Shown here: positions 1 through 64,000 of the stretch, one piece after another | Layout of the letters: the number at the start of each line of letters is the position of its first letter | How positions within the stretch are numbered: the first letter of the stretch is position 1 | NCBI GenBank assembly: GCA_019634795.1 | Contig: JAHCAR010000001.1 | Coordinates: 1 to 64,000 of the forward strand | Reading direction: 5' to 3' | From: Dokdonella sp. | GTDB taxonomy: Bacteria; Pseudomonadota; Gammaproteobacteria; Xanthomonadales; Rhodanobacteraceae | DNA: 64,000 bases | The notes under the pieces: model-generated | Told to the model about the DNA's origin: nothing | The model's database searches: none | What the model saw: only the letters and a program-made list of their open reading frames with translations | Program-made: the position numbers and the translations under genes

Positions 1-1
1 G

Positions 2-250
2 ACCTATGGCGAGGAACTGGCGCGCTGGATCGCATTCGGCGCAAGCCCTCGGGGAACCATCGCTCTCGATCGCTGCTCGAGGGCCCACGCGTGGCTGTCG
101 GGGCGCGACTTCGTGACGCCCGAAGATGTACATGCCGTGGCCGCCGATGTGCTGCGCCATCGGATCCTGCTTACCTATGAAGCGGAAGCCGAGGGTATCA
201 GCAGCGATCAGGTGATCGATCGACTGCTCGAACGCGTGCCGCTGCCCTGA
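2..250 (+). CDS. MoxR-family AAA+ ATPase, C-terminal fragment
   Basis: This is the last 82 codons of a gene that enters from the left edge, read in frame to TGA at 248-250. The residues (G-x-S-P-R-G near the start, then R-A-x-A-x-L-x-G-R-x-F-V-T-P-x-D-V) match the C-terminal lid of MoxR AAA+ ATPases. These act as chaperone-like partners of von Willebrand factor A proteins. The ATPase core lies outside the window. The DUF58, DUF4381 and Bat genes downstream on the same strand are the standard MoxR neighbourhood, which supports the call. A 221-bp gap separates it from the DUF58 gene, so the two may or may not share a transcript. Confidence 0.82.
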   Translation, partial: TYGEELARWIAFGASPRGTIALDRCSRAHAWLSGRDFVTPEDVHAVAADVLRHRILLTYEAEAEGISSDQVIDRLLERVPLP

Positions 251-471
251 ATCCCGCCGGCGTCATGACGGTCAGGACATTCCGGGAGAGCCTTTCCGGC
301 AATGACAAGGTAATGGGTCCGCATCGGACGACCCTGACACCCGCATCCGTGCCGAAGCGCGTCGCCAATTGCACCGGAGCCGGCGATAGCGGGCGCATGG
401 ACTCGAGGCAACATTGCGGACACGCTTGACCGACGGCCGACCCGACTCGCCGGCATCGACACGACCCAGAC

Positions 472-1419
472 ATGAACACGACACGCTCCAAGACCGACAC
501 TGAATCCGGCATCAGCGTATCGCTGACCGAACTGCTGGCTCTGTCCGCGCTGGCCCGCGGCAACAACCTGGCCGAAGTGCGGCGCAGCGCGGCCGCCCGA
601 ACCGGGCAACATGCGTCGCGCTGGCGTGGCCGCGGGGTCGATTTTCGCGAGTCCCGAATCTATCAGGCCGGCGACGACATTCGCCACATGGACTGGCGGG
701 TCACGGCGCGCAGCGGACGTCCGCACACCAAGCTGTTCGAGGAGGAGCGCGAGCACGGACTTCTGATCATGATGGACTTCAATCCGGGCATGCGATTCGG
801 CACCCGTGCCCGCTTCAAGAGCGTACAGGCGGCAAGGGCTGCAAGCCTGCTTGCCTGGATGGCGACCCATGCCGGCGATCGGGTCGGTGTGCTCGGCTTC
901 GGTGGTGGCATCAACGAGGAAGTGAAGCCGGCCGGTGGCCGGCGCGGCGTGCTGCAGGTATTGCGCGCGCTGCGCGACTGGGATCGCGATGCCGGCAACC
1001 TGCGCGAGTCGCTGGGCGAGGCCCTGCAGCGTGCACGTCGGCTCTTGCGTCCAGGTACGCGGTTGATCGTCATCAGCGACGGCTACAGCGCGGACGCCGA
1101 TGCGTGGCCGATACTCGCGCGATGTGCCGGGCGGCACGAACTCGGTTGCGTACTCGTCTCGGACCCGCTCGAGCAGGGGCCGCCTCCGGCAGGGCGTTAC
1201 GCCGTGAGCACGCGGGACGGGCGACGCATGCTCGATTTCGGCAACCGCCAGCAGCGCGAGGACTGGACGAAGCCGTTCGCGGCTGTTCGTGATCGCGTCC
1301 GCAGCGAATTCGTCCGCGTCGGCGCGCGCGTGGTCGATCTGGCAACCGATGCGGATTTGCGCAAGGCGATCATGCCTTTCACCGATCGCGCCCAGGTTCC
1401 ACGGGATTCATCGGCATGA
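472..1419 (+). CDS. DUF58 domain protein (MoxR/Bat operon)
   Basis: A 315-residue protein. The DUF58 signature lies around residues 56-93 (V-D-F-R-E-S-R, then G-D-D-I-R-H-M-D-W-R-V-T-A-R). The rest resembles a VWA fold with a degenerate metal site: residues 102-107 read D-F-N-P-G-M where D-x-S-x-S would be expected. DUF58 proteins sit between moxR and bat genes in many bacteria and probably work with the MoxR ATPase on envelope or metal-centre maturation; the molecular role is not settled. Its stop overlaps the start of the next gene (ATGA at 1416-1419), indicating translational coupling. No membrane segment is evident, so a cytoplasmic location is likely. Confidence 0.93.
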   Translation: MNTTRSKTDTESGISVSLTELLALSALARGNNLAEVRRSAAARTGQHASRWRGRGVDFRESRIYQAGDDIRHMDWRVTARSGRPHTKLFEEEREHGLLIMMDFNPGMRFGTRARFKSVQAARAASLLAWMATHAGDRVGVLGFGGGINEEVKPAGGRRGVLQVLRALRDWDRDAGNLRESLGEALQRARRLLRPGTRLIVISDGYSADADAWPILARCAGRHELGCVLVSDPLEQGPPPAGRYAVSTRDGRRMLDFGNRQQREDWTKPFAAVRDRVRSEFVRVGARVVDLATDADLRKAIMPFTDRAQVPRDSSA

Positions 1420-1898
1420 AGGCGGACGGACCGGAACTTCGCGACATCCATTTGCCGGCGGATCCGTCGTGGTGGCCACCTGCGCCAGGCTGGTGGCTGC
1501 TGCTCGGGATCGTGCTCGGTCTCGTTGCAGTTGCCGTCGTGCTGCTGCGCCGGCGCCAGCGCCGCCGACGCTGGCAAGCCCGGATCTTGGCCGAACTCGA
1601 TGCCATCGCCGCGCATCAGAAAAGCGAGCCGGATGCCGTACGCCTGGCAGCCGAGGTGTCGCAACTGCTGCGCAGGGCTAGCCGCCTGCTCGATGCTGCG
1701 GCACCAGCCGTGCATGGCGAAGCCTGGCTGCGCTTCCTCGACAAGCCACTCGACGGCACCGACTTTTCCGCTGGGGTCGGTCGCGTGCTCCTCGAAGGGC
1801 CGTATCGGCGCAACCTGGATACGGATGCCGACGCCCTGCTTGAGCTGGCCCGTCGCTGGCTGGAGCGCGTTACTGCCGAACGGAAAGAACATGTTTGA
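1416..1898 (+). CDS. DUF4381 domain membrane protein
   Basis: A 160-residue protein with the DUF4381 hallmark near the N terminus: an L-R-D-I-H-L-P sequence followed by W-W-P-P-A-P-G-W-W. One transmembrane helix follows (about residues 26-45), then an Arg-rich stop-transfer stretch and a helical cytoplasmic domain. DUF4381 proteins occur almost only in MoxR-Bat operons, and their biochemical role is unknown. The gene overlaps its upstream neighbour by 4 bp and its downstream neighbour by 8 bp, so it is part of one coupled operon. Confidence 0.9.
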   Translation: MKADGPELRDIHLPADPSWWPPAPGWWLLLGIVLGLVAVAVVLLRRRQRRRRWQARILAELDAIAAHQKSEPDAVRLAAEVSQLLRRASRLLDAAAPAVHGEAWLRFLDKPLDGTDFSAGVGRVLLEGPYRRNLDTDADALLELARRWLERVTAERKEHV

Positions 1899-2895
1899 GC
1901 TGGCCTGGCCCTGGATGCTGCTGGCCCTGCCGCTGCCGCTGCTGGTTGCGCTGCTGCTGCCACGCGCGCGCCAGACCATCAGCGCCGCCCTGCGCCTGCC
2001 GCATGCCGGCCTGCACTGGCCGCAAACCGCCCGCGTTTCACCGGTGTCGAACTGGCGGCGCGGACTGGCCTTGCTGGCCTGGTGCCTGCTTGTTCTTGCG
2101 GCAGCGCGCCCACAATGGCTGGGCGAGCCCGAAGATGTTCCGCGCAGCGGTCGCGATCTGCTTCTTGCGGTCGACACCTCGGGCAGCATGAGCATCCAGG
2201 ACATGCAGATCGGCAACGCGGCCGCGGACCGGTTCTCGACGGTCCAGATGATCGCCTCGGACTTCATCGAACGCAGGGCAGGCGACCGCGTCGGCCTGGT
2301 CCTGTTCGGCTCACGCGCCTACCTGCTGACTCCCCTGACCTTCGACCTCAAGACCGTGGCCAAGCAGCTCGATGAATCGGAGATCGGCCTCGCCGGTCGC
2401 GAGACAGCGATCGGCGATGCGGTCGGCCTTTCGGTCAAGCGCCTGCTCGAGCGGCCGCAGGACCAGCGTGTACTGATCCTGCTCACCGATGGCGTCAACA
2501 ATGCCGGGGCGCTGGATCCGCAGAAGGCGATCGAACTCGCAGTGGCCAACAAGGTGCGCATCTATACCGTCGGCATCGGTGCCGAAGCGGTCAGCGTCGA
2601 CAGCCTGTTCGGCAGCCGCATGATCAATCCCTCCGCCGATCTCGATGTCGGCATGCTCACCGAAATGGCGGACAAGACCGGTGGCCGCTTCTTCCGCGCG
2701 CGCGATACCGCAGAGCTGGCCGGCATCTACCGGGAAATCGACAAGCTCGAACCGGTTGCCGACAACCCCGAGACGCTGCGCCCGATCGAGGAGATCTACG
2801 TCATGCCGCTGGCCGCATCCATGCTGATCGCGCTGCTCGTTGCGCTTTCACCGTGGCTGCGTGCGCGGAGCCTGCGCGAGGTCATGGCGACATGA
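1891..2895 (+). CDS. batA: BatA-like VWA domain membrane protein
   Basis: A 334-residue protein. The start at 1891 gives the typical short N-terminal helix (about residues 2-24). A second helix covers about 58-72 and a C-terminal helix about 302-322. The VWA domain starts near residue 88 and keeps an intact metal-ion-dependent adhesion site, D95-T-S-G-S-M-S101, and the later L-L-T-D-G strand. BatA (Bacteroides aerotolerance) proteins are inner-membrane VWA proteins that pair with BatB. The frame stays open further upstream, to 1525, but that stretch lies inside the DUF4381 gene. An ATGA overlap joins it to batB. Confidence 0.92.
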   Translation: MFELAWPWMLLALPLPLLVALLLPRARQTISAALRLPHAGLHWPQTARVSPVSNWRRGLALLAWCLLVLAAARPQWLGEPEDVPRSGRDLLLAVDTSGSMSIQDMQIGNAAADRFSTVQMIASDFIERRAGDRVGLVLFGSRAYLLTPLTFDLKTVAKQLDESEIGLAGRETAIGDAVGLSVKRLLERPQDQRVLILLTDGVNNAGALDPQKAIELAVANKVRIYTVGIGAEAVSVDSLFGSRMINPSADLDVGMLTEMADKTGGRFFRARDTAELAGIYREIDKLEPVADNPETLRPIEEIYVMPLAASMLIALLVALSPWLRARSLREVMAT

Positions 2896-4856
2896 ACACG
2901 TTTGCCGAGTTCCACTTCCTGCGTCCGGCCTGGCTGCTTGCACTGGCCCTGATCCCGCTGGCCTGGTGGTTCTGGCGCCACGTGCGTGGCGAGGCCGGCA
3001 ACTGGCAGGCGGTGGTCGATGCGCATCTGCTCCCGCACCTGGTGGAAACGACGCAGGAACGTTCACGCCACGGCGGCATCTGGCTGGCGGCCCTGGTCTG
3101 GTTGTTGGCCTGCCTTGCCCTGGCCGGCCCGGCCTGGGAGCGTGAGTCCTTGCCCCTGTATCGCAACGAGGCAGCACGCGTGCTGGCCATCGAACTTGCC
3201 CCGACCATGCTCGCCGCCGACGTCAAGCCGACGCGCCTGGCCCGCGCCCGATTCAAGATCAATGACATCCTTGCAGCCAGCCGCGACATGCAGACCGCAC
3301 TGATCGGCTATTCCGGCGATGCCTTCATCGCCGCGCCGCTGACCGACGACGTCAATACCGTGCGCAATCTCGTCGATGCGCTCGATCCCGGTGTGATGCC
3401 GGTCGTCGGCAACAACACCGAGCGCGCCATCGAGCAAGCCTACCGACTCATCGAGCAGGCCGGACTGAAAGGCGGTGAACTGATCCTGCTGGCCGACAGC
3501 GCCAGCACGCGCGCCCTCGCCGCGGCCCGCGCCGCCCACCGCAAGGGCCTTGTCATCTCGGTCCTTGGCATCGGCAGCGACAGCGGTGCGCCGGTGCCCT
3601 TGCCGCAAGGCGGATTCCTGCAGGATGCCCAGGGCAACATCGTGCTGCCGAGACTTGACGAGCAGGGCTTGCGCGAGCTGGCCGAGGCCGGCGGCGGACA
3701 CTATGCCCGGCTCAGCGCCGACCGCAGCGATCTTGGCATCGTGCTGGGCTCCAACAGTGCCGGTCCGGATACGGCGAAGGCGACCGACAGCAAGGCCTTG
3801 AGCGCCCGCTACCGGGATCGCGGCCCATGGCTGGTGCTGGCCCTGCTGCCACTGGCCATGCTCGCCTTTCGCCGAGGCTGGCTGATGGCCTTGGCGCTGG
3901 CGCTAGTCGCACCGGCGCCGCCCGCACAGGCAATGGACTGGATGGACCTCTGGCAACGCCCTGACCAGCGGGCGGCCAGAGCCCTGGCCGAAGGCGACGC
4001 CGCGCGTGCGCAGGCGCTCGCGAAGGATCCGCAATGGCAAGGCAGCGCGGCCTACCGGGCCGGCGATTTCGCCTCTGCCAGCGAAGCCTTCGCCAAGTCA
4101 ACGGGCGCGCAGGCGCAGTACAACCGCGGCAATGCGCTGGCCCGGGAAGGCAAATACGAAGAAGCGCTCGAGGCCTATGGCAAGGCCCTCGAAGCAAGCC
4201 CCGGCATGGAGGACGCCGAGGCCAACAAGCGCGCGGTCGAGGAGTGGCTCAAGCGCCAGCAGGAACAGCAGCAGAAGAACAAGCAGCAGAACCAGCAGGG
4301 CAGCGGGCAGGACAAGCAAAACCAGCAAGGGCAGAACGACAGCTTGCAGTCCGGTCAGTCCGGCAACCAGCAACAGGACGCGGGCCAGCAGGGCCAGCAA
4401 CCATCCGACCAGGACAAGGGCAGCGAATCACCCGAGGATGCGGCCGGGAAAAAGGACCAGCCGGGGCAGCAGGATTCGTCCGCGGATTCGGACAAGAACG
4501 CCGATGCCAAGCCCGGGGACGACAGGAGTGGCGGCGATTCGTCATCCGACGCCGATGCCGAGCAGAAGCCCGCGGAAGCCAGCGGCAAGAGTGCGGCCGA
4601 AACCGCGCAGGAGAAGCAGCAACGCGAACAGCAGCAGGCGCAGATGGCCAAGGCCATCGACAAGGCCCTCGACGGCAAGCCGCAAGGCGAACAGAAGCCG
4701 GCCAGCGATGCGGCGGCGATGAGCGAATCGGAACGCGAACAGCAGCAGGCCTTGAACCAGTGGCTGCAACGCGTGCCCGACGATCCGGGGGGTCTGCTGC
4801 GACGGAAATTCCAGCTCGAATACGATCGACGTCAGCGCGACGGAGGTGATCAATGA
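2892..4856 (+). CDS. BatB-BatC fusion: VWA domain plus TPR and Gln-rich tail
   Basis: A 654-residue protein combining BatB and BatC. N-terminal helices (about 12-28 and 62-79) precede a VWA domain (about 95-300) and two more hydrophobic segments near residues 315-350. A TPR follows (about 405-440, N-R-G-N-A-L-A-R-E-G-K-Y-E-E-A-L), as in BatC, and then about 170 residues rich in Gln, Asp, Ser and Lys, probably disordered. In the VWA domain the usual D-V-S-x-S-M metal site is replaced by E101-L-A-P-T-M, so metal binding is probably lost even though the A-D-V-K-P-x-R-L-x-R-A-R block after it is conserved. Both ends overlap neighbouring genes by ATGA. Confidence 0.92.
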   Translation: MNTFAEFHFLRPAWLLALALIPLAWWFWRHVRGEAGNWQAVVDAHLLPHLVETTQERSRHGGIWLAALVWLLACLALAGPAWERESLPLYRNEAARVLAIELAPTMLAADVKPTRLARARFKINDILAASRDMQTALIGYSGDAFIAAPLTDDVNTVRNLVDALDPGVMPVVGNNTERAIEQAYRLIEQAGLKGGELILLADSASTRALAAARAAHRKGLVISVLGIGSDSGAPVPLPQGGFLQDAQGNIVLPRLDEQGLRELAEAGGGHYARLSADRSDLGIVLGSNSAGPDTAKATDSKALSARYRDRGPWLVLALLPLAMLAFRRGWLMALALALVAPAPPAQAMDWMDLWQRPDQRAARALAEGDAARAQALAKDPQWQGSAAYRAGDFASASEAFAKSTGAQAQYNRGNALAREGKYEEALEAYGKALEASPGMEDAEANKRAVEEWLKRQQEQQQKNKQQNQQGSGQDKQNQQGQNDSLQSGQSGNQQQDAGQQGQQPSDQDKGSESPEDAAGKKDQPGQQDSSADSDKNADAKPGDDRSGGDSSSDADAEQKPAEASGKSAAETAQEKQQREQQQAQMAKAIDKALDGKPQGEQKPASDAAAMSESEREQQQALNQWLQRVPDDPGGLLRRKFQLEYDRRQRDGGDQ

Positions 4857-6547
4857 ACATGCGCCGGATGGCAGTCCTGCTGCTCCTTATGCTTGCATCT
4901 GCGCATGCATTTGCGGATTCGACGGCGCGCGCCTGGCTCGATCGCAACAGCATGCAGCTCGGCGAGACGGTCACGCTCAACGTGGAGACCGATGACAGTA
5001 GCGCCGGCGAGCCGGACTTCAGCGCGCTCCTCGACGATTTCAACTCTCTAGGCACCCAGTCCAGCCGGCAGATCAGCATGACCAACGGCAGCACCAGCGC
5101 CAAGATGGTCTGGGCGATCGGCCTCGAGCCCAAGCATGCCGGCACCCTGACCATTCCGGCCTTCACGGTCGGCAATGCACAGACCGATCCGCTGACCCTG
5201 ACCGTGTTGCCGGCGCCGGCCGGGGCACAAGGCAAGCCTGGCGACAATGTCTTCATCGAGGTCACGGCCGACCCGCTGACGCCGTACGTCCAGCAACAGG
5301 TCCGCTACACCGTGAAGCTGTATTTCTCGGTCGATCTCAGCGACGGTTCGCTCGACGAGCCTTCGACCTCCGGCGCGGTCGTGCAGAAGCTCGGTCGCGA
5401 CAAGCGCTATACCGCGACCGTCGGTGGCCGCCGCTACCAGGTGCTCGAACGCAACTATGCGTTGACGCCCGAGCAAAGCGGATCGATGGAGGTGCCCGCC
5501 CTCGTCTTTCGCGGCAGCGCCGTCGACAATTCCGATCCGATCGGATTCTTCCGCCGCGGCCGCACGGTCAGCGCGCGCTCCGATGCGATCCAGCTCGAGG
5601 TGCGGGCCAAACCCGCGAGCTGGGGCAACCAAGCCTGGTTGCCTGCTGCGTCGCTCAGCCTGACCGAAGAATCGCCGTTGCCGACTAAGGCCACGGTCGG
5701 CGAGCCACTGACGCGGACCATCCGCTTGCGCGCGCAAGGGCTCGGCTTCGAGCAGCTCCCGGAACTGGAACTGGAAAAGCCTGCTGGCACCGAGATCTAT
5801 CCGGACAAGCCCGACACGCGGACCCGGGACGATGGCAGCTGGATCTACGGCGAGCGCACGCGCAAGTTCGCCATCGTGCCGACTCGCCCCGGCAAGCTGG
5901 TCCTGCCCGAGATGTCGGTGGTCTGGTGGAACACGGCCAAGGACCAGATCGAACGCACCGTGCTGCCGGCGCACGAGATCGACGTCCAGCCCGCAGCCGC
6001 TTCGGCAAACGCCCCGCCGCCAGCCGATACCGGTTCGACGCCGGTGCCTGCGATCGAGTCCGCGGCTCCGGCCACGATCATCTACCCTTCGGCCGATTCC
6101 GGCACGGCGACGCGGTTCTGGCGCGGCGTGTCCGTCGTCCTCGCCGCGGCCTGGCTGATCACCCTGGTTCTCTGGCTCAGGGCGCGACGTGACGGTCCGC
6201 GCGCAGGCCCCGTGCAGGCGGTCTCGAAACAGGCGCCGGCACGCAGCACGTTCATGCGCGCTTGCGCAATGGGAGACCTGGTCGGCGCCGAGCGTGCCCT
6301 GGTCTCCTGGGCGAAGAGTGAACGACCAGGTGTCCGCAACATCGGTGAACTGATCGCCCAGCTCGCCGACGAGGGGCAGCGCGATGCGCTCGAGGAGCTG
6401 CTCCGCATGCGCTATGCGGGTGCGAGCTCGGAAGGTCTCGGTGCCCGCCTGAGCCGATCCCTGCGCAGTGGCTTCGCCTGGGAGAAGGCCGAGCCGGTCG
6501 AGGCACAATCGGAGGCGTTGCCGCCGCTGTATCCCGACCGACGCTGA
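4853..6547 (+). CDS. batD: BatD-like protein (oxygen-tolerance family)
   Basis: A 564-residue protein. A signal peptide (about residues 1-21, cleaved after A-H-A-F-A) is followed by a long beta-rich extracytoplasmic region, a single transmembrane helix (about 422-442) and a cytoplasmic tail of about 120 residues. This is the usual BatD architecture. BatD is thought to act with BatA and BatB at the inner membrane during envelope stress or aerotolerance; direct biochemistry is scarce. The start overlaps the stop of the BatB-BatC gene, and no further Bat gene follows, so it ends the operon. Confidence 0.9.
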   Translation: MNMRRMAVLLLLMLASAHAFADSTARAWLDRNSMQLGETVTLNVETDDSSAGEPDFSALLDDFNSLGTQSSRQISMTNGSTSAKMVWAIGLEPKHAGTLTIPAFTVGNAQTDPLTLTVLPAPAGAQGKPGDNVFIEVTADPLTPYVQQQVRYTVKLYFSVDLSDGSLDEPSTSGAVVQKLGRDKRYTATVGGRRYQVLERNYALTPEQSGSMEVPALVFRGSAVDNSDPIGFFRRGRTVSARSDAIQLEVRAKPASWGNQAWLPAASLSLTEESPLPTKATVGEPLTRTIRLRAQGLGFEQLPELELEKPAGTEIYPDKPDTRTRDDGSWIYGERTRKFAIVPTRPGKLVLPEMSVVWWNTAKDQIERTVLPAHEIDVQPAAASANAPPPADTGSTPVPAIESAAPATIIYPSADSGTATRFWRGVSVVLAAAWLITLVLWLRARRDGPRAGPVQAVSKQAPARSTFMRACAMGDLVGAERALVSWAKSERPGVRNIGELIAQLADEGQRDALEELLRMRYAGASSEGLGARLSRSLRSGFAWEKAEPVEAQSEALPPLYPDRR

Positions 6548-6690
6548 GCCAACTCGCTGCTGGCCGCGGTTTCGCCCCGCCCGGGCATGCGGCACACTAG
6601 GGATCCATCTGGATTCCGGAGCGTGCCGCGCATGAGCCCTTCCCGAACACTCTCGACGACACCCCGCGTGGCATCCGCAGGTCGATCGGC

Positions 6691-7986
6691 ATGAGTGCGC
6701 GCCCACCGATGGCCTTGCATACCAAGATGCTGATCGGCTTCGTGTTCGGCCTCGTGGCCGGCCTGATCGTGCATCGTTTCATTGGCGGTGATACCGACTG
6801 GGTTCAGTTGTTGATGACCTGGGTCACCCAGCCGGTCGGCAAGATCTTCCTGCGTCTGCTGTTCATGCTGGTCATTCCGTTGTTGTTTTCCGCGCTGGTC
6901 GTCGGCGTGGCTGAAATGGGGGATATCCGTTCGCTCGGTCGGGTCGGCTGGAAAACCCTCGGCTACACCGTGGTCGTTTCCTCGATCGCGGTCGTCATCG
7001 GCATCACCCTGGTCAACCTGTTCCATCCTGGCGCCGGCGTCGACCCCGAGGTCGCCCGCCAGCTGCTCAGCGATGCCAGCGAGAACGCGCAAAAGATCGC
7101 CGCCAGCGGCGCCCTGCAGGGCTCGGGTATCGACCTCGTCCTCAACATCGTGCCGACCAACGTGATCCGGGCCGCCGCCGACAACGACATACTCGCGGTC
7201 ATGTTCTTTGCCCTGATGTTCGGCATCGGCATCGTCCTTACCAAGTCGCCGCTGGCAATGAAGACCAAGGAAGTCATCGAGGGCGTATTCGAGATCTCGA
7301 TGTCGCTGATCCACCTGGTCATCCGCTTCGCGCCCTATGCGGTGGCTTGTCTGGTCTTCAACCTTGCCGCCGTGTTCGGCTGGGACCTGTTGGCCAAGCT
7401 GGCCGGCTACGTCGGCGTTGCCCTGCTGGCCATGGCCATCCACTTCTTCGTCGTCTATTCGATCAGCGTGCGCTGGCTTGGCGGCATGTCGCCGATAAAG
7501 TTCTTCCGCGGGTCGCAGGAAGCGATCGTCATGGCGTTCTCGACCGCATCGAGCAACGCGACGCTGCCGACCGCATTGATGGTGGCCGAGGAAGAGCTCA
7601 AGCTGCCGAAACGCATCTCGCGTTTCGTCCTGACCATCGGCGCGACCGCCAACCAGAACGGCACGGCCCTGTTCGAGGGCGTCACCGTCCTGTTCCTTGC
7701 CCAGTTCTTCAACGTGGACCTGAGCCTGACCCAGCAGGTCGTGGTCATGCTGGTCTGCATCCTCGGCGGCATCGGCACGGCCGGCGTGCCGGCAGGTTCG
7801 TTGCCGGTCATCGCGATGATCTGCGGCATGGTTGGCGTGCCGCCCGAGGGCATCGGCCTGATCCTCGGCGTCGACCGCTTCCTCGACATGTGCCGGACGA
7901 CGCTCAACGTGACCGGCGACCTGGCCGCCGCGGTTGTCGTTTCCAACGGCGTTGAAGATATTGGCGAACCGAAAACGGATTCGTGA
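6691..7986 (+). CDS. Dicarboxylate/amino acid:cation symporter (DAACS family)
   Basis: A 431-residue polytopic membrane protein with family motifs in order. The Ser-rich re-entrant loop F-S-T-A-S-S-N-A-T-L-P is at 283-293, N-Q-N-G-T is at 321-325 (the N-M-D-G-T position of glutamate transporters) and D-R-F-L-D-M-C-R-T-T-L-N-V-T-G-D is at 395-410. The family imports glutamate, aspartate or C4-dicarboxylates with sodium or protons. The Gln-Asn in place of Met-Asp may alter cation or substrate coupling, so the substrate is left open. ATGs at 6691 and 6709 are both possible starts. The kinase gene begins 25 bp after the stop. Confidence 0.93.
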   Translation: MSARPPMALHTKMLIGFVFGLVAGLIVHRFIGGDTDWVQLLMTWVTQPVGKIFLRLLFMLVIPLLFSALVVGVAEMGDIRSLGRVGWKTLGYTVVVSSIAVVIGITLVNLFHPGAGVDPEVARQLLSDASENAQKIAASGALQGSGIDLVLNIVPTNVIRAAADNDILAVMFFALMFGIGIVLTKSPLAMKTKEVIEGVFEISMSLIHLVIRFAPYAVACLVFNLAAVFGWDLLAKLAGYVGVALLAMAIHFFVVYSISVRWLGGMSPIKFFRGSQEAIVMAFSTASSNATLPTALMVAEEELKLPKRISRFVLTIGATANQNGTALFEGVTVLFLAQFFNVDLSLTQQVVVMLVCILGGIGTAGVPAGSLPVIAMICGMVGVPPEGIGLILGVDRFLDMCRTTLNVTGDLAAAVVVSNGVEDIGEPKTDS

Positions 7987-8011
7987 CAAGCCCGGACCTG
8001 TCCCGCCAGCG

Positions 8012-10807
8012 ATGAACGACTCAGCCCGGGAGGCCCTGATTCAGCGGATCGTCTCCGAAGTGCGCCGGCTGCCGGAGGCCGATCGCCGGCGGCGCATGCT
8101 CGAACTTGGCGCCGACTCCGTGCTGATCGCCGAAATCGAAGCCCTCCTGCTCGGCGATGCGGAAACCTCGGCGCTCGGAACGGGTCCGTCCGCACGCAGC
8201 GCTGCCGGTTCCACTGCCGAACTGGGCGAGGGCGACACGCTCGGAGCCTGGCGCCTGCTCGAGGAGATCGGCAGCGGCGGCATGGGCGCGGTCTACCTTG
8301 CCGAACGCAGCGACGGACACTTCGACCAGCGCGTCGCGATCAAGCTCATCCGCGGCATTCCGGACGCCGAAACCTTCGTTCATTTCGCCCGCGAGCGGCA
8401 GATCCTCGCCAACCTGCAGCATCCCAATATCGCCCGCCTGCTCGATGGCGGCGCGACGCCGGGCGGGCAGCCCTACCTGGCGATGGAGTACATCGAAGGC
8501 GAACCGATCGAACAATACTGCGCCGCGCATTCGCTTGGCCTCGACTCGCGCCTGCGCCTGTTCCAGAAAGTGTGTGCGGCGGTCCAGTACGCGCACCAGC
8601 GTCTGGTCGTCCACTGCGACCTGAAACCTTCGAACATCCTCGTGCGCGCCGATGGAAATCCGGTCCTGCTCGATTTCGGCATCGCCCGCGCGCTCGACCA
8701 GCAGGCCGGCCCGCGCGAACTCAAATCCGCCAGCGCCTGGGTGACGCCGCTTTATGCCAGTCCCGAGCAGCTGCGCGGAGAACCGGTGACCACGGCCAGC
8801 GACGTGTTTTCGCTCGGTCTGATCCTGTTCGAACTGCTGGCCGGACGGCGCACCCGCCTCGATGCCGATGATCACACCATCACCCTGCTCGGCCAGTCCG
8901 CGGTCAAGCCGAGCGAACTGGCCGAAGCAATGCCCTGGGTATCACGCCTGCGCGGTGATCTCGATGCGATCGTGCAGCGCGCCACGGCCACGGACCCGCG
9001 CAAGCGCTACGAGTCGGCGGAATCGCTGGCGGCCGACCTGCAACGGCACCTCGATTTCCGGCCGATCACCGCGCGCCGGCAGAGCGCCGGCTATCGCCTG
9101 GGTCGGCTGCTGAGACGGCGTTGGCCGGTGTTCGCCGCCGCCGCCTTGCTCCTGCTCGTCGCCGGCGCATTCACCTGGCAACTGGCGCGAGAGAGGGACC
9201 GTGCCCTGACTGCCGAACGCGAGGCGATTACCCAGGCGCACACCGCCGAGCGGGTCAGCGAGTTCCTCGTTTCGGTGTTCAATGTTTCCAATCCGAACCT
9301 GAGCCAGAATCGCAAGCTGACCGCGCGCGAGGTGCTTGATCGGGGCGCCGATCGCATCGAGGGCGAGCTGTCCGATGCGCCCGCCGTCAAGGCAAGGTTG
9401 CTGGCCGTGCTCGGCACGGCTTATCGCTACATCGGTGAATCCGCACGGGCCGTCGATCTGCTCGATCAGGCGGCCAGCCTCTATCTCGACCCGCGCGTCG
9501 ATCAGCCACTCGCCGCAGCCGACGCGCTGAGTGCGCTCGCGGTCGTCTACAGCAACAACAATTATCCGGCAAGCAAGGCCGAGCAGGTGGCCAGCGAGGC
9601 CTTGCGCCTGCGTGAACAATACGCGGAACCCGAGTCATTGCCGATCGCCGACGCCCTCAACACGCTGGGCATCGTGCGCGAGTCCGAGGACCGTTTCGAT
9701 GAGGCGGAATCCCTGCTCCTGCGGTCGTTGCGCATTCGCGAGCGCCTCGCCGGCAAGGAGTCGCGCTCGGTCGCGAGCGCGCTGCACAATCTCGGCCTCG
9801 TCGAAACCTCGCGTGGTCGCGATCTGGACAAGGCGATCGACTATTTCGAGCGCGCATTGTCGATCAAGAAGAAGCTCGAGGGTGACCACAACCCCGACTA
9901 CGAAATTTCCCTGGCGGACTACGCCAAGGCCCTGCGCAAGGATGGCCAGCGCGAACGAGCCGTCGAGATGCAGCGCAAAGACCTCGAGCTCGCTCGCGAG
10001 CTGTACGGGGAGCGCAGCGAATTGCTGGCCGGCGCGCACAACGAGCTGGGCTACACCTTGCACGACATGGGCCGCTTCTCCGAAGCGGCAGCGGAGTACC
10101 GGGCCTCGATGGACATTCGCCGAGAGCTGGGCGGCGACTCCGGCGCAGCATTCGCGATTCCGCTGAACAATCTTGCCTCGGCCTATGAGGACATGGGCGA
10201 CTATGCGGCGGCCGAGCCGATGTATCGACGCTCACTGCAATTGCGCCGCTCGGGTCAGGACCCGGATAGCCCGCTGATCGCCAGCGCCGAATACAACCTG
10301 GCCCGGTTGCTGGTCAAGATGGGCAGGCTGGATGAAGCGCATGCGCTCGCCGGCAAGGCCCTTGCGAGCTACCGCAAGCGCTACGGGCAGGATCATCGCA
10401 ACGTAGTCAAGGTCGAAATGCTCGAAGTCGAGAGACTGCTCGATGCCGGTGCGCTCGACGATGCAAGCGAACTCTTTTCCAGGCTTGTCGCCTCGCCGGT
10501 CGAACTGGGCGACATGTTCCTGGCCCGGCGCCATGCACTGGCCGCCCGCATCGCCGAACAACGCGGTGATGCGACCAAGGCGCTCGAGGCTTCAGGCCAG
10601 GCCTGGGAAGCGATCCGGCGCGCATGGGGCGAGCATCATCCGCTGACACTCGAGTACGGCCTGGCCTACGCACGCCAGCTTTCTCGGGGCGGGGAGCAAC
10701 AGCAGGCTCGCGCCATCGTCAACTCGGTCGCCGACCTTGCTCCGGCATTCTCCGAGCGTTCGCCGCTGCATGCCGAGTTGGCCCGGGCCCTGCGCCAGGG
10801 CCGATAA
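8012..10807 (+). CDS. Serine/threonine protein kinase with C-terminal TPR array
   Basis: A 931-residue protein. The N-terminal Hanks-type kinase domain (about 78-350) has the glycine loop G-S-G-G-M-G (87-92), Lys111, Glu128, catalytic H-C-D-L-K-P-S-N (201-208) and D-F-G (221-223). The usual HRD arginine is Cys202, so it is a non-RD kinase. One helix (371-390) follows, then about 540 residues of tetratricopeptide repeats (for example A-L-N-T-L-G-I-V and A-L-H-N-L-G-L-V), probably extracytoplasmic. In this group the repeats probably sense or scaffold partners. ATG 8012 was chosen because the frame opens at 7934 inside the symporter gene. The targets are unknown. Confidence 0.93.
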   Translation: MNDSAREALIQRIVSEVRRLPEADRRRRMLELGADSVLIAEIEALLLGDAETSALGTGPSARSAAGSTAELGEGDTLGAWRLLEEIGSGGMGAVYLAERSDGHFDQRVAIKLIRGIPDAETFVHFARERQILANLQHPNIARLLDGGATPGGQPYLAMEYIEGEPIEQYCAAHSLGLDSRLRLFQKVCAAVQYAHQRLVVHCDLKPSNILVRADGNPVLLDFGIARALDQQAGPRELKSASAWVTPLYASPEQLRGEPVTTASDVFSLGLILFELLAGRRTRLDADDHTITLLGQSAVKPSELAEAMPWVSRLRGDLDAIVQRATATDPRKRYESAESLAADLQRHLDFRPITARRQSAGYRLGRLLRRRWPVFAAAALLLLVAGAFTWQLARERDRALTAEREAITQAHTAERVSEFLVSVFNVSNPNLSQNRKLTAREVLDRGADRIEGELSDAPAVKARLLAVLGTAYRYIGESARAVDLLDQAASLYLDPRVDQPLAAADALSALAVVYSNNNYPASKAEQVASEALRLREQYAEPESLPIADALNTLGIVRESEDRFDEAESLLLRSLRIRERLAGKESRSVASALHNLGLVETSRGRDLDKAIDYFERALSIKKKLEGDHNPDYEISLADYAKALRKDGQRERAVEMQRKDLELARELYGERSELLAGAHNELGYTLHDMGRFSEAAAEYRASMDIRRELGGDSGAAFAIPLNNLASAYEDMGDYAAAEPMYRRSLQLRRSGQDPDSPLIASAEYNLARLLVKMGRLDEAHALAGKALASYRKRYGQDHRNVVKVEMLEVERLLDAGALDDASELFSRLVASPVELGDMFLARRHALAARIAEQRGDATKALEASGQAWEAIRRAWGEHHPLTLEYGLAYARQLSRGGEQQQARAIVNSVADLAPAFSERSPLHAELARALRQGR

Positions 10808-10850
10808 AGGCAAGCGCGGCGATCGGTGCAGACCCCTGCCAAGGAGAGAG

Positions 10851-10868
10851 CGGCCTGTTGCCAGGCCG
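10851..10868 (-). terminator. Hairpin downstream of the beta-barrel gene
   Basis: An inverted repeat (CGGCCT-GTTGCC-AGGCCG) lies 77 bp past the stop of the minus-strand beta-barrel gene at 10945. The same sequence recurs 75 bp past the paralogous gene, at 11942-11959, where a T-rich run follows. This copy is followed by CTCTCTCC on the minus strand rather than a strong T tract, so termination here may be weaker. Confidence 0.5.
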
Positions 10869-10908
10869 CCTTGGGTGGGCATCCCTTGCCGCGGTCGATC
10901 GGGTTCAG

Positions 10909-10934
10909 CCGCACCGGCCCCAGGGCCGGTGCGG
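10909..10934. terminator. Perfect 12-bp hairpin in a convergent intergenic region
   Basis: CCGCACCGGCCC and GGGCCGGTGCGG are separated by two bases, so the real loop is four bases. The hairpin lies between the convergent kinase gene (plus) and beta-barrel gene (minus). No T tract follows on either side. It could help end transcripts in both directions or block read-through. Confidence 0.4.
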
Positions 10935-10944
10935 GTGCGGTGGA

Positions 10945-11550
10945 TCAGAAGCGGGCTTCCGCAGTGACCGAGACCAGATTCGGGTCGAACTTCGGTCCAT
11001 TCCTGTCCGCCCTGTAGTAGTCGTAGCTGATGCCGACGCCGAAGTTGCGGGTGAAGTCGTAGCCGACGCCGGCCCCCGCATACCACTTGTTGCTGGTGTC
11101 ATCGACTCGGACTCTGTCAACGGTTCCACTGGCGACGGTGAGGTACTCGCCCTTCAGGTTCGCCCGGAACAGGCCCGCACGACCGCTCAGGTACCAGTTG
11201 TCCGTGAGGTTCCAGTGGGCGTTCGCACCGACCGTCCAGCCCTTGAGCGCGGAGGCACGCAACGGGCCCCCTTCGGGAGGGTCGCTCAGCAGGGCCAGGT
11301 CGCCGGACCATTTTCCGAGGTCCGTGTAGCCCGCTTCGGCACCGAGCGCGAAGTTTGGCGCGACGGCCCATCGATAGCCGAGATTGACGATATAGCCGGT
11401 GTCGGTGTCGTCATAGATGCCCTTGTCGAGCTTGGTTCGTCCGATGCTTCCGTTGACGAAGAATCCGTCCTGGTCGTCCGCGGCGTGGCTTGCAACGGGA
11501 ATCGCGGAAAGACCTACCAGCACGGCCAGCGCCATCAGCGTGTTTCTCAT
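10945..11550 (-). CDS. Small outer-membrane beta-barrel protein (OmpA/OmpX-like), copy 1
   Basis: A 201-residue protein with a signal peptide (about residues 1-23, ending A-S-H-A) and alternating beta-strand segments such as G-F-F-V-N-G-S-I-G and [11 protein letters not shown]. It ends in a C-terminal aromatic residue (A-E-A-R-F), the mark of an outer-membrane beta-barrel. The start at 11550 is preceded by GGAG six bases upstream, better than the alternative ATG at 11562. A paralogue lies immediately upstream at 12034-12630. The family includes 8-strand barrels of the OmpX/OmpW/OmpA-N type; no specific function can be assigned. Confidence 0.88.
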   Translation of the reverse strand: MRNTLMALAVLVGLSAIPVASHAADDQDGFFVNGSIGRTKLDKGIYDDTDTGYIVNLGYRWAVAPNFALGAEAGYTDLGKWSGDLALLSDPPEGGPLRASALKGWTVGANAHWNLTDNWYLSGRAGLFRANLKGEYLTVASGTVDRVRVDDTSNKWYAGAGVGYDFTRNFGVGISYDYYRADRNGPKFDPNLVSVTAEARF

Positions 11551-11928
11551 GGAATGCTCCATCTTGTTCTTCTGGGGGAGGGAAGAGTCGAGGCGGGCAT
11601 GTGCCGAAACGACTCGCGACGGATTATGCCGATCGCATGGCAGTCATCTCCGCCAGGCTGTTTCCGTCGCTTACTGTGGATTCAGAGACATGAATCAAAT
11701 GCTCAGAAGTTCATTAATATTTTGTCGGCAATTCGTTCGTGCCGGACGATGCGCGGTCGAGCCCGGCAGGATTCAATGCCTGCCTCAACGGAAGAGGTTG
11801 AGGCGGGATCCTTGCGGCCGGCACCTGCAATCGTCCGGCGCCCTGGTGCGGGCGGCGGGGCATTGCCATGCTTGCAAAAGCCCGTCCGTTCCAATCCCGA
11901 CAATTCAGGTTCGCGGATCTGCGATTGG
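11551..11928. other. Non-coding spacer between the two beta-barrel genes
   Basis: No convincing gene is seen. The segment should carry the promoter of copy 1 (reading leftwards). It includes an AT-rich patch around 11695-11730, unusual for this DNA, and a small hairpin at 11783-11803 (CCTCAAC / GTTGAGG). Confidence 0.5.
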
Positions 11929-11960
11929 CAAAACAAGAAACCGGCCTGTTGCCAGGCCGG
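11929..11960 (-). terminator. Rho-independent terminator of beta-barrel copy 2
   Basis: On the minus strand, CCGGCCT-GGCAAC-AGGCCGG is followed by TTTCTTGTTTTG. A strong GC stem with a T-rich run 75 bp past the stop codon at 12034 is a textbook intrinsic terminator. Confidence 0.8.
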
Positions 11961-12033
11961 TCCGGAGTGGCTTCCATGCCCTGTGGCTGGAGATGCGTTT
12001 CAGGCCGCGATCAGGCGCGAAACGACAATGCGA

Positions 12034-12630
12034 TCAGAATCGCGCTTCGGCACTGACCGAAAGCATGCCCGGGTCGAGTTTCAGCCCGTTCTTGTCCGCC
12101 TTGTAGTAGTCGTAGTTGATGCCGACACCGAAGCGGTCGCTGAAGTCGTAGCCGACGCCGGCGCCGGCGTACCACTTGGTGCTGGTGTCGTCGACGCCGA
12201 CCGGCACGCCGGCGGCCAGGTAGTCACCCTTGATATCGGCGCGGAACAGGCCGGTGCGGCCGCTCAGGTACCAGTTGTCGCCCAGGTTCAGGTGCGCGTT
12301 GACGCCGGCGGTCCAGCCCTTCAGCTCGCTGTCGAGCAGGAAGGACCCTTCCGGCAAGGCGGCGACCGCGCTGGACTTGGGCGACCACTTGCCGAGATCG
12401 GTGTAGCCACCTTCCACGCCGATGGCGAAATTCGGCGCCACCGACCATCGATAGCCGAGGTTGAGGCCGTACGCGGTGTCGGTGTCGTCGTAAACGCCCT
12501 TGCTCAGGTCGGACTGGCCGATGCTTCCATTGACGAAGAATCCACCCTTGTCGTCGGCGGCGTGACTCGCGAGGGGGAGCGTGGCGAGACCGGCAGCGGC
12601 AACAGCGATGACCAACAGCGAATTTTTCAT
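12034..12630 (-). CDS. Small outer-membrane beta-barrel protein (OmpA/OmpX-like), copy 2
   Basis: A 198-residue paralogue of the protein at 10945-11550. They share the signal-peptide style (ending A-S-H-A), the mature start A-D-D[11 protein letters not shown], the internal Y-T-D-L-G-K-W and [11 protein letters not shown] strands, and the C-terminal S-A-E-A-R-F. Tandem duplication is clear. They differ mostly around residues 90-105 and 140-150, where surface loops would be expected, so the two barrels may present different surfaces. Each copy has its own promoter region and terminator hairpin, so they are probably expressed separately. Confidence 0.88.
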
Positions 12631-13042
12631 GACGTGTTCTACTCATTTTGGGGGAGAGAGCCCGGCTTGTTGCAAGGCAACATTCCGGGGTCGGAGCTTG
12701 GATGCAACCCGCGCTTCGGCGTTCCTTCAGGTTCCGACCCGGCTAAGCTGGGGTTCATTCTCGAAATACCAAACCGCATGGTTCAGTAATTCTTCAGCTT
12801 GCCCGAATTCCATCGGGTGTTGCCCGGGCCGATCGAGGTGCCGGGCCACTTCGGCCCCGACATTCGAACCAGACGGCGTCAGGCCCTGCATCCCATCACG
12901 AGGCTGTTTGGTGGAGTCAGCTGGCATTAATCCGCTGTCCCCCCGGCCGGCGGAAAAGACAATTCGGCGTCGATCGGCGACAATGCGCGCCCTCTTGCGG
13001 TCACCTGCCGGTTCGGCCGCGTCACTGAGTCGAGACCGAAAC
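12631..13042. other. Divergent intergenic region between beta-barrel copy 2 and transketolase
   Basis: About 410 bp with no supported gene; the reading frames present have no recognisable domain and overlap the transketolase start. It must hold the outward promoters. A GACAAT box at 12980-12985 lies about 57 bp before the transketolase start and is a possible -10 element. Confidence 0.45.
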
Positions 13043-15040
13043 ATGTCGAGCCGTAAAGAACTCGCCAACGCGATCCGCGCGCTGGCCATGGATGCGGTTG
13101 AAGCCGCCAAATCCGGTCATCCGGGCATGCCGATGGGCATGGCCGATATTGCCGAAGTGCTCTGGAACGATTTCCTCAGGCACAACCCCGGCAATCCGAA
13201 GTGGTCCAATCGCGATCGCTTCGTACTGTCAAACGGGCATGGCTCGATGCTGCTCTACGCGTTGCTGCACCTGAGCGGCTACGCCTTGCCGATGGACGAG
13301 CTCAAGCACTTCCGCCAGCTGCATTCGAAGACGGCCGGTCATCCGGAAGCGAGCGAGACCCCCGGTGTGGAGACCACGACCGGACCTCTCGGCCAGGGCC
13401 TGGCCAATGCGGTAGGCATGGCACTCGCCGAGAAGGTGCTGGCCACCCGCTTCAATCGCGACGGCTTCGATATCGTCGACCACAACACCTTCGTGTTCCT
13501 CGGCGATGGCTGCCTGATGGAAGGCATCTCGCATGAAGTCGCCTCGCTGGCCGGCACGCTCGGACTCGGCAAGCTTGTCGCCGTCTGGGATGACAACGGC
13601 ATTTCTATCGACGGTGAGGTCGAGGGCTGGTTCACCGACGACACGCCGGCGCGCTTCGAAGCCTACGGCTGGAACGTGATCCGCGGCGTCGACGGGCATG
13701 ATCCCGCTGCGGTCAGGCAGGCACTGCAAGCGGCACTGGCGGAAGCGAAGAGGCCGACCCTGATCTGCGCGAAGACCGTGATCGGCTTCGGTGCGCCGAA
13801 CAAGCAGGGCAAGGAATCCTCGCACGGCGCGCCACTAGGCAAGGACGAGGTTGCGGCCGCCCGCGCGCAATTGGGCTGGAACCATGCGCCCTTCGTCATT
13901 CCCGAGTCGATCTATTCGGCATGGGATGCCCGCGAGGCTGGCGAGAAGCGCGAAGCGCAGTGGAACGAAGTGTTCGCGCGCTATCGCCAGGCGCACCCCG
14001 AACTGGCCGCGGAATTCGAGCGCCGCCAAGGTGGAAAGCTGCCGGAAGATTTCGCGGCTACCGCCGATGCCTGGGTCGCCAGGCTGCAATCCGAGGGCCC
14101 GGCCGTGGCCTCACGCAAGGCCTCACAGATGGCGCTCGACGCCTTCGGTCCGCTGCTGCCCGAGCTGATCGGCGGTTCGGCCGACCTGGCCGGTTCCAAC
14201 CTGACGATCTGGAAGGGCTCCAGGGACGTCAATTCGAACGACACCTCGGCCAACTACATCCACTACGGCGTGCGCGAATTCGGCATGAGCGCGATCGCCA
14301 ACGGACTTGCCCTGCACGGCGGCTTCATTACGTACGACGCGACCTTCCTCGTGTTTTCCGACTACGCGCGCAATGCGGTGCGCATGAGCGCGCTGATCCC
14401 GACCCGCGCGATCCACGTCTACACGCATGATTCGATCGGCCTCGGCGAGGACGGTCCGACCCATCAGCCGGTCGAACACCTGGCCAGCCTGCGCTACATC
14501 CCGAACAACGACGTCTGGCGACCCTGCGACGCGGTCGAATCGGCGGTTGCCTGGAAGCGCGCGATCGAACGCAGCAACGGGCCCTCCTGCCTCGTCTTCT
14601 CGCGCCAGACCCTGGTGCATCAGCCGCGCGACAGCGAACAGGTCGGCAGCATCGCGCGCGGCGCCTACGTCCTCTCCGATCCGCCGAGTGCGAAATTCGA
14701 CGTGATCCTGATGGCCACCGGTTCCGAAGTCGAAATCGCCATGCAGGCCATGCGCATGCTCGCCGACCAGGGCGTCGCCGCACGCGTCGTCTCGATGCCG
14801 TGCACGAGCGTGTTCGATGCGCAGCCGGTCGAGTATCGCGAGGGCGTGCTGCCATCATGGTGCCGTCGCCGTGTTGCCGTCGAAGCCGGCGTCACCGACT
14901 TCTGGCGCAAATACGTCGGCCTCGACGGCGACGTGGTCGGCCTCGATTCATTCGGTGCGTCGGCACCGGCCGAGGCGCTCTACCAGCACTTCGGCATCAC
15001 CGCGGAAGAAGTCGTCGAGCGGGTCAAGGCCCTGGCCTGA
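13043..15040 (+). CDS. tkt: Transketolase
   Basis: A 665-residue enzyme, close to the 663 residues of E. coli TktA. It moves two-carbon units between sugar phosphates in the pentose phosphate pathway and Calvin-type interconversions, using thiamine diphosphate and a divalent metal. Visible signatures are S-G-H-P-G-M-P-M-G near residue 24 (catalytic His26), [12 protein letters not shown] (cofactor and metal binding), [12 protein letters not shown] (the glutamate activating the thiazolium) and E-D-G-P-T-H-Q-P. The frame is open back to 12581, but ATG 13043 gives the standard N terminus [16 protein letters not shown], its pathway partner, lies 3.1 kb downstream. Confidence 0.97.
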
Positions 15041-15198
15041 GACCGGTCGCAATTCGCATGCCTGCTGCGGCGCAGTGTCGCGCCCAGGGCAGCGGGCTGA
15101 GCTGACGGCAGCTGCGTGCCGTTGCGGCTCCGACGGCGCGGCTTGATTCCAGTCAAGCGCGAACGCAGCGCCGTGACCGATCATTCATCCATTGCAAC

Positions 15199-15224
15199 GG
15201 CGTGCTTCGGCACGCCAGCGTTTT
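15199..15224 (+). terminator. UUCG-loop hairpin followed by a T run, between tkt and fpr
   Basis: GGCGTGC-TTCG-GCACGCC is followed by AGCGTTTT. A seven-base GC stem with the very stable UUCG tetraloop and a short T run fits an intrinsic terminator for tkt. It ends only 15 bp before the GTG start of fpr, so it could also act as a leader or attenuator element. Confidence 0.55.
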
Positions 15225-15239
15225 CCGACAGGTGAGTGC

Positions 15240-16016
15240 GTGGCAGCTTTCAACACCGAACGAGTGCTCAGTGTTCGACACTGGAACGAATTCCTCTTCA
15301 GTTTCACGACCACGCGCGACGCCGGCCTGCGCTTCGAGAACGGACAGTTCATCATGATCGGACTGCTGGTCGACGGGCGACCGTTGCTGCGTGCCTACAG
15401 CATCGCCAGCGCGAACTACGAGGAGCATCTCGAGTTCTTCAGCATCAAGGTGCAGGACGGTCCGCTGACCTCGCGCCTTCAGCACCTGAAGGTCGGCGAC
15501 GAGATACTGATCGGCAGCAAGCCGACCGGAACCCTGCTGCTCAACGACCTCAAGCCCGGTCGCCATCTCTACCTGCTCTCCACCGGCACCGGACTCGCTC
15601 CGTTCCTGGCCATCCTCGGCGACCCCGAAACCTGGGAACGCTTCGACAAGGTCGTGCTTGCCCACGGCGTGCGCCATGTGAACGACCTCGCCTACCGCGA
15701 TACCTTCGAAAAAATCCTGCCGGCGAACGAGTATTTTGGCGAAAGCGTTCGGCAGAAATTTCTCTACTATCCGACGGTGACCCGCGAAGCGTTCCACAAC
15801 CAGGGCCGCATCGACGAATTGCTGGCCAGCGGCAAGCTCTGCACCGACCTCGGCCTGCCGCCGCTGGACCGTGCAAACGACCGGGTCATGATCTGCGGCA
15901 GCCCGGCCATGCTGAAATCGCTCAGTACCTTGCTCGATGCGCGTGGATTCGAGGTTTCGCCACGGATCGGCACGCCGGGCGACTATGTGATCGAGCGCGC
16001 CTTCGTCGATCGTTGA
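15240..16016 (+). CDS. fpr: Ferredoxin--NADP(+) reductase
   Basis: A 258-residue flavoprotein of the bacterial Fpr type (P. aeruginosa Fpr has 258 residues). It passes electrons between NADPH and ferredoxin or flavodoxin. R-A-Y-S-I-A-S (51-57) binds FAD, G-T-G-L-A-P-F (116-122) binds the NADPH pyrophosphate, and the C terminus G-D-Y-V-I-E-R-A-F-V-D-R is family-typical. A GTG start at 15240 is preferred to ATG 15192: it gives the conserved N terminus A-A-F-N-T-E-R-V-L-S-V-R-H-W and has AGGTGAG just upstream. The family often responds to oxidative stress, but no regulator site is seen here. Confidence 0.95.
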   Translation: MAAFNTERVLSVRHWNEFLFSFTTTRDAGLRFENGQFIMIGLLVDGRPLLRAYSIASANYEEHLEFFSIKVQDGPLTSRLQHLKVGDEILIGSKPTGTLLLNDLKPGRHLYLLSTGTGLAPFLAILGDPETWERFDKVVLAHGVRHVNDLAYRDTFEKILPANEYFGESVRQKFLYYPTVTREAFHNQGRIDELLASGKLCTDLGLPPLDRANDRVMICGSPAMLKSLSTLLDARGFEVSPRIGTPGDYVIERAFVDR

Positions 16017-16066
16017 GTGGATGGACGTGGCGCGGCTTCCGCAGAGCGCATATCACTCATCGGGGT

Positions 16067-16843
16067 TCAACCCAGGGCCCGGTTCAACAGCGCTGCGAGG
16101 CGCGCGGCCGCGCGCTGGACCTGCAGTTCGGCTATTGGCCGCATGCGCTCGAGGTAGGCGGCATCGATGCTCCTGCCCAACGGGTAGACGCCATCGTCGC
16201 GGCTGATCCGGCACGATTGTTCCGCCCATGCCTCAGGCAGCAGGGCTCCTGCAGCGACCGTCCGCCCACCCAGTCGGCGTGCATAGCGCTGCCAGCCAAT
16301 GCCCAGGCTGCCGAGCACGCGCGAGTCCCAGATCGCATGCAGGTTCGTACCCTGGCCCCGATAGCGGACCTGGAACTGGTTGCCACCGCGGTCGGGCCGA
16401 TAGCTCGCGTGCAGGGGCTGGTGGACATCGCCGACGAAGTGCACGAGAAAGCGCAGCGCCTGGGCGCGCTCGCTGTCCGGTTTCGAGCGATCGGCGAGCA
16501 GCTTCGCATAGGACTCGATCGCGGCGACCGCACATTGGCCCTTCGCGCAGATGCGTGCCGGTTCGAACCGGCAGCGTGAGTCCGCGAAATTGACGAAGTG
16601 CATGCGCTTGGTGCGGCGCGCCAGCTCGCCGTCATCGCTGCCTTCGCGCACGTCGTCAGCCCAGTTGGCGACCTCGGCGAGACTCGACGCGCCGGACTCG
16701 TCGAGCAATCGATGGAGCTCCGGCACGATCGCCGGATCAAGCTGTCGTTCGGCCAGTTCGGCAACGAGTCGATGGCCCAGCGGACCCCATGCGTGGGCTG
16801 AAAGCGGCGCGGCCAGCAGCAGGAGCGCCAGCACCAAGGTCAT
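16067..16843 (-). CDS. S1/P1-type zinc nuclease, secreted
   Basis: A 258-residue protein. The chosen start gives a clean signal peptide whose cleavage after A-H-A exposes Trp19 as the first mature residue, as this family requires. The zinc ligands line up with the P1/S1 set: W19, H24, an Asp of W-A-D-D (63 or 64), H82, H135, D139, H145, H169 and D173. These enzymes cleave single-stranded nucleic acids and remove 3' phosphate using three zinc ions in the periplasm or medium. An earlier start at 16930 only adds a non-signal extension. It lies downstream of, and in the same orientation as, the hydrolase gene at 16930-17817. Confidence 0.93.
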   Translation of the reverse strand: MTLVLALLLLAAPLSAHAWGPLGHRLVAELAERQLDPAIVPELHRLLDESGASSLAEVANWADDVREGSDDGELARRTKRMHFVNFADSRCRFEPARICAKGQCAVAAIESYAKLLADRSKPDSERAQALRFLVHFVGDVHQPLHASYRPDRGGNQFQVRYRGQGTNLHAIWDSRVLGSLGIGWQRYARRLGGRTVAAGALLPEAWAEQSCRISRDDGVYPLGRSIDAAYLERMRPIAELQVQRAAARLAALLNRALG

Positions 16844-16929
16844 GCCCGCGGTTGAAAGGAACGAAGGGCCGGGCGGCACACGGCGACGGGAAGGACAGGC
16901 AATGCCCTGGCCACTCGAAAAATTACCCA

Positions 16930-17817
16930 TCAGTCGTCGAACCCGCTGCTGTCCAGGGGAATCCTGAGGAAGGCCTTGCCCGAGGCTTCATGCGGCGGCA
17001 GGCGGCCGCCACGGATATTGACCTGCAAGGACGGCCACAACAGGCGCGGCACGGCCAGGGTCGCGTCGCGCGCCTGGCGCATCGCGACGAACTCCGCCTC
17101 GCTGGTCCGCGCGGTGACGTGGATGTTGGACGCCTTTTCCTCGCCGATGCTGGTCTCGGCCAGCGGCTGCTGGTCCGCTGCAGGATAGTCGTGGGCGAGA
17201 AAGACGCGGGTATCGTCGGGCAGGGAATACAGGCGCCTGATCGATCGAAACAGCGTGGCGGCATCGGCTCCGGGGAAATCGCAGCGCGCCGTGCCGCCGC
17301 GTGGTGAAAACAGCGTGTCGCCGACGAAGCAGGCATCACCGACGAGATAGCTGACGCCATCCGGCGTATGCCCGGGGGTAGCGATCACATGGACTTCAAG
17401 ATGGCCGACGCACAGCGTGTCGCCGTCGTGGAAAAGACGATCGAACTGGCGGCCGTCGGCAACGAAACGGTCGTCGAGATCAAACTTCTGCTTGAAGGTC
17501 TTCTGCACCTCGAGGATGCCGCGGCCGATGCCGATGGCCGGCGCCGCACTGCCCTTGGACAGCTTGCGCTTGAGCCAGTCGGCGGCCGTCAGATGGTCGG
17601 CATGGGCGTGGGTTTCGAGGATCCACTCGACCGTGAGCCCGGTGGTACCGGCATATTCGACCAGGCGCTGCGCACTGCCGGTGCTGATCCGGCCCGAGGC
17701 GAGGTCGAGATCGAGCACCGGATCGACGATCGCGGCATGCCGGGTTTCCGGGTCGACGATCAGGTGCGACCAGGTGCCGGTGTCGGGATGATGGAAGCTG
17801 CGTACCTGCGGATTCAT
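16930..17817 (-). CDS. MBL-fold hydrolase, persulfide dioxygenase (ETHE1/Blh)-like
   Basis: A 295-residue metallo-beta-lactamase-fold protein. H70-A-H72-A-D74-H75 is the metal motif; P-G-H-T-P-D-G-V-S-Y, F-V-G-D-T-L-F and L-A-H-D-Y-P follow in the expected order. The pattern, and the N-terminal F-H-H-P-D-T-G-T-W-S-H-L-I-V-D-P, match the ETHE1/Blh group, which oxidises glutathione persulfide to sulfite with one non-heme iron. Glyoxalase II is less likely because the second metal ligand set is reduced. The start at 17817 was chosen over 18090 because homology-like sequence begins there. The stop is 86 bp from the nuclease gene, so the two may be cotranscribed. Confidence 0.92.
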   Translation of the reverse strand: MNPQVRSFHHPDTGTWSHLIVDPETRHAAIVDPVLDLDLASGRISTGSAQRLVEYAGTTGLTVEWILETHAHADHLTAADWLKRKLSKGSAAPAIGIGRGILEVQKTFKQKFDLDDRFVADGRQFDRLFHDGDTLCVGHLEVHVIATPGHTPDGVSYLVGDACFVGDTLFSPRGGTARCDFPGADAATLFRSIRRLYSLPDDTRVFLAHDYPAADQQPLAETSIGEEKASNIHVTARTSEAEFVAMRQARDATLAVPRLLWPSLQVNIRGGRLPPHEASGKAFLRIPLDSSGFDD

Positions 17818-18157
17818 GGCCTCGGCGCTGCGACTGTTGGGGCGAGGTTCCGAATTTAGCAGCTTTGCTTGAACCTTCATGCCTGGAGGGCCGAAGCCTT
17901 GATCGAAATCGCCGATGTTTCCCGTTGATCTGACGGCATGCCGGATTGCGCTGATCCGCGTGATACCTGGGGCGCGGTTCGGGGCTGTCTGAACGAGGCG
18001 GACAATGAAGATCTTGGCTTCGTTGCGGTGATTGGGTCCGTATCGGTTCCCGTGGCATTTGGCCCCATCCCATTGGTGCTGTGCGGGCAATTGGCAGGAC
18101 CGTTAGAATGGCGCGCCCAGAAATTCCCCTTTCCGTCCTGCATCGAGGAGTCAGTCA

Positions 18158-19171
18158 ATGTCAGTCAAGGTCGCCATCAACGGCTATGGCCGTATCGGTC
18201 GCAACGTATTGCGCGCGCTGTACGAGGCCAGGCGCAACAACGAGATCCAGATCGTGGCCGTCAACGACCTCGGCGATGCGAAGACCAACGCGCACCTGAC
18301 GCAGTACGACACCGCGCACGGTCGTTTCCCGGGTGAAGTCGGGGTCGACGGTGGCGACATCATCGTCAACGGCGACCGTATCAAGGTGTTCGCCGAGCGC
18401 GATCCCGGCAAGCTGCCCTGGGGCGACCTCGGCGTCGATGTCGTGCTCGAATCGACCGGTTTCTTCACGAGCAAGGCCAAGGCCGGCGCGCACATCGCCG
18501 GCGGCGCGAAGAAGGTGATCATCTCGGCGCCGGGCGACAAGGACGTCGACGGCACCTTCGTGTACGGCGTCAACCACGACAAGCTCAGCGCGAAGCACCA
18601 GGTCATCTCGAATGCCTCGTGCACGACCAACTGCCTCGCCCCGCTGGCCAAGGTGCTGAACGACAAGATCGGCATCGTCCACGGCCTGATGACGACGATC
18701 CATGCCTACACGAACGACCAGGTGCTGACCGACGTCTACCATTCCGACCTGCGCCGCGCGCGTTCGGCCACGCATTCGCAGATTCCGACCAAGACCGGCG
18801 CCGCGGCCGCGGTCGGGCTGGTCCTGCCCGAACTGAACGGCAAGCTCGATGGCTTCGCCATGCGCATTCCGACGATCAATGTATCGGTCGTCGACCTCAG
18901 CTTCGTGGCTTCGCGTGCGACCAGCGTCGAGGAAATCAGCGCAGCCGTGCAGGCCGCCGCCGATGGTCCGCTCAAGGGCGTGATCGGAGTCAACACGCAA
19001 CCGCTGGTCTCGATCGACTTCAACCACAATCCGCTGTCGTCGATCTATGATGCGACGCAGACCCGGGTCATGGGCGGCACCCTGGTCAAGGTGCTGAGCT
19101 GGTACGACAACGAGTGGGGTTTTTCCAATCGCATGCTCGACATGACCCTGGCCTTGGTCAACGCTAAATGA
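18158..19171 (+). CDS. gap: Glyceraldehyde-3-phosphate dehydrogenase, type I
   Basis: A 337-residue NAD-dependent GAPDH acting in glycolysis and gluconeogenesis. It shows the Rossmann start [12 protein letters not shown], the catalytic [12 protein letters not shown] with Cys155 as nucleophile, and His182 in T-I-H-A-Y-T-N-D-Q as the base. The C terminus [11 protein letters not shown] is standard. A good Shine-Dalgarno (GAGGAG, about 18144-18149) precedes ATG 18158. It stands alone, with the divergent hydrolase gene behind it and a convergent stress protein ahead. Confidence 0.97.
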
Positions 19172-19172
19172 C

Positions 19173-19310
19173 GGGAATCGGGAATAGGGAGTCGGGAATG
19201 GCGAAGAGCAGTCGGACGCGCCCTGAGCCGATTCTCGAGCTGGTCATTCAAGCACGTTGACGGAATGAGGGAAGCAGAAATACTTCCCCATTCCCCATTC
19301 CCCATTCCCG
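19173..19310. repeat. Inverted GGGAATN heptad-repeat structure
   Basis: The left arm (19173-19201) is a run of GGGAAT units with one- to three-base spacers. The right arm (19283-19310) is the opposite-strand version, CCCATTC repeated. Together they can fold into a long hairpin with an 80-base loop, sitting exactly between the convergent gap and universal stress genes. The composition is unlike the flanking genes. It may be a REP-like palindromic repeat that also ends transcription from both sides. Confidence 0.7.
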
Positions 19311-19315
19311 CACCT

Positions 19316-20140
19316 TCAATGCGCCACCAGCATCGGCAGGTTGCTGTGCTGGAACAGATGCCGGGTGACGCCGCCGAGGACCAGTTCGGCTATCCGCGAC
19401 TGGCCCCAGGCGCCGACCACGATCAGATTCGCATCGGCCTTGTTCGCCGCTTCGAGCAGATTGGGGCCATGGTCCTTTTCCGGCCTGAAGGACTGGAATT
19501 CGGCATCGATGCCGCGCCGCTGCAGCCACGCGCGCAGGTCGAACGACGGCAGGTTCTCGGCGCCGAGCGGACTCGCGATGGCTTCGCCTTCGAGCACCGT
19601 GACCTTGCCCGCACGCTTGAGCAGCGGCATCGCGCCATGGATGGCCAGCATGGCCTCGCGGCTGGCATTCCAGGCCAACAGCATGTGCTCGCCGACCTTG
19701 TCGACCTTGGCACCCTCCGGAACCACGACCACCGGCGACGACGAGCCGAACACCGTGCGCGAGGCGATGCCCCAGCCGACCGGCGCATCCGGATTCGCGC
19801 AGGGGCGCTCGGCGACGATCAGGTCCGACCAGCGCCCGGCATGGCACAGCGCTTCCACGGCATCGCCCTGGACGACCTGGAACTCGCCCTGCAGGCCGTG
19901 TCTGGCCAACTGCTCGCCCCACCATGGCGCACGCTGGCGCGCTTCCTCGAGCTGGTGGCTCGATTCATTGACCTGCACCGCCACCGCTTCAGGCGAAACG
20001 AAGGCCGCGGTCGACAGGGCGACGACATGCAATCCGAGGGTGTGCGCTCCGAGACGGGCGGCAAGGGCGAGGCCGGCCTCGGTGGCCGGCACCCCGTCTT
20101 CGAGGCGGCGCAAATGGATCACGACATCGAATTCGGACAT
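19316..20140 (-). CDS. Universal stress protein, tandem UspA domains
   Basis: A 274-residue protein with two Usp-like halves. The second half has L-I-V-V-G-A-W-G-Q-S-R-I-A-E-L-V-L-G-G-V-T, a close match to the UspA nucleotide-binding G-x2-G-x9-G-S/T region. The end H-L-F-Q-H-S-N-L-P-M-L-V-A-H is typical of UspA proteins. The first half (F-D-V-V-I-H-L-R) is more diverged. Such proteins bind ATP or AMP and accumulate in stasis, oxidative or envelope stress. It is transcribed convergently with gap, across the heptad repeat. Confidence 0.92.
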   Translation of the reverse strand: MSEFDVVIHLRRLEDGVPATEAGLALAARLGAHTLGLHVVALSTAAFVSPEAVAVQVNESSHQLEEARQRAPWWGEQLARHGLQGEFQVVQGDAVEALCHAGRWSDLIVAERPCANPDAPVGWGIASRTVFGSSSPVVVVPEGAKVDKVGEHMLLAWNASREAMLAIHGAMPLLKRAGKVTVLEGEAIASPLGAENLPSFDLRAWLQRRGIDAEFQSFRPEKDHGPNLLEAANKADANLIVVGAWGQSRIAELVLGGVTRHLFQHSNLPMLVAH

Positions 20141-20308
20141 GGGGTCATCCTCGAATCTGCTGGAATGAACCCAAGTCTACGCCGGAGATCGGCGACTGTT
20201 GCAGCGGGTCAGGGACAGGAGCAGGAGTTTTCCGCTATGGTTTCGCCCCGATAGTGCCTGCGACCGGCGATATCGCGAATCGAGCTAGTTCATCCAGGAG
20301 ACGGGATC

Positions 20309-20755
20309 GTGCACCTTTCCTCGAAGCTGTCCTGTGCATCGTTGCTGCTTGTCACGCTGGCCGTTGCGGTGTCCCCGGCACGGGCGGCCGGTCCGATCGA
20401 TTGCGAAATGCGCTTCTCGATGTCGGGCTGGTCGATTTTTTACAAGCGTGCCACCGGCGTGGGAACGGTGACCTGTGACAACGGCCAGTCGATGCAGGTG
20501 CGCATCACGGCCAAGGGCGGCGGCCTGACGTTCGGCAAGTCGAGCATCGAAGGCGGGCTCGGCAAGTTCACCGAGGTCTACGCGATCGAGGACATCATCG
20601 GCGGCTATGCGACCGCCGAGGCCCATGCCGGTGCCTCGAAATCGGCCAGCGCTCGCGTGGTCACCAAGGGGCCTATTTCGCTCGCCCTTTCCGGCAAGGG
20701 GCGTGGCTGGGACCTCGGCGTCGCCTTCGGCAGTTTCATCATCAGCAAACGCTGA
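20309..20755 (+). CDS. Secreted hypothetical protein
   Basis: A 148-residue protein not recognised as a named family. A signal peptide (about residues 1-26, ending A-R-A-A) is followed by a small, Gly-rich beta-type domain. Two cysteines in the mature part (C-E-M-R-F and V-T-C-D-N-G) could form a disulfide. The C-terminal half has G-L-G-K-F and W-D-L-G-V-A-F-G-S-F, which recall small lipid- or membrane-associated barrels, but this is only impressionistic. It lies 46 bp upstream of the hemolysin III gene on the same strand, so cotranscription is plausible. Confidence 0.83.
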   Translation: MHLSSKLSCASLLLVTLAVAVSPARAAGPIDCEMRFSMSGWSIFYKRATGVGTVTCDNGQSMQVRITAKGGGLTFGKSSIEGGLGKFTEVYAIEDIIGGYATAEAHAGASKSASARVVTKGPISLALSGKGRGWDLGVAFGSFIISKR

Positions 20756-20801
20756 AGTCGACCGCGAGCTTCATCGCGACGACGTCTGCGCAGGAATGTC
20801 C

Positions 20802-21455
20802 ATGTCCGATCTCGTCATGCACCCGCACTACTCGACCGGCGAGGAAATCGCATCCAGCGTCAGCCACGGCCTCGGCATCGTATTGAGCATCGCAGGACTC
20901 GCCGTGCTTGCCGCATTCGCCGCGCTGCACGGCGACGTCTGGCGAGTCGTCAGCGTCAGCATCTACGGCACCACCCTCATACTGCTTTACACCGCGTCGA
21001 CCCTCTATCACGCCGTGCCGATAGCGGCGGCGAAGCCGGTATTGCGCCTGCTCGACCATTCCGCGATCTACCTGCTGATCGCTGGCACCTACACGCCCTA
21101 TACCCTGATCAGCCTGCGCGGTCCGTGGGGCTGGACGCTTTTTTCGATCGTCTGGATCCTCGCGATTCTCGGCATCGCGCTCGAAATGCGCCGGGTGCGC
21201 AATCGTCTGCTGGCTGCCCTGCTCTATGTCGGTATGGGCTGGGTCGGTCTGCTGGCAATCCGGCCCCTGATCGAAAGCGTCGAACCGGCCGGGCTCTGGC
21301 TGCTTTTTTCCGGCGGCCTCTGCTACACGCTCGGTGTTCCGTTCTATCTGTGGCGACGACTGCCCTACAACCATGCGCTCTGGCATCTGTTCGTGCTGGC
21401 CGGAAGCGTGCTGCAGTTCTTTTCGATCCTGTTTTTCGTGCTTCCCGGAGCGTGA
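20802..21455 (+). CDS. Hemolysin III family (YqfA/PAQR-like) membrane protein
   Basis: A 217-residue, seven-helix membrane protein of the HlyIII/PAQR family. Hallmarks are the N-terminal G-E-E-I-A-S-S-V-S-H-G-L-G, S-T-L-Y-H, L-D-H-S-A-I-Y-L-L-I-A-G-T-Y-T-P and C-terminal N-H-A-L-W-H-L-F-V-L-A-G, whose conserved Ser, Asp and His residues form the metal site of the superfamily. Bacillus cereus hemolysin III forms pores, but most bacterial members have housekeeping or lipid-related roles that are poorly known. Start 20802 has AGGA six bases upstream; ATG 20796 is also possible. Confidence 0.93.
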   Translation: MSDLVMHPHYSTGEEIASSVSHGLGIVLSIAGLAVLAAFAALHGDVWRVVSVSIYGTTLILLYTASTLYHAVPIAAAKPVLRLLDHSAIYLLIAGTYTPYTLISLRGPWGWTLFSIVWILAILGIALEMRRVRNRLLAALLYVGMGWVGLLAIRPLIESVEPAGLWLLFSGGLCYTLGVPFYLWRRLPYNHALWHLFVLAGSVLQFFSILFFVLPGA

Positions 21456-21474
21456 CGCGACCTTCGCCTCGCGC

Positions 21475-21960
21475 TCAGAACAGGTAGGCCAGGGCGAACA
21501 CGCCGAGCATGGTGAAGCACAGCGCGATCTTGGCCAGGGTGCCGAAGACGAAACCCAGCCATGCACCGACACCCACGGTTGCCGAGCGTTGCAGGGTGCT
21601 GCCGGCGATCAGTTCGCCGAGCACGGCGCCGACGAACGGGCCGAGAATGATCCCGATGATGCCGAAGAACAGACCGACAATCGTGCCGATTCCGGCGCCG
21701 ACCAGGGCCCATGCACTGGCACCGACCCGTTTTGCGCCGAGCAGGCCGGCCATCAGATCGACCAGCAGGGCGAGCGCGGTGAGTATCCCGAGCACGGTCA
21801 GCGTGACCCAGCCTATCTGGGCGAAATCGCCGGCCCAGGCGGCGAGCAGCATGCCGAAGAAGACCAGCGGCACGCCGGGTAGCGCGGGCAGGATGGTGCC
21901 GGCGATGCCGATCACGATCAGCAGCGCGGCCAGCACATAGAGGATGATTTGCGTCGTCAT
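21475..21960 (-). CDS. DUF456 domain membrane protein
   Basis: A 161-residue, Gly- and Ala-rich membrane protein with four to five helices. The N-terminal segment G-I-A-G-T-I-L-P-A-L-P-G-V-P-L-V-F-F-G and the later G-A-x-I-G-T-I-V-G-L-F-F-G-I-I-G-I-I-L-G-P-F-V-G-A match DUF456. The Gly-zipper stretches suggest tight helix packing; the function is unknown. Start 21960 was chosen because sequence before it (the frame opens at 22401) has no membrane or family character. It is convergent with the HlyIII gene, with only 19 bp between stops. Confidence 0.9.
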   Translation of the reverse strand: MTTQIILYVLAALLIVIGIAGTILPALPGVPLVFFGMLLAAWAGDFAQIGWVTLTVLGILTALALLVDLMAGLLGAKRVGASAWALVGAGIGTIVGLFFGIIGIILGPFVGAVLGELIAGSTLQRSATVGVGAWLGFVFGTLAKIALCFTMLGVFALAYLF

Positions 21961-22443
21961 TGCGGAACGGCGGGACTGGGCGCAGCAGTCTAACCGTTGC
22001 CACGACGATCGCCGCACGAAGGGATGAATGCCTGCCGGCAGCGGTCGATTCAAGGCGCGGTGCGCAAGCATGGACATCCACATCGAACCTGCTTTGCCGG
22101 TGGCGAAGGCTCGCTCAGCCTGGCTCGGGCGGGAAACGAGATATCTGTCACATTTTGACCGCATCTGGCCGGACTTCGCGTTCCTCGTGGGTCCTGCAGC
22201 GATCTGACCGGCGCCGGAGTGGCGTGCGCGATTTTCCGCATATCTCAATGAAATCAAGGTGCTGTAGCGGATGACCGGCGTTTCCGCTATGGTCTTGATG
22301 CCGGATCGGGCGCCTTGGCCACCGAATTTGGCACAACTTGTGCTGTGACGAAGTTCGCAGATCGACGTCAGGATGGATCCCGCGTTGGTCGGAACCTGCA
22401 TCGCCCTGGGCGGGCGAGCACCAAATCATCGGGGGAAATCCGA
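21961..22443. other. Non-coding region before the collagen-like operon
   Basis: About 480 bp with no supported gene on either strand. It must hold the divergent promoters of the DUF456 gene and the collagen-like operon. TTTCCGCTATGGT at 22280-22292 also occurs before the secreted protein at 20309 (20229-20241), so it could be a shared promoter element, though a single repeat proves little. Confidence 0.4.
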
Positions 22444-22767
22444 ATGCTTCCTCAGCTTTTCCGGCTGCCTCCGGCAGTCGTGGTTACGGGCGTGATTGCG
22501 TTGACGATGGTCAGCGCAGCGTCCGCAGGCAGTGGCGGTTACGCGCTGCGCAACGGAACGGTCGCAAGCAGCGGCGACAGCGTCTCGAACAGCTGCGTCA
22601 CGCTTTCCTCGACGGTCGGCGAGGCGGTTGCGGGTGCGGTCAGCAACGGCACCTTCACGGTTACTTCCGGCTTCCAGGCCACGGTGGCCGCCGGCAACCA
22701 GGTCATCATCGCCGACAGAATCTTCCAGAACGGCTTCGACTCCCAGCAGGGGACTTGCACACCATGA
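22444..22767 (+). CDS. Small secreted protein with C-terminal I-F-x-x-G-F tail
   Basis: A 107-residue protein: signal peptide (about 1-28), a beta-type domain ([15 protein letters not shown], then T-V-G-E-A-V-A-G, then G-T-F-T-V-T-S-G-F) and the tail [10 protein letters not shown]. The domain resembles Gly/Ser-rich repeats seen in secreted gammaproteobacterial proteins. The tail recurs in the protein at 44729-46063. A strong Shine-Dalgarno (GGGGGA) precedes ATG 22444. Its last four bases (ATGA) are the start of the collagen-like gene, so the pair is translationally coupled. Confidence 0.8.
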
Positions 22768-25700
22768 AAACCCGAAATCTAGCCTTTGCCATCGCCCTCG
22801 TTCTTGGCGCCAGCGTTCTGCCTGCAGCGATCGCCGCTCCCCGTGAAGCCCAGCTTCCGGACTTTGTATACCAGGGCAAGATCGAGCAGAACGGCGTCCT
22901 CGTCGACGGCAACTACAACCTGACCTTTTCGCTCTGGGACGCGCCCTCGGGCGGAACCCAATATGGGCCGACGATCAGCGAGCCGAACTATCCCGTCGTC
23001 GATGGCGTATTCAGTATCAATCTCGCGTTCCCGGGTGGATTCACCGGCAACCAGATGTACCTGCAGGTCACGGTGAACGGGTCGACCCTGCCGCGTCAGC
23101 CGATTGCCACGGCACCGGTTGCCCAGTACGCGCTGAACGGCGTGCCGGGTGAACAGGGGCCGCAAGGTCCACAGGGCCCGCAGGGGCCACAGGGTATCCC
23201 GGGACCGACCGGTGCCGATGGTGCAGTCGGTCCGGCGGGTACGACGGGCGCGCAAGGCCCGCAAGGCGATGCCGGTCCAGCCGGTGCAACGGGCTCGCAA
23301 GGTCCACAGGGCGCCACGGGTCCGCAAGGCGTGGCTGGTCCGACCGGTGCTCAGGGTCCGCAGGGTGAAATCGGCCCGATGGGCCCGACCGGCGCGCAAG
23401 GCCTTCAGGGCGATACGGGTGCCCAGGGTCCCCAAGGTGATACCGGCGCGACCGGTGCCCAGGGTCCGCAAGGCGTAGCCGGACCGACCGGCCCGCAAGG
23501 CGACACGGGCCCGGTGGGTCCGACCGGCGCACAGGGTCTCCAGGGCGATACGGGTGCGACGGGTGCCCAGGGTCCCCAAGGCGACGCCGGCGCAACCGGT
23601 GCGCAGGGTCCGCAAGGCGTAGCCGGACCGACTGGCCCGCAGGGCGATACCGGTGCCCAGGGTCCGCAGGGTGAAGTCGGTCCGATGGGTCCGACCGGAG
23701 CTCAAGGTTTGCAGGGTGAAATTGGTCCTGTGGGTCCGACGGGTGCACAAGGCCCGCAAGGTGATACAGGTCCGCAGGGTGTCGCTGGTCCGACCGGCCC
23801 GCAGGGTCTTCAGGGTGATACGGGTGCAACCGGTGCGCAGGGTCCGCAAGGCGTAGCCGGACCGACCGGCCCGCAGGGCGATACCGGTGCCCAGGGCCCG
23901 CAGGGTGAAATCGGCCCGATGGGTCCGACGGGTGCTCAGGGTCCGCAAGGTGATACCGGTCCGCAAGGCGTCGCGGGTCCAACCGGCCCGCAGGGTCTTC
24001 AGGGCGATACGGGTGCCCAGGGTCCCCAAGGCGAAACCGGCGCAACCGGTGCCCAAGGTCCGCAGGGTGAAGTCGGTCCGATGGGTCCGACGGGAGCTCA
24101 GGGACCGCAAGGCGATACAGGTCCGCAGGGTGTCGCTGGTCCGACCGGCCCGCAAGGCAACACCGGTGCCCAGGGCCCGCAGGGTGAAGCCGGTCCGATA
24201 GGTCCGACTGGTGCTCAAGGCCCGCAAGGTGATGCAGGTCCGCAGGGCGTTGCTGGTCCGACCGGCGCGCAAGGTCTTCAGGGCGACACGGGTGCCCAGG
24301 GTCCCCAAGGCGAAACCGGTGCAACCGGTGCCCAGGGTCCGCAGGGTGATATCGGCCCGGTGGGTCCGACGGGCGCTCAGGGTCCGCAAGGTGATATCGG
24401 CCCGCAGGGCGTTGCTGGCCCGACTGGCCCGCAAGGCGATACTGGCGCGACGGGTGCCCAGGGTCCGCAAGGCGACGTCGGTCCCCAGGGCGTCGCGGGT
24501 CCGACTGGCCCGCAGGGCGATACCGGTGCCCAGGGCCCGCAGGGTGAAGTCGGTCCGATGGGTCCGACGGGAGCCCAGGGTCCGCAAGGTGATACCGGTG
24601 CAACCGGTGCCCAGGGTCCGCAGGGTGTGGCCGGACCGACCGGCCCGCAGGGCGATACTGGTGCAACGGGTGCGCAAGGTCCGCAAGGTGATACAGGTCC
24701 GCAGGGCGACACCGGTGCAACCGGTGCGCAGGGTCCGCAAGGAGTCGCGGGTCCAACTGGTCCGCAGGGCGATACCGGCGCGACCGGTGCCCAAGGTCCG
24801 CAAGGCGTAGCCGGACCGACTGGTCCGCAGGGCGATACTGGCGCAACGGGTGCGCAAGGTCCGCAAGGTGATTCAGGTCCGCAGGGTGAAATCGGCCCTG
24901 TGGGTCCGGCGGGTGCCCAGGGTCCCCAAGGTGATACCGGCGCGACCGGTGCCCAGGGTCCGCAAGGCGTCGCAGGTCCGACCGGCCCGCAAGGTCTTCA
25001 GGGCGATACGGGTCCGACCGGCCCGCAAGGCGACACCGGTGCAACCGGTGCGCAGGGTCCGCAGGGTGTGGCCGGACCGACTGGCCCGCAAGGCGATACT
25101 GGCGCAACGGGTGCGCAAGGTCCCCAAGGTGATACAGGTCCGCAGGGTGAAATCGGTCCTGTGGGTCCGACGGGTGCTCAGGGTCCGCAAGGTGACACTG
25201 GCCCGCAGGGCGTAGCGGGTCCGACCGGGCCGCAGGGCGACACCGGTGCAACCGGTGCACAGGGTCCGCAAGGAGTCGCGGGTCCGACCGGGCCGCAAGG
25301 CGACACCGGCCCCGTGGGTCCGGCGGGAGCGCAGGGTCCGCAAGGCGATGTAGGTCCCCAGGGCGTCGCGGGTCCAACTGGCCCGCAGGGCGACACAGGT
25401 CCCGTGGGTGCAACCGGTGCCCAGGGTCCGCAAGGCGTCGCGGGTCCGACCGGAGCACAGGGACCTGCCGGCGCGACAGGTGCCACCGGCGCGACGGGTG
25501 CGCAAGGTGCGGTTGGCCCGATCGGCCCGGCCGGCCCCACGGGACCCATGGGTCCTGCCGGCACGAACGGCACGAACGGCACCGATGGAGCGCCGGGCCC
25601 GACAGGCCCAGCAGGTCCCGCCGGCACGACCCGGGTGCCCTTCTTTGGCAGTTCCTACTTCACAAATAACTCCACAACCTTCATTGGCATGGGAGAGGCG

Positions 25701-25994
25701 GGCGCAGAGTCAAAGGTTGCAATTCCGACGCCATTGTCGGGAACGATCGGCGGATTGCAGGTCAGGACCAATGTCGCCGCTGGAAACGGCAGCCGTGGCT
25801 ACACGTTCACGGTCTACGTCAACGGCTCTGCAACGGGCGTTACCTGCTCGATCGCCGGCCCCTCCCAGCAGAACTGCTCAGATACAGGCAACAGCGTGGT
25901 GGTGAGCGCGGGCGACCGGATCACCCTGCAGTCGTCTCCGAACAGCAATCCGACCGCGGTATCGGTCACCTGGTCCTACTACATCGACCAGTAA
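22764..25994 (+). CDS. Secreted collagen-like repeat protein
   Basis: A 1076-residue protein. A signal peptide (1-24) and a beta domain of about 100 residues ([10 protein letters not shown] onwards) come first. About 830 residues of uninterrupted Gly-X-Y triplets (roughly 126-955) follow. The C-terminal domain of about 120 residues (F-F-G-S-S-Y-F onwards, with two cysteines) has the look of a jelly-roll trimerisation head. Triplets are rich in G-P-Q, G-A-Q, G-D-T, G-P-T and G-V-A, with Pro mainly in X; no prolyl hydroxylation is needed for bacterial collagen helices. Bacterial collagen-like proteins form surface stalks that bind hosts or surfaces. No anchor or LPXTG motif is seen. Confidence 0.9.
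23139..25629 (+). repeat. Collagen (Gly-X-Y) coding repeat array
   Basis: About 277 nine-base triplet units, arranged in higher-order blocks of about 45 to 54 bp that recur in varied order (the peptide pattern G-A-Q-G-P-Q-G alternates with G-P-T-G-P-Q-G and G-P-M-G-P-T-G). The blocks are near-identical in DNA, with synonymous changes, which suggests recent expansion or gene conversion. Array length is likely to vary between strains. Confidence 0.9.
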
Positions 25995-26004
25995 GCGAAG
26001 GGAG

Positions 26005-26034
26005 GCGCATCCTGCTTTGGCGAGCAGGATGCGC
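26005..26034 (+). terminator. Perfect 12-bp hairpin after the collagen-like gene
   Basis: GCGCATCCTGCT and AGCAGGATGCGC flank a six-base loop, 11 bp past the stop codon. No T run follows directly; the stronger terminator is the next hairpin downstream. Confidence 0.45.
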
Positions 26035-26047
26035 TGGCGCGAACACG

Positions 26048-26088
26048 AGGCCCGGGGCATGGACTCGAGATCCGGCTCCGGGCCTTTT
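26048..26088 (+). terminator. Rho-independent terminator of the collagen-like operon
   Basis: AGGCCCGG pairs with CCGGGCCT, and TTTT follows directly. It lies 54 bp past the stop of the collagen-like gene. The rest of 25995-26399 (about 400 bp) has no supported gene and should hold the promoter of the GGDEF-EAL gene. Confidence 0.7.
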
Positions 26089-26399
26089 CGCATCCGCGGC
26101 GAGTCATCGACGATGAGCGTTCTGTCCGCGAAACGAAGGCGCATTCGCGGCACTTCCGGTCTCGGTGCGGCTTGAGGACTTGCAGAGTCCACCCAGCCAT
26201 CTGAACCCTTGTTCGGAGATCCGTCGATCCGGAATCAGGCGCCGTGATGCGCGGGTTCGATGTCGCATTGGGCCGGTTGCGGTGTATTCCACCACCCGTG
26301 CGCGCTATCCTCCATGGCGTTGGGGAAACCATTTGGCGGGGTGCAACTTCAGAGCCTGCCTCGGCTCACGATTCCGGAGTTGCGCCGCCGCACGAGCTG

Positions 26400-28880
26400 A
26401 TGGACGAAACTAGCCAGACATCCGCGTCCAGCAACGCCGACGATGCGCTCGAGAACGCGCGCAAGTTCGGCCGTAACCGGGGCACCAGGGCGCTTCGCCT
26501 GCTGCCCTATGAATTCGGCGCGGTCATCCTGCTCGCTGCCTTTGCGGTATTGGCCACCGCAGCCATGCTCGAGCTGCAAACCAGCGCGACGGCGTACATC
26601 GTCGGCGAAGGCCAGTGGTCCAAGGCTCAACAGGACGCCGCCCGCAATCTGCAACGCTATGCATCGAGCGGGGACTCCGAACTGCTCGAGAAGGCGCGTG
26701 AGGATCTGGCCGTGCCCCTTGGAGATCGTGCAGCACGGCTGGCCCTTGATAGCGACCCGCCCGACATCGAGGCGGCGCGCGTGGGCTTCGAGCAGGGCCG
26801 CAACGCGCCGATCGACATCGATCGACTGATCCGCATGTATCGATTCCTGCACGGCGCACCGTACTTCAGGGATTCCATCGTGCAGTGGAAGAAAGGGGAC
26901 AAGGGCATCCTGGAACTGCAAGGTCTGGCCGGCGAGATGGAGTCCGCCTATGCGAACGGCATGGTCAGCGATGCGCAGGCAAATGCGTTCGAGCAGCGCA
27001 TTGAAGCCGTCAATGCGGAACTGCGGCCCATAGAAACCGCCTTTTCGAAGTCACTCGTGCAAGGCACGCGAATGCTGAAGTCGCTGCTCATCCTGACCAG
27101 CGTGGTCATGTTCGCGATCATTGCCTGGATCGTCATGGTGGTGCTGCGCTCGACCCTTTCGAGGATACGCGAAAGCGAAGGCATGTTTCGTGCCGCCTTC
27201 CACCAGGCGGCCGTGGGCATGCTCAGGATGAAGCTCGATGGACGCATTCTCGAAGTCAACGAAACCATTTGCAGGATACTCGGCAGGTCGGCCCAGAACC
27301 TGTGCCGCTTGAACCTGGCCGACATCGTGCACGCGGACGATCTCGACGCGATGAAGTCGGCGGATGGGCACGGCATCGACTGGACCCGGCGCACCACTCC
27401 GTCCGAGCATCGGTTTGTTTGTGAAGATGGCAGCACCCGATGGTTGCGTTGGACCGTATCGATGGTCGACGGCGACATCAGCGGCAAGGAGCGCGTGTTC
27501 GGCGTCGCCGAGGATGTATCGGAGGCCCGCCGACTCTCCGACGAGATGCTCTATCAGGCCAGCCACGACGCGCTGACCGGCCTGATCAACCGTCGCGAGA
27601 TCGAGGCGCGCCTGCAGCGCGCCATCGAATCGGCAGGCGCGCTCGGTGAGCATCATGCATTCCTGTTTCTCGACCTCGACCAGTTCAAGCTGGTCAACGA
27701 TACCTGCGGCCATGTGGCGGGTGACCAGCTGTTGCGCCAGATCACCGGCGTGTTGCTCATGCACATGCGCGGCAACGACTGGATGGGACGCCTCGGCGGG
27801 GACGAATTCGCGCTGCTGCTCGAGCGGACCGGGGTGGAGGAGGCGATCCGCATTGGCGAACGATTGCGCCGCGCGCTGTCCGCCTCGACGTTTTCCTGGG
27901 AAGGCAGCGCGTTCAATGTCACCTGCAGCATCGGTATCGTCGAATTGCGCGGCGCCAGCGAAGATGTGGGTCACATCCTGCGCGCCGCCGACCGCGCCTG
28001 CTACCAGGCCAAGGAGGACGGACGCAATTGCATCCGCGTCTACCAGGAGTCGGATCTGGCGATGGCCCGACGCCGCGAGGAAATGGCATGGGTCGGGGAC
28101 ATCCGGCAGGCCATCGCCGATGGCAGGATCCTGCTCCACGCACAGCGCATCGAAGCACTCGATGGAAGCAGGCAGCTCAACTACGAGGTGCTGGTCCGCT
28201 TGCGTGACCTGAATGGACGGCTGGTTTCACCGGACGCGTTCCTGCCGGCCGCGGAGCGTTACGGTGAGGCGATGGCCATCGACCGCCTGGTCATCGCGAT
28301 GGCCTTGCGTTTGCTCGAGGACAACCCGCCCCACCTTTCGCGCCTGAACCTCTGCCATCTCAATATTTCCGCCCAGTCGATCGCCAATCCCGAGTTCAGG
28401 AAACACGTTGCCGATGTGCTGGATTCGAGCGTGGTCCCCGCGCGGAAGCTCTGTTTCGAACTCACCGAGACGGCCGCCATCGCCAATCTCGCGCATGCCC
28501 ACGAATTCATCGATGACATGCATTCGCGTGGCTGCCACATCGCGCTCGATGATTTCGGCAGCGGGCTCTCGTCGTTCGCGTATCTGAAGAACCTGTCCGT
28601 GGACATCCTCAAGATCGACGGCGTCTTCATCCGCGACCTCGCCAACAACGACGTCGACCCGATCCTGGTCCAGTCGATGTGCAGCATGGCGCGCTCGCTC
28701 GGCAAGACGACGGTCGCGGAATGGGTCGAAGACAGGAAACTGCTGGCCCAGCTGCGAATGCTCGGCGTGGACCAGGTACAGGGTCACGGCATCCACGCGC
28801 CCTGTGCGCTGGCCGACATGATTTCCGGCGTGCCTCGCCGGGAATCCGCAGACGGTCTGACAGGATTCCGCCCTCGTTAG
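26400..28880 (+). CDS. Membrane PAS-GGDEF-EAL protein (cyclic di-GMP metabolism)
   Basis: An 826-residue protein. Two helices (about 40-60 and 228-248) enclose a periplasmic helical sensor domain. A PAS domain (about 260-375), GGDEF (about 380-545) and EAL (about 560-820) follow. The synthase site R-L-G-G-D-E-F (466-470) is intact and carries an upstream inhibitory R457-x-x-D460 site. The phosphodiesterase domain has E596-V-L rather than E-A-L, but keeps L-N-I-S-A-Q, E-L-T-E, L-D-D-F-G and L-K-I-D-G, so it may be active. The net sign of c-di-GMP control cannot be told. ATG 26400 was chosen; an ATG at 26244 has a less likely N terminus. Confidence 0.93.
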   Translation: MDETSQTSASSNADDALENARKFGRNRGTRALRLLPYEFGAVILLAAFAVLATAAMLELQTSATAYIVGEGQWSKAQQDAARNLQRYASSGDSELLEKAREDLAVPLGDRAARLALDSDPPDIEAARVGFEQGRNAPIDIDRLIRMYRFLHGAPYFRDSIVQWKKGDKGILELQGLAGEMESAYANGMVSDAQANAFEQRIEAVNAELRPIETAFSKSLVQGTRMLKSLLILTSVVMFAIIAWIVMVVLRSTLSRIRESEGMFRAAFHQAAVGMLRMKLDGRILEVNETICRILGRSAQNLCRLNLADIVHADDLDAMKSADGHGIDWTRRTTPSEHRFVCEDGSTRWLRWTVSMVDGDISGKERVFGVAEDVSEARRLSDEMLYQASHDALTGLINRREIEARLQRAIESAGALGEHHAFLFLDLDQFKLVNDTCGHVAGDQLLRQITGVLLMHMRGNDWMGRLGGDEFALLLERTGVEEAIRIGERLRRALSASTFSWEGSAFNVTCSIGIVELRGASEDVGHILRAADRACYQAKEDGRNCIRVYQESDLAMARRREEMAWVGDIRQAIADGRILLHAQRIEALDGSRQLNYEVLVRLRDLNGRLVSPDAFLPAAERYGEAMAIDRLVIAMALRLLEDNPPHLSRLNLCHLNISAQSIANPEFRKHVADVLDSSVVPARKLCFELTETAAIANLAHAHEFIDDMHSRGCHIALDDFGSGLSSFAYLKNLSVDILKIDGVFIRDLANNDVDPILVQSMCSMARSLGKTTVAEWVEDRKLLAQLRMLGVDQVQGHGIHAPCALADMISGVPRRESADGLTGFRPR

Positions 28881-29545
28881 CCGCGTTCGATGCTGAATTC
28901 GATCGGCACCAGTCCGCGGGCCTCGACCGCAATCCCGTTGACCTGCACGGGTCGGAAGCGCGAGCGCAATACGGCTTCGCGGGCGGCGCGATCGAGCTGG
29001 CGGGAACCGCTGCTGCGGGCGACGTCGACCTCGACGGGCAAACCGTCGCGACCGACCAGGACCCTCAATACGACCGTGCCTTGTTCGCCTCGGCGCCGCG
29101 CCTCGAGCGGATATTTCGGCCGCACGATGCTCTCGTAGGCGAGCCCGGCCTGCACACCCTCGGAGGCGTCGCCTGAGCCGCTGGGTGCTTCGATCGCGGT
29201 CGGCTGCACGTTGACTGCCGGCTGTTCGGGTGTGGCCATCACGCTGTCGACGGCAACCTGCGGCGTGGGCTCGCTCGCGGCAATTGGCGGCGTCCTTCGG
29301 TGCGGGACCGGCAGCGGTCGCGGTTCATCCGGAATCGCGATCGGCTCGGGTTCCGGCAGGGGCTCGATCAGGGTCGTCGTCAGCACCCTCAAATCCGGCT
29401 GGACCGCATTCAGCGACGGCACCGCGATCGGGATGGCGAGCAGGATCAAGGCCAGCAGGTGGACTGACAGGGTGCCACTGAGACCGCCGACGCGCAGCCA
29501 GTCCAGAGCCGCATGTGGAGCCGTATTCACCGTGCAAGCTGACAT
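28877..29545 (-). CDS. TonB-family energy transducer
   Basis: A 222-residue protein. An N-terminal helix (about 24-44) is followed by a Pro/Glu-rich spacer (about 62-90, P-E-P-E-P pattern) and a TonB C-terminal domain (about 140-222; the Y-P-x-x-A-R-R-x-G-x-Q-G-T-V core is clear). The topology is that of TonB, which transmits inner-membrane energy to outer-membrane receptors. There are no exbB or exbD neighbours, so it may use other motors or have a different target. AAAGGAGGGG precedes the start on the minus strand, a very strong Shine-Dalgarno. Its stop codon overlaps that of the convergent GGDEF-EAL gene by two bases. Confidence 0.92.
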   Translation of the reverse strand: MSACTVNTAPHAALDWLRVGGLSGTLSVHLLALILLAIPIAVPSLNAVQPDLRVLTTTLIEPLPEPEPIAIPDEPRPLPVPHRRTPPIAASEPTPQVAVDSVMATPEQPAVNVQPTAIEAPSGSGDASEGVQAGLAYESIVRPKYPLEARRRGEQGTVVLRVLVGRDGLPVEVDVARSSGSRQLDRAAREAVLRSRFRPVQVNGIAVEARGLVPIEFSIERG

Positions 29546-29673
29546 GTATTCCCCTCCTTTCGCGTTGACCTGGATGGTGCAACGCCGACCAGGCGCGGTC
29601 GGGGTTGGAAGGATCTGCATGTCGCGCGTTGCGCGACGGCGGCCGCAGCCGCAACGCCGGGGCGGGCCGACTA

Positions 29674-29940
29674 CTACCCGTCGCCGGCGTGCAGAAACCC
29701 TATCTTGGCCGCGCGCGGCAGGCGCCGGATTGCATGTTCGGCGCGCGTGGCGCTGGCCCGGTCGGGATAGGGGCGCGAGCCGATCAGGCGCAACGGAGGA
29801 TTGGCCCGGGTGTAGCGGGCGCCGCGGCCGGCCACGTGCGCCGCGTAGCGTGCCTCGAGGTCATTGGTGATGCCGGCGTAGAAGCTGCCATTCCTGCATT
29901 CGATCAGGTACAGGCACCAGCGCTTCGGCATTGCTTGCAT
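29674..29940 (-). CDS. GIY-YIG domain protein (UPF0213/YhbQ-like)
   Basis: An 88-residue protein that is essentially one GIY-YIG nuclease domain. The two core strands read L-Y-L-I-E-C and F-Y-A-G-I-T-N-D-L, followed by R-Y-A-A-H. It ends soon after the [10 protein letters not shown] motif, giving the small UPF0213/YhbQ size. These small proteins are related to DNA repair nucleases, but most are uncharacterised. The start at 29940 lacks a clear Shine-Dalgarno, and an in-frame ATG at 29931 is possible. Confidence 0.9.
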
Positions 29941-30072
29941 CGAAAGACGGGATCCGTGATCAGGCCCAAGCGCTATCGTGCCAGAATGGCATGTGATCGC
30001 GGCACGTGCACCTCGCGCGTGCGCCATCGAAGACTCGATCGGCACTGGCGCGTCGTGCCATGATTCCGTCTC

Positions 30073-31155
30073 GTGCAACGCGCCAGTATTGATCGAGGGC
30101 TCGCCTGCGTGCATCCGTTCGTGCGGGCCAATGGCAAGGTCCAGGTCATCGCCCATCGCGGCGCCAGCGCGCTGCGCCCCGAGCACACGCTCGCGGCCTA
30201 CCAAAAGGCGATAGAGGATGGTGCCGACTTCATCGAGCCCGACCTCGTCATGAGCCGCGACGGCGTGCTCGTCGCGCGCCACGAATGCGAACTCTCGCGA
30301 TCGACCGATGTCGCCACGCATGCCGCGTTCGCCGCCCGCAGGACGGGCAAGTCCATCGACGGCATGGATGTCGAAGGCTGGTTCTGCGAAGACTTTACTT
30401 TCGACGAACTGCGCAGCCTGCGCGCGCGCGAGCCGCTACCCGAGTTGCGCGGGCGTTCGCACGACGGCATCCATGCCATTCCCGCGTTCGACGAGGTCGT
30501 CGACCTGCTCGATCGGGAGTCGCAACGGCTTGAGCGGACGATCGGCATCATCCCGGAGCTGAAGAACTCCACCCATCATCACGCCATCGGGCTCGATCCC
30601 GAAGGGGCCCTGGCAGCGGCCACCCGGCGCCACGCCGTTCTCAGGCGGGTGCCGTTCGGCATCCAGTCGTTCGAAGTGGCCAATCTGATCGCTTTGCATG
30701 ACGCGCTCTGCTCGTCCCTCGACAACATCTTCCTGGTCCAGCTGATCGGTGAAGCGAGCGAACAGCCCTTCGATCGACAGGTTGCCGGAGATGCCCGGCA
30801 TGACTACGCCGGCATGAGCACGCCGCAGGGATTGGCCGCCATTGCGCGCTATGCGCATGCCGTGGCCGTGCAGCGACGAAGCATCGTGCCGCTGGACGCC
30901 GTCTCCGGGAAGCTGGCCGCAGCAACATCGCTGGTTGCCGAGGCCCATGCCGCGGGGCTCGCCGTGCAGGCCTGGACCGTGCGCCCGGAAAACCACTACC
31001 TGGCCCCGGCGCTGCGCTGCGGGACGGAGCCTGCGACGCGCTGCGAAGCCGGGATGATCAAGGAGATCCACGCCCTGATCGACGCCGGCGTCGATGGCGT
31101 CTTCGTCGATGATCCTGCCGTGGGCAGACAGGCCGCGGATCGGCCCCCGCACTAG
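30073..31155 (+). CDS. Glycerophosphodiester phosphodiesterase
   Basis: A protein of up to 360 residues. The GDPD core is clear: [18 protein letters not shown] (catalytic His-Arg), [17 protein letters not shown] (metal Glu and Asp, second His) and later I-P-E-L-K-N and A-W-T-V-R-P-E-N. It hydrolyses glycerophosphodiesters to glycerol-3-phosphate and alcohols. The 5' end is uncertain: GTG at 30073 or GTG at 30109, the latter with GAGGG upstream. The stop codon TAG (31153-31155) lies inside the CTAG that borders the repeat element at 31156, so the 3' end may have been set by its insertion. Confidence 0.9.
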
Positions 31156-31439
31156 GGAGCCTCTGAACAAGTGGCGCAAACGTCATGGCGTTCATAAGGT
31201 TCGCCAAGTGTGCTGCGTGGCGAAGTGAAGGCTGGTTGCCTTGACGAGCCGCGCGGCGCTCTTGGCGGACCTTATGAGCGCCACCTTTTCTCTTCCAATC
31301 CAATCAGTTAGGCGACGCCTGCCTGCGCGCAGCTCTTTGTTGCACTGACTCGAAAGACGGCCAGTCTGTCTTCGTCAGCGCGCCACGATCTGCGCGCAGG
31401 CAGGCGTCGTGACGTTTGCGCCACTTGTTCAGAGGCTCC
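31156..31439. mobile_element. IS5-like non-autonomous element (MITE) with 30-bp terminal inverted repeats
   Basis: Perfect 30-bp inverted ends start with GGAGCCTCTGAACAAG (left 31156-31185, right 31410-31439). They are bordered by CTAG on the left and CCAG on the right, fitting the YTAR target duplication of IS5-group elements with one change. The end resembles that of IS5 itself (GGAAGGTGCGAACAAG). The 284-bp interior has no gene but folds into two hairpins: 31186-31208 with 31260-31282 (two mismatches) and 31312-31332 with 31391-31410 (near perfect). A transposase elsewhere would be needed for movement. A degenerate single end lies at 48029. Confidence 0.82.
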
Positions 31440-31470
31440 CCAGATCAGTTCGCGCAGGGACAACAGGAAA

Positions 31471-31492
31471 CCGCCAGCGATTCCGCTGGCGG
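31471..31492 (-). terminator. Minus-strand hairpin beside the IS5-like element
   Basis: CCGCCAGCG and CGCTGGCGG flank a four-base loop. Read on the minus strand the stem is followed by TTTCCTGTT, as in an intrinsic terminator. No minus-strand gene lies to its right, so it may be a relic of displaced DNA or protect against antisense transcription from the kinase gene. Confidence 0.5.
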
Positions 31493-31719
31493 CCTGCTGT
31501 CTGCCCGACGTTGGAGAGCGCCCGAGCCGAGCCAGTCTGGCATGCCGATATTGCAGGAATGCTGCAGCGCACCAGGAGGTGCCTGGCGGCAGGTCCAGGG
31601 CCAGCCAACGTCACTGCGCCTGTCACACGGATTTCGTCAATCGTCGGCAAGCTCGATCGCGAAGGCTGCCTCGCACCGGAGGCGCCACGGCCGCGCCCGA
31701 ATCCCGAACCTTTTTCCAC

Positions 31720-33066
31720 ATGTCCGCCGTCATTGCCAACCGAAGCCAGCCGCCTGGCGCCGCCGCGGCCAGGCCTTCCCAGGGTCTCTCCGCGCTCCTG
31801 CGCAACACGCAGGCACTGGATCCGCTGACGCCGGTGGACAGCGTCGCCGACAGCATGCTGGATTCCCGCTACGCAGGGCTCCTCTCGCTGCCGGTCGTGC
31901 GAGGCGACGAGCCGATCGGCACCATAAGCCGCTACGAAATGATGCGTGTCTTCCTGATGCGCTTCGGCCGGGAGCTGTACGGACATCGGGCGATCGAGAC
32001 GCTGGCCAATCGCAATGCGCTGATCCTCGCGATCGATACGCCAATCGATGAGGCTGCGCGCCTGATCGCCGAGCGCATTCAAAGCCCGATCACCGATGAC
32101 TTCATCCTGGTCGACAGCGGAGGCCGCTATCTCGGTACGGGGGTCGTTCTCGATGTGCTTCGCGCAATGGACGCGAGTCTCGCCGAGCGCAGCAGCGAGC
32201 TCGAGCGTGCCTACGCGCGGCTGAAGTCGTCCCAGCTGCAACTCGTGCAGTCGGAAAAAATGGCGTCGCTCGGCCAGATGGTGGCGGGCCTGGTCCACGA
32301 GATCAACACGCCGCTGGGCTACGTGCGCAACAACGTCGAGATGACGCGCAATACGCTTGGCGATGCGGGCCGGCTGCTGGGTGCCTATGAGGCTATCCAC
32401 CGCAGCCTCTTCGAAGAGAGCGTAGAGCCGCCGGCCGACCTGCCCGATCGCCTGGCTGAGGCCGCCGAATTGCGTCGACGGGTCGATGAGTCGGCGTTGA
32501 TCGATATCGGCGAGCTGCTCGACGATTCCCTGCACGGGCTCGGTCAGATCGCCGAATTGGTCGACAACCTGAAGAACTTCAGTCGACTGGATCAGGGTCT
32601 TCTGCAGAAGGCGGACCTCAACCAGTTGGTCGCGAGTGCGCTGCGCATCGTCCAGCACGTCATGCGCAAGCGCGATATCGAAGTGATTTTCCAGAATGGC
32701 GAATTGCCCGAAATCCCATGCGCGCCGGCGCAGATCAACCAGGTATTGCTGAATCTGCTCAACAACGCCGCGCAGGCCATCGAACACGAGCATGGTCGTA
32801 TCACCGTGCGCACCCAGCTCATGGGCGCGCGCGTGCTGGTCCTGGTCGAGGACAATGGCAAGGGCATCGAACAGAAACATCTCGAACGGATCTTCGATCC
32901 GTTCTTCACGACCAAGGAAGTCGGCAAGGGAACCGGACTGGGGCTGTCGATCGCCCACCAGATCGTGACCCGCCACAACGGCCTGCTGCGGGTGGTCTCC
33001 AGGCCGGGTGTCGGCACCCGCTTCCTGCTTGCGCTCCCGGTTGCGGCCAGGGAAGTCCGGACATGA
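31720..33066 (+). CDS. Sensor histidine kinase with CBS-like N-terminal domain
   Basis: A 448-residue soluble kinase with no transmembrane segment. Residues about 40-150 resemble paired CBS motifs (L-P-V-V-R-G-D-E-P-I-G-T-I-S and F-I-L-V-D-S-G-G-R-Y-L-G-T-G), which usually bind adenine nucleotides. A coiled coil (about 155-182) leads to the phosphoacceptor site G-L-V-H193-E-I-N-T-P-L-G. The ATPase has N-Q-V-L-L-N-L-L-N-N-A-A-Q-A-I, V-E-D-N-G-K-G-I and G-K-G-T-G-L-G-L-S. The frame is open to 31579, but ATG 31720 gives the better product. The response regulator start overlaps its stop (ATGA), so the two form a pair. Confidence 0.92.
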   Translation: MSAVIANRSQPPGAAAARPSQGLSALLRNTQALDPLTPVDSVADSMLDSRYAGLLSLPVVRGDEPIGTISRYEMMRVFLMRFGRELYGHRAIETLANRNALILAIDTPIDEAARLIAERIQSPITDDFILVDSGGRYLGTGVVLDVLRAMDASLAERSSELERAYARLKSSQLQLVQSEKMASLGQMVAGLVHEINTPLGYVRNNVEMTRNTLGDAGRLLGAYEAIHRSLFEESVEPPADLPDRLAEAAELRRRVDESALIDIGELLDDSLHGLGQIAELVDNLKNFSRLDQGLLQKADLNQLVASALRIVQHVMRKRDIEVIFQNGELPEIPCAPAQINQVLLNLLNNAAQAIEHEHGRITVRTQLMGARVLVLVEDNGKGIEQKHLERIFDPFFTTKEVGKGTGLGLSIAHQIVTRHNGLLRVVSRPGVGTRFLLALPVAAREVRT

Positions 33067-33995
33067 GCTTCTTGCCTACAATTGTTCTGGTGGATGACGA
33101 AGAGCGCATCCTGCGTTCGTTGCGCATGCTGTTCCGGGGCCGGGCCGAAGTCTTGTGTACGACGCGCGGTGCGGATGTCGTCGAATGGGTTGGCAAGCGC
33201 AAGGTGCATGTCGTGGTCAGCGACCAACGCATGCCGGAAATGACAGGCATCGAGGTGCTGCGGGAGGTGGCGCGTGTTTCTCCAGCCACCATGCGCATCC
33301 TGCTGACCGGCTACGCCGACATGGATGCCGTGATCGCTTCGGTCAACGAAGGCGAAATCTTCCGCTTTCTCGAGAAACCATGGAATGGAGAAAAGCTGGT
33401 TGCGGCCGTCATGCGTGCGGCCGAGATTGCGGCCAGCAGTCTCGAACGCCCGCTCATCGCGCCAGCGCCCGCGGCCCCGCCCATTGCACTGCCGTCACGA
33501 AAGGTGGCCCATGCACTGGTTCTCGATGCGCAAGGCGGTGTCGCCAACCTGGTCCGCCAGATCATGCCCGAATCCATCCGCGTATCGGTGGCGCCGGAGA
33601 TCGGCATGGCCCTGGACGAACTGGTCACGCACGACGTCGCCGTCATCGTCGCCGTGATGTCGAGCGAAGCCGGAGACATCGTCGATGCGATCAAGCAGTT
33701 GAAGAAGCTCCGTCCCGCAACACTCGTGATCGCAGTCTCGTCGATGCAGGACAGTCGACTGACCATCAGCCTGATCAACGAGGGCCAGATCTTCCGATTT
33801 CTGCTGGCGCCTCCAGGCCGGGAACTGTTGCGAAGGTGTCTTGCGTCGGCGCTCGAACGCCATGCCCAGTTGCGCCTCTCGCCGGTACTGGCCGAGCGTC
33901 ATGAAGTGGAGGAATCACGCTCCTCGCAGGTGACGTTGTCCGGCCGCCTGCTCGATGTCTGGCGGCGGTTGCGGGAGGGTGCGACGCGAGCCTGA
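33063..33995 (+). CDS. Response regulator with a second, degenerate receiver domain
   Basis: A 310-residue protein. Residues 5-115 are a complete receiver domain: D11-D12, phosphoacceptor D54 in V-V-S-D-Q-R-M-P-E-M-T-G, T82 and K105 in E-K-P-W. The I-F-R-F-L-E-K-P-W end is typical of the RpfG/HupR branch. A second receiver-like domain (about 157-280) repeats the I-F-R-F-L pattern but lacks the acidic pair and the acceptor Asp (A-V-I-V-A-V-M-S-S). There is no DNA-binding or HD-GYP domain, so the output is probably protein-protein contact. Its partner is the kinase at 31720. Confidence 0.9.
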   Translation: MSFLPTIVLVDDEERILRSLRMLFRGRAEVLCTTRGADVVEWVGKRKVHVVVSDQRMPEMTGIEVLREVARVSPATMRILLTGYADMDAVIASVNEGEIFRFLEKPWNGEKLVAAVMRAAEIAASSLERPLIAPAPAAPPIALPSRKVAHALVLDAQGGVANLVRQIMPESIRVSVAPEIGMALDELVTHDVAVIVAVMSSEAGDIVDAIKQLKKLRPATLVIAVSSMQDSRLTISLINEGQIFRFLLAPPGRELLRRCLASALERHAQLRLSPVLAERHEVEESRSSQVTLSGRLLDVWRRLREGATRA

Positions 33996-34035
33996 ACGCT
34001 CGCTCCGGGTGACGTTGTCGGGGATTCCGAAAACA

Positions 34036-34773
34036 TCAGCCGGGCGCCGCCGTCATGACCGGCTTCACCGACGCGGCAGCGGACTCGCCGCCGACGCGCT
34101 CGGAATAGCGGTCGGTCAGGGCTTCGACGTGCGGGCGCAGCAGCACGGTGAAGCGCACCAGTTCCTCCATGACGTCGACGATGCGCTCGTAGTAACTCGA
34201 TGCCCGCATGCGGCCGTGTTCGTCGAACTCCTGCCAGGCCTTGGCCACGCTCGACTGGTTCGGAATCGTGAACATGCGCATCCAGCGACCGAGCAGGCGC
34301 AGGGTGTTGACGGCATTGAAGGACTGCGAGCCGCCGGATACTTGCATCACCGCCAGCGTGCGCCCCTGGGTCGGGCGCAAGGAACCGGCATTCAGCGGCA
34401 GGTGGTCAACCTGCGCTTTCATCAAGCCGGTCACCGCACCATGCCGTTCCGGGCTGCACCAGACCTGGCCTTCCGACCAGATCGACAGTTCGCGCAGCTC
34501 GTGGATGGCGGGATGATCGTCGCCGGCGACCTGGTCGGGAAAGGGCAGGTCGGAGGGGTCGAAGATCCGGGTTTCGGCGCCGAAATAGCGCAACAGGCGC
34601 GCGGCCTCCTCGACGGCGAGCCGCGAGAACGAGCGGGTACGCAACGAGCCGTAGAGTAGCAGGATGCGCGGTGCATGCGTCCCCGGGGCGAGAATGCCGG
34701 CGAGGTTGCGGGTGGCGCGATCCGGATCGAGCGCGGGCAAGAGGTCGGCTTGCTCGAGAGGGCGGATTCTCAT
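34036..34773 (-). CDS. arsH: ArsH NADPH-dependent FMN reductase (organoarsenical oxidase)
   Basis: A 245-residue flavodoxin-fold protein. The FMN-binding loop [10 protein letters not shown] (42-51) and the C-terminal [17 protein letters not shown] identify ArsH. ArsH proteins oxidise trivalent methylated and aromatic arsenicals and reduce flavins, protecting against organoarsenicals. The gene follows arsN2 with a 4-bp overlap and is last in an arsR-arsC-acr3-arsN2-arsH order on the minus strand. Confidence 0.95.
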
Positions 34774-35222
34774 GACGGTTCCACGAGCATCTTGACGTGG
34801 TAGGTCGCACTGGCCGGGCAGAGTGCGGCAAATTCGCGGCTTGAGGCGATCCCTTCAGGTGCGGAATCGCGCGCCGCGCAACGGTAGCCATGGCGTGCGA
34901 AGAAATCGCTGGCCGTCATCGTCAGCAAGTGCAAGGTCCGGCATCCGTCGTCGGCGGCCCGGCGCTCGAGCGCAGCGAGCAGGGCAGTGCCTGTTCCTTC
35001 GCGTCGCCGATCTGGCCGCACCCATACCGAGCGCAGCAGGCGATCGGGGCCATCGCCCTGCAGCCCGGCGTAGCCGACCAGTTCATCGTCGAGGCGGGCA
35101 CGAAAGAAGCGGCAATCGTCGGCTTCAAGGTCATCGTGGGGCAATCCCGCGCTGGCCAGGGCGGCACGCAGCCCGGCCAGGTGTGCAGGCGCAAGCACTT
35201 CGAGCAGGAGTGTGCCGCTCAT
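34770..35222 (-). CDS. arsN2: GNAT N-acetyltransferase, ArsN2-like
   Basis: A 150-residue GNAT acetyltransferase. The acetyl-CoA loop is [12 protein letters not shown] ([11 protein letters not shown]), followed by [16 protein letters not shown]. ArsN proteins are thought to acetylate phosphinothricin-like or arsenic-containing amino acid toxins; ArsN2 occurs in arsenic operons. The start (35222) and stop (34770) each overlap a neighbour by an ATGA, with acr3 upstream and arsH downstream, so function in arsenic resistance is likely. Confidence 0.9.
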
Positions 35223-36283
35223 GCGATGGCGCCGCGTTCGTACCAGCCGCGCGAACGCCGCACCAGGGCCACGATCGAGAGCATGACCGGGACTTCGACG
35301 AGGACTCCGACCACGGTCGCCAGTGCGGCGCCCGAGTCGAGGCCGAACAGGCTGATGGCCGCGGCCACGGCCAGTTCGAAAAAATTCGAAGCGCCGATCA
35401 GTGCCGAGGGTGCAGCGACGCACCAGGCGACGCCGAAGCGACGGCTGAGCCAGTAGGCCAGCCCGGCATTCAGGTAGACCTGGAGCAAGATCGGCACGGC
35501 GAGCAGGACGATGATGAGTGGCTGGGCCAGGATCGCCTCGCCCTGAAAGCCGAACAGCAGCACCAGGGTGCCGAGCAGGGCCAGCAGCGAGACCGGTTGC
35601 AGCACGCTCAGGGTGGCGCGCAGAGCGGCCTGGCTGCGGCGCAACAGGATCGCGCGCAGAACCTGTGCGAACAGCACCGGCAGGACGATATAGAGCACGA
35701 CGGAAAGCAGCAGCGTGTCCCAGGGCACCGTGATCGAAGCCACCCCGAGCAACAGTGCGACCAGCGGTGCAAACGCGAAGACCATGATCGTGTCGTTCAG
35801 CGCGACCTGGCTCAGGGTGAAGTGCGGCTCGCCCTCGCAGAGGTTGGACCAGACGAAAACCATCGCGGTACAGGGCGCCGCAGCGAGCAGGATCAGACCC
35901 GCGATGTAGGAGTGGATTTCCGCAGCGGGCAGCCAGGGTGCGAACAGCCCGGCGATGAACACGGTGCCGAGCAGGGCCATCGAGAACGGCTTGACCGCCC
36001 AGTTGATGAACAGGGTGATGCCGATTCCGCGCCAGTGTTCGCGCACGCCGGCGAGGGCGGCGAAGTCGATCTTCAGCAGCATCGGCACGATCATCAGCCA
36101 GATCAGGGCGGCCACGACCAGGTTCACATGGGCGAATTCGGCGCCGGCAATGAGCGCAAATGTGCCCGGCACGAGGTGGCCCAGACCGATGCCGGCGACG
36201 ATGCAGAGCCCGACCCAGACGCTCAGGTAGCGCTCGAAGATGCCGAGGCCGGCGCGCGCGGCATCGGCTGTCCGTGTGCTCAT
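35219..36283 (-). CDS. acr3: Arsenite efflux permease, ACR3 family
   Basis: A 354-residue, ten-helix membrane protein of the ACR3 (bile-acid/arsenite transporter) family, which exports arsenite driven by proton motive force. The conserved cysteine in the fourth helix is present (L-A-A-A-P-C138-T-A-M-V-F-V-W-S-N-L), and the later A-L-N-D-T-I-M-V-F motif is intact. Start 36283 was preferred to the upstream extension to 36400, which would run into arsC. arsC ends 10 bp before this start, so they are cotranscribed. Confidence 0.95.
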   Translation of the reverse strand: MSTRTADAARAGLGIFERYLSVWVGLCIVAGIGLGHLVPGTFALIAGAEFAHVNLVVAALIWLMIVPMLLKIDFAALAGVREHWRGIGITLFINWAVKPFSMALLGTVFIAGLFAPWLPAAEIHSYIAGLILLAAAPCTAMVFVWSNLCEGEPHFTLSQVALNDTIMVFAFAPLVALLLGVASITVPWDTLLLSVVLYIVLPVLFAQVLRAILLRRSQAALRATLSVLQPVSLLALLGTLVLLFGFQGEAILAQPLIIVLLAVPILLQVYLNAGLAYWLSRRFGVAWCVAAPSALIGASNFFELAVAAAISLFGLDSGAALATVVGVLVEVPVMLSIVALVRRSRGWYERGAIA

Positions 36284-36293
36284 CGGGGGCGCC

Positions 36294-36821
36294 TCAATGC
36301 GACTCGGTAGGTAGAGACGTGGCCCCTTCCTGGCGGCCGATTTCCTGCAAGTGCGAGGACAGCGCGGCGCGATCGAGGCGCTCGAAAGGCAGGGCGGCAA
36401 AGGCCGTGATGCGGTTCTTCAAATGGCGGAAGGCGGTCGCGAAGGCCTGCTTGCGCTCGACCAGGCTGCCTTCGGCCGCGGCCGGGTCTTCGATTCCCCA
36501 ATGCGCTGTTTGCGGATGCCCCGGCCAGATCGGGCAGACCTCGCCGGCGGCGTTGTCGCAGACAGTGAAAATGAAATCCATGACCGGCGCATCCGCGCCG
36601 TCGAACTCGTCCCAGCTCTTCGAGCGCATGCCATCGGTCGGGTAGCCGAAACTGGCGAGCGTTTCGAGGGCGAGCGGGTTGACGCCGGGTTTTGGCATGC
36701 TGCCTGCGGAGAAGGCGCGGAAGCGACCAGCGCCATCCTTGGCCAGGATGCCTTCGGCCATGATCGAGCGGGCCGAGTTGCCTGTGCACAGGAACAGGAC
36801 ATTGAAGATTCGGTCGGACAT
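36294..36821 (-). CDS. arsC: Arsenate reductase, low-molecular-weight phosphatase type (thioredoxin-linked)
   Basis: A 175-residue protein with the phosphatase loop F-L-C12-T-G-N-S-A-R-S19 near the N terminus and a pair C88/C95 (T-V-C-D-N-A-A-G-E-V-C-P). In the S. aureus thioredoxin-coupled family C10, C82 and C89 carry the disulfide cascade, and the seven-residue spacing is kept here. The enzyme reduces arsenate to arsenite, which ACR3 then exports. About 35 residues longer than S. aureus ArsC, with the extra at the C terminus. It is 80 bp downstream of arsR. Confidence 0.95.
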   Translation of the reverse strand: MSDRIFNVLFLCTGNSARSIMAEGILAKDGAGRFRAFSAGSMPKPGVNPLALETLASFGYPTDGMRSKSWDEFDGADAPVMDFIFTVCDNAAGEVCPIWPGHPQTAHWGIEDPAAAEGSLVERKQAFATAFRHLKNRITAFAALPFERLDRAALSSHLQEIGRQEGATSLPTESH

Positions 36822-36901
36822 GGAACACCTTTGCTGGGGAGTCGTTTTGCAGTCGACGGGCGCGATCGCGGTTCGTCGGTCGTTGCGCGATCAATCCGGT
36901 A

Positions 36902-37255
36902 TCAGCGCTTTCCTGTCGCCGGCCCGCAACACGGCACGAGTTCGGCGACGAGCGGCGTGCAGATCCCGGGATTGCCGCTGCAGCAGTCCTTGAGCAGGTA
37001 CAGGGTCAGCTGGCGGAAGCGATCGAGATCGGCGCGGTATATGATCGAGCGGCCATTGCGCTCGGAGCGCGCCAGCCCGACTCCGGTGAGAATCGCCAGG
37101 TGCGTCGACGAGGTGTTCTGCGGCACGTCGAGCAGGCGCGCCACGTCGCCAGCGGGCAGGCCGCCCGGTTCGTGCGTGACGAGCAAGCGAAACGCTTCGA
37201 GCCGGGTGGGCTGGGCAAGGGCGGACAGGACGGTGGTGGCTTCTTTTATATCCAT
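36902..37255 (-). CDS. arsR: ArsR-family As(III)-responsive repressor, C-terminal cysteine type
   Basis: A 117-residue winged-helix regulator (A-L-A-Q-P-T-R-L-E-A-F-R-L-L, then T-S-S-T-H-L-A-I-L-T-G-V-G-L). The classical arsenite site E-L-C-V-C-D in the recognition helix is absent. Instead the C terminus has C91-C92-S-G-N-P-G-I-C99 and C109-C110, which fits the Acidithiobacillus ferrooxidans ArsR type (C95, C96, C102). The start at 37255 is set by the family N terminus D-I-K-E-A. The dyad around 37262 overlaps its start and suggests autoregulation of the ars operon. Confidence 0.94.
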   Translation of the reverse strand: MDIKEATTVLSALAQPTRLEAFRLLVTHEPGGLPAGDVARLLDVPQNTSSTHLAILTGVGLARSERNGRSIIYRADLDRFRQLTLYLLKDCCSGNPGICTPLVAELVPCCGPATGKR

Positions 37256-37276
37256 GAATCCAGAATAATGGATATA
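37247..37276 (-). promoter_or_regulatory. Candidate ArsR operator overlapping the arsR start
   Basis: TATATCCAT (37247-37255) and ATGGATATA (37268-37276) are perfect inverted arms, 21 bp centre to centre, in an AT-rich stretch. The arms lie across the arsR start codon (minus strand). ArsR repressors bind dyads of this size near their promoters. The match to ArsR binding is inferred from position. Confidence 0.6.
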
Positions 37277-37486
37277 ATGAGTCCACACAAGGGCTACCGC
37301 GGTTCACTCTATTCGGGCCTTCCGCGCCCCGCAGCAGAAATTTCTGCTGTTCAAGCCTCCGCTTGCCTGAAGTGCCCGATTCCGGCCTTGCGGCGATCCT
37401 GCGCCAACAATGATTTGGCTCCGCAAGCGATCGTGCGAGTACTGGACCATGAGCCCGGCCAGATTGACCCAGAGCCCGGCCTACAC

Positions 37487-37502
37487 TACGATGATCATCG
37501 TA
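37487..37502. promoter_or_regulatory. TACGA-N6-TCGTA palindrome upstream of paralogue 1
   Basis: TACGATGATCATCGTA is a perfect 16-bp palindrome, 102 bp before the ATG of the paralogue at 37605. The same arms recur before each of the other three paralogues. The rest of 37277-37604 shows no gene. Confidence 0.7.
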
Positions 37503-37604
37503 CGACGATCCTTGCGGCCCCGGATCGACTCTAACGATCTGGCTGCCGTTCTTTTTCCACATTCCGCGTCAATTTCTGGCGTGGCTATTCGTGAGGAATT
37601 TCAA

Positions 37605-38093
37605 ATGATGCGCATTCTTTCCCTTATCGCTCTGGGCGTGCTCCTGGTCTCGCAACCCGTGCTCGCGAAGAAACCGGTGGAAAAGGTCGTTGTCGCCGAT
37701 ACCCCGGAAAAGTTCGATGCCACGATAGAGAAGATTCGCGGCCAGATGGCGGACGGCCAGCGCTACGAATTCCTCCAGGAAAGGGACCGTGAAAAGGTCA
37801 ACAGGAAGCTCGACCGCATGCGCGAAATGCTGGTCGAGGCCGGGTCGGTCGAGGCGATGCAGCCGGAACAAAAGGTCAAGTTGTTCAGCATCCAGGAGGA
37901 AGTCAACGGAATCCTGGCCCGAAATGCCGATGACCGTCTGGTCTGTTCGCACGATGCGCCGACCGGCTCCCACGTGCCCATGACCACGTGCCATACCGTG
38001 CGCGAACTGGCACACAACCGCGAGAACGCGCGTCATCAGATGGATGTGATCAAGGATCAGAATCGTCAGGGCATCACGAACAGTCGCGATTGA
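37605..38093 (+). CDS. Small secreted two-cysteine protein, paralogue 1 of 4
   Basis: A 162-residue protein of unknown function. Signal peptide about 1-21 (cleavage after V-L-A), then a helical region (V-V-A-D-T-P-E-K-F, then R-Y-E-F-L, then L-D-R-M) and a conserved C-x(4-5)-P-T-G-S-H-x-P-M-x-x-C motif near the C terminus (C114 and C129), followed by T-V-R-E. Three paralogues follow within 3 kb. The two cysteines probably form a disulfide in the periplasm. GAGGAA precedes ATG 37605; ATG 37608 is also possible. Confidence 0.88.
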   Translation: MMRILSLIALGVLLVSQPVLAKKPVEKVVVADTPEKFDATIEKIRGQMADGQRYEFLQERDREKVNRKLDRMREMLVEAGSVEAMQPEQKVKLFSIQEEVNGILARNADDRLVCSHDAPTGSHVPMTTCHTVRELAHNRENARHQMDVIKDQNRQGITNSRD

Positions 38094-38403
38094 CGGTCGC
38101 CGGATGACGCTTGCATGCAATTGCAGGCGTCAGTTTCTGGCTAGCCACCGGTCAACGCATGCTTGCGAACAAGCCACGTCGACCGCGAAGGTCCAATCGA
38201 TATCTCCTGGCTTTGGGTGAGCCGGCATCACCCAGCCATCTCGACAATTCCCCGAATCTCAATATACGATACGTATCGTAGGTCGCGGGGTGATCCTCAA
38301 GTCCAGCGAGTGAGCTGCGTTGGCCTCGTTCCGTGCGGCTGTTTTCCGCGCCTGATTTTCCAACAGGCGTCTCTATGGTATCGGTCTAATCTGGAGAACG
38401 AAG
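38094..38403. other. Intergenic region between paralogues 1 and 2
   Basis: About 310 bp with no supported gene. It contains the palindrome at 38265-38280 and the leader of paralogue 2. Confidence 0.5.
38265..38280. promoter_or_regulatory. TACGA-N6-TCGTA palindrome upstream of paralogue 2
   Basis: TACGATACGTATCGTA is a perfect 16-bp palindrome in an AT-rich patch (starting AATATACGAT), 123 bp before the ATG of the paralogue at 38404. It has the same arms as the sites at 37487, 39026 and 39911. Confidence 0.75.
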
Positions 38404-38889
38404 ATGTTTCGTGCAAGTGCGTTGTTGATCATGGGGCTGATCCTGGTGAGTTCGCCATTGGCCGCGAAAAAGGCTGAAGAAAAGGTCGTGATAGCGGAGA
38501 CGTCGGAAAAGTTCGGTGTGCTGGTGGAGGCGATTCGCCAGGAAATGGCTCCCGGCAAGCGCTACGAGTTCCTGAAATCGGCCGATCGCGCGACGGTCAA
38601 CCAGGCCCTGGATCGCATGGCGGCGATGCTTGCCAGGAGTGGCTCGGTGGATGCCTTGTCGCGCGAAGAGCGCACTCAGTTGCAGAACGACCAGGAAAAG
38701 GTCAACGGCCTGCTGGCCAGGAACGCCGACGATCGACTCATCTGTACCTATGTAGCGCCAGTGGGTTCGCATCTGCCGGTGAAGTCCTGCAGGACCGCTC
38801 GCGAGATCGCGCAGAGTCGGGCCAACTCCAGACGCCAGGCCGATGAAATCAGCACCCAGGGGCGAATTGGCGGTGGTCCTGGCAACTGA
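38404..38889 (+). CDS. Small secreted two-cysteine protein, paralogue 2 of 4
   Basis: A 161-residue relative of paralogue 1. It keeps the signal peptide (ending L-A-A), E-T-S-E-K-F-G-V-L-V-E-A-I-R-Q-E-M, G-K-R-Y-E-F-L, the L-D-R-M region and the motif I-C-T-Y-V-A-P-V-G-S-H-L-P-V-K-S-C-R-T-A-R-E. It is more diverged from copies 3 and 4 than those two are from each other, which suggests an older duplication. Start 38404 has GGAG about 8 bp upstream. Confidence 0.87.
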   Translation: MFRASALLIMGLILVSSPLAAKKAEEKVVIAETSEKFGVLVEAIRQEMAPGKRYEFLKSADRATVNQALDRMAAMLARSGSVDALSREERTQLQNDQEKVNGLLARNADDRLICTYVAPVGSHLPVKSCRTAREIAQSRANSRRQADEISTQGRIGGGPGN

Positions 38890-39023
38890 AAGACCTGCAT
38901 GCGAGTGCGCCGGCATTGCATTGGATCAAGGATACAGAGTCACCGGTCGAGGATCGCGGGGCTCCGATTCTTCCGACCGAGATCGCCCGCGGGCCCCGGT
39001 GCTGGAAATCGTGCGCAGCGTGT

Positions 39024-39043
39024 AGTACGATAGTATTCGTACT
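39024..39043. promoter_or_regulatory. TACGA-N6-TCGTA palindrome upstream of paralogue 3
   Basis: AGTACGA-TAGTAT-TCGTACT has seven-base perfect arms around a TAGTAT centre that resembles a -10 box. It ends 88 bp before the ATG at 39132. The flanking bases (GTGCTGGAA before it, GGCGGTCATGGAAT after it) are also shared with the site of paralogue 4. Confidence 0.75.
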
Positions 39044-39131
39044 TTAGAGGCGGTCATGGAATAGTCTTGCCATCGACCGTCTCCTCGCGATTCTCCAGGT
39101 GGTGGATCGCGCCGACAAAAAGGAGACTCCG

Positions 39132-39620
39132 ATGTCACGCATCCTGGTGCTTGTAGTTGCGGTTCTATTCTTTACTTCCTCGGTACTGCAGGCAAAAGGA
39201 CCGGAAAAGAAGGCGGTCGTCGCCGACACCCCTGAAAAATTCGAATTGCTGGTCGAAGCCATCCGTCAGGAAATGGAGCCGGGCAAGCGCTACGAGTTCC
39301 TCAATTCCTATAATCGCGGGGTCGTCAACGACGGACTCGATCGAATGGGCGAGATGTTGCAAAAGGCCGGTTCCGTCGATGCCATGTCGCAGGAGGAGAA
39401 GACGGAGCTTTTCAGCATCCAGGAAAAAGTCAACGGCGTGCTTGCGAAGAATGCCGGCGACAGACTGATCTGCACGCACCGTCCGCCAACCGGTTCGCAT
39501 ATTCCGATGACCGAGTGCAAGACGGTCCGGGAACTGCATTTGCGGCGCGTTGAAGGACGCAGGAAATTGAAGGAAATGGAGGATACGCAGCGCGCTCTCG
39601 ATGCGCCCACCGGCGGCTGA
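39132..39620 (+). CDS. Small secreted two-cysteine protein, paralogue 3 of 4
   Basis: A 162-residue protein. Signal peptide ending L-Q-A, then the core F-E-L-L-V-E-A-I-R-Q-E-M-E-P-G-K-R-Y-E-F-L and the motif I-C-T-H-R-P-P-T-G-S-H-I-P-M-T-E-C. It is very close to paralogue 4, with few changes in the core (for example N-S-Y against N-T-Y after E-F-L), so the two are a recent duplication. A Shine-Dalgarno AAGGAGA precedes ATG 39132; the longer open frame from 39099 is not needed. Confidence 0.88.
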   Translation: MSRILVLVVAVLFFTSSVLQAKGPEKKAVVADTPEKFELLVEAIRQEMEPGKRYEFLNSYNRGVVNDGLDRMGEMLQKAGSVDAMSQEEKTELFSIQEKVNGVLAKNAGDRLICTHRPPTGSHIPMTECKTVRELHLRRVEGRRKLKEMEDTQRALDAPTGG

Positions 39621-40017
39621 GGCGTCGAAACGCCTGGCCTCGTTCCGAATTCGGGCAAGTCCGATGCGGGGCATGGGGGTTCGGCTTGGCCTCCATGGCC
39701 GCCGGCAATTCCAATCGGCCCTATATTTTTCATCCCGGCGCTGCCGATGGTGGCGTGCGGTGGTTCCGGCAGCTGGATGAGCTGCAAACGAACGCGTCGG
39801 CATTCCGCTTGAGCAAGGACGTCGCGCCTCAGGTCAGGGAATACGCGTCCGGTTCTCCCGGCCGAGCTCGCCCATGGGCCCTGGTGCTGGAACTGAAGCG
39901 CAGCAGGTAGTACGATATAATTCGTACTATAGGGGCGGTCATGGAATGCGCTTGATCCTCGGCCGCCATCACGCGACGCTGCAGGTGGCGGGTCGCACCG
40001 ACAAACGGGAGACTCCA
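39621..40017. other. Intergenic region between paralogues 3 and 4
   Basis: About 400 bp with no supported gene. The first 270 bp show nothing recognisable; the last 120 bp (with the palindrome at 39908) parallel the leader of paralogue 3. Confidence 0.5.
39908..39929. promoter_or_regulatory. TACGA-N6-TCGTA palindrome upstream of paralogue 4
   Basis: TAGTACGA-TATAAT-TCGTACTA has eight-base perfect arms around a consensus -10 hexamer TATAAT. It ends 88 bp before the ATG at 40018. A regulator bound here would cover the -10 box, which points to repression unless the regulator remodels the promoter; no good -35 box is seen upstream. Confidence 0.78.
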
Positions 40018-40521
40018 ATGTCACGCATCCTGATGCTGGTACTTGCTGTTTTACTCTGTTCCACCTCTCCACTGCAGGCGAAGGGGGCGGAAAAGAAGGC
40101 GATCGTCGCCGACACCCCAGAGAAATTCGAGTTGCTGGTCGAAGCCATCCGTCAGGAGATGGAGCCGGGCAAGCGTTACGAGTTCCTCAATACGTATAAT
40201 CGCGGGGTCGTCAACGACGGACTCGATCGGATGGGCGAGATGTTGCAAGAGGCCGGGTCCGTCGACGCGATGTCCCAGGAAGAGAAGACGAAGCTCTTCA
40301 GCATCCAGGAAAAGGTCAACGGTGTGCTTGCGAATAATGCCGCCGACCGACGGATCTGCACGCATCGTGCGCCAACCGGTTCGCATATTCCGATGACCGA
40401 GTGCAAGACGGTCCGCGAACTGCACCTGCGACGCGCTGAAGGGCGCAGAAAGCTCAAGGACATGGAGGATACGCAGCGCGCGCTCGACCAGCCCACCTGG
40501 GATCCGAAGCAAGGCGGTTGA
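40018..40521 (+). CDS. Small secreted two-cysteine protein, paralogue 4 of 4
   Basis: A 167-residue protein, the near twin of paralogue 3 with a slightly longer C terminus (ending D-P-K-Q-G-G). It has the same signal peptide style (ending L-Q-A), core and C-x(4-5)-P-T-G-S-H-I-P-M-T-E-C motif. Start 40018 has CGGGAGA upstream; the longer open frame from 39874 runs through the palindrome and is not supported. Confidence 0.88.
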   Translation: MSRILMLVLAVLLCSTSPLQAKGAEKKAIVADTPEKFELLVEAIRQEMEPGKRYEFLNTYNRGVVNDGLDRMGEMLQEAGSVDAMSQEEKTKLFSIQEKVNGVLANNAADRRICTHRAPTGSHIPMTECKTVRELHLRRAEGRRKLKDMEDTQRALDQPTWDPKQGG

Positions 40522-40812
40522 ATCACGCCTTGATCTGCTGCACCCAGTCTCCGGCGGCGTCGTCACTCGCGACGGCGCCGGAGTAATCCGGGTTGGCTGT
40601 GCCACAGGCGAGAGGGCCTTCTGTGCGATAGCGCGCCGCCCATCTGGCCGTGCCGACATGGCAGCGCCCAGGCCCCGAGGTGATCCGAAGCGCGTGAGCC
40701 GGAGCCAGACCGGATACCCCGGTTCGGCTTTTTGTGGCGTGGCGGTTCTGTTGGCTTTTGGCAGAACGGAGTATGTTCGCTCGATGCGCCCTTAGCTTCG
40801 AGGAACTGCCGA

Positions 40813-43800
40813 ATGTGCCAGAGTAGCCAACGATTCCGGATTTGCACGGCCATCGCCATTCTGGCGATGCTCGTCATCTCGCCCGTTCGCTCCCAGACCA
40901 CCGATCAGTCGCAGCTCGACGGCTTGCAGTGGCGCCTGGTCGGCCCGTTCCGCGGCGGCTGGGCAACCATGGCTGCCGGAATCCCCGATCAGCCTGATAC
41001 GTTCTACTTCGGTGCCGCCGGTGGTGGCGTCTGGAAGACCCGCGACGCGGGTGCCACCTGGCAGTCGGTGGACAACGGCCTCGATGACGCCGCGATCGGC
41101 GCAATCGCAATCTCCGCATCCAACCCCGATGTCCTTTACGCCGGCAGCGGACACCCCGAGCCGCGCTACGACATCCAGTCCGGCAACGGCATCTACAAAT
41201 CGGTCGATGGCGGGCAGCACTGGCGCAACATCGGCCTGCGCGAAACGCGCCACATCGGTGCCATCCTGGTCGACCCGAAGAATCCCGACACGGTCCTGGT
41301 CGGCGCGCTCGGCCATATGTTTGGCCCGAATCCTGACCGTGGCGTCTACCGCAGCACCGATGGCGGCCAGCACTGGACGAAGAGCCTGTACGTCGATGAG
41401 CGGACCGGCGTCGTCGATCTCGCCGCCGATCCTGCCGATCCGGCCAGCGTCTATGCCGCGACCTGGACCGCGCGCGACTTGCCGTGGCTGAGCTACTTCA
41501 CGCCGATCGAAGGCGAGGGCAGCGCGATCTGGCACTCGGGCGACGGCGGTCAGAGCTGGGCGCGCGTCGGTGGCGAGGGCTGGCCAATCGGCAAGTTGGG
41601 TCGGATCGGACTTGCAGTGGCGCACCTCGACAGCGGTGCGACCCGACTCTACGCCTCGATCGACTCGGCCGCGCACGGCGGACTCTACCGTTCCGATGAC
41701 GGCGGCGCGCACTGGCAGCACGTCAACGACGCCGGCGCCGTGTCGAGCTGGTACATGAGCCGCCTGACCGTCGCACCGGGCAACCCGGACACGCTTTACA
41801 CGGTCGGCCAATCCATCCACAAGTCGACCGATGCCGGCAAGACCTTCACGATCATCAAGGGCGCGCCGGGCGGTGACGATTACCATCATCTGTGGATCAA
41901 TCCGAAACACCCCGAGCGCATGATCACCGCCGCCGACCAGGGCGCCGTGGTCAGTGTCAACGGAGGTCAATCCTGGAGCGACTGGTACAACCAGCCGACC
42001 GGCCAGTTCTATCATCTGGCCGCCGACAACCGGTTCCCGTACTGGATTTATTCGGGCCAGCAGGATTCGGGCACGGTCGGTATCGCCAGCCGCAGCGACT
42101 ACGGCGCGATCAGCTCTCGCGACTGGCATCCCGTCGGCGGCGACGAGCGTGATTTCGATATTCCCGATCCGGAGAATCCCGATATCGTCTTCGGCTCCGG
42201 GCTCGGCGGCCGCATCTCGCGCTGGGATGCGCGCACCGGCGAAGTGCAGAACGTCTCACCCTGGCCCGTTTCGAGCTATGGCGCGCGCGGCACCGATGTG
42301 CGCTACCGCTACACGTGGTTCACGCCGATCGCCTTTTCGGCACACGCACCCTATGCACTCTACTCAGGCGCCCAGGTGCTGTTCCGCTCGCTCGACCGCG
42401 GCCAGAGCTGGCAGGTGATCAGTCCGGACCTGACCGGTGCCGCGGCGAAGAAGGGCAACTGTGACGGCTACGTGCCGGTGCGGCGGGCCAGCGCCTGCGG
42501 CTTCGGCGTCATTTACGCGATCACCCCTTCGCCGCAGGACAACAACGAGATCTGGATCGGCACTGACAACGGTCGCATCCAGCTCACGCGCAATGCGGGA
42601 GCAAGTTGGAGCAATGTAACTCCGAAAGGCGTGCCGGACTGGGCCAAGATCAGTTCGATCGATGTCTCGGTCCTGGATGCGGGAACGGCCTATGTATCGA
42701 TCGACAATCACCGCCAGGATGATTTCCGGCCTCGAGTCCTGCGCACGCGCGATCATGGCAAGAGCTGGACGCCGATCACGGCGGGCCTTCCCGATGGCCA
42801 TTACGTGAGCGTCGTTCGTGCCGATCCGCTGCGTCGCGGTTTGCTCTACGCCGGCACGGACAACGGCGTCTTCGTCTCGTTCGATGACGGCGGCCACTGG
42901 CAATCGCTGCAACGCAATCTGCCGGTGGCCTGGGTGCGCGACCTGCTCGTGCACGACAACGACCTGATTGCGGCGACCCAGGGCAGGGCGATCTGGGTGC
43001 TCGACGACCTCAGCCCGCTGCGCCAGCTCGATGCCGCCAATCCCCTCCGCAGCTCGCGCCTGTACAAGCCGGCCCCCGCGTACCGGCTGCGCCCGGACCA
43101 GAACAAGGACACCCCGCCACCGGCCGAGACCGCGCTCGGCACGAACCCGCCGATCGGCGCGATCATCGACTATGTGCTGCCGGCGGCAGCACAGCGGGTG
43201 CGTATCGAGATCCGCGCAGCCGACGGCAGCGTGCTGCGCGAATTCGCCAGCGATGAGGCGCCACCGGCGATCGGCGCGAAGCCGTACTTCGCCGACATCT
43301 GGCTGCGTCCGAACCGGCGTCCGGGCGTTGAAGCGGGCGCGCACCGCTTCGTCTGGGATTTGCACCTCGCGCGTCCGAAGGCGATCAAGTACGACTACTC
43401 GATCGCCGCCTTGCTCGGCCAATCGACGCCGCTGGTACCGCAGGGCCCGCTCGCCGTGCCGGGTGACTACGAGGTCGCGCTCCTCGTCGATGGCGTCGAG
43501 TCGACGCAGCCGCTGACGATCAAGGCCGATCCGCGCGTTTCCGCCTCGCCGGCCGACCTCGCTGCGACGCTGGCGTTTTCGCAAGCCGTCGCGGCGCAAC
43601 TCGAACGCGACTGGCAGGCGCACGGCGAGGTGGAAGCCGTGCAGCGCCAGTTGGACGCGCGGGCCAAGGACCCGGCGCAGCCGCCAACGGCCAAACTCAA
43701 GAGTGCAGCAGATACTTTCGGTAAACAGCTCGAACCGCTGCGCGTCGACAACGGACACGAAGCGCCGAGCCTCGCCACGATCGGCGACCAGCTGGCCACG

Positions 43801-44034
43801 CTGGCGACCGATGTCGAAGGCGCCGACCGCCTGCCGACCGGGGCGCAGAAGGCATTGCTGGCCGAATGCCTGAGCCGGCTGGACCGTTCCATCGAGCGCT
43901 GGTCGGCCTTGCGCGGCCAGGAACTCGCGACGCTCAATGCGCAGTTCGTTGCCGAGGGCATGGCGCCGATTACGGTACCCTCTCCTGCACAGATCGGGCC
44001 CGGCGGCGACGCCGAGTCGAAGGACCTGCCGTGA
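40813..44034 (+). CDS. Secreted VPS10/BNR-type beta-propeller protein (glycosyl hydrolase-like)
   Basis: A 1073-residue protein with a signal peptide (about 1-28, ending V-R-S). Repeated Asp-box motifs (T-R-D-A-G-A-T-W, S-V-D-G-G-Q-H-W, S-T-D-G-G-Q-H-W) run through the first 700 residues, matching the sortilin/VPS10-like propeller proteins often labelled glycosyl hydrolase. The C-terminal third (W-D-L-H, then a helical region) is the usual companion domain. A hydrolase activity is not established for this group, and catalytic residues cannot be picked out. GAGGA precedes ATG 40813. Confidence 0.9.
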   Translation: MCQSSQRFRICTAIAILAMLVISPVRSQTTDQSQLDGLQWRLVGPFRGGWATMAAGIPDQPDTFYFGAAGGGVWKTRDAGATWQSVDNGLDDAAIGAIAISASNPDVLYAGSGHPEPRYDIQSGNGIYKSVDGGQHWRNIGLRETRHIGAILVDPKNPDTVLVGALGHMFGPNPDRGVYRSTDGGQHWTKSLYVDERTGVVDLAADPADPASVYAATWTARDLPWLSYFTPIEGEGSAIWHSGDGGQSWARVGGEGWPIGKLGRIGLAVAHLDSGATRLYASIDSAAHGGLYRSDDGGAHWQHVNDAGAVSSWYMSRLTVAPGNPDTLYTVGQSIHKSTDAGKTFTIIKGAPGGDDYHHLWINPKHPERMITAADQGAVVSVNGGQSWSDWYNQPTGQFYHLAADNRFPYWIYSGQQDSGTVGIASRSDYGAISSRDWHPVGGDERDFDIPDPENPDIVFGSGLGGRISRWDARTGEVQNVSPWPVSSYGARGTDVRYRYTWFTPIAFSAHAPYALYSGAQVLFRSLDRGQSWQVISPDLTGAAAKKGNCDGYVPVRRASACGFGVIYAITPSPQDNNEIWIGTDNGRIQLTRNAGASWSNVTPKGVPDWAKISSIDVSVLDAGTAYVSIDNHRQDDFRPRVLRTRDHGKSWTPITAGLPDGHYVSVVRADPLRRGLLYAGTDNGVFVSFDDGGHWQSLQRNLPVAWVRDLLVHDNDLIAATQGRAIWVLDDLSPLRQLDAANPLRSSRLYKPAPAYRLRPDQNKDTPPPAETALGTNPPIGAIIDYVLPAAAQRVRIEIRAADGSVLREFASDEAPPAIGAKPYFADIWLRPNRRPGVEAGAHRFVWDLHLARPKAIKYDYSIAALLGQSTPLVPQGPLAVPGDYEVALLVDGVESTQPLTIKADPRVSASPADLAATLAFSQAVAAQLERDWQAHGEVEAVQRQLDARAKDPAQPPTAKLKSAADTFGKQLEPLRVDNGHEAPSLATIGDQLATLATDVEGADRLPTGAQKALLAECLSRLDRSIERWSALRGQELATLNAQFVAEGMAPITVPSPAQIGPGGDAESKDLP

Positions 44035-44077
44035 CCCGACCATTCCCTCAATCCGTCCGAACCCCTGGAGCACCGCC

Positions 44078-44656
44078 ATGACGATCCTCCTGCTCGGCCT
44101 GCTGGTTTTTCTCGGTATCCATTCCACTCGCGTCTTCGCCGAAGGCTGGCGCAGCCGCATGATCGCAAAGCTGGGCGAGGGCGGCTGGAAGGTGCTCTAT
44201 TCCGTGCTCTCGCTGGCCGGGTTCGTGCTGCTCGTCTGGGGCTTCGGCCTGGCCCGGCAGCAGCCCGTGCTGCTGTATCTGCCGCCGCTCGCACTCAAGC
44301 ACGCCAATGCCCTGTTCACGCTGATTGCATTCGTGCTCATTGCCGCGGCCTATGTGCCACGCAATCACTTCAAGCAGAAGATCGGCCATCCGATGCTGGC
44401 CGGGACCAAGCTATGGGCCTTTGGCCACCTGCTCGCCACCGGTTTCCTGCACGATGTCGTGCTGTTCGGCGCCTTCCTCGCCTGGGCGATCGTGCTGTTT
44501 GTCGTCTCGCGTCGTCGTGATCGTCGCGAGGGCGTGAACTACCCGAGCGGCAGCGTCGTCGGCGACGTACTCAGCGTCGCCATCGGCATCGGCGCGTGGG
44601 CGGCGTTCGCGTTCTGGGCGCACGCGCGCTGGATCGGCGTCTATCCGTTCGGCTGA
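44078..44656 (+). CDS. NnrU family membrane protein
   Basis: A 192-residue protein with five to six helices. The NnrU signature I-G-H-P-M-L-A-G-T-K-L-W-A-F-G-H-L-L-A-T-G sits in the centre. NnrU is associated with denitrification gene clusters in Rhizobiales; it is related to enzymes that methylate prenylated cysteines, but its reaction is unknown. No nitrogen-oxide genes are nearby here. Start 44078 was chosen from the first hydrophobic residue run (L-L-L-G-L-L-V-F-L). Confidence 0.9.
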   Translation: MTILLLGLLVFLGIHSTRVFAEGWRSRMIAKLGEGGWKVLYSVLSLAGFVLLVWGFGLARQQPVLLYLPPLALKHANALFTLIAFVLIAAAYVPRNHFKQKIGHPMLAGTKLWAFGHLLATGFLHDVVLFGAFLAWAIVLFVVSRRRDRREGVNYPSGSVVGDVLSVAIGIGAWAAFAFWAHARWIGVYPFG

Positions 44657-44728
44657 CCGACGCAGTTCACAAATTGCCGCGACTGCGGCAGCGATACTGT
44701 CGCCCTCGAAAGGCGGGGGGTGAGCGCG

Positions 44729-46063
44729 ATGCGCCAGGCTGCATGGTTGCTGCTGTTGATGTCGACGCCGCTGTTCGCGGCGACCTATCAGGTCGGGCCA
44801 TCGCGCACCTATACGACACTGAACGCGCTTTTCGCGGCGGTCAACCTCGGTGGCGGCGATATCGTCGAAGTGGATGGCGGAGTCGTCTACGGCGGCGGTG
44901 TGGTGGTGCCGCAGGCCGACGGCGGTGCGGCCGGCAACCCGGTCGTGATTCGCGGCATGGCCATCGGCGGGCAGCGCCCGGCAATCGTCGGCGCGGCCAA
45001 CACGGTCGAGTTCCGCCAGTCCGATCACCTCGTCTTCGAGGGCTTCGACATCAGTGGCGGCACCTCACGCTGCATCCTGCAGGGCGGCCACGATGTGACC
45101 GTGCGCAACAGCGTCATCCACGACTGCCCGGCCCACGGCATTCTCGGTACCGACCAGCTCTCGGGATCGTTCACGCTCGAGTATTCGGAGATCTACAACG
45201 CCGGCAATGGCACCAACCAGCATCCGTTGTACATCCAGAGCGACGAGATCGCGCACCCCGGTTCGGTGTTCCGCATGCAGTATTGCTACGTGCATGACGG
45301 CAACGGCGGCAATCTCCTGAAGAGCCGGCACGAGCGCAACGAGATCTACTACAACTGGTTCGAGGGCGCGACCTATCACGAACTCGAACTGATCGGGCCC
45401 GACGAGAACACGCAACAGCCTGGCTGGACGCGCGACCTGGTCCGCGAAGACTCCGACGTGGTCGGCAATGTCATCGTGCACACGAATGCGGCATTCGGTT
45501 CGGTCATCCGCGTCGGTGGCGACGGTACTGGCCAGAGCAAGGGGCGGACGCGCTTCGTCAACAATACCTTCATCCTTGCTTCGGGCAGCGACTCGACCGT
45601 GTTCCGCATATTCGACGGCATCCAGTCGGTCGAGATGCACAACAACGTCATCGACGTGACCGCCGGCGGCACTGCACGCATCGAACGCACGGTGGAAGCG
45701 GTCTGGACAGACGGCCGTCAGATCCACGGTAGCAACAACTGGATCGAGTCGGGTTCAACCTTCGTGCCGACAAGCGCCGAGTGGAGCACCACCCTGAGCG
45801 GAACGAATCCGGGCTTCATCAACGCGGGTGCCTGGAATCTCGTACCGCAGACGTCCAGTCCGCTGCGCAACGCCGGCGATCCTGCGCCCGCCAGCGCATC
45901 CGCGTTTCCATTTCCCTCGCCACTGTTTCCGCCGGTCGTTTCTCCGCGCCGCCAACTGGTCGCGGTGGGTTCGCAGACGCCGAGGGCGTCCGACGGGCAG
46001 ATCGACATCGGTGCGTTCGAGGCGGTGGCCGACCTGATCTTCGCGGATGGCTTCGGCGACTGA
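44729..46063 (+). CDS. Secreted right-handed beta-helix protein with I-F-x-x-G-F tail
   Basis: A 444-residue protein with a signal peptide (about 1-17, ending L-F-A). Its repeating V-I-R-G-M-A, F-E-G-F-D-I-S-G-G, V-R-N-S-V-I-H-D-C and M-H-N-N-V-I-D-V strands form a right-handed parallel beta-helix, as in polysaccharide lyases and pectate-type proteins; no catalytic triad can be assigned. The C terminus V-A-D-L-I-F-A-D-G-F-G-D repeats the tail of the protein at 22444. ATG 44729 is preferred over GTG 44720 because GGGGGG lies upstream of it. Confidence 0.9.
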   Translation: MRQAAWLLLLMSTPLFAATYQVGPSRTYTTLNALFAAVNLGGGDIVEVDGGVVYGGGVVVPQADGGAAGNPVVIRGMAIGGQRPAIVGAANTVEFRQSDHLVFEGFDISGGTSRCILQGGHDVTVRNSVIHDCPAHGILGTDQLSGSFTLEYSEIYNAGNGTNQHPLYIQSDEIAHPGSVFRMQYCYVHDGNGGNLLKSRHERNEIYYNWFEGATYHELELIGPDENTQQPGWTRDLVREDSDVVGNVIVHTNAAFGSVIRVGGDGTGQSKGRTRFVNNTFILASGSDSTVFRIFDGIQSVEMHNNVIDVTAGGTARIERTVEAVWTDGRQIHGSNNWIESGSTFVPTSAEWSTTLSGTNPGFINAGAWNLVPQTSSPLRNAGDPAPASASAFPFPSPLFPPVVSPRRQLVAVGSQTPRASDGQIDIGAFEAVADLIFADGFGD

Positions 46064-46217
46064 CGAACGCGGTACGAATCGAGGCGTTCCAGCTGGAATC
46101 ATCCGGGCATGGCCTCCTGATTGGCGCCAAAGCCAACATATGCATGGCAGCCACGAACTGACCGGGCCGGACACATGGGCCCCGCGGGCGAGCGACGACA
46201 GGCTGCGCGAATCGTTG

Positions 46218-46233
46218 TACGATGACTTTCGTC
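46218..46233. promoter_or_regulatory. Near-match to the TACGA-N6-TCGTA palindrome
   Basis: TACGA-TGACTT-TCGTC differs from the four sites at 37-40 kb at one arm base. It ends 27 bp before the ATG of the lipoprotein at 46261. With one mismatch in ten fixed bases it may be chance, but the position upstream of a secreted protein is suggestive. Confidence 0.35.
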
Positions 46234-46260
46234 ACAATTGCAGGCTGCGGGGGATTGGCC

Positions 46261-47943
46261 ATGTTCTCGAGCGCAACCAGGGTCGCACGACTGATTTCGA
46301 TGCTGATCGTGCTCGCGATCGGCGCCTGCGGCGGCGGCAGCTCGAACTCGCCGTCGCCATCGCCGCCACCGACGACGACTCCACCACCACCACCACCACC
46401 GGCGCCGACACTCGATCCGCAATACCGGGCATCGGGCGACACGCCGTTCGCGCCCGGCTGCGATGGCATGGCGCCCTCGGGAACCTCGTATGCGAACGCC
46501 GAAGTCGAACCGCACTTCGCGGTCGATCCGGGCATGCCGCAACGTGTCTACGGCGCCTGGCAGCAGGACCGCTGGTCGACCGGCGGTGCGCATGGCCTGC
46601 TCGTCGGCGTGTCCAGCGACGGCGGTCAGAGCTGGAGCCGCAGTGCGCCGACATTTTCGCGGTGCGCGGGTGGCACCGCCGGCAACGGTGGCGACTTCGA
46701 GCGCAGCAGCGATCCCTGGCTCAGCGTCTCGCCCGATGGCACGGCCTATGCGATCGCCATCGCTTTCAACGGTGCCTCGTTGATGCCGGGATCGGAAAGT
46801 GCGGTCCTGGTCAGCCGCTCGACCGATGGCGGCGCCAGCTGGGGCCCGCCAACCACGCTGATCCGCGAGGGCAGCACGGCATTCCACGACAAGGAATCGA
46901 TCACGGCCGATCCTATCGACTCGCATTTCGTCTACGCCGTCTGGGACCGCATTTCGGTCGACAATTTCGGACCGACCTGGTTCGCGCGCAGCACCGATGG
47001 TGGAGCAACCTGGGAGGCGGCGCGGTCGATCTTCGATCCAGGCGTCAACAGCCAGACCATCGGCAATATCATCGTCGTGCTGCCGAATGGCACCCTGGTC
47101 GATGCGTTCACGCGCATCGATGCCGCGGCAAATGGCTCGACGAGCGCCTACTTCGATGTCATCCGATCGACTGACAACGGCCTGACCTGGTCCGCACCGA
47201 TCCGCATCTCCAGCGAGCTCAGCGTCGGCACGGTCGACCCGGAGACCGGCATGCGCGTGCGCGACGCGACGATCACGCCGTCGATCGCGGTCGGGCCCGG
47301 CGGCAGCCTGTTCGCGGCCTGGCAGGATTCGCGTTTCAGCGGCGGCGTGCGCGACGGCATCGCCATGTCGCGCTCCGACGACGGCGGGCTGACCTGGTCG
47401 ACGCCGGCCAGGGTCAATGCGAGCACGGCGGTCGCCGCCTTCGTGCCGGCCGTGCACGTGCGCAGCGACGGCATGATCGGTGTCACCTATTACGATTTCC
47501 GCGGCAACACGAGCGATCGCAACACGCTGTTCACCAGCCTCTGGCTGGCGCGTTCGACCGACGCCGTGAACTGGCAGGAAAGCCAGGTGGCCGGCCCCTT
47601 CGATCTCGCCACCGCGCCATTGTCCGGAGCCGGCAACACGAACGGATACTTCCTCGGCGACTACATGGGCCTGGCCAGCATCGGCAACGTGTTCGTGCCG
47701 TTCTACGCGCGCACGACCGGTGCGAACGGCAACCGCACAGACATTTTCGCCGCTCCCGCTGTGTCTGTGACCACGAGCGCCGCGGCCATGGCTTCCGAAC
47801 TGCGCGCGCAGAACGCCCCGAAATCGGCCGAGCCGGTCGTGGTACGGATGACCCCGGAATACCGTCTGCGCATTGCCAGGAACATCGAGGCCAACATGAA
47901 GATCCACGTTCCGGGTGAACCTATCCGGGCAGGCGAGGACTGA
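46261..47943 (+). CDS. Lipoprotein with sialidase-like Asp-box repeats
   Basis: A 560-residue protein. The start at 46261 gives a lipoprotein signal with lipobox A-I-G-A-C23 followed by a Gly/Ser and Pro-rich linker (about 24-50). The rest has Asp-box motifs (S-S-D-G-G-Q-S-W, S-T-D-G-G-A-S-W, S-T-D-G-G-A-T-W, S-D-D-G-G-L-T-W) and F-G-P-T-W strands, typical of six-bladed sialidase-fold propellers. A catalytic Arg triad could not be assigned, so it may bind rather than cleave glycans. ATG 46222 is rejected because the sequence from it lacks a lipobox at the right distance. Confidence 0.88.
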   Translation: MFSSATRVARLISMLIVLAIGACGGGSSNSPSPSPPPTTTPPPPPPPAPTLDPQYRASGDTPFAPGCDGMAPSGTSYANAEVEPHFAVDPGMPQRVYGAWQQDRWSTGGAHGLLVGVSSDGGQSWSRSAPTFSRCAGGTAGNGGDFERSSDPWLSVSPDGTAYAIAIAFNGASLMPGSESAVLVSRSTDGGASWGPPTTLIREGSTAFHDKESITADPIDSHFVYAVWDRISVDNFGPTWFARSTDGGATWEAARSIFDPGVNSQTIGNIIVVLPNGTLVDAFTRIDAAANGSTSAYFDVIRSTDNGLTWSAPIRISSELSVGTVDPETGMRVRDATITPSIAVGPGGSLFAAWQDSRFSGGVRDGIAMSRSDDGGLTWSTPARVNASTAVAAFVPAVHVRSDGMIGVTYYDFRGNTSDRNTLFTSLWLARSTDAVNWQESQVAGPFDLATAPLSGAGNTNGYFLGDYMGLASIGNVFVPFYARTTGANGNRTDIFAAPAVSVTTSAAAMASELRAQNAPKSAEPVVVRMTPEYRLRIARNIEANMKIHVPGEPIRAGED

Positions 47944-48028
47944 TCGACGACCGGGCAGCCGTCGGGCAGGGAATGCCGTGGGCGGAATGGAACGGGCCCA
48001 CCCAAGGCGGCTCGACACCCCCGCGTCG

Positions 48029-48058
48029 TGACGGTTGTGCCCCTTGTTCAGAGCCTCC
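48029..48058. mobile_element. Solo end of the IS5-like element
   Basis: This segment matches the right end of the element at 31410-31439 with four mismatches in 30 bp (TTGTTCAGAG core intact) and is followed by CTAG, the same target sequence. No left end is seen in the 110 bp before it, so it is a remnant. Confidence 0.7.
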
Positions 48059-49390
48059 CTAGTCCGGGCTGCAGGTACCTTGATGGCCGGATGCCGCGCT
48101 GACCGCGATGCAGGCGTCGATCGCTCCATCCTCGTGGCGAGCCGAATTGCGCAGCAAGCTGACGATCCGGCTCGCGTCGAGCCTCGGCGATACCTGTAGC
48201 AGCAACGCGATGGCGCCGGTTACATGCGCCGCCGCCAGCGAGCTGCCCGAGGCATAGTCGTAGTGGCCACCCGGCTCCAGAGTCAGGATTTCTTCGCCGG
48301 GCGCGTGCAGTGCGGTCACGACCGAGGAACCTGGCGCACCACTCGAGTCGACTGCGATCACGCCCTTCGTGCTGACGGGAAATCCGGGAATCCCGGCATC
48401 GGGAGCTACCGCGCCGACCACGATGGTGCCGCGCGCGACAGCGTGCTCGAGCAATTCCCCGAGCAGGGCATCGTGCGGGCCGCCGAGACTGAGGTTGATG
48501 ACGCGTGCCGGGGAGCGGATTGCCGCAGCCAGTGCCTGTGCCAGGGTGAAGCTGTTGCAGCGCGCCCGACCCGTGCCGTCGCCATTCGGCCAGCAGGCGC
48601 GATAGGAAAACAGTTCGACCGCGGGTGCGACGCCGACGATGCCGAGGCCGTTGTTGGCGACCGCGGCGATCACGCCGGCGACTTCGGTGCCGTGGCGGTC
48701 GCGACCCGGATCGCGGACATCCGAGCCGACAAAGTCGCGCTGTTCGACGATCCGCTCGGCCAGGTCCGGATGCGTGGCATCGACGCCGGTGTCGATCAGG
48801 GCAACCGGGACATGGCTGCCGCTGGCCCAGCGCTGCGCCCCGCCCGCATCGATCGCGGAGAAACCGGTCTGCAGAGCGGCATAGGGGTCGTTGAATTCGG
48901 GTCTGGCCGCGGCCGCTCCGGGTGCCGGCTCGGTCGAGGATGCCGACAGCGTGCTGAATTCCTGCAGCTCCTGGGCCAGATGCACGCGGCGGTCCTTGCG
49001 CAAATCCGCGAGCACGCTGGCCCGGTCGGCCGTGGCCGGGATTTCATAGAGCATGCAGCGCAGCTTGAGGGGTTCGATCGTCCAGGCCGAAATTTCGGTG
49101 AGGCCGTGCTCGCGTGCGAGACGTGCCGCCGTCGCCCGCGTGCGCTCGCTGCCGGCGTAGCCCGGCAGCCCCGCGTAGCCGCGCGGGCTCGATCCGCTGA
49201 CCATCACCGGATCGGGCTTTTCGACGATCGCAACGATGATGCGTCGGGCGATGGCGCGATCATCGTCGGTTGCCGCAAGGGTTCGGGTCGTCGCCAGCAG
49301 AATGCCGAGCGAAAGGATCAAGCCTGCGCAAGCGACCAGCCGGCGGGGCGAAAACGCGGCGCGCACGCCGCTGCGGATTTCCGCATTCAT
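48059..49390 (-). CDS. Subtilisin-family serine protease (S8)
   Basis: A 443-residue protein. A membrane anchor or signal (about 18-35) precedes a pro-region and an S8 domain with the catalytic triad D200 (A-L-I-D-T-G-V-D), H233 (R-H-G-T-E-V-A-G-V) and S384 (A-S-G-S-S-L-A-A-A-H-V). The gene is last in a sigma/anti-sigma/protease operon (50756 to 48059), joined to the anti-sigma gene by ATGA. It may release the sigma factor or act outside the cell as its effector. Its stop TAG (48059-48061) lies in the CTAG that borders the IS5-like end. Confidence 0.92.
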   Translation of the reverse strand: MNAEIRSGVRAAFSPRRLVACAGLILSLGILLATTRTLAATDDDRAIARRIIVAIVEKPDPVMVSGSSPRGYAGLPGYAGSERTRATAARLAREHGLTEISAWTIEPLKLRCMLYEIPATADRASVLADLRKDRRVHLAQELQEFSTLSASSTEPAPGAAAARPEFNDPYAALQTGFSAIDAGGAQRWASGSHVPVALIDTGVDATHPDLAERIVEQRDFVGSDVRDPGRDRHGTEVAGVIAAVANNGLGIVGVAPAVELFSYRACWPNGDGTGRARCNSFTLAQALAAAIRSPARVINLSLGGPHDALLGELLEHAVARGTIVVGAVAPDAGIPGFPVSTKGVIAVDSSGAPGSSVVTALHAPGEEILTLEPGGHYDYASGSSLAAAHVTGAIALLLQVSPRLDASRIVSLLRNSARHEDGAIDACIAVSAASGHQGTCSPD

Positions 49391-50130
49391 CGCGGCACTG
49401 TCGCCGAAGCCATGATTGGTTCGGCCAGCAGGACACCGCTGCTCGCGCGCAAGCGCCGCAGGGCTTCATCGATCTGGCGCCGACGCACAGCCGCAGCTTC
49501 GTCTTCCGGCAGCCCGGCGAGGTGGTCGAAGCCGAGCGCAAGGATCGTGCCGCCGGCATTGCTGTCGACGATGCGCAGTCCGGCTTCGCCCAGCAGGGCC
49601 TGCAAGTCGCCAACGCTCAAGGTGGGCGAGGGCACGAGCCGGATTTGCGCGCGCGTCGGCGGCTGCAGGTCCTGGCTAAGGGTCTTGTAGGCTCCGTCCT
49701 GAACGGTCGCATCGGGGTGACCGGCGAGCAGGATGCCCAGGCCGATCAGTCCCAACGCTTCGACGACCACCGCTGCGGCCAGCCAGCGGCTGAGCCGCCG
49801 GTGACGCGCGCCAGCTCCCGAGGCCGTTGACGGCCGGGCGCGCTCGATTGCCAGCGGATCGTAGCCGGCATCGTCCGCCGTGGCCCCATCCTCGGCATCG
49901 ATACGCTCGAACAGGCGCGCCAGCGCGGCGGGAGCCGCGGCATCGTCGTCCGGAGCCCGCTCGATCATGCCGGCCTGCACCCGGCGCTGGAAGGCCAGCT
50001 CTTCGCGGCAATCGGTGCAGTTGCGAAGGTGTGCTTCGACCATCTCGCGCAGGCCGTTGTCGAGGGTATCGTTGACCAGCCAGGGTATGAGATCCCAGCT
50101 CTGGCGATGGGTCGGGTCGTGCGCGTTCAT
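49387..50130 (-). CDS. Anti-sigma factor, zf-HC2 type, transmembrane
   Basis: A 247-residue protein. The N terminus carries a putative zinc site H34-x3-C38-x2-C41 (H-L-R-N-C-T-D-C) of the ZAS/zf-HC2 type, which holds ECF sigma factors. One helix (about 117-136) is followed by a periplasmic domain of about 110 residues. Its position 4 bp after the sigma factor gene (50127-50130) is standard. The periplasmic part should be the stress-sensing side. Confidence 0.9.
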   Translation of the reverse strand: MNAHDPTHRQSWDLIPWLVNDTLDNGLREMVEAHLRNCTDCREELAFQRRVQAGMIERAPDDDAAAPAALARLFERIDAEDGATADDAGYDPLAIERARPSTASGAGARHRRLSRWLAAAVVVEALGLIGLGILLAGHPDATVQDGAYKTLSQDLQPPTRAQIRLVPSPTLSVGDLQALLGEAGLRIVDSNAGGTILALGFDHLAGLPEDEAAAVRRRQIDEALRRLRASSGVLLAEPIMASATVPR

Positions 50131-50756
50131 TCGGTGTCCGGGGAATTGATGGCGCCAGGCTCGCCGCCGAGCGCGGGCAGGGTGTTGCGCAGGCGTACGC
50201 GCGCGTGGAACATGCGCGCCTTCACGGTGCCGACGGCGCAGTTCATGATCGTGGCGATCTCCTCGCAGGACTGGCCCAGAAAATAGGCCAGTTCAAGAGT
50301 CATGCGCTGCTCGGTGGGCAGCAGATCGAGACCGCGCCGGACCCAGTCCCGAATCTCGGCGCGGGCGACGTCGCAGCCGGCATCGGCAATGTCGGCGATG
50401 GCGTCACCGACAGCGTGACCCGACGCCGGCGAGCCTGCTTCAAGCGGCCGGTCACGCAGGGCCTTCATCAGGCTGCGGCAGGCGATCGCGAAGATCCAGC
50501 TGCGCGGCTTCGAATCACCGCGGAAGCGGGACGCGCCGCGCCAGACGGCCCACAGGGTGTCGTTGACCACTTCCTCGACCAGGTCGCGGCGAGACGTGGA
50601 GCGGATCAGGAATCGGGTCAGCAGGCCGTGGTAGCGTGTATGCAGCGACTCGAACGCACTGCGGTCGCCGCGCGCGACGGCCCGGAGCAGGGCGAGCTCC
50701 TGCTCGTCCGCGGGGTCGCGATCGCGCCGGCTGCGTGAGGCCGTGCTCTCTCTCAT
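50127..50756 (-). CDS. ECF-type RNA polymerase sigma factor
   Basis: A 209-residue sigma-70 family protein with region 2 (F-E-S-L-H-T-R-Y-H-G-L-L, then V-N-D-T-L-W-A-V-W-R-G-A-S-R-F-R-G) and region 4 (L-P-T-E-Q-R-M-T-L-E-L-A-Y-F-L-G-Q-S-C-E-E-I-A-T-I-M). Region 3 is missing, as expected for ECF factors. AGGAAG precedes the start at 50756; a start at 50777 is possible. It is cotranscribed with its anti-sigma gene. Confidence 0.94.
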   Translation of the reverse strand: MRESTASRSRRDRDPADEQELALLRAVARGDRSAFESLHTRYHGLLTRFLIRSTSRRDLVEEVVNDTLWAVWRGASRFRGDSKPRSWIFAIACRSLMKALRDRPLEAGSPASGHAVGDAIADIADAGCDVARAEIRDWVRRGLDLLPTEQRMTLELAYFLGQSCEEIATIMNCAVGTVKARMFHARVRLRNTLPALGGEPGAINSPDTE

Positions 50757-50854
50757 GCGCGCTTCCTGCCCACCCATGACTGGATCATTGACGGTATGTA
50801 CCGGGAAAGGACCACGAAGGTTGCATCGAACACCAAGCGTGTCGCGATGAACCG

Positions 50855-51703
50855 GTGCCGTACCGCAAGGCCAGCATACCCGCCCGCGGTCGCAAGCTCC
50901 CGGTTTTCCGCCTGCGGCGGACGACGACACCGGGCGCCCCATCGCACCGCGGGGCAGCCCGCTTGATTCGCGCCGCGCTGGCGATCGCGATCGCCTCGGG
51001 GTTCTTCGGCCTCGTGGCGGCTGCGCCCGCTCGTGCCGGCCCCTGCAGCGGCGCACTCGGACTGTCCTCGGAAAACATCTATCGCGGCATCTCCCAGAGT
51101 GAGGGCCGGCCCAGCGCGTTCGGCGACCTGCATTGCGCACTGGGCCAGGACTGGATCGTCGGTCTCGGTGCCAATGCGATCCGGGCCCCATCCGGACGCT
51201 CCGACACCCAGCTCACCGCCTATCTCGATCGCCGCTGGCGTCTCGACGAGGACTGGTCGGCCAAGCTCGGCCTGATCCATTACGAGCCGATGCGGGCAGG
51301 AAATCGCGCCGGATTCCAGTACGACGAACTCAATGCCGCGCTCGGCTGGCGCGGCCGCTGGTTGCTGGCATTCGCATGGTCGCCGCGGGTCGGCAATGCC
51401 TACATCGGCGACCCGGCCGGCTACAACGGCTGGATGCGCATCGAAACAACCTGGCGTCAGCCGCTCGGCGCAGGCTTCAGCATGGATCTCGGCCTCGGTC
51501 ATGCGCATCCGAGCGGAACGCCTCCACACGATTACCGATATGCCAACCTTGCGCTCAATGCGGCCATTGGCGATGTCTACCTCAGCATCAACCGGATCTG
51601 GACCGGTCCACTGCGATTTCGCTACGAGGCGCTCGATCCGCCCTTCGAGTTCACGTTTCCGGCCCGGCAACGTTGGGTCGGGTCGGTGGCCTGGGTATTC
51701 TGA
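50855..51703 (+). CDS. TIGR02001 (Gcw_chp)-type outer-membrane protein
   Basis: A protein of up to 282 residues. The Gcw_chp hallmark L-S-S-E-N-I-Y-R-G-I-S-Q-S-E-G-R-P-S-A-F-G follows a secretion signal (helix around A-L-A-I-A-I-A-S-G-F-F-G-L-V, ending P-A-R-A). It ends V-A-W-V-F, as outer-membrane barrels do. The family is common in Xanthomonadales and beta-proteobacteria; its function is unknown. The 5' end is uncertain: GTG 50855 adds an Arg-rich leader, and TTG 50963 would start just before the signal helix. It is divergent from the sigma factor gene. Confidence 0.82.
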   Translation: MPYRKASIPARGRKLPVFRLRRTTTPGAPSHRGAARLIRAALAIAIASGFFGLVAAAPARAGPCSGALGLSSENIYRGISQSEGRPSAFGDLHCALGQDWIVGLGANAIRAPSGRSDTQLTAYLDRRWRLDEDWSAKLGLIHYEPMRAGNRAGFQYDELNAALGWRGRWLLAFAWSPRVGNAYIGDPAGYNGWMRIETTWRQPLGAGFSMDLGLGHAHPSGTPPHDYRYANLALNAAIGDVYLSINRIWTGPLRFRYEALDPPFEFTFPARQRWVGSVAWVF

Positions 51704-51775
51704 TTGCCCGTCGGCGCGACCAGCACGGCGGATCCTGCGCGCAGCGTCCGCATCGTCCGCGCGCCAGGCCGAAAC

Positions 51776-53092
51776 TCACTCTGACCCCGTTTGCTCCGGC
51801 AGGTCGGCGAAGATGTGATGGAACAGCGCGCAGGTTTTCAGGGCGGCGAACAGAGCTGCCAGGGCGTCGCGCTGGCGGTCGACTTCCGCGGCACCGTAGC
51901 GGACGGCGAATTGTCCGAGCACGGCATCGAGACCGGCCCCGCGCAACATGGCGTCGAGCATCTGCAATTCGGTCGCACTGAAGTCGAGCCCGATCAGGTT
52001 CGGATAGCGCTCGGTATTGCCGGTCATTTCGGCGACCCAGCACATGACCTGGTCGACCGGATCGGCGACCTCGAACTCACGCCGGACCAGGCCGAGCAGT
52101 TCCTCGCGCTCGAACACGTTGAGCAGCAGGGCGAGCAGGAAGCGATGGCCCGGGTCGTGCAGCTTGCGCCGGCAATCGACGAGGGTCTGGCTCAGCAGGT
52201 CGTTCTGGGTGGCTCGGGACAGCAGCTCGCGCTCGTCGGCCGACAGCGCCGTGCACAGCGCTGAAAGCGTTCGCGCCTGTTCGAGGTCGGCGGTGGTTTT
52301 CGTTTGTTCCGAGATCAGCGCATAAGCGAGAAACAGGTCGGCATCGGCCAGGACGCGCTGCATGTGCGCGGGCGCCGATTGCTCATCAAGCACGCGCAAC
52401 ATGCGCAGGAACTGCAGTTTGCGAATGGTCGGTGCGTGGCGCTGGAAGGGATTGTGGGCGAGTCCCGGCCAGCGATAGTCGTACTGCACCTCGGTGGCGG
52501 GGTCATCGGTGATCGTGCGGATGACGATCGTTACCGATGGCCGGATCATGTGGAACAGCGAATGAATCAGGTTCTGGCCACGGGCGATGATGCGCGTGTC
52601 GCCTGCATGCAGGACTTCGAGGTCCCGCAGCCGAAGCCGACCGGCAATGGCGCGCTGGCGCGGCTCCGGCGGCTGCCGGGCATCGAAGCGGTAGCGGCAG
52701 TGGATGCTCGAGCCGGACAGCACATGGAAGGCGCCGCAGAACGCATGCTGGTGAATGCTCGTGGTGCCATCGAGCCAGGTCAGCGCCGAGATGTCGAAGT
52801 CGCCGCCGTTGTAGAGCGACACGGGCGGTTCGGCAAAATTGCCGTCCAGGTCGGCCTGTTTGCAAAGCGTGTCGGCGCCCAGGACGTAATCGACAAGATC
52901 TTCATGGGTGATGTGCGCGGATGGATTGAACGTCGCCAGCTGCTCGGCGGCCACGCGTTCCAGATGGGCGTAGACGGCTTCGCGGCCTTCGCCGAGTTCG
53001 GCAGAAATGCGCTCGCCGAGGCGCTGGAAAAAGGCCTGGACACGGTGCATCCCGGCACTCGCCGGCGGAGCGGGCGGGGCCGCGACGGTCAT
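51776..53092 (-). CDS. Cupin-like metal-binding protein of unknown function
   Basis: A 438-residue protein not recognised as a named family. A cupin-type metal site is visible: S-I-H114-Q-H116-A-F-C-G-A-F-H-V-L-S-G, followed 60-70 residues later by a second His cluster (L-I-H-S-L-F-H). This resembles the two-motif cupin fold of dioxygenases. The C-terminal half (about 230-438) is helical and unassigned. The gene lies 55 bp downstream of the 2OG oxygenase gene on the same strand, so both should be cotranscribed. Confidence 0.8.
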   Translation of the reverse strand: MTVAAPPAPPASAGMHRVQAFFQRLGERISAELGEGREAVYAHLERVAAEQLATFNPSAHITHEDLVDYVLGADTLCKQADLDGNFAEPPVSLYNGGDFDISALTWLDGTTSIHQHAFCGAFHVLSGSSIHCRYRFDARQPPEPRQRAIAGRLRLRDLEVLHAGDTRIIARGQNLIHSLFHMIRPSVTIVIRTITDDPATEVQYDYRWPGLAHNPFQRHAPTIRKLQFLRMLRVLDEQSAPAHMQRVLADADLFLAYALISEQTKTTADLEQARTLSALCTALSADERELLSRATQNDLLSQTLVDCRRKLHDPGHRFLLALLLNVFEREELLGLVRREFEVADPVDQVMCWVAEMTGNTERYPNLIGLDFSATELQMLDAMLRGAGLDAVLGQFAVRYGAAEVDRQRDALAALFAALKTCALFHHIFADLPEQTGSE

Positions 53093-53147
53093 GCCGCCGG
53101 TCGCACCGCGGCAGTACCAGCGTCAATCGAGGCAGCGCGCGCAAGAC

Positions 53148-54239
53148 TCACTCCATCACCCCGTCATAGTCTTCGTCGACGAAGTGAAACAGCAGGGAGG
53201 TCGAGCGGTGCCCGTCCGGCAAGGTGTCGCGACCGTGCCTCAGTTCGCGCCCCTTGAATATCAGCGCTTCGCCGATGCCTTGATGCAGCGAGTGAATCGT
53301 GCCGTCGCGGCCGGTCAGCTTGAGCGCCCAGGGCGAGCGGCCCTCGGCGTCGAGCGGCGCATAGTCGAGCAGCAACGTGATCGTGTATTCGCAGGGTGGC
53401 CGGTCGGTGTGCCAGAACAGATCCCCGCCGGCGAGGTATACCGAAACGAAGGAGTAGGAGGGCTTGGTCCGCCGCCCAGCCAGTTGCGAGACGCGCTCGT
53501 TCAGCTGGCCGTGCCAGAAATTGGCGACCGGATCATTGTGCGCAATGTAGCGGCGGGTTCCGCGGTCTTCGCTGCAGGACAGGAATCCTTGCGCCGCCAG
53601 GGCCTGGAAATAGCGGCCCAGCTCTTCGACGTGTTCGGCTGGAAGCAAGTCGTCGAGAAGGGCGAAGCCTTCGCGTTCGAAGTGGGCGCGGGTCGCCTCG
53701 CTGTCCAGCGCCGTCTTCGGCGCCTCGGCCTCGAAGTGCCCGTGTTCGCTTCGGGCGCCAGGCTCCTCAGCGCTGGAGACACGCACCGGCGACCATATGC
53801 TGCCATGGTGATGCGGTTCGAAGCGAAGCCCATTCTCGGTCCATTCGGCGGGGAGGCGGAGGGCGGAAAGAGCTTGTGTCGTCCGGCCATCCGGTTCATC
53901 GGCGCAAGGACGCGACCGCAACGGTCCGCCCTGCGCGGGGCCACGAAGCGGAAACTGGTAGGTCACGGCCTGGGGCAGCGCATCGAAAGGGGCAAACAGC
54001 CCGATCCGGCAAAGTTCGCTCGCCTCCTGCTCACCGACCTGCACATCGTGGCGGCCGTCAATCAGGGTCGAGCAGAGAAAGGCGTGCGCGCCGGGCAGAT
54101 TGTCGGCGCAGACGCGGACCGAGGAAAACGATGCGCCCTTGATCGGCGCCTCGACCAGAAACGACGGCGGCTGCTCGTAGTCGTGGATCGAAATTCTGGC
54201 GCTCGGGTTGAGCTCAAGGCTCGGCGGACTTGGACTCAT
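53148..54239 (-). CDS. 2-oxoglutarate/Fe(II)-dependent oxygenase with a novel N-terminal domain
   Basis: A 363-residue protein. The C-terminal half has the double-stranded beta-helix signature: F-W-H277-T-D279 (iron ligands), distal H335 (E-L-R-H-G-R-D-T-L) and R345 (H-R-S-T-S-L-L-F-H-F, binding 2-oxoglutarate). This is the prolyl-4-hydroxylase-like group. The N-terminal 175 residues are of unknown type with an H-H-H at 143-145. It follows a 54-residue peptide gene (170 bp upstream) and precedes the cupin-like gene, so modification of that peptide is a reasonable guess. Confidence 0.88.
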   Translation of the reverse strand: MSPSPPSLELNPSARISIHDYEQPPSFLVEAPIKGASFSSVRVCADNLPGAHAFLCSTLIDGRHDVQVGEQEASELCRIGLFAPFDALPQAVTYQFPLRGPAQGGPLRSRPCADEPDGRTTQALSALRLPAEWTENGLRFEPHHHGSIWSPVRVSSAEEPGARSEHGHFEAEAPKTALDSEATRAHFEREGFALLDDLLPAEHVEELGRYFQALAAQGFLSCSEDRGTRRYIAHNDPVANFWHGQLNERVSQLAGRRTKPSYSFVSVYLAGGDLFWHTDRPPCEYTITLLLDYAPLDAEGRSPWALKLTGRDGTIHSLHQGIGEALIFKGRELRHGRDTLPDGHRSTSLLFHFVDEDYDGVME

Positions 54240-54408
54240 GGGGGTCGCTCTCGACCGGTCGCTGGCCGGGTGCCGGCGACCATTTCAACAATCGTGGCTG
54301 CAACATCACATTGCCTTGCCCGGGCAACCAGGCGCCGCCCGGGCCGCGTGCAAGACGGCAGGCAACCGAAGAGGCGAGAGACCTCGCCCCCGGTGCAGGT
54401 CTATCGGG

Positions 54409-54573
54409 TCAATCTTCGTGGTTGTCGCGGGTGATGTTCGGACTCGGGGTTGGTCCTGGCGTGCGCGGAGCCTGGCCATAGCCGCCGGGTGCCGCACTAT
54501 TGCGCGCCATCGCGTTGAGCTGCTCGACGACATTCCTCGATACTTCCAGTTTCCCCTGGGTTTCCTGGTTCAT
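54409..54573 (-). CDS. 54-residue peptide, candidate substrate of the oxygenase (putative RiPP precursor)
   Basis: A small open frame with ATG at 54573 and GAGG seven bases upstream. The N-terminal half (E-T-Q-G-K-L-E-V-S-R-N-V-V-E-Q-L-N-A-M-A-R) is helical and leader-like. The C-terminal half (A-P-G-G-Y-G-Q-A-P-R-T-P-G-P-T-P-S-P-N, then I-T-R-D-N-H-E-D) is rich in Pro, Gly, Thr and Asn, so it has sites for hydroxylation. The longer frame from 54615 adds only nonspecific residues. It heads a gene set with the oxygenase and the cupin-like protein; the call rests on context, not homology. Confidence 0.6.
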   Translation of the reverse strand: MNQETQGKLEVSRNVVEQLNAMARNSAAPGGYGQAPRTPGPTPSPNITRDNHED

Positions 54574-54724
54574 CTTGTGGCCTCGTTGTCGGTTGCTTGG
54601 GAACGGGATATGCACACAACCCGCAAGGCGAAGCTAGGACCAGGGTGCGGCCAAGTCAAGCATGGATATCGGCGCATTGCCTTGGCAGGCCGCGACTGGC
54701 ACGCTTGAGCGCTGGGCGCCCGAC

Positions 54725-57721
54725 ATGAAAACCGACGAAATCCCCATTTCCATCTTACTGGCGATCGGAATCCTGCTGGCGCCCGCGGTAGCGTTCGCCC
54801 AGTCGGCGATGCCGCAGTCGAAAACCTGGAACTTCAAGGAGATCATTGCCGACGATCAGTACGCCGCGCCGCCGTTCCGCAGCATCGTTCAGGGCAAGGA
54901 CGGCCTGATCTACGTGGCCGACAACGTCGGCGTGCTCGAATTCGATGGCATCAAGTGGAGTCGGCTGCCCTTGCCCGATGCACGGATGGTGACTGCACTG
55001 GGTATTACCGACGAGGGCGAGATCATCGTCGGTGGCTCCGAATTCCTGCTTGCCGTGTCCAGCGAGGGGCATCGGGTTGAGGTCAGGGATCTTGCCAAGG
55101 ACGTGCCGGGCGGGCTGGTCGGGCGCGGCCACATCTGGGAATTTGCATCGGGTTCGGGCCAATGGTGCGTGCGTTCCGAACCCAGTCTGCTGTGCAGGGA
55201 CGCCAAGGGCATGTTCGTGCTGCCGGCCGAGAATCGCTTCGGCCGCCTGTTTTCGGTTCGCGGCGAATTGTATGTGCGCGATGATCATTCTGGGCTCAAG
55301 CACGTGTCCGGCAGGAGCCTGGAGCTCGTCAGGGGCGGTGAGTTCTATGCCCAGCGATCACTTGCGGCGCTGATGCCCTACGGAGTTCGGGGACTGGCCG
55401 GGATTTCACATGATCCGATAGAAATTGCAACGTGGATCGCAACCGACGACGCTCCTGATCCTGCAGCAATCGGAGACTCGCAAGCCCTGCGCGGACAAAT
55501 TGGCGTCGCTCGCGCGCTGGTGGATGGCACGTTCGGGCTGCCCTTCGTCAACGGGGACCTCGTGATACTGGACGAAACCTGGAAAGAGGTCGCCCGCTTC
55601 CAGGCCAGCCAGTTCGGTGCCCTGCCGGGCGCTCAGGCCATCCATGTCGACTACGAAGGCAGCATCTGGGTAGCCTGGAGCAATGCCATTACGCGCATCG
55701 ACTGGCCCTCACGCGTCTCGCTCTTCCAGGAATCGCAGGGCATCTACGAGTCGCCATTCGGAGTGATTGAAAACGGCCAGGGGATCGTCGCCTACACCAG
55801 CAAGAGCTTCACGCTGCTGAAGAACGAAGGTCGCATGACGACCTTCGAGAGGATGGCGCCGAGCTATCCCTGGATCCATCGCGCCGTGAGCCAGGGCGAT
55901 GATTTCCTGGCCTTGACCGACAATGGCGTCTGGAGCAGCCAGGGTCGCCCGCTCGTGCTCCAGAAGCGCAACGTGTTTTCCTGCTTTGTCAGTCCCACGT
56001 CGCCGGGCGAGGTGCTGCTCGGATTGCGTTTCGGACTGGCCCGCATCCGCGAGGCCGGCGCAGCCTGGGTCGAAAGCGACGTGCGCGACGATGTCAGTTT
56101 CGACGCGCTCGGGGTCGTCCAGGAGCCGGCCGGCAGCATCTGGCTTTCGTCGAATCTGGGTCGTGTCGCGCGCCTGGTTCCGCAGGCCGACTCGGAGTTT
56201 CTCGCCGACGCCGAGATGACCGAATTCAATGCGAGCGACGGCGTCCCGCCCGGCGAACTCGTGCTCAAGCTCATCGGCGGCGAGGCATTCATCGGCGGCC
56301 TCAGCGGCTTCCATCATTTTGTGAGCGGGCGCTTCGAGCCGAGTTCGAGGCTGCCGTTCGAGCAGAGCGGCCCGATTACCCAGTTCCTTCCCTTGAATCC
56401 GAATGAAATCCTGGTTGCCAACTCGTCCGGCCGGCTCAGGCTCCTGTCCAAGAGCGTCTCGGGTGTCTACACCTACCAGCAAAGCGTGTTCGACGGCATT
56501 GCCGGGTTCGGCAACATTCGCGACATCCTGATGGACAAGAGCGGCATCGTCTGGCTGGCGACCGACTCCGGCGTCGTGCGCGTCGATCCATCGATCAGTC
56601 TGCCCGCGCCCAAGACCTTGCAGGTCCTGATTCGCGGCATATCGAGCGGCGATCGCGGTCTTTACTCGGGCTACGGCGCGGTTCCGGCATTGAGCCTGGC
56701 CGAGGGGGACAGCGCCCGCTTCGGCTTCGCCCTGCCCAGTTATCGCGCCTCCGAGCTCAACAGCTATCGCTCGCGGATTCGTCCGCAGGGCGGCAGCGGG
56801 GAATGGAGCAAGTGGAGCAACGAGGTCCGTCGCGACTTCACAAATCTTCCTGCCGGGAACCTGCTGTTCGAAGTCGAGGCGCGCGATGCGGCGGGTGCGC
56901 CGGGCGGCCTCGCATCGGTCCCGATCACCGTGATCGCGCCGTGGTATCGGCGCACGTCGACCCTCGTCGCATTCTGGGTGGTCGGCCTGGGTCTAATCGT
57001 CCTGGCCGGGCAATGGCGGATACGCGCCTTGCGCGCGCGCAGCGCGGAACTCGAACGGCTCGTTGCGATGAAGACCGAGGCGCTGCAGCTGGCCGCGGCC
57101 ACCGATCCCCTGACCGGACTCTGGAACCGGCATCGCTTCGGCGAGTGGGTGCGCGAAGAGGTGCCGGCAATCACCCACAACGCCAGGCGTGTCAGGGCGA
57201 GCGATCCGGTCGACGTCATTGTCTGCGCGATCGATCTCGACCACTTCAAGCATATAAACGACCAGCACGGCCACGCCGCCGGTGACATGGTGCTCAAGGC
57301 CGTCGCCCAGCGCCTGCAGGAGATCAAGCGCAAGGACGACCTGATCTTCCGCTTCGGCGGCGAGGAGTTCATCTACCTCGGCATGAACCGGCTTCGCGAC
57401 GAAGGCGGGAAACTGGCCAGCTGCATCGTCGAAGCCTTGCGCGAGACCACCGTCGAACTGGAAAGCGGCGTGCTGATCGACCCTACGGCCTCCGTCGGAT
57501 GGTCGGTCTACCCGTTCTATCGCGAGCGGGTCGACCTGTTCAGCATGGACTTCGTGCTCGGCGTCGCCGATCGCGCGCTGTATCTGGCCAAGGAGAGCGG
57601 TCGTAATCGCGCCTTCGGCTACGTACCCGATCTCGCCGTCGACGAAATCGACCGCACCCATGCCGACTGGCGCACCCAGGTATTCGACCGCCACCCCGAT
57701 TTTCTGAAGCAGGTCGAATAG
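54725..57721 (+). CDS. Periplasmic two-component-propeller protein with diguanylate cyclase
   Basis: A 998-residue protein. A signal peptide (1-26) precedes a large beta-propeller region (Reg_prop-like blades) ending with a Y_Y_Y-like domain (about 640-740). A helix (about 745-768) leads to GGDEF (about 790-960) with G-G-E-E-F at 878-882 and an upstream R869-K-D-D872 inhibitory site. In two-component systems the propeller normally drives a histidine kinase; here it drives c-di-GMP synthesis. The ligand is unknown; glycan sensing is a common role of such propellers. It is divergent from the peptide gene at 54409. Confidence 0.9.
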   Translation: MKTDEIPISILLAIGILLAPAVAFAQSAMPQSKTWNFKEIIADDQYAAPPFRSIVQGKDGLIYVADNVGVLEFDGIKWSRLPLPDARMVTALGITDEGEIIVGGSEFLLAVSSEGHRVEVRDLAKDVPGGLVGRGHIWEFASGSGQWCVRSEPSLLCRDAKGMFVLPAENRFGRLFSVRGELYVRDDHSGLKHVSGRSLELVRGGEFYAQRSLAALMPYGVRGLAGISHDPIEIATWIATDDAPDPAAIGDSQALRGQIGVARALVDGTFGLPFVNGDLVILDETWKEVARFQASQFGALPGAQAIHVDYEGSIWVAWSNAITRIDWPSRVSLFQESQGIYESPFGVIENGQGIVAYTSKSFTLLKNEGRMTTFERMAPSYPWIHRAVSQGDDFLALTDNGVWSSQGRPLVLQKRNVFSCFVSPTSPGEVLLGLRFGLARIREAGAAWVESDVRDDVSFDALGVVQEPAGSIWLSSNLGRVARLVPQADSEFLADAEMTEFNASDGVPPGELVLKLIGGEAFIGGLSGFHHFVSGRFEPSSRLPFEQSGPITQFLPLNPNEILVANSSGRLRLLSKSVSGVYTYQQSVFDGIAGFGNIRDILMDKSGIVWLATDSGVVRVDPSISLPAPKTLQVLIRGISSGDRGLYSGYGAVPALSLAEGDSARFGFALPSYRASELNSYRSRIRPQGGSGEWSKWSNEVRRDFTNLPAGNLLFEVEARDAAGAPGGLASVPITVIAPWYRRTSTLVAFWVVGLGLIVLAGQWRIRALRARSAELERLVAMKTEALQLAAATDPLTGLWNRHRFGEWVREEVPAITHNARRVRASDPVDVIVCAIDLDHFKHINDQHGHAAGDMVLKAVAQRLQEIKRKDDLIFRFGGEEFIYLGMNRLRDEGGKLASCIVEALRETTVELESGVLIDPTASVGWSVYPFYRERVDLFSMDFVLGVADRALYLAKESGRNRAFGYVPDLAVDEIDRTHADWRTQVFDRHPDFLKQVE

Positions 57722-58047
57722 CGGGGATCATCCTGTGCGGACGGAGGCATGGACTGAGAGGTAATGGCGTTTCCTGGTCAGGTCGCCCCCACTGCCGACC
57801 CTGGCGCCATGCCGGCATTGCCGCCCTGGCGGCGCACGCAGGGCCCTTGAGGCAGCCGAACGGTGTGTCATCCCTGTTGACGGGTTGACCATGCCGCAAC
57901 CGATCGGCCTTCGCGCCAACGTCGAAGCCTCGCGACCGTGGAAGCCGGTGGCCATCCGATTTCAGGGAGACCGGCCAGGGGGTGTCAGTTTCATTCGCCG
58001 CCGTCTTCCAAGTCGGATACGCAGGCCAACGCAGCTAGAATGGCGGG
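57722..58047. other. Intergenic region before dusA
   Basis: About 325 bp with no supported gene. TAGAAT at 58036-58041 lies 6 bp before the dusA ATG, so the transcript may be nearly leaderless; a similar TAGAATGGCG string precedes gap at 18104. Confidence 0.45.
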
Positions 58048-59052
58048 ATGAGCGTTCCCGATACTCCCAGCGCAGCCCCCTGGCGCCTCTCCGTCGCGCC
58101 GATGATGGACTGGACCGACCGGCATTGCCGGTATTTCCACCGCCTGTTGTCGCCGAATGCGCGCCTGTACACCGAAATGGTCACCTCCTCGGCGCTCCTG
58201 CACGGCGATCGCGAGCGCCTGATCGGATTCGACGTGTCCGAACATCCGCTTGCCCTGCAGCTGGGCGGTTCGGATCCGGAAGAACTGGCCGAGGCCGCGC
58301 GTATCGGTGCGCAGTTCGGCTACGACGAGGTCAACCTCAACGTCGGGTGCCCGTCCGACCGCGTACAGTCGGGCCGCTTCGGCGCCTGCCTGATGCGCGA
58401 GCCGGCGCTGGTTGCCGAATGTTTCCAGGCGATGCGCTCGGCCGTCTCGATTCCGGTCACGGTGAAATGCCGGCTCGGCGTCGACGAACAGGACGAATAC
58501 GCCGATCTGCAGCATTTCATCGAGGTCGTCGCTGCCGCCGGCTGTGCCGTGTTCGTCGTGCACGCACGCAAGGCCTGGCTGAAGGGCCTGTCGCCGAAGG
58601 AAAACCGCGACGTGCCGCCGCTCAACTACCAGCGCGTCTATCAGCTCAAACTCGACTTTCCGCAGCTGGCCATCATCATCAATGGCGGTATAGAGACCGT
58701 GGCCGAGGTCGATACGCACCTGCGCCACACCGATGGGGTCATGCTCGGACGCACGGCCTACCACGAGCCATATCGCCTGGCCGAGCTCGACAACCTGCTG
58801 TTCGGCACATGCCTGCCCGAGCGCGAGGCGGTCATCGAGCGCATGCGACCGTACATCGAGGCGCATATCGCCAGCGGCGGCAAGCTGCAGCACATCAGCC
58901 GGCACATGCTGGGCCTGTTCCAGGGTCTGCCCGGTGCGCGCGCCTGGCGTCGGACCCTCAGCGAAAACGCGCACCGTCCGGATGCCGGCTTCGCCATCGT
59001 CGAGCAGGCGCTGCGGGCCTGCCGCTCGCAGCTGCGGGCCGAGGCGGCCTGA
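58048..59052 (+). CDS. dusA: tRNA-dihydrouridine(20/20a) synthase
   Basis: A 334-residue FMN enzyme that reduces uridines 20 and 20a in tRNA. The flavin-binding start (L-S-V-A-P-M-M-D-W-T-D-R-H-C-R-Y-F) and the catalytic C101 in N-V-G-C-P-S-D-R-V-Q-S-G-R-F-G-A-C-L-M are typical of DusA, as is R-K-A-W-L-K-G-L-S-P-K-E-N-R-D-V-P-P-L-N-Y. Length agrees with E. coli DusA (about 330-345 residues, depending on the start used). Confidence 0.96.
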   Translation: MSVPDTPSAAPWRLSVAPMMDWTDRHCRYFHRLLSPNARLYTEMVTSSALLHGDRERLIGFDVSEHPLALQLGGSDPEELAEAARIGAQFGYDEVNLNVGCPSDRVQSGRFGACLMREPALVAECFQAMRSAVSIPVTVKCRLGVDEQDEYADLQHFIEVVAAAGCAVFVVHARKAWLKGLSPKENRDVPPLNYQRVYQLKLDFPQLAIIINGGIETVAEVDTHLRHTDGVMLGRTAYHEPYRLAELDNLLFGTCLPEREAVIERMRPYIEAHIASGGKLQHISRHMLGLFQGLPGARAWRRTLSENAHRPDAGFAIVEQALRACRSQLRAEAA

Positions 59053-59260
59053 CCCGCGGCCGGTGGCGGAAGCGGGGTCGGCATGGCCCCTGACGGTTTC
59101 CCGGCCGGCTCGCGTCTGGCGATTCGAGGACCTGATTTTCCCCTGTTGCGCAGCAGCAATTGTTCGCGCAGAGCGCGGTGCCTCGGCGTTAAGAGCGTGT
59201 TATCTTTGCTCCCGACGCATCTTTGGCTGTACCGCATTCGTTCACTCGGGGAGTAAAGGA

Positions 59261-60529
59261 ATGAAAAAGTTACTGGCAACTGCCGTGGCACTTGGTCTCG
59301 CCGGCCTGGCGGGCAATGCACTCGCGATTACCGACAACGAGGCCAACGCGAGCCTTCCATTCAGCTTCTCGAGCCCGGGCGCACGCGCGCTCGGCATGGG
59401 CGGCGCCTTCATTGGCCTCGCTGACGATGCGTCCGCCGCCTACGCCAATCCGGCCGGCCTGACCCAGCTGGTCAGCCCCGAGGTCTCCGCCGAAATCCGT
59501 TCGGTGCGTACCGACACACGCTGGCTCGACGGCGGTTCGGTGCAATACAACGGTTTCAACACCTCCGGACTCAACTACTCGTCGCAGAACGACACGACCT
59601 CCTCGTTGCGCTCGTTCTCGTTCGTCTATCCCGGCGAAAGGTTCTCGTTCGCGGTCTATCGCTACGAACTGGTCAATTACGACTCCGAATTCCAGAGTGC
59701 GGGCGAAACCTACGCCACCGCCGACGGCCTCGTCACCGGCACCATCTTCGCCTACGACGTCAACACGAGCATCGATGTCGAAACCTATGGCGTCGCCCTG
59801 GGCTACAAGGCCACCGACAAGCTCTCCTTCGGCGTCGGCCTGAACTACTACCTGCTAGACATCAGCAGCACGACCGACCGCTTCACGCTCGAGGGCTTTC
59901 CGGTCAACCGCGAGGCGAACCTCGACGGCGACGGCAAGGTCGGCATCACCCTCGGCGCGCGCTATGCCTTCAACGAATGGCTGAGTGCCGGCTTCTCGTA
60001 TCGGCACGCCCCCGAGCTGCGCTACGACGCCGTGCTGTCGGTGCCGGGCGTGGTCAATGACCTTTTCAGCGTGCGTACGGATCTCGATATCCCGGACGTG
60101 ATCGGTCTTGGCCTCAGTTATCGCCCGAGCGACAGCTGGGTGATCAACTTCGACGTCAACAAGGTCTACTACTCCCAGCTGACCGACAACATCACCTCGG
60201 TGTTCGACCAGGATCCCGCGCTCGAGCTGGTTCCGCTCAAGCTCGATGACGGCACCGAGGTCCATCTCGGCGCCGAATACACGTTTGCCACCGCGCATCC
60301 GTTCAGCCTGCGCGCGGGTGTGTGGCACGATCCGGCCCATGAGCTGGTCTACCAGGGCGTGCCGGCCGACATCGCGATCAATGCGGCCACATTCTCGGCC
60401 GGACGCGGCAGCCAGACCCATTACTCGGTCGGCGCGGGTATGGCCTTCAGCAGCTTCCAGATCGATCTCGGTGCGGATTTCTCCGATACCAACGACACCT
60501 TCTCGATGTCCGGCGTGTTCCGCTTCTGA
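59261..60529 (+). CDS. OmpP1/FadL-family outer-membrane porin
   Basis: A 422-residue protein with a signal peptide (1-22, ending A-L-A). The mature N terminus has the FadL hallmark S-P-G-A-R-A-L-G-M-G-G-A-F-I-G-L-A-D-D-A-S-A-A-Y-A-N-P-A-G-L. It ends in Phe (S-G-V-F-R-F). FadL proteins carry long-chain fatty acids or hydrophobic aromatics through the outer membrane; the substrate is not clear. ATG 59261 has a purine-rich leader (GGGGAGTAAAGGA). Confidence 0.94.
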   Translation: MKKLLATAVALGLAGLAGNALAITDNEANASLPFSFSSPGARALGMGGAFIGLADDASAAYANPAGLTQLVSPEVSAEIRSVRTDTRWLDGGSVQYNGFNTSGLNYSSQNDTTSSLRSFSFVYPGERFSFAVYRYELVNYDSEFQSAGETYATADGLVTGTIFAYDVNTSIDVETYGVALGYKATDKLSFGVGLNYYLLDISSTTDRFTLEGFPVNREANLDGDGKVGITLGARYAFNEWLSAGFSYRHAPELRYDAVLSVPGVVNDLFSVRTDLDIPDVIGLGLSYRPSDSWVINFDVNKVYYSQLTDNITSVFDQDPALELVPLKLDDGTEVHLGAEYTFATAHPFSLRAGVWHDPAHELVYQGVPADIAINAATFSAGRGSQTHYSVGAGMAFSSFQIDLGADFSDTNDTFSMSGVFRF

Positions 60530-60534
60530 TCCGA

Positions 60535-60565
60535 CCGCCCTGCCCGGGATGCCCGGGCAGGGCGG
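60535..60565. terminator. Perfect 14-bp hairpin after the FadL-family gene
   Basis: CCGCCCTGCCCGGG and CCCGGGCAGGGCGG flank a three-base loop, 6 bp past the stop. No T tract follows, but the hairpin is very strong. It lies between convergent genes, so it could work on both strands. Confidence 0.6.
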
Positions 60566-60770
60566 CGGCAGCCTACCCCGACGTCCAATCCATGCGAGCG
60601 GTCACCGTTGATCCGGGGCCGCTCCGCCTCCCGAACCTGAGCAGCTTCCGCTGATTGCATGCAGCGATCCATGAGCGCGTGCGCGCGTGCGCAAGGCCCG
60701 TCGTTCCCGGCCGGTGGCGGAGATCCGCGCGGCCGCGGCAGGCTGCCGGTGGTCGCTGCCCGATGCGCCG

Positions 60771-61613
60771 CTAGCGGCCGGCGTAGAAGCTCAGGAACTT
60801 TGGTGAGAAGTAGCTGGAATCGGGCTTCAGCGCCGGATCGGCCTTGCGCGCCTCCTCGGCGGCCTGGCGGGCGATCCTCGCTGCGTCGGGTGACTCGCCG
60901 AGCTGGGCCAGGTTGTAGGCCGCGGCTGCGCGCAGGGTCAGCATGTGCCAGCGCAGCCGCGGCGTTGGCGGAACGCTGTTGCTGAGCTTGAGGACGTCGC
61001 TGTAGCGGCCATCCAGATAGGCATCGAGCAGTGGCCGCAGAATCTGCGCATTGACCGAATTGGTCGCGGGCCGGTCGACGACCGGCGGCCGCGCAGGCGG
61101 CGAATCCGCAGGCCGCGTCGGCGGCGCAACCACGACCGGTCTCGAAGGCGGAGGCGCAGGCGTGGGCGCTGGCGGTTTGGCCACCGGCGTCTGCTTGGCG
61201 ATCGGCTCGGTGGTTGGCTTGGGCGGCTCGCCCTGGCGCACCAACCGCGTCTTGCACTCCGCGCGCCCCTGCTGCTCTTCTTCGGCCAGTTCCGGCACGC
61301 CGCGGATGAAGGACTCGTTGCCGCCCTGCGACCAGTAGCGCAGCGCGGCCGTGCAATCGCCGAGGCGCAGCGCGGCCATGCCCGCGTAGTGCTGCGGCGC
61401 ATAGACCTCGAAGCGCTGTCCGTACAGGCGCAGGCGCTCCGCAGGTTCGGCGTTGCCGGCCAGCGCACCCTGCATGTAGCGGTCTACATCTTCCCAATTG
61501 CCCTTTTTTGCCGCTTCCAGGCCACGAGCGTAGTCCTGCTTCCAGTCGGCCATGGCCGGCATTGCCAGCAAGGCCAGCGCTGCGAGGCCAGCGCGAAGCC
61601 TAGAGCCCCGCAT
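60771..61613 (-). CDS. Secreted Pro-rich protein with TPR-like N-terminal domain
   Basis: A 280-residue protein not assigned to a named family. A signal peptide (about 1-22, ending A-M-A) precedes a TPR-like region with Y-A-R-G-L-E-A-A-K-K-G-N-W-E-D-V-D-R-Y, an Ala/Pro-rich linker (about 130-180, many P-P and P-A) and a C-terminal helical domain (A-Y-L-D-G-R-Y-S-D-V-L-K-L, then A-A-A-A-Y-N-L-A-Q-L). Its start overlaps the end of the kinase gene by 14 bp, so it is cotranscribed and may be a periplasmic partner of the kinase. Confidence 0.86.
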   Translation of the reverse strand: MRGSRLRAGLAALALLAMPAMADWKQDYARGLEAAKKGNWEDVDRYMQGALAGNAEPAERLRLYGQRFEVYAPQHYAGMAALRLGDCTAALRYWSQGGNESFIRGVPELAEEEQQGRAECKTRLVRQGEPPKPTTEPIAKQTPVAKPPAPTPAPPPSRPVVVAPPTRPADSPPARPPVVDRPATNSVNAQILRPLLDAYLDGRYSDVLKLSNSVPPTPRLRWHMLTLRAAAAYNLAQLGESPDAARIARQAAEEARKADPALKPDSSYFSPKFLSFYAGR

Positions 61614-64000
61614 TCTTCAGGTACTCCTCGGCACTCAGGGTCGGGAAGCTGGCGCTCGTCTCGCTGCGCTTGCCTGCGCTCACCCTGGCGAATGCCGACA
61701 CGGTCTTGTTCGAGCGCGGGTGGCGCAGGGTGACGTAGTAGCTGCCGGCGGGCAGGGTCAGGCGCAGCGGAGTGGTCCGGTCGTCGGGCAATCCGACCGG
61801 CTTGCGCGATGCATCGAGGACCTGGTCGACCGTGCCCCAGGGCAGCGCATTGATGAGCAGTTCGCCGTTTTGCGCCGCAAGTTCGGCATCGCGCTGTTTT
61901 TGCAGGTCGGCGACGCGCGTTTCGGCCGGGCTGTAGATCGCACCGAGCGGCTTGCTGGTCTTGAGCACGCTGGCCGCGGCGCGGATCGCCGCAAGGCTGG
62001 CCTTGCCCGATTCGAGGCTGGTCGCGCCACGCACGTCGTCGGCGAGGACCTCGGCCATCTGCTTCTCGAAGCGCTCGGCATCGCTCGGGGCAGCATCGCG
62101 CAGCGATTCGATGGCCTTGGCCGCGGCCTCGGCGTTGCTGTTGTCGAGCGGCCGCTTGAGCAGCAACGCGGCGATGCGTTGCTCGGTGGCCTTGCGCTCG
62201 AGTTCGGCCTTCTGCTCCTGTTGACGCGTGCGCACGTCACCGACGAGTCCGGCAATCTTCGCATCGTCGGGATAGAGCTTGGCGGCCGAATCGGCCAGCG
62301 GCACCGCATAGTCCATGTCGTTGCGCTCGACCGCGCCGCGCAGTGCGTCGGCGACCACGCGCGGCAGCGCCTCTTTCAGCTTGAGGGCATCGGCATTTTC
62401 CGGATCGCTCTGCAGCAATGCATCGAGGACGTCGCGGGCATTGTCCTTGACCGGCGGCAACAAGCGACCCGAGGCGATCGACGAACGGGCCAGGTTCAGT
62501 TGCGAGGCAATCGCCGCCCGCCGCGATCCGAGCGCCTGCTGCGCGCTCTCGCGGATGGCGACCGCGTCGGCCAGGTTCGGATCGACGCGCAGGGCCAGTT
62601 CGGCACGGTCGAGTGCGGTCTCCGCATCGTTGCGTGCCTGCGCGGCCTTGGCATCGGCCAGGATGCGTTGCGCGAGGGTGGCCTTGAACGCATTGACGTC
62701 GGCATTGCTGCTGTCGGTCTGCCGAGCCTGCTCGAACCAGTCGAAGGCATTGTTGCCGGCCGGCTCGCTGATGCGTCCGGCCGCGAGCGCGCCGCGCGCC
62801 TTGTCGAGCAGCGCCCTGATGCGCTCCGCGCCCGCCTGCGCTTCCTGGCGCTGCTGGATCTTCTGGCTCAGGTCCGCGAAGGCCGGATCGGTGCCGAATT
62901 CACCGCGCAATTCTTCCAGCGCCCGTGCCGCGGCATCCGCCTTGTCCTCGTCGAGCAGGCTGCGGACGCGGGCGAATTCGGCATCGGTCAGGGCCTTCAG
63001 CTTCTTCTGCACGTCCGCGTTTTGGGGATCAAGTCCGAGCGCGGTACGCAGCAGCGCGTAGGCGCCATCGCTGCCACTGCGCTGGTTACGGCGCTCTGCG
63101 TCCTCGGCCTTGCGCAGCAGTTCATTGACGCGCCTGGCAACAGCCAGGCGTTCCTGCTCCTCGCCGATGCGCTTGACCAGGGCCTGCACTTCGGCATCGT
63201 CCGGGGCCACCAGCAGCGCCTGATTGGCGCGTTCGCTGGCAGCCTCGAGGTCGCCGGCAGCCACCGACTTCTCGGCGTCGGCGCGCAACAGGCCGGCGAT
63301 CTTGCCGAGCAGTTCGAGGCCCTGTTCGTTTTCGGGATCCTTCTGCAGGACCTTCTGCAGGTCTTCGAACGCATTCGCACCGGGCGGCGTCAGCAGGTCC
63401 CCGCTGTCGACCATGCGGTCGGCTTCGCGAAGCAGGGTGCGCACGAGGTACTGGTCGTCCTGGCTCAGGGTGCGTGGCTTGAAAATGGCCCAGAGTACGA
63501 GCGAGATGATGAGGATGCCGAGGCCCGCGGCGATGCCGGCCAGCAGGCGCGGGCGCTGCATGGCCTGCATGACCAGCGAGGTCGTGTGCTGCTGCATGGC
63601 CGGGTCGCTTTGCGGCATGCGCAGCAGGTCGAGCGCGAAGCCGCTGTCGCCGCCGGTGTAGTCGCCCGAGAAACCGAGCGCGCGCAAGCGTTCCGACGTG
63701 CTCGCGCTGGCACTGGTGATGTTGCCGAGCTTCTTGCCGAGCGCATCGTTGCCGACGACGAGGCCGCGCAGCGCCTTGACGAAATCCTGCAGGTTCGCAA
63801 AGCGGTCGTTCGGCTCCTTGGCCAGCATGCGGTCGAAGATCGGCTGCAGCGGGGCGAGGTCGTCGGGCAGCGGCGGCGGTGGCTGCAGGGCGTGGCCCAT
63901 CAGCACGGCCATCGGATTTTCGCCGGTGAACGGCGGCCGTCCGGTCAGCATTTCGTAGAACAGGATGCCGAGCGCGTACTGGTCGGCGCGACCGTCGATC
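61600..64000 (-). CDS. Serine/threonine protein kinase with PEGA-like C terminus (5' end beyond window)
   Basis: The gene continues past 64000. About 800 residues are visible. The start of the visible part (D-Q-Y-A-L-G-I-L-F-Y-E-M-L-T-G-R-P-P-F) is subdomain IX-X of a Hanks-type kinase, so the ATP-binding and catalytic motifs lie outside the window. One helix (L-A-G-I-A-A-G-L-G-I-L-I-I-S-L-V-L-W-A) leads to a long helical and TPR-like region and a PEGA-like domain (about the last 90 residues, L-R-L-T-L-P-A-G-S-Y-Y-V-T-L). It overlaps the Pro-rich protein gene by 14 bp at its 3' end. Confidence 0.9.
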   Translation of the reverse strand, partial: IDGRADQYALGILFYEMLTGRPPFTGENPMAVLMGHALQPPPPLPDDLAPLQPIFDRMLAKEPNDRFANLQDFVKALRGLVVGNDALGKKLGNITSASASTSERLRALGFSGDYTGGDSGFALDLLRMPQSDPAMQQHTTSLVMQAMQRPRLLAGIAAGLGILIISLVLWAIFKPRTLSQDDQYLVRTLLREADRMVDSGDLLTPPGANAFEDLQKVLQKDPENEQGLELLGKIAGLLRADAEKSVAAGDLEAASERANQALLVAPDDAEVQALVKRIGEEQERLAVARRVNELLRKAEDAERRNQRSGSDGAYALLRTALGLDPQNADVQKKLKALTDAEFARVRSLLDEDKADAAARALEELRGEFGTDPAFADLSQKIQQRQEAQAGAERIRALLDKARGALAAGRISEPAGNNAFDWFEQARQTDSSNADVNAFKATLAQRILADAKAAQARNDAETALDRAELALRVDPNLADAVAIRESAQQALGSRRAAIASQLNLARSSIASGRLLPPVKDNARDVLDALLQSDPENADALKLKEALPRVVADALRGAVERNDMDYAVPLADSAAKLYPDDAKIAGLVGDVRTRQQEQKAELERKATEQRIAALLLKRPLDNSNAEAAAKAIESLRDAAPSDAERFEKQMAEVLADDVRGATSLESGKASLAAIRAAASVLKTSKPLGAIYSPAETRVADLQKQRDAELAAQNGELLINALPWGTVDQVLDASRKPVGLPDDRTTPLRLTLPAGSYYVTLRHPRSNKTVSAFARVSAGKRSETSASFPTLSAEEYLKNAGL

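Follow-up and report, generated by a model that had tools for sequence, protein, structure and literature searches.

The 64,000-nucleotide stretch analyzed here (the window) comes from a 3.87 Mb, 85% complete, Dokdonella-like genome and carries four tandem genes for small two-cysteine proteins that are predicted to be exported (Table 1). The product of copy 3, which shares 51%, 53%, and 88% identity with those of copies 1, 2, and 4, was modelled as a signal peptide, three helices, a hairpin with Cys114 and Cys129, and a C-terminal helix. The hairpin follows the pattern C-x4-P-[TV]-G-S-H-x-P-x3-C; the PTGSH motif that a preliminary description of the locus had ascribed to all four proteins is present in copies 1, 3, and 4, but copy 2 reads PVGSH. 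Searches of Pfam and NCBIfam returned no family above cut-off for any of the four window proteins, and no beta-lactamase or PBP was recognized among them; further targets may exist elsewhere in this genome. A Foldseek comparison of the structure model of a family protein with solved structures gave 0 matches at E <= 0.001, so the fold points to no function. In a class-wide survey, 3 of 114 genomes had the family: this one, a second from the same order, and a third, with no more than a partial match, from a different order.

Table 1. Features of the four-gene locus and of the repressor-protease pair on contig C31 of the source genome (G000)
Feature	Position	Strand	Remark
Predicted sigma70-type promoter, gene 1: TTGACC-N17-TACGAT	37464..37492	+	Score 8.8, reached by 1% of random 70-bp windows
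Operator 1 (predicted), TACGATGATCATCGTA	37487..37502	.	Motif match; about -12 to +3 of predicted promoter
Gene 1, 162 aa exported (predicted) two-cysteine protein	37605..38093	+	Signal peptide by inspection only
Predicted promoter, gene 2: TCGACA-N18-TACGAT	38241..38270	+	Score 7.0 (2% of random windows)
Operator 2 (predicted), TACGATACGTATCGTA	38265..38280	.	Motif match and promoter prediction
Gene 2, 161 aa exported (predicted) two-cysteine protein, PVGSH variant	38404..38889	+	
Predicted promoter, gene 3: TGGAAA-N17-TACGAT, weak -35	39003..39031	+	Score 7.5 (2% of random windows)
Operator 3 (predicted), TACGATAGTATTCGTA	39026..39041	.	Motif match; arms extend to 7 bp
Gene 3, 162 aa exported (predicted) two-cysteine protein	39132..39620	+	
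Predicted promoter, gene 4: CTGAAG-N17-TATAAT, weak -35	39893..39921	+	Score 11.4; 0 random windows reach it
Operator 4 (predicted), TACGATATAATTCGTA	39911..39926	.	Motif match; arms extend to 8 bp
Gene 4, 167 aa, recent tandem copy of gene 3	40018..40521	+	88% identical to gene 3
BlaI/MecI-type repressor gene	G000:C31:2180-2581 (outside window)		Penicillinase_R
M56 (BlaR1-like) membrane metalloprotease gene	C31:282-2183		Adjoins blaI; genes overlap by 4 bases

Each of the four genes is preceded by an exact TACGA-N6-TCGTA palindrome, as had been described, with 102, 123, 90, and 91 bp between the palindrome end and the ATG of copies 1 to 4. These are the only exact sites in the genome (the reversed control pattern occurs once), each stands before one of the four family copies found there, and all four lie in leaders; within this genome, the motif is thus not as frequent inside genes as before them. 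Allowing at most one mismatch, the window holds six matches, four of them exact, against 0.30 expected, and 0 of 100 shuffles reach six. Across the genome, one-mismatch sites are not enriched (26, the 4 exact ones included, versus 54 for the reversed control), so only the exact motif, or a form with promoter context, is informative. An extension of the regulon through the one-mismatch sites of this genome was dropped for the same reason. The first two palindromes are indeed perfect over 16 bp, with both arms reading TACGAT. The arms TACGA/TCGTA hold as the common core, but they are longer in copies 3 (AGTACGA/TCGTACT) and 4 (TAGTACGA/TCGTACTA).

Could tandem duplication simply have carried along one meaningless palindrome? 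Copies 3 and 4 are recent duplicates whose leaders are 78% identical, as this explanation would have it, yet the low expectation in the window, the single control match in the genome, and the conservation of the palindrome in other genera, where relatives already contradict it, leave it almost no credit. The leaders of copies 1, 2, and 3/4 are only 46-52% identical, versus shuffled means of 44-46%; they share little beyond the palindrome, which is therefore not a relic of copying. Judged by their sequences, the tandem duplication behind copies 3 and 4 is recent, and copies 1 and 2 are older paralogues. The earlier proposal that duplication had increased gene dosage may hold in part, recent duplication being seen for the 3/4 pair.

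The palindrome is conserved in related genera. In Lysobacterales relatives, it takes the form TACGA-N6-TCGTT, with the 3' arm running into the -35 box. Such composite sites numbered 34, in 28 of 99 genomes (this one included), against 4 for the reversed control, and the first gene downstream is a family member at 24 sites, a blaI gene of one particular class at 6, and another gene at 4 (an AraC-type regulator, an M64-type peptidase, a lipoprotein-like gene, and a short ORF). The six sites before blaI occur in genomes where this gene stands apart from the family genes; family, blaI, and M56 genes often form one array in relatives. Among 41 family rows obtained by protein search alone (the window and L002-L030), 27 have TACGA-N6-TCGT within 220 bp of the start, and some of the 14 rows without a site are later array genes or truncated. 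In a bulk count over 60 relatives, exact palindromes did not rise above background outside the genus (70 versus 74 for the control, 50 genomes); within the genus there are 22 versus 3, with 12 of the 22 outside known or probable family leaders.

The operators are predicted to overlap promoters. The left arm, TACGAT, is the top-scoring -10 hexamer in copies 1-3, so the palindrome covers approximately -12 to +3. The centre of the fourth palindrome had been recognized as TATAAT, which is also the best-scoring -10 there, with TACGAT, as in the other copies, as an alternative. Of 49 operators scored by promoter prediction, 31 lie at about -50 to -34, a set for which the search pattern itself largely presupposes a -35 match, 9 lie over the -10, and 4 at -26 to -11. 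Such positions, over the -35, the spacer, or the -10, imply that repression works by keeping RNA polymerase from the promoter. The -50 to -34 register, centred near -42, would suit an activator too. That TACGAT scores best as the -10 of copies 1-3, and forms both arms in copies 1 and 2, is also what one would see if the palindromes were promoter elements, namely symmetric -10 hexamers on both strands that serve divergent transcription and were carried along when the genes were duplicated in tandem. We regard this as very improbable, since in relatives the palindrome at -50 to -34 or -26 to -11 is off the predicted -10, the leaders of the window share little else, and the palindrome is missing from the family genes of genomes that have no BlaI of this class (0/10). 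A promoter element instead of an operator was rejected because the palindrome shifts relative to the predicted promoter in relatives.

The preliminary description did not name the regulator. The evidence now indicates a BlaI/M56 pair encoded on a different contig, C31, with the Pfam domains PF03965, PF05569, and PF03544. The repressor, of 133 aa, matches Penicillinase_R (PF03965) with 83.4 bits against a cut-off of 22.6, and the M56 protein matches PF05569 with 111.5 bits against 31 and has the HExxH motif as HELGH; its periplasmic part contains a TonB_C domain and two C-x4-G-S-[HL]-V-C elements. The sole TACGAN6TCGTTGAC composite site of the genome lies before this blaI, where TACGAGAGATATCGTTGACA is, by sequence only, a predicted autoregulatory site. 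Penicillinase_R genes are present in 54 of 60 of these Gram-negative genomes; among the 32 that bear the family, 15 have one downstream, at most 4 kb away and in the same orientation, and 17 have no adjacent one. In G002, here taken to be the genome of D. immobilis, two family genes with palindromes occur alongside a blaI-M56 pair in the same genome. At a threshold of at least 9 of 10 arm bases, the operator was found in the family or blaI leader of 25/25 genomes that have both the family and this BlaI class (24/24 without G071, whose family gene was located through its operator), although in G062 and G067 it occurs in only one of the two leaders. It was found in 0/10 family-bearing genomes that lack the class, the class being cut at 54% identity (next below, 49%), a value chosen after seeing the table. 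The leaders of other-class blaI genes contained TACGA-N6-TCGT in 0 of 27 cases scanned, but a counter-example was encountered in G061 (L173), where an exact TACGA-N6-TCGTA precedes the start of an other-class BlaI by 41 bp. The arms are consequently not wholly class-specific, and this exception lowered our confidence from 0.86 to 0.85. With a probability of roughly 0.85, then, the sequence evidence suggests that the palindromes are operators of the BlaI/MecI-type repressor co-encoded with the M56 protease on C31, within a circuit of repression and release. The earlier idea of one regulator and a small regulon of exported proteins is well supported by the exclusivity of the sites, their conservation, and their co-occurrence with one BlaI class.

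An unlikely alternative is that a different factor, for example of the CRP/FNR or TetR type, binds the palindrome and that blaI is merely another target. The 5-6-5 geometry resembles that of the CRP site, TGTGA-N6-TCACA, the centre near -42 seen in many relatives would fit a class II activator, and a few sites precede unrelated genes. Against this, the operator tracks the BlaI class (25/25 versus 0/10) and sits before blaI itself in the six genomes where that gene is apart from the family, the -10 and spacer registers are unsuited to an activator, and the site of the genome's second BlaI shares the 16-bp layout and differs in the base at arm position 4.

The C31 pair resembles BlaI-BlaR1 and MecI-MecR1 of Staphylococcus aureus in that a PF03965 repressor adjoins a PF05569 M56 metalloprotease and a predicted site precedes the repressor gene. 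It differs in its predicted targets, which are small exported proteins instead of a beta-lactamase or PBP, and in its arms, TACGA/TCGTA, where PMC7253601 gives TACA/TGTA as the operator element of BlaI and MecI. No TACANNTGTA, a core of the TACA-TGTA type, occurs in any of the four window operators. This core is not universal in the BlaI family, as judged from the motifs of Clostridium thermocellum in PMC8457756. There, BlaI_0696 and BlaI_1845 likewise govern small autoregulated regulons with BlaR1 and hypothetical proteins, but their motifs, an inverted GTCTAT repeat with a 5-base spacing and a single similar GACTAT, respectively, have different arms (PMC8457756). The copper repressors CopY/CopR belong to the same DNA-binding family (PMC7253601) and also have a 16-base palindromic operator, whereas their published consensus, RNYKACANNYGTMRNY (PMC7253601), mismatches the operators here; the C31 BlaI contains 0 cysteines and hence no Cys-x-Cys metal motif. 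The second BlaI-M56 pair of this genome, on C8, is of the same families and has a 16-bp site, TACTACAGTCGTAGTA, before its blaI. It departs from the C31 pair in the operator (T, not G, at arm position 4), in the DNA-binding region (AHTTVATLLTRLEKRG versus GYTTSLKMLQIMHAKG in the C31 BlaI), and in an M56 protein without TonB_C and without the Cys element.

The worked-out signal logic of BlaI rests on the penicillin-binding sensor of staphylococci. For none of the 24 M56 sensors of the present class do the Pfam hits at E <= 0.01 include such a transpeptidase-like domain, the matches being of the M56, M48, and TonB types only; TonB_C is above cut-off in 21 of the sensors. A C-terminal element resembling C-x4-G-[ST]-[HRL]-x-C occurs in 24/24 sensors of the class versus 0/3 other M56 proteins, and this sensor tail resembles the cysteine hairpin of the secreted proteins.

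By analogy with the known BlaI-BlaR1 system, we infer repression with proteolytic release. A repressor dimer bound to TACGA-N6-TCGTA would cover the -10 region in the promoters of the secreted-protein genes, as well as the -35 edge of its own promoter, and would thereby exclude RNA polymerase. The M56 protein, through its periplasmic part with the TonB_C and Cys elements, would sense an envelope signal that activates its protease, the repressor would be inactivated, and the four exported hairpin proteins would be made together with blaI-M56. More tentatively, the sensor and the exported proteins might read the same envelope partner via a hairpin that is closed by cysteines and has G-[ST]-[HRN] at its tip. 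The secreted proteins could then be soluble decoys or feedback ligands, either competing with their own BlaR-like sensor or reporting to it. We hold this to be possible at best; if true, it would represent a homeostatic envelope circuit in which TonB_C replaces the penicillin sensor.

Among the open-access literature matches listed, viewed as titles and abstract starts, this BlaI class, the TACGA operator, and the exported family appear to be undescribed, which is weak evidence of absence. The proposed regulon, whose parts can all be named from sequence, would have a defined operator, exported targets, and a sensor lacking a penicillin-binding domain, and many genera within a single order would share it. 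The question of what BlaR-like proteases without a penicillin sensor detect thereby becomes directly testable: the operator can act as the reporter, and the Cys element common to sensor and targets is the first candidate sensing element.

Both the four palindromes and the four genes of the exported two-cysteine family were located in the window sequence exactly where the preliminary description had placed them. All four exact copies of TACGA-N6-TCGTA (the operator) in the 3.87-Mb genome were found in family leaders rather than inside genes, compared with a single occurrence of the reversed control pattern; the one-mismatch motif was not enriched in this genome (26 sites, including the four exact ones, vs 54 for the control). 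A family-profile search of the genome returned the four window genes, a fifth row at E 0.15 being left out of the count, and because the assembly is 85% complete, additional copies or sites could be absent from it. Alignment of the four leaders, as suggested earlier, gave 46–52% identity among copies 1, 2, and 3/4, against means of 44–46% for shuffled leaders, indicating that these copies have little in common except the operator.

The proposed search in relatives showed that 27 of 41 family rows (protein-search rows only, from the window and loci L002–L030) have TACGA-N6-TCGT no more than 220 bp before the start, most commonly as TACGA-N6-TCGTTGACA, in which the 3' arm enters the -35 box. A scan of 99 genomes for the composite form, TACGAN6TCGTTGAC, gave 34 sites, spread over 28 of them (reversed control, 4), and the first gene 3' of these sites encoded a family protein in 24 cases, a BlaI-type repressor of one class in 6, and another product in 4. 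This class comprises repressors with at least 54% identity to the BlaI of the blaI-M56 pair on own-genome contig C31 (36 genomes searched), a BlaI/MecI family member by domain. Conserved neighborhood, the route suggested for finding the regulator, led to the same type of protein: of 60 genomes examined, 32 bear the family, and in 15 of these a same-strand Penicillinase_R gene follows at no more than 4 kb; the usual order in other genomes was operator, family gene(s), blaI, and M56. The composite site preceded the class blaI itself in six genomes (the own genome, G002–G005, and G007), where family genes have no adjoining Penicillinase_R gene. The 11 family genes of these six genomes group in a single clade (support 100/100; tree of 31 rows), with the exact palindrome in 9 of 10 leaders when the truncated G004 gene is excluded; one G007 copy lacks it. 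A short G004 contig ends with an exact palindrome whose promoter context is the same, making it a candidate for the missing G004 leader.

Operator and class also co-occurred. With a match to 9 or more of the 10 arm bases required, every genome with both family and class carried the operator in a family or blaI leader (25/25, or 24/24 without G071, whose family gene was found via its own operator). None of the 10 genomes with the family and without the class (G027, G028, G042, G056, G059, G061, G069, G070, G072, G079) had such a family leader, the best reaching 8 bases; the background was 6 of 960 random 260-bp stretches. Because the genomes share descent, neither count represents independent events. 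G060 has the class and an operator before blaI, but gave no match in the family search of the relatives set.

The own genome's second BlaI, from the BlaI-M56 pair on contig C8, belongs to another class, whose DNA-binding segment differs from that of the C31 class. It is preceded by TACTACAGTCGTAGTA, and its G002 counterpart by TACTACAGTAGTAGTA; the 5-6-5 layout equals that of the operator, with T instead of G at arm position 4. TACGA-N6-TCGT was absent from all 27 other-class BlaI leaders scanned. In G061, nevertheless, an exact TACGACACCTGTCGTA stands 41 bp ahead of the start of an other-class blaI, showing that TACGA/TCGTA arms are not strictly limited to one class. A further palindrome-like CTACAAATGTCGTAC lies immediately upstream, and the arrangement appears intermediate between the two operator types. 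In two other genera, paired TACGA-N6-TCGTA palindromes 21–22 bp apart directly precede a gene for an exported protein of ~440 aa, with a more distantly related BlaI close by (49% identity in G012), perhaps representing a sister regulon.

Scoring of sigma70-like promoters around 49 operators placed 31 at about -50 to -33, where the -35 box, though not the -10, was largely fixed by the search pattern. The remainder lay at -12 to +3 (8), in the spacer at -26 to -11 (4), at -29 to -14 (2), and, for copy 4 alone, at -17 to -2; three had no fitting register (a G007 family gene, one G080 site lying upstream, and G078, where the promoter did not score above random). Paired -35 and -10 sites were 37–38 bp apart at five loci (L007, L008, L157, L055, L158), the exceptions being G071 (two sites 22 bp apart) and G051 (46 bp). 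Activation is difficult to square with operators over the spacer and -10, a placement that suits occlusion: a repressor bound to the predicted operators would cover the promoter.

Features and operator-type sites by position
Feature	Sequence	Position	Strand
ArsR-like regulator (HTH_20), LMW-phosphatase-fold protein, SBF-family transporter, FMN reductase (domains)	window	34036–37288	minus
Family copies 1–4 (starts)	window	37605, 38404, 39132, 40018	
Sortilin/Vps10-type protein, ~1070 aa, BNR repeats (domains)	window	40816–44034	plus
Exact operators, Kelch-repeat genes	L176; L177	near 2521; near 2679	
-35 and -10 operators, AraC-type gene	L158 (G024)	3490–3542	
TACGATGCxxTTCGTTGA, lipoprotein-like genes	L102 (G005); L103 (G003); L180 (G004)	7076; 5302; 2091	
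Exact site, other-class blaI	L173 (G061)	6075–6090	
Paired palindromes	L169; L170	4612–4648; 4663–4700	

Other genes also lie behind operator-type sites. Similar Dokdonella Kelch-repeat exported proteins (G003, G005) follow exact operators and are a possible further regulon member, judging from these sites. Lipoprotein-like genes (CGGGSSNS...), alike by eye in three genomes, have their site 14–50 bp 5'. The G024 AraC-type gene, away from blaI, bears both operators 37 bp apart and is a candidate second-tier regulator. Sites also precede the gene for a TPR protein in G006, a gene of similar appearance in G001, and genes for an RCC1-repeat protein (G004) and an M64-type peptidase (G051). The most promising candidates are those that recur in two or more genomes and the gene with both operators.

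The gene set directly upstream of the array is divergent from it and presumably of arsenic type (arsenate reductase-like, Acr3-like transporter, ArsH-like FMN reductase). Directly downstream, the Sortilin/Vps10-type gene has no exact operator before it. Upstream of family genes of other genera at L007, L008, L011, L018, L021, and L023, the end of the encoded peptide suggests the 3' end of a RimK-type ligase gene, a neighborhood seemingly kept across genera.

The window's family products (161–167 aa) have a signal-peptide-like N-terminus by inspection, and invariant positions among 19 aligned relatives include Cys114, Gly121, Ser122, Cys129, and Thr131. An AlphaFold model (mean pLDDT 81, built on six sequences) contained helices 34–47, 59–79, 87–106, and 132–157 and strands 112–117 and 126–131, which, if paired end to end, would put Cys114 opposite Cys129, suggesting a disulfide between them. 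No Pfam or NCBIfam family scored above cut-off for the window proteins, and no solved structure matched the model's fold at E ≤ 0.001. Of the 99 genomes in the relatives set, which counts the own genome and has G002 listed as the same genus, 45 contained the family, compared with only 3 of 114 sampled across the class Gammaproteobacteria.

The own M56 protein, the proposed sensor (633 aa; gene overlapping blaI), carries TonB_C and a tail with CTPPIGSHVC and CTPPTGSLVC, and has no recognizable penicillin-binding domain. Among 24 M56 proteins adjoining class BlaI genes (21 of these identity-scored; G051, G057, and G078 assigned by sequence), all had Peptidase_M56 above cut-off, 21 had TonB_C above cut-off, and none had a penicillin-binding domain at E ≤ 0.01. 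A C-terminal C-x4-G-[ST]-[HRL]-x-C element was found in all 24, slightly longer in G067, and in none of three M56-type proteins beside other BlaI genes (L114, L170, and L173, the last just under the M56 cut-off; for L169, whose BlaI is 49% identical, the scan returned no M56 protein).

By analogy, the operator-BlaI-M56 system would work like BlaI-BlaR1, in which, according to PMC7593790 and PMC9834060, release is mediated by BlaR1 through proteolysis. It differs in the missing penicillin-binding feature of the sensor and in the operator, TACGA/TCGTA here and of TACA/TGTA type for BlaI and MecI in PMC7253601; the Mycobacterium tuberculosis BlaR1 homologue is described in PMC9834060 as being without an equivalent sensor domain. 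The sensor's short Cys element is similar to the exported proteins' hairpin, and we hypothesize that the two have a common function.
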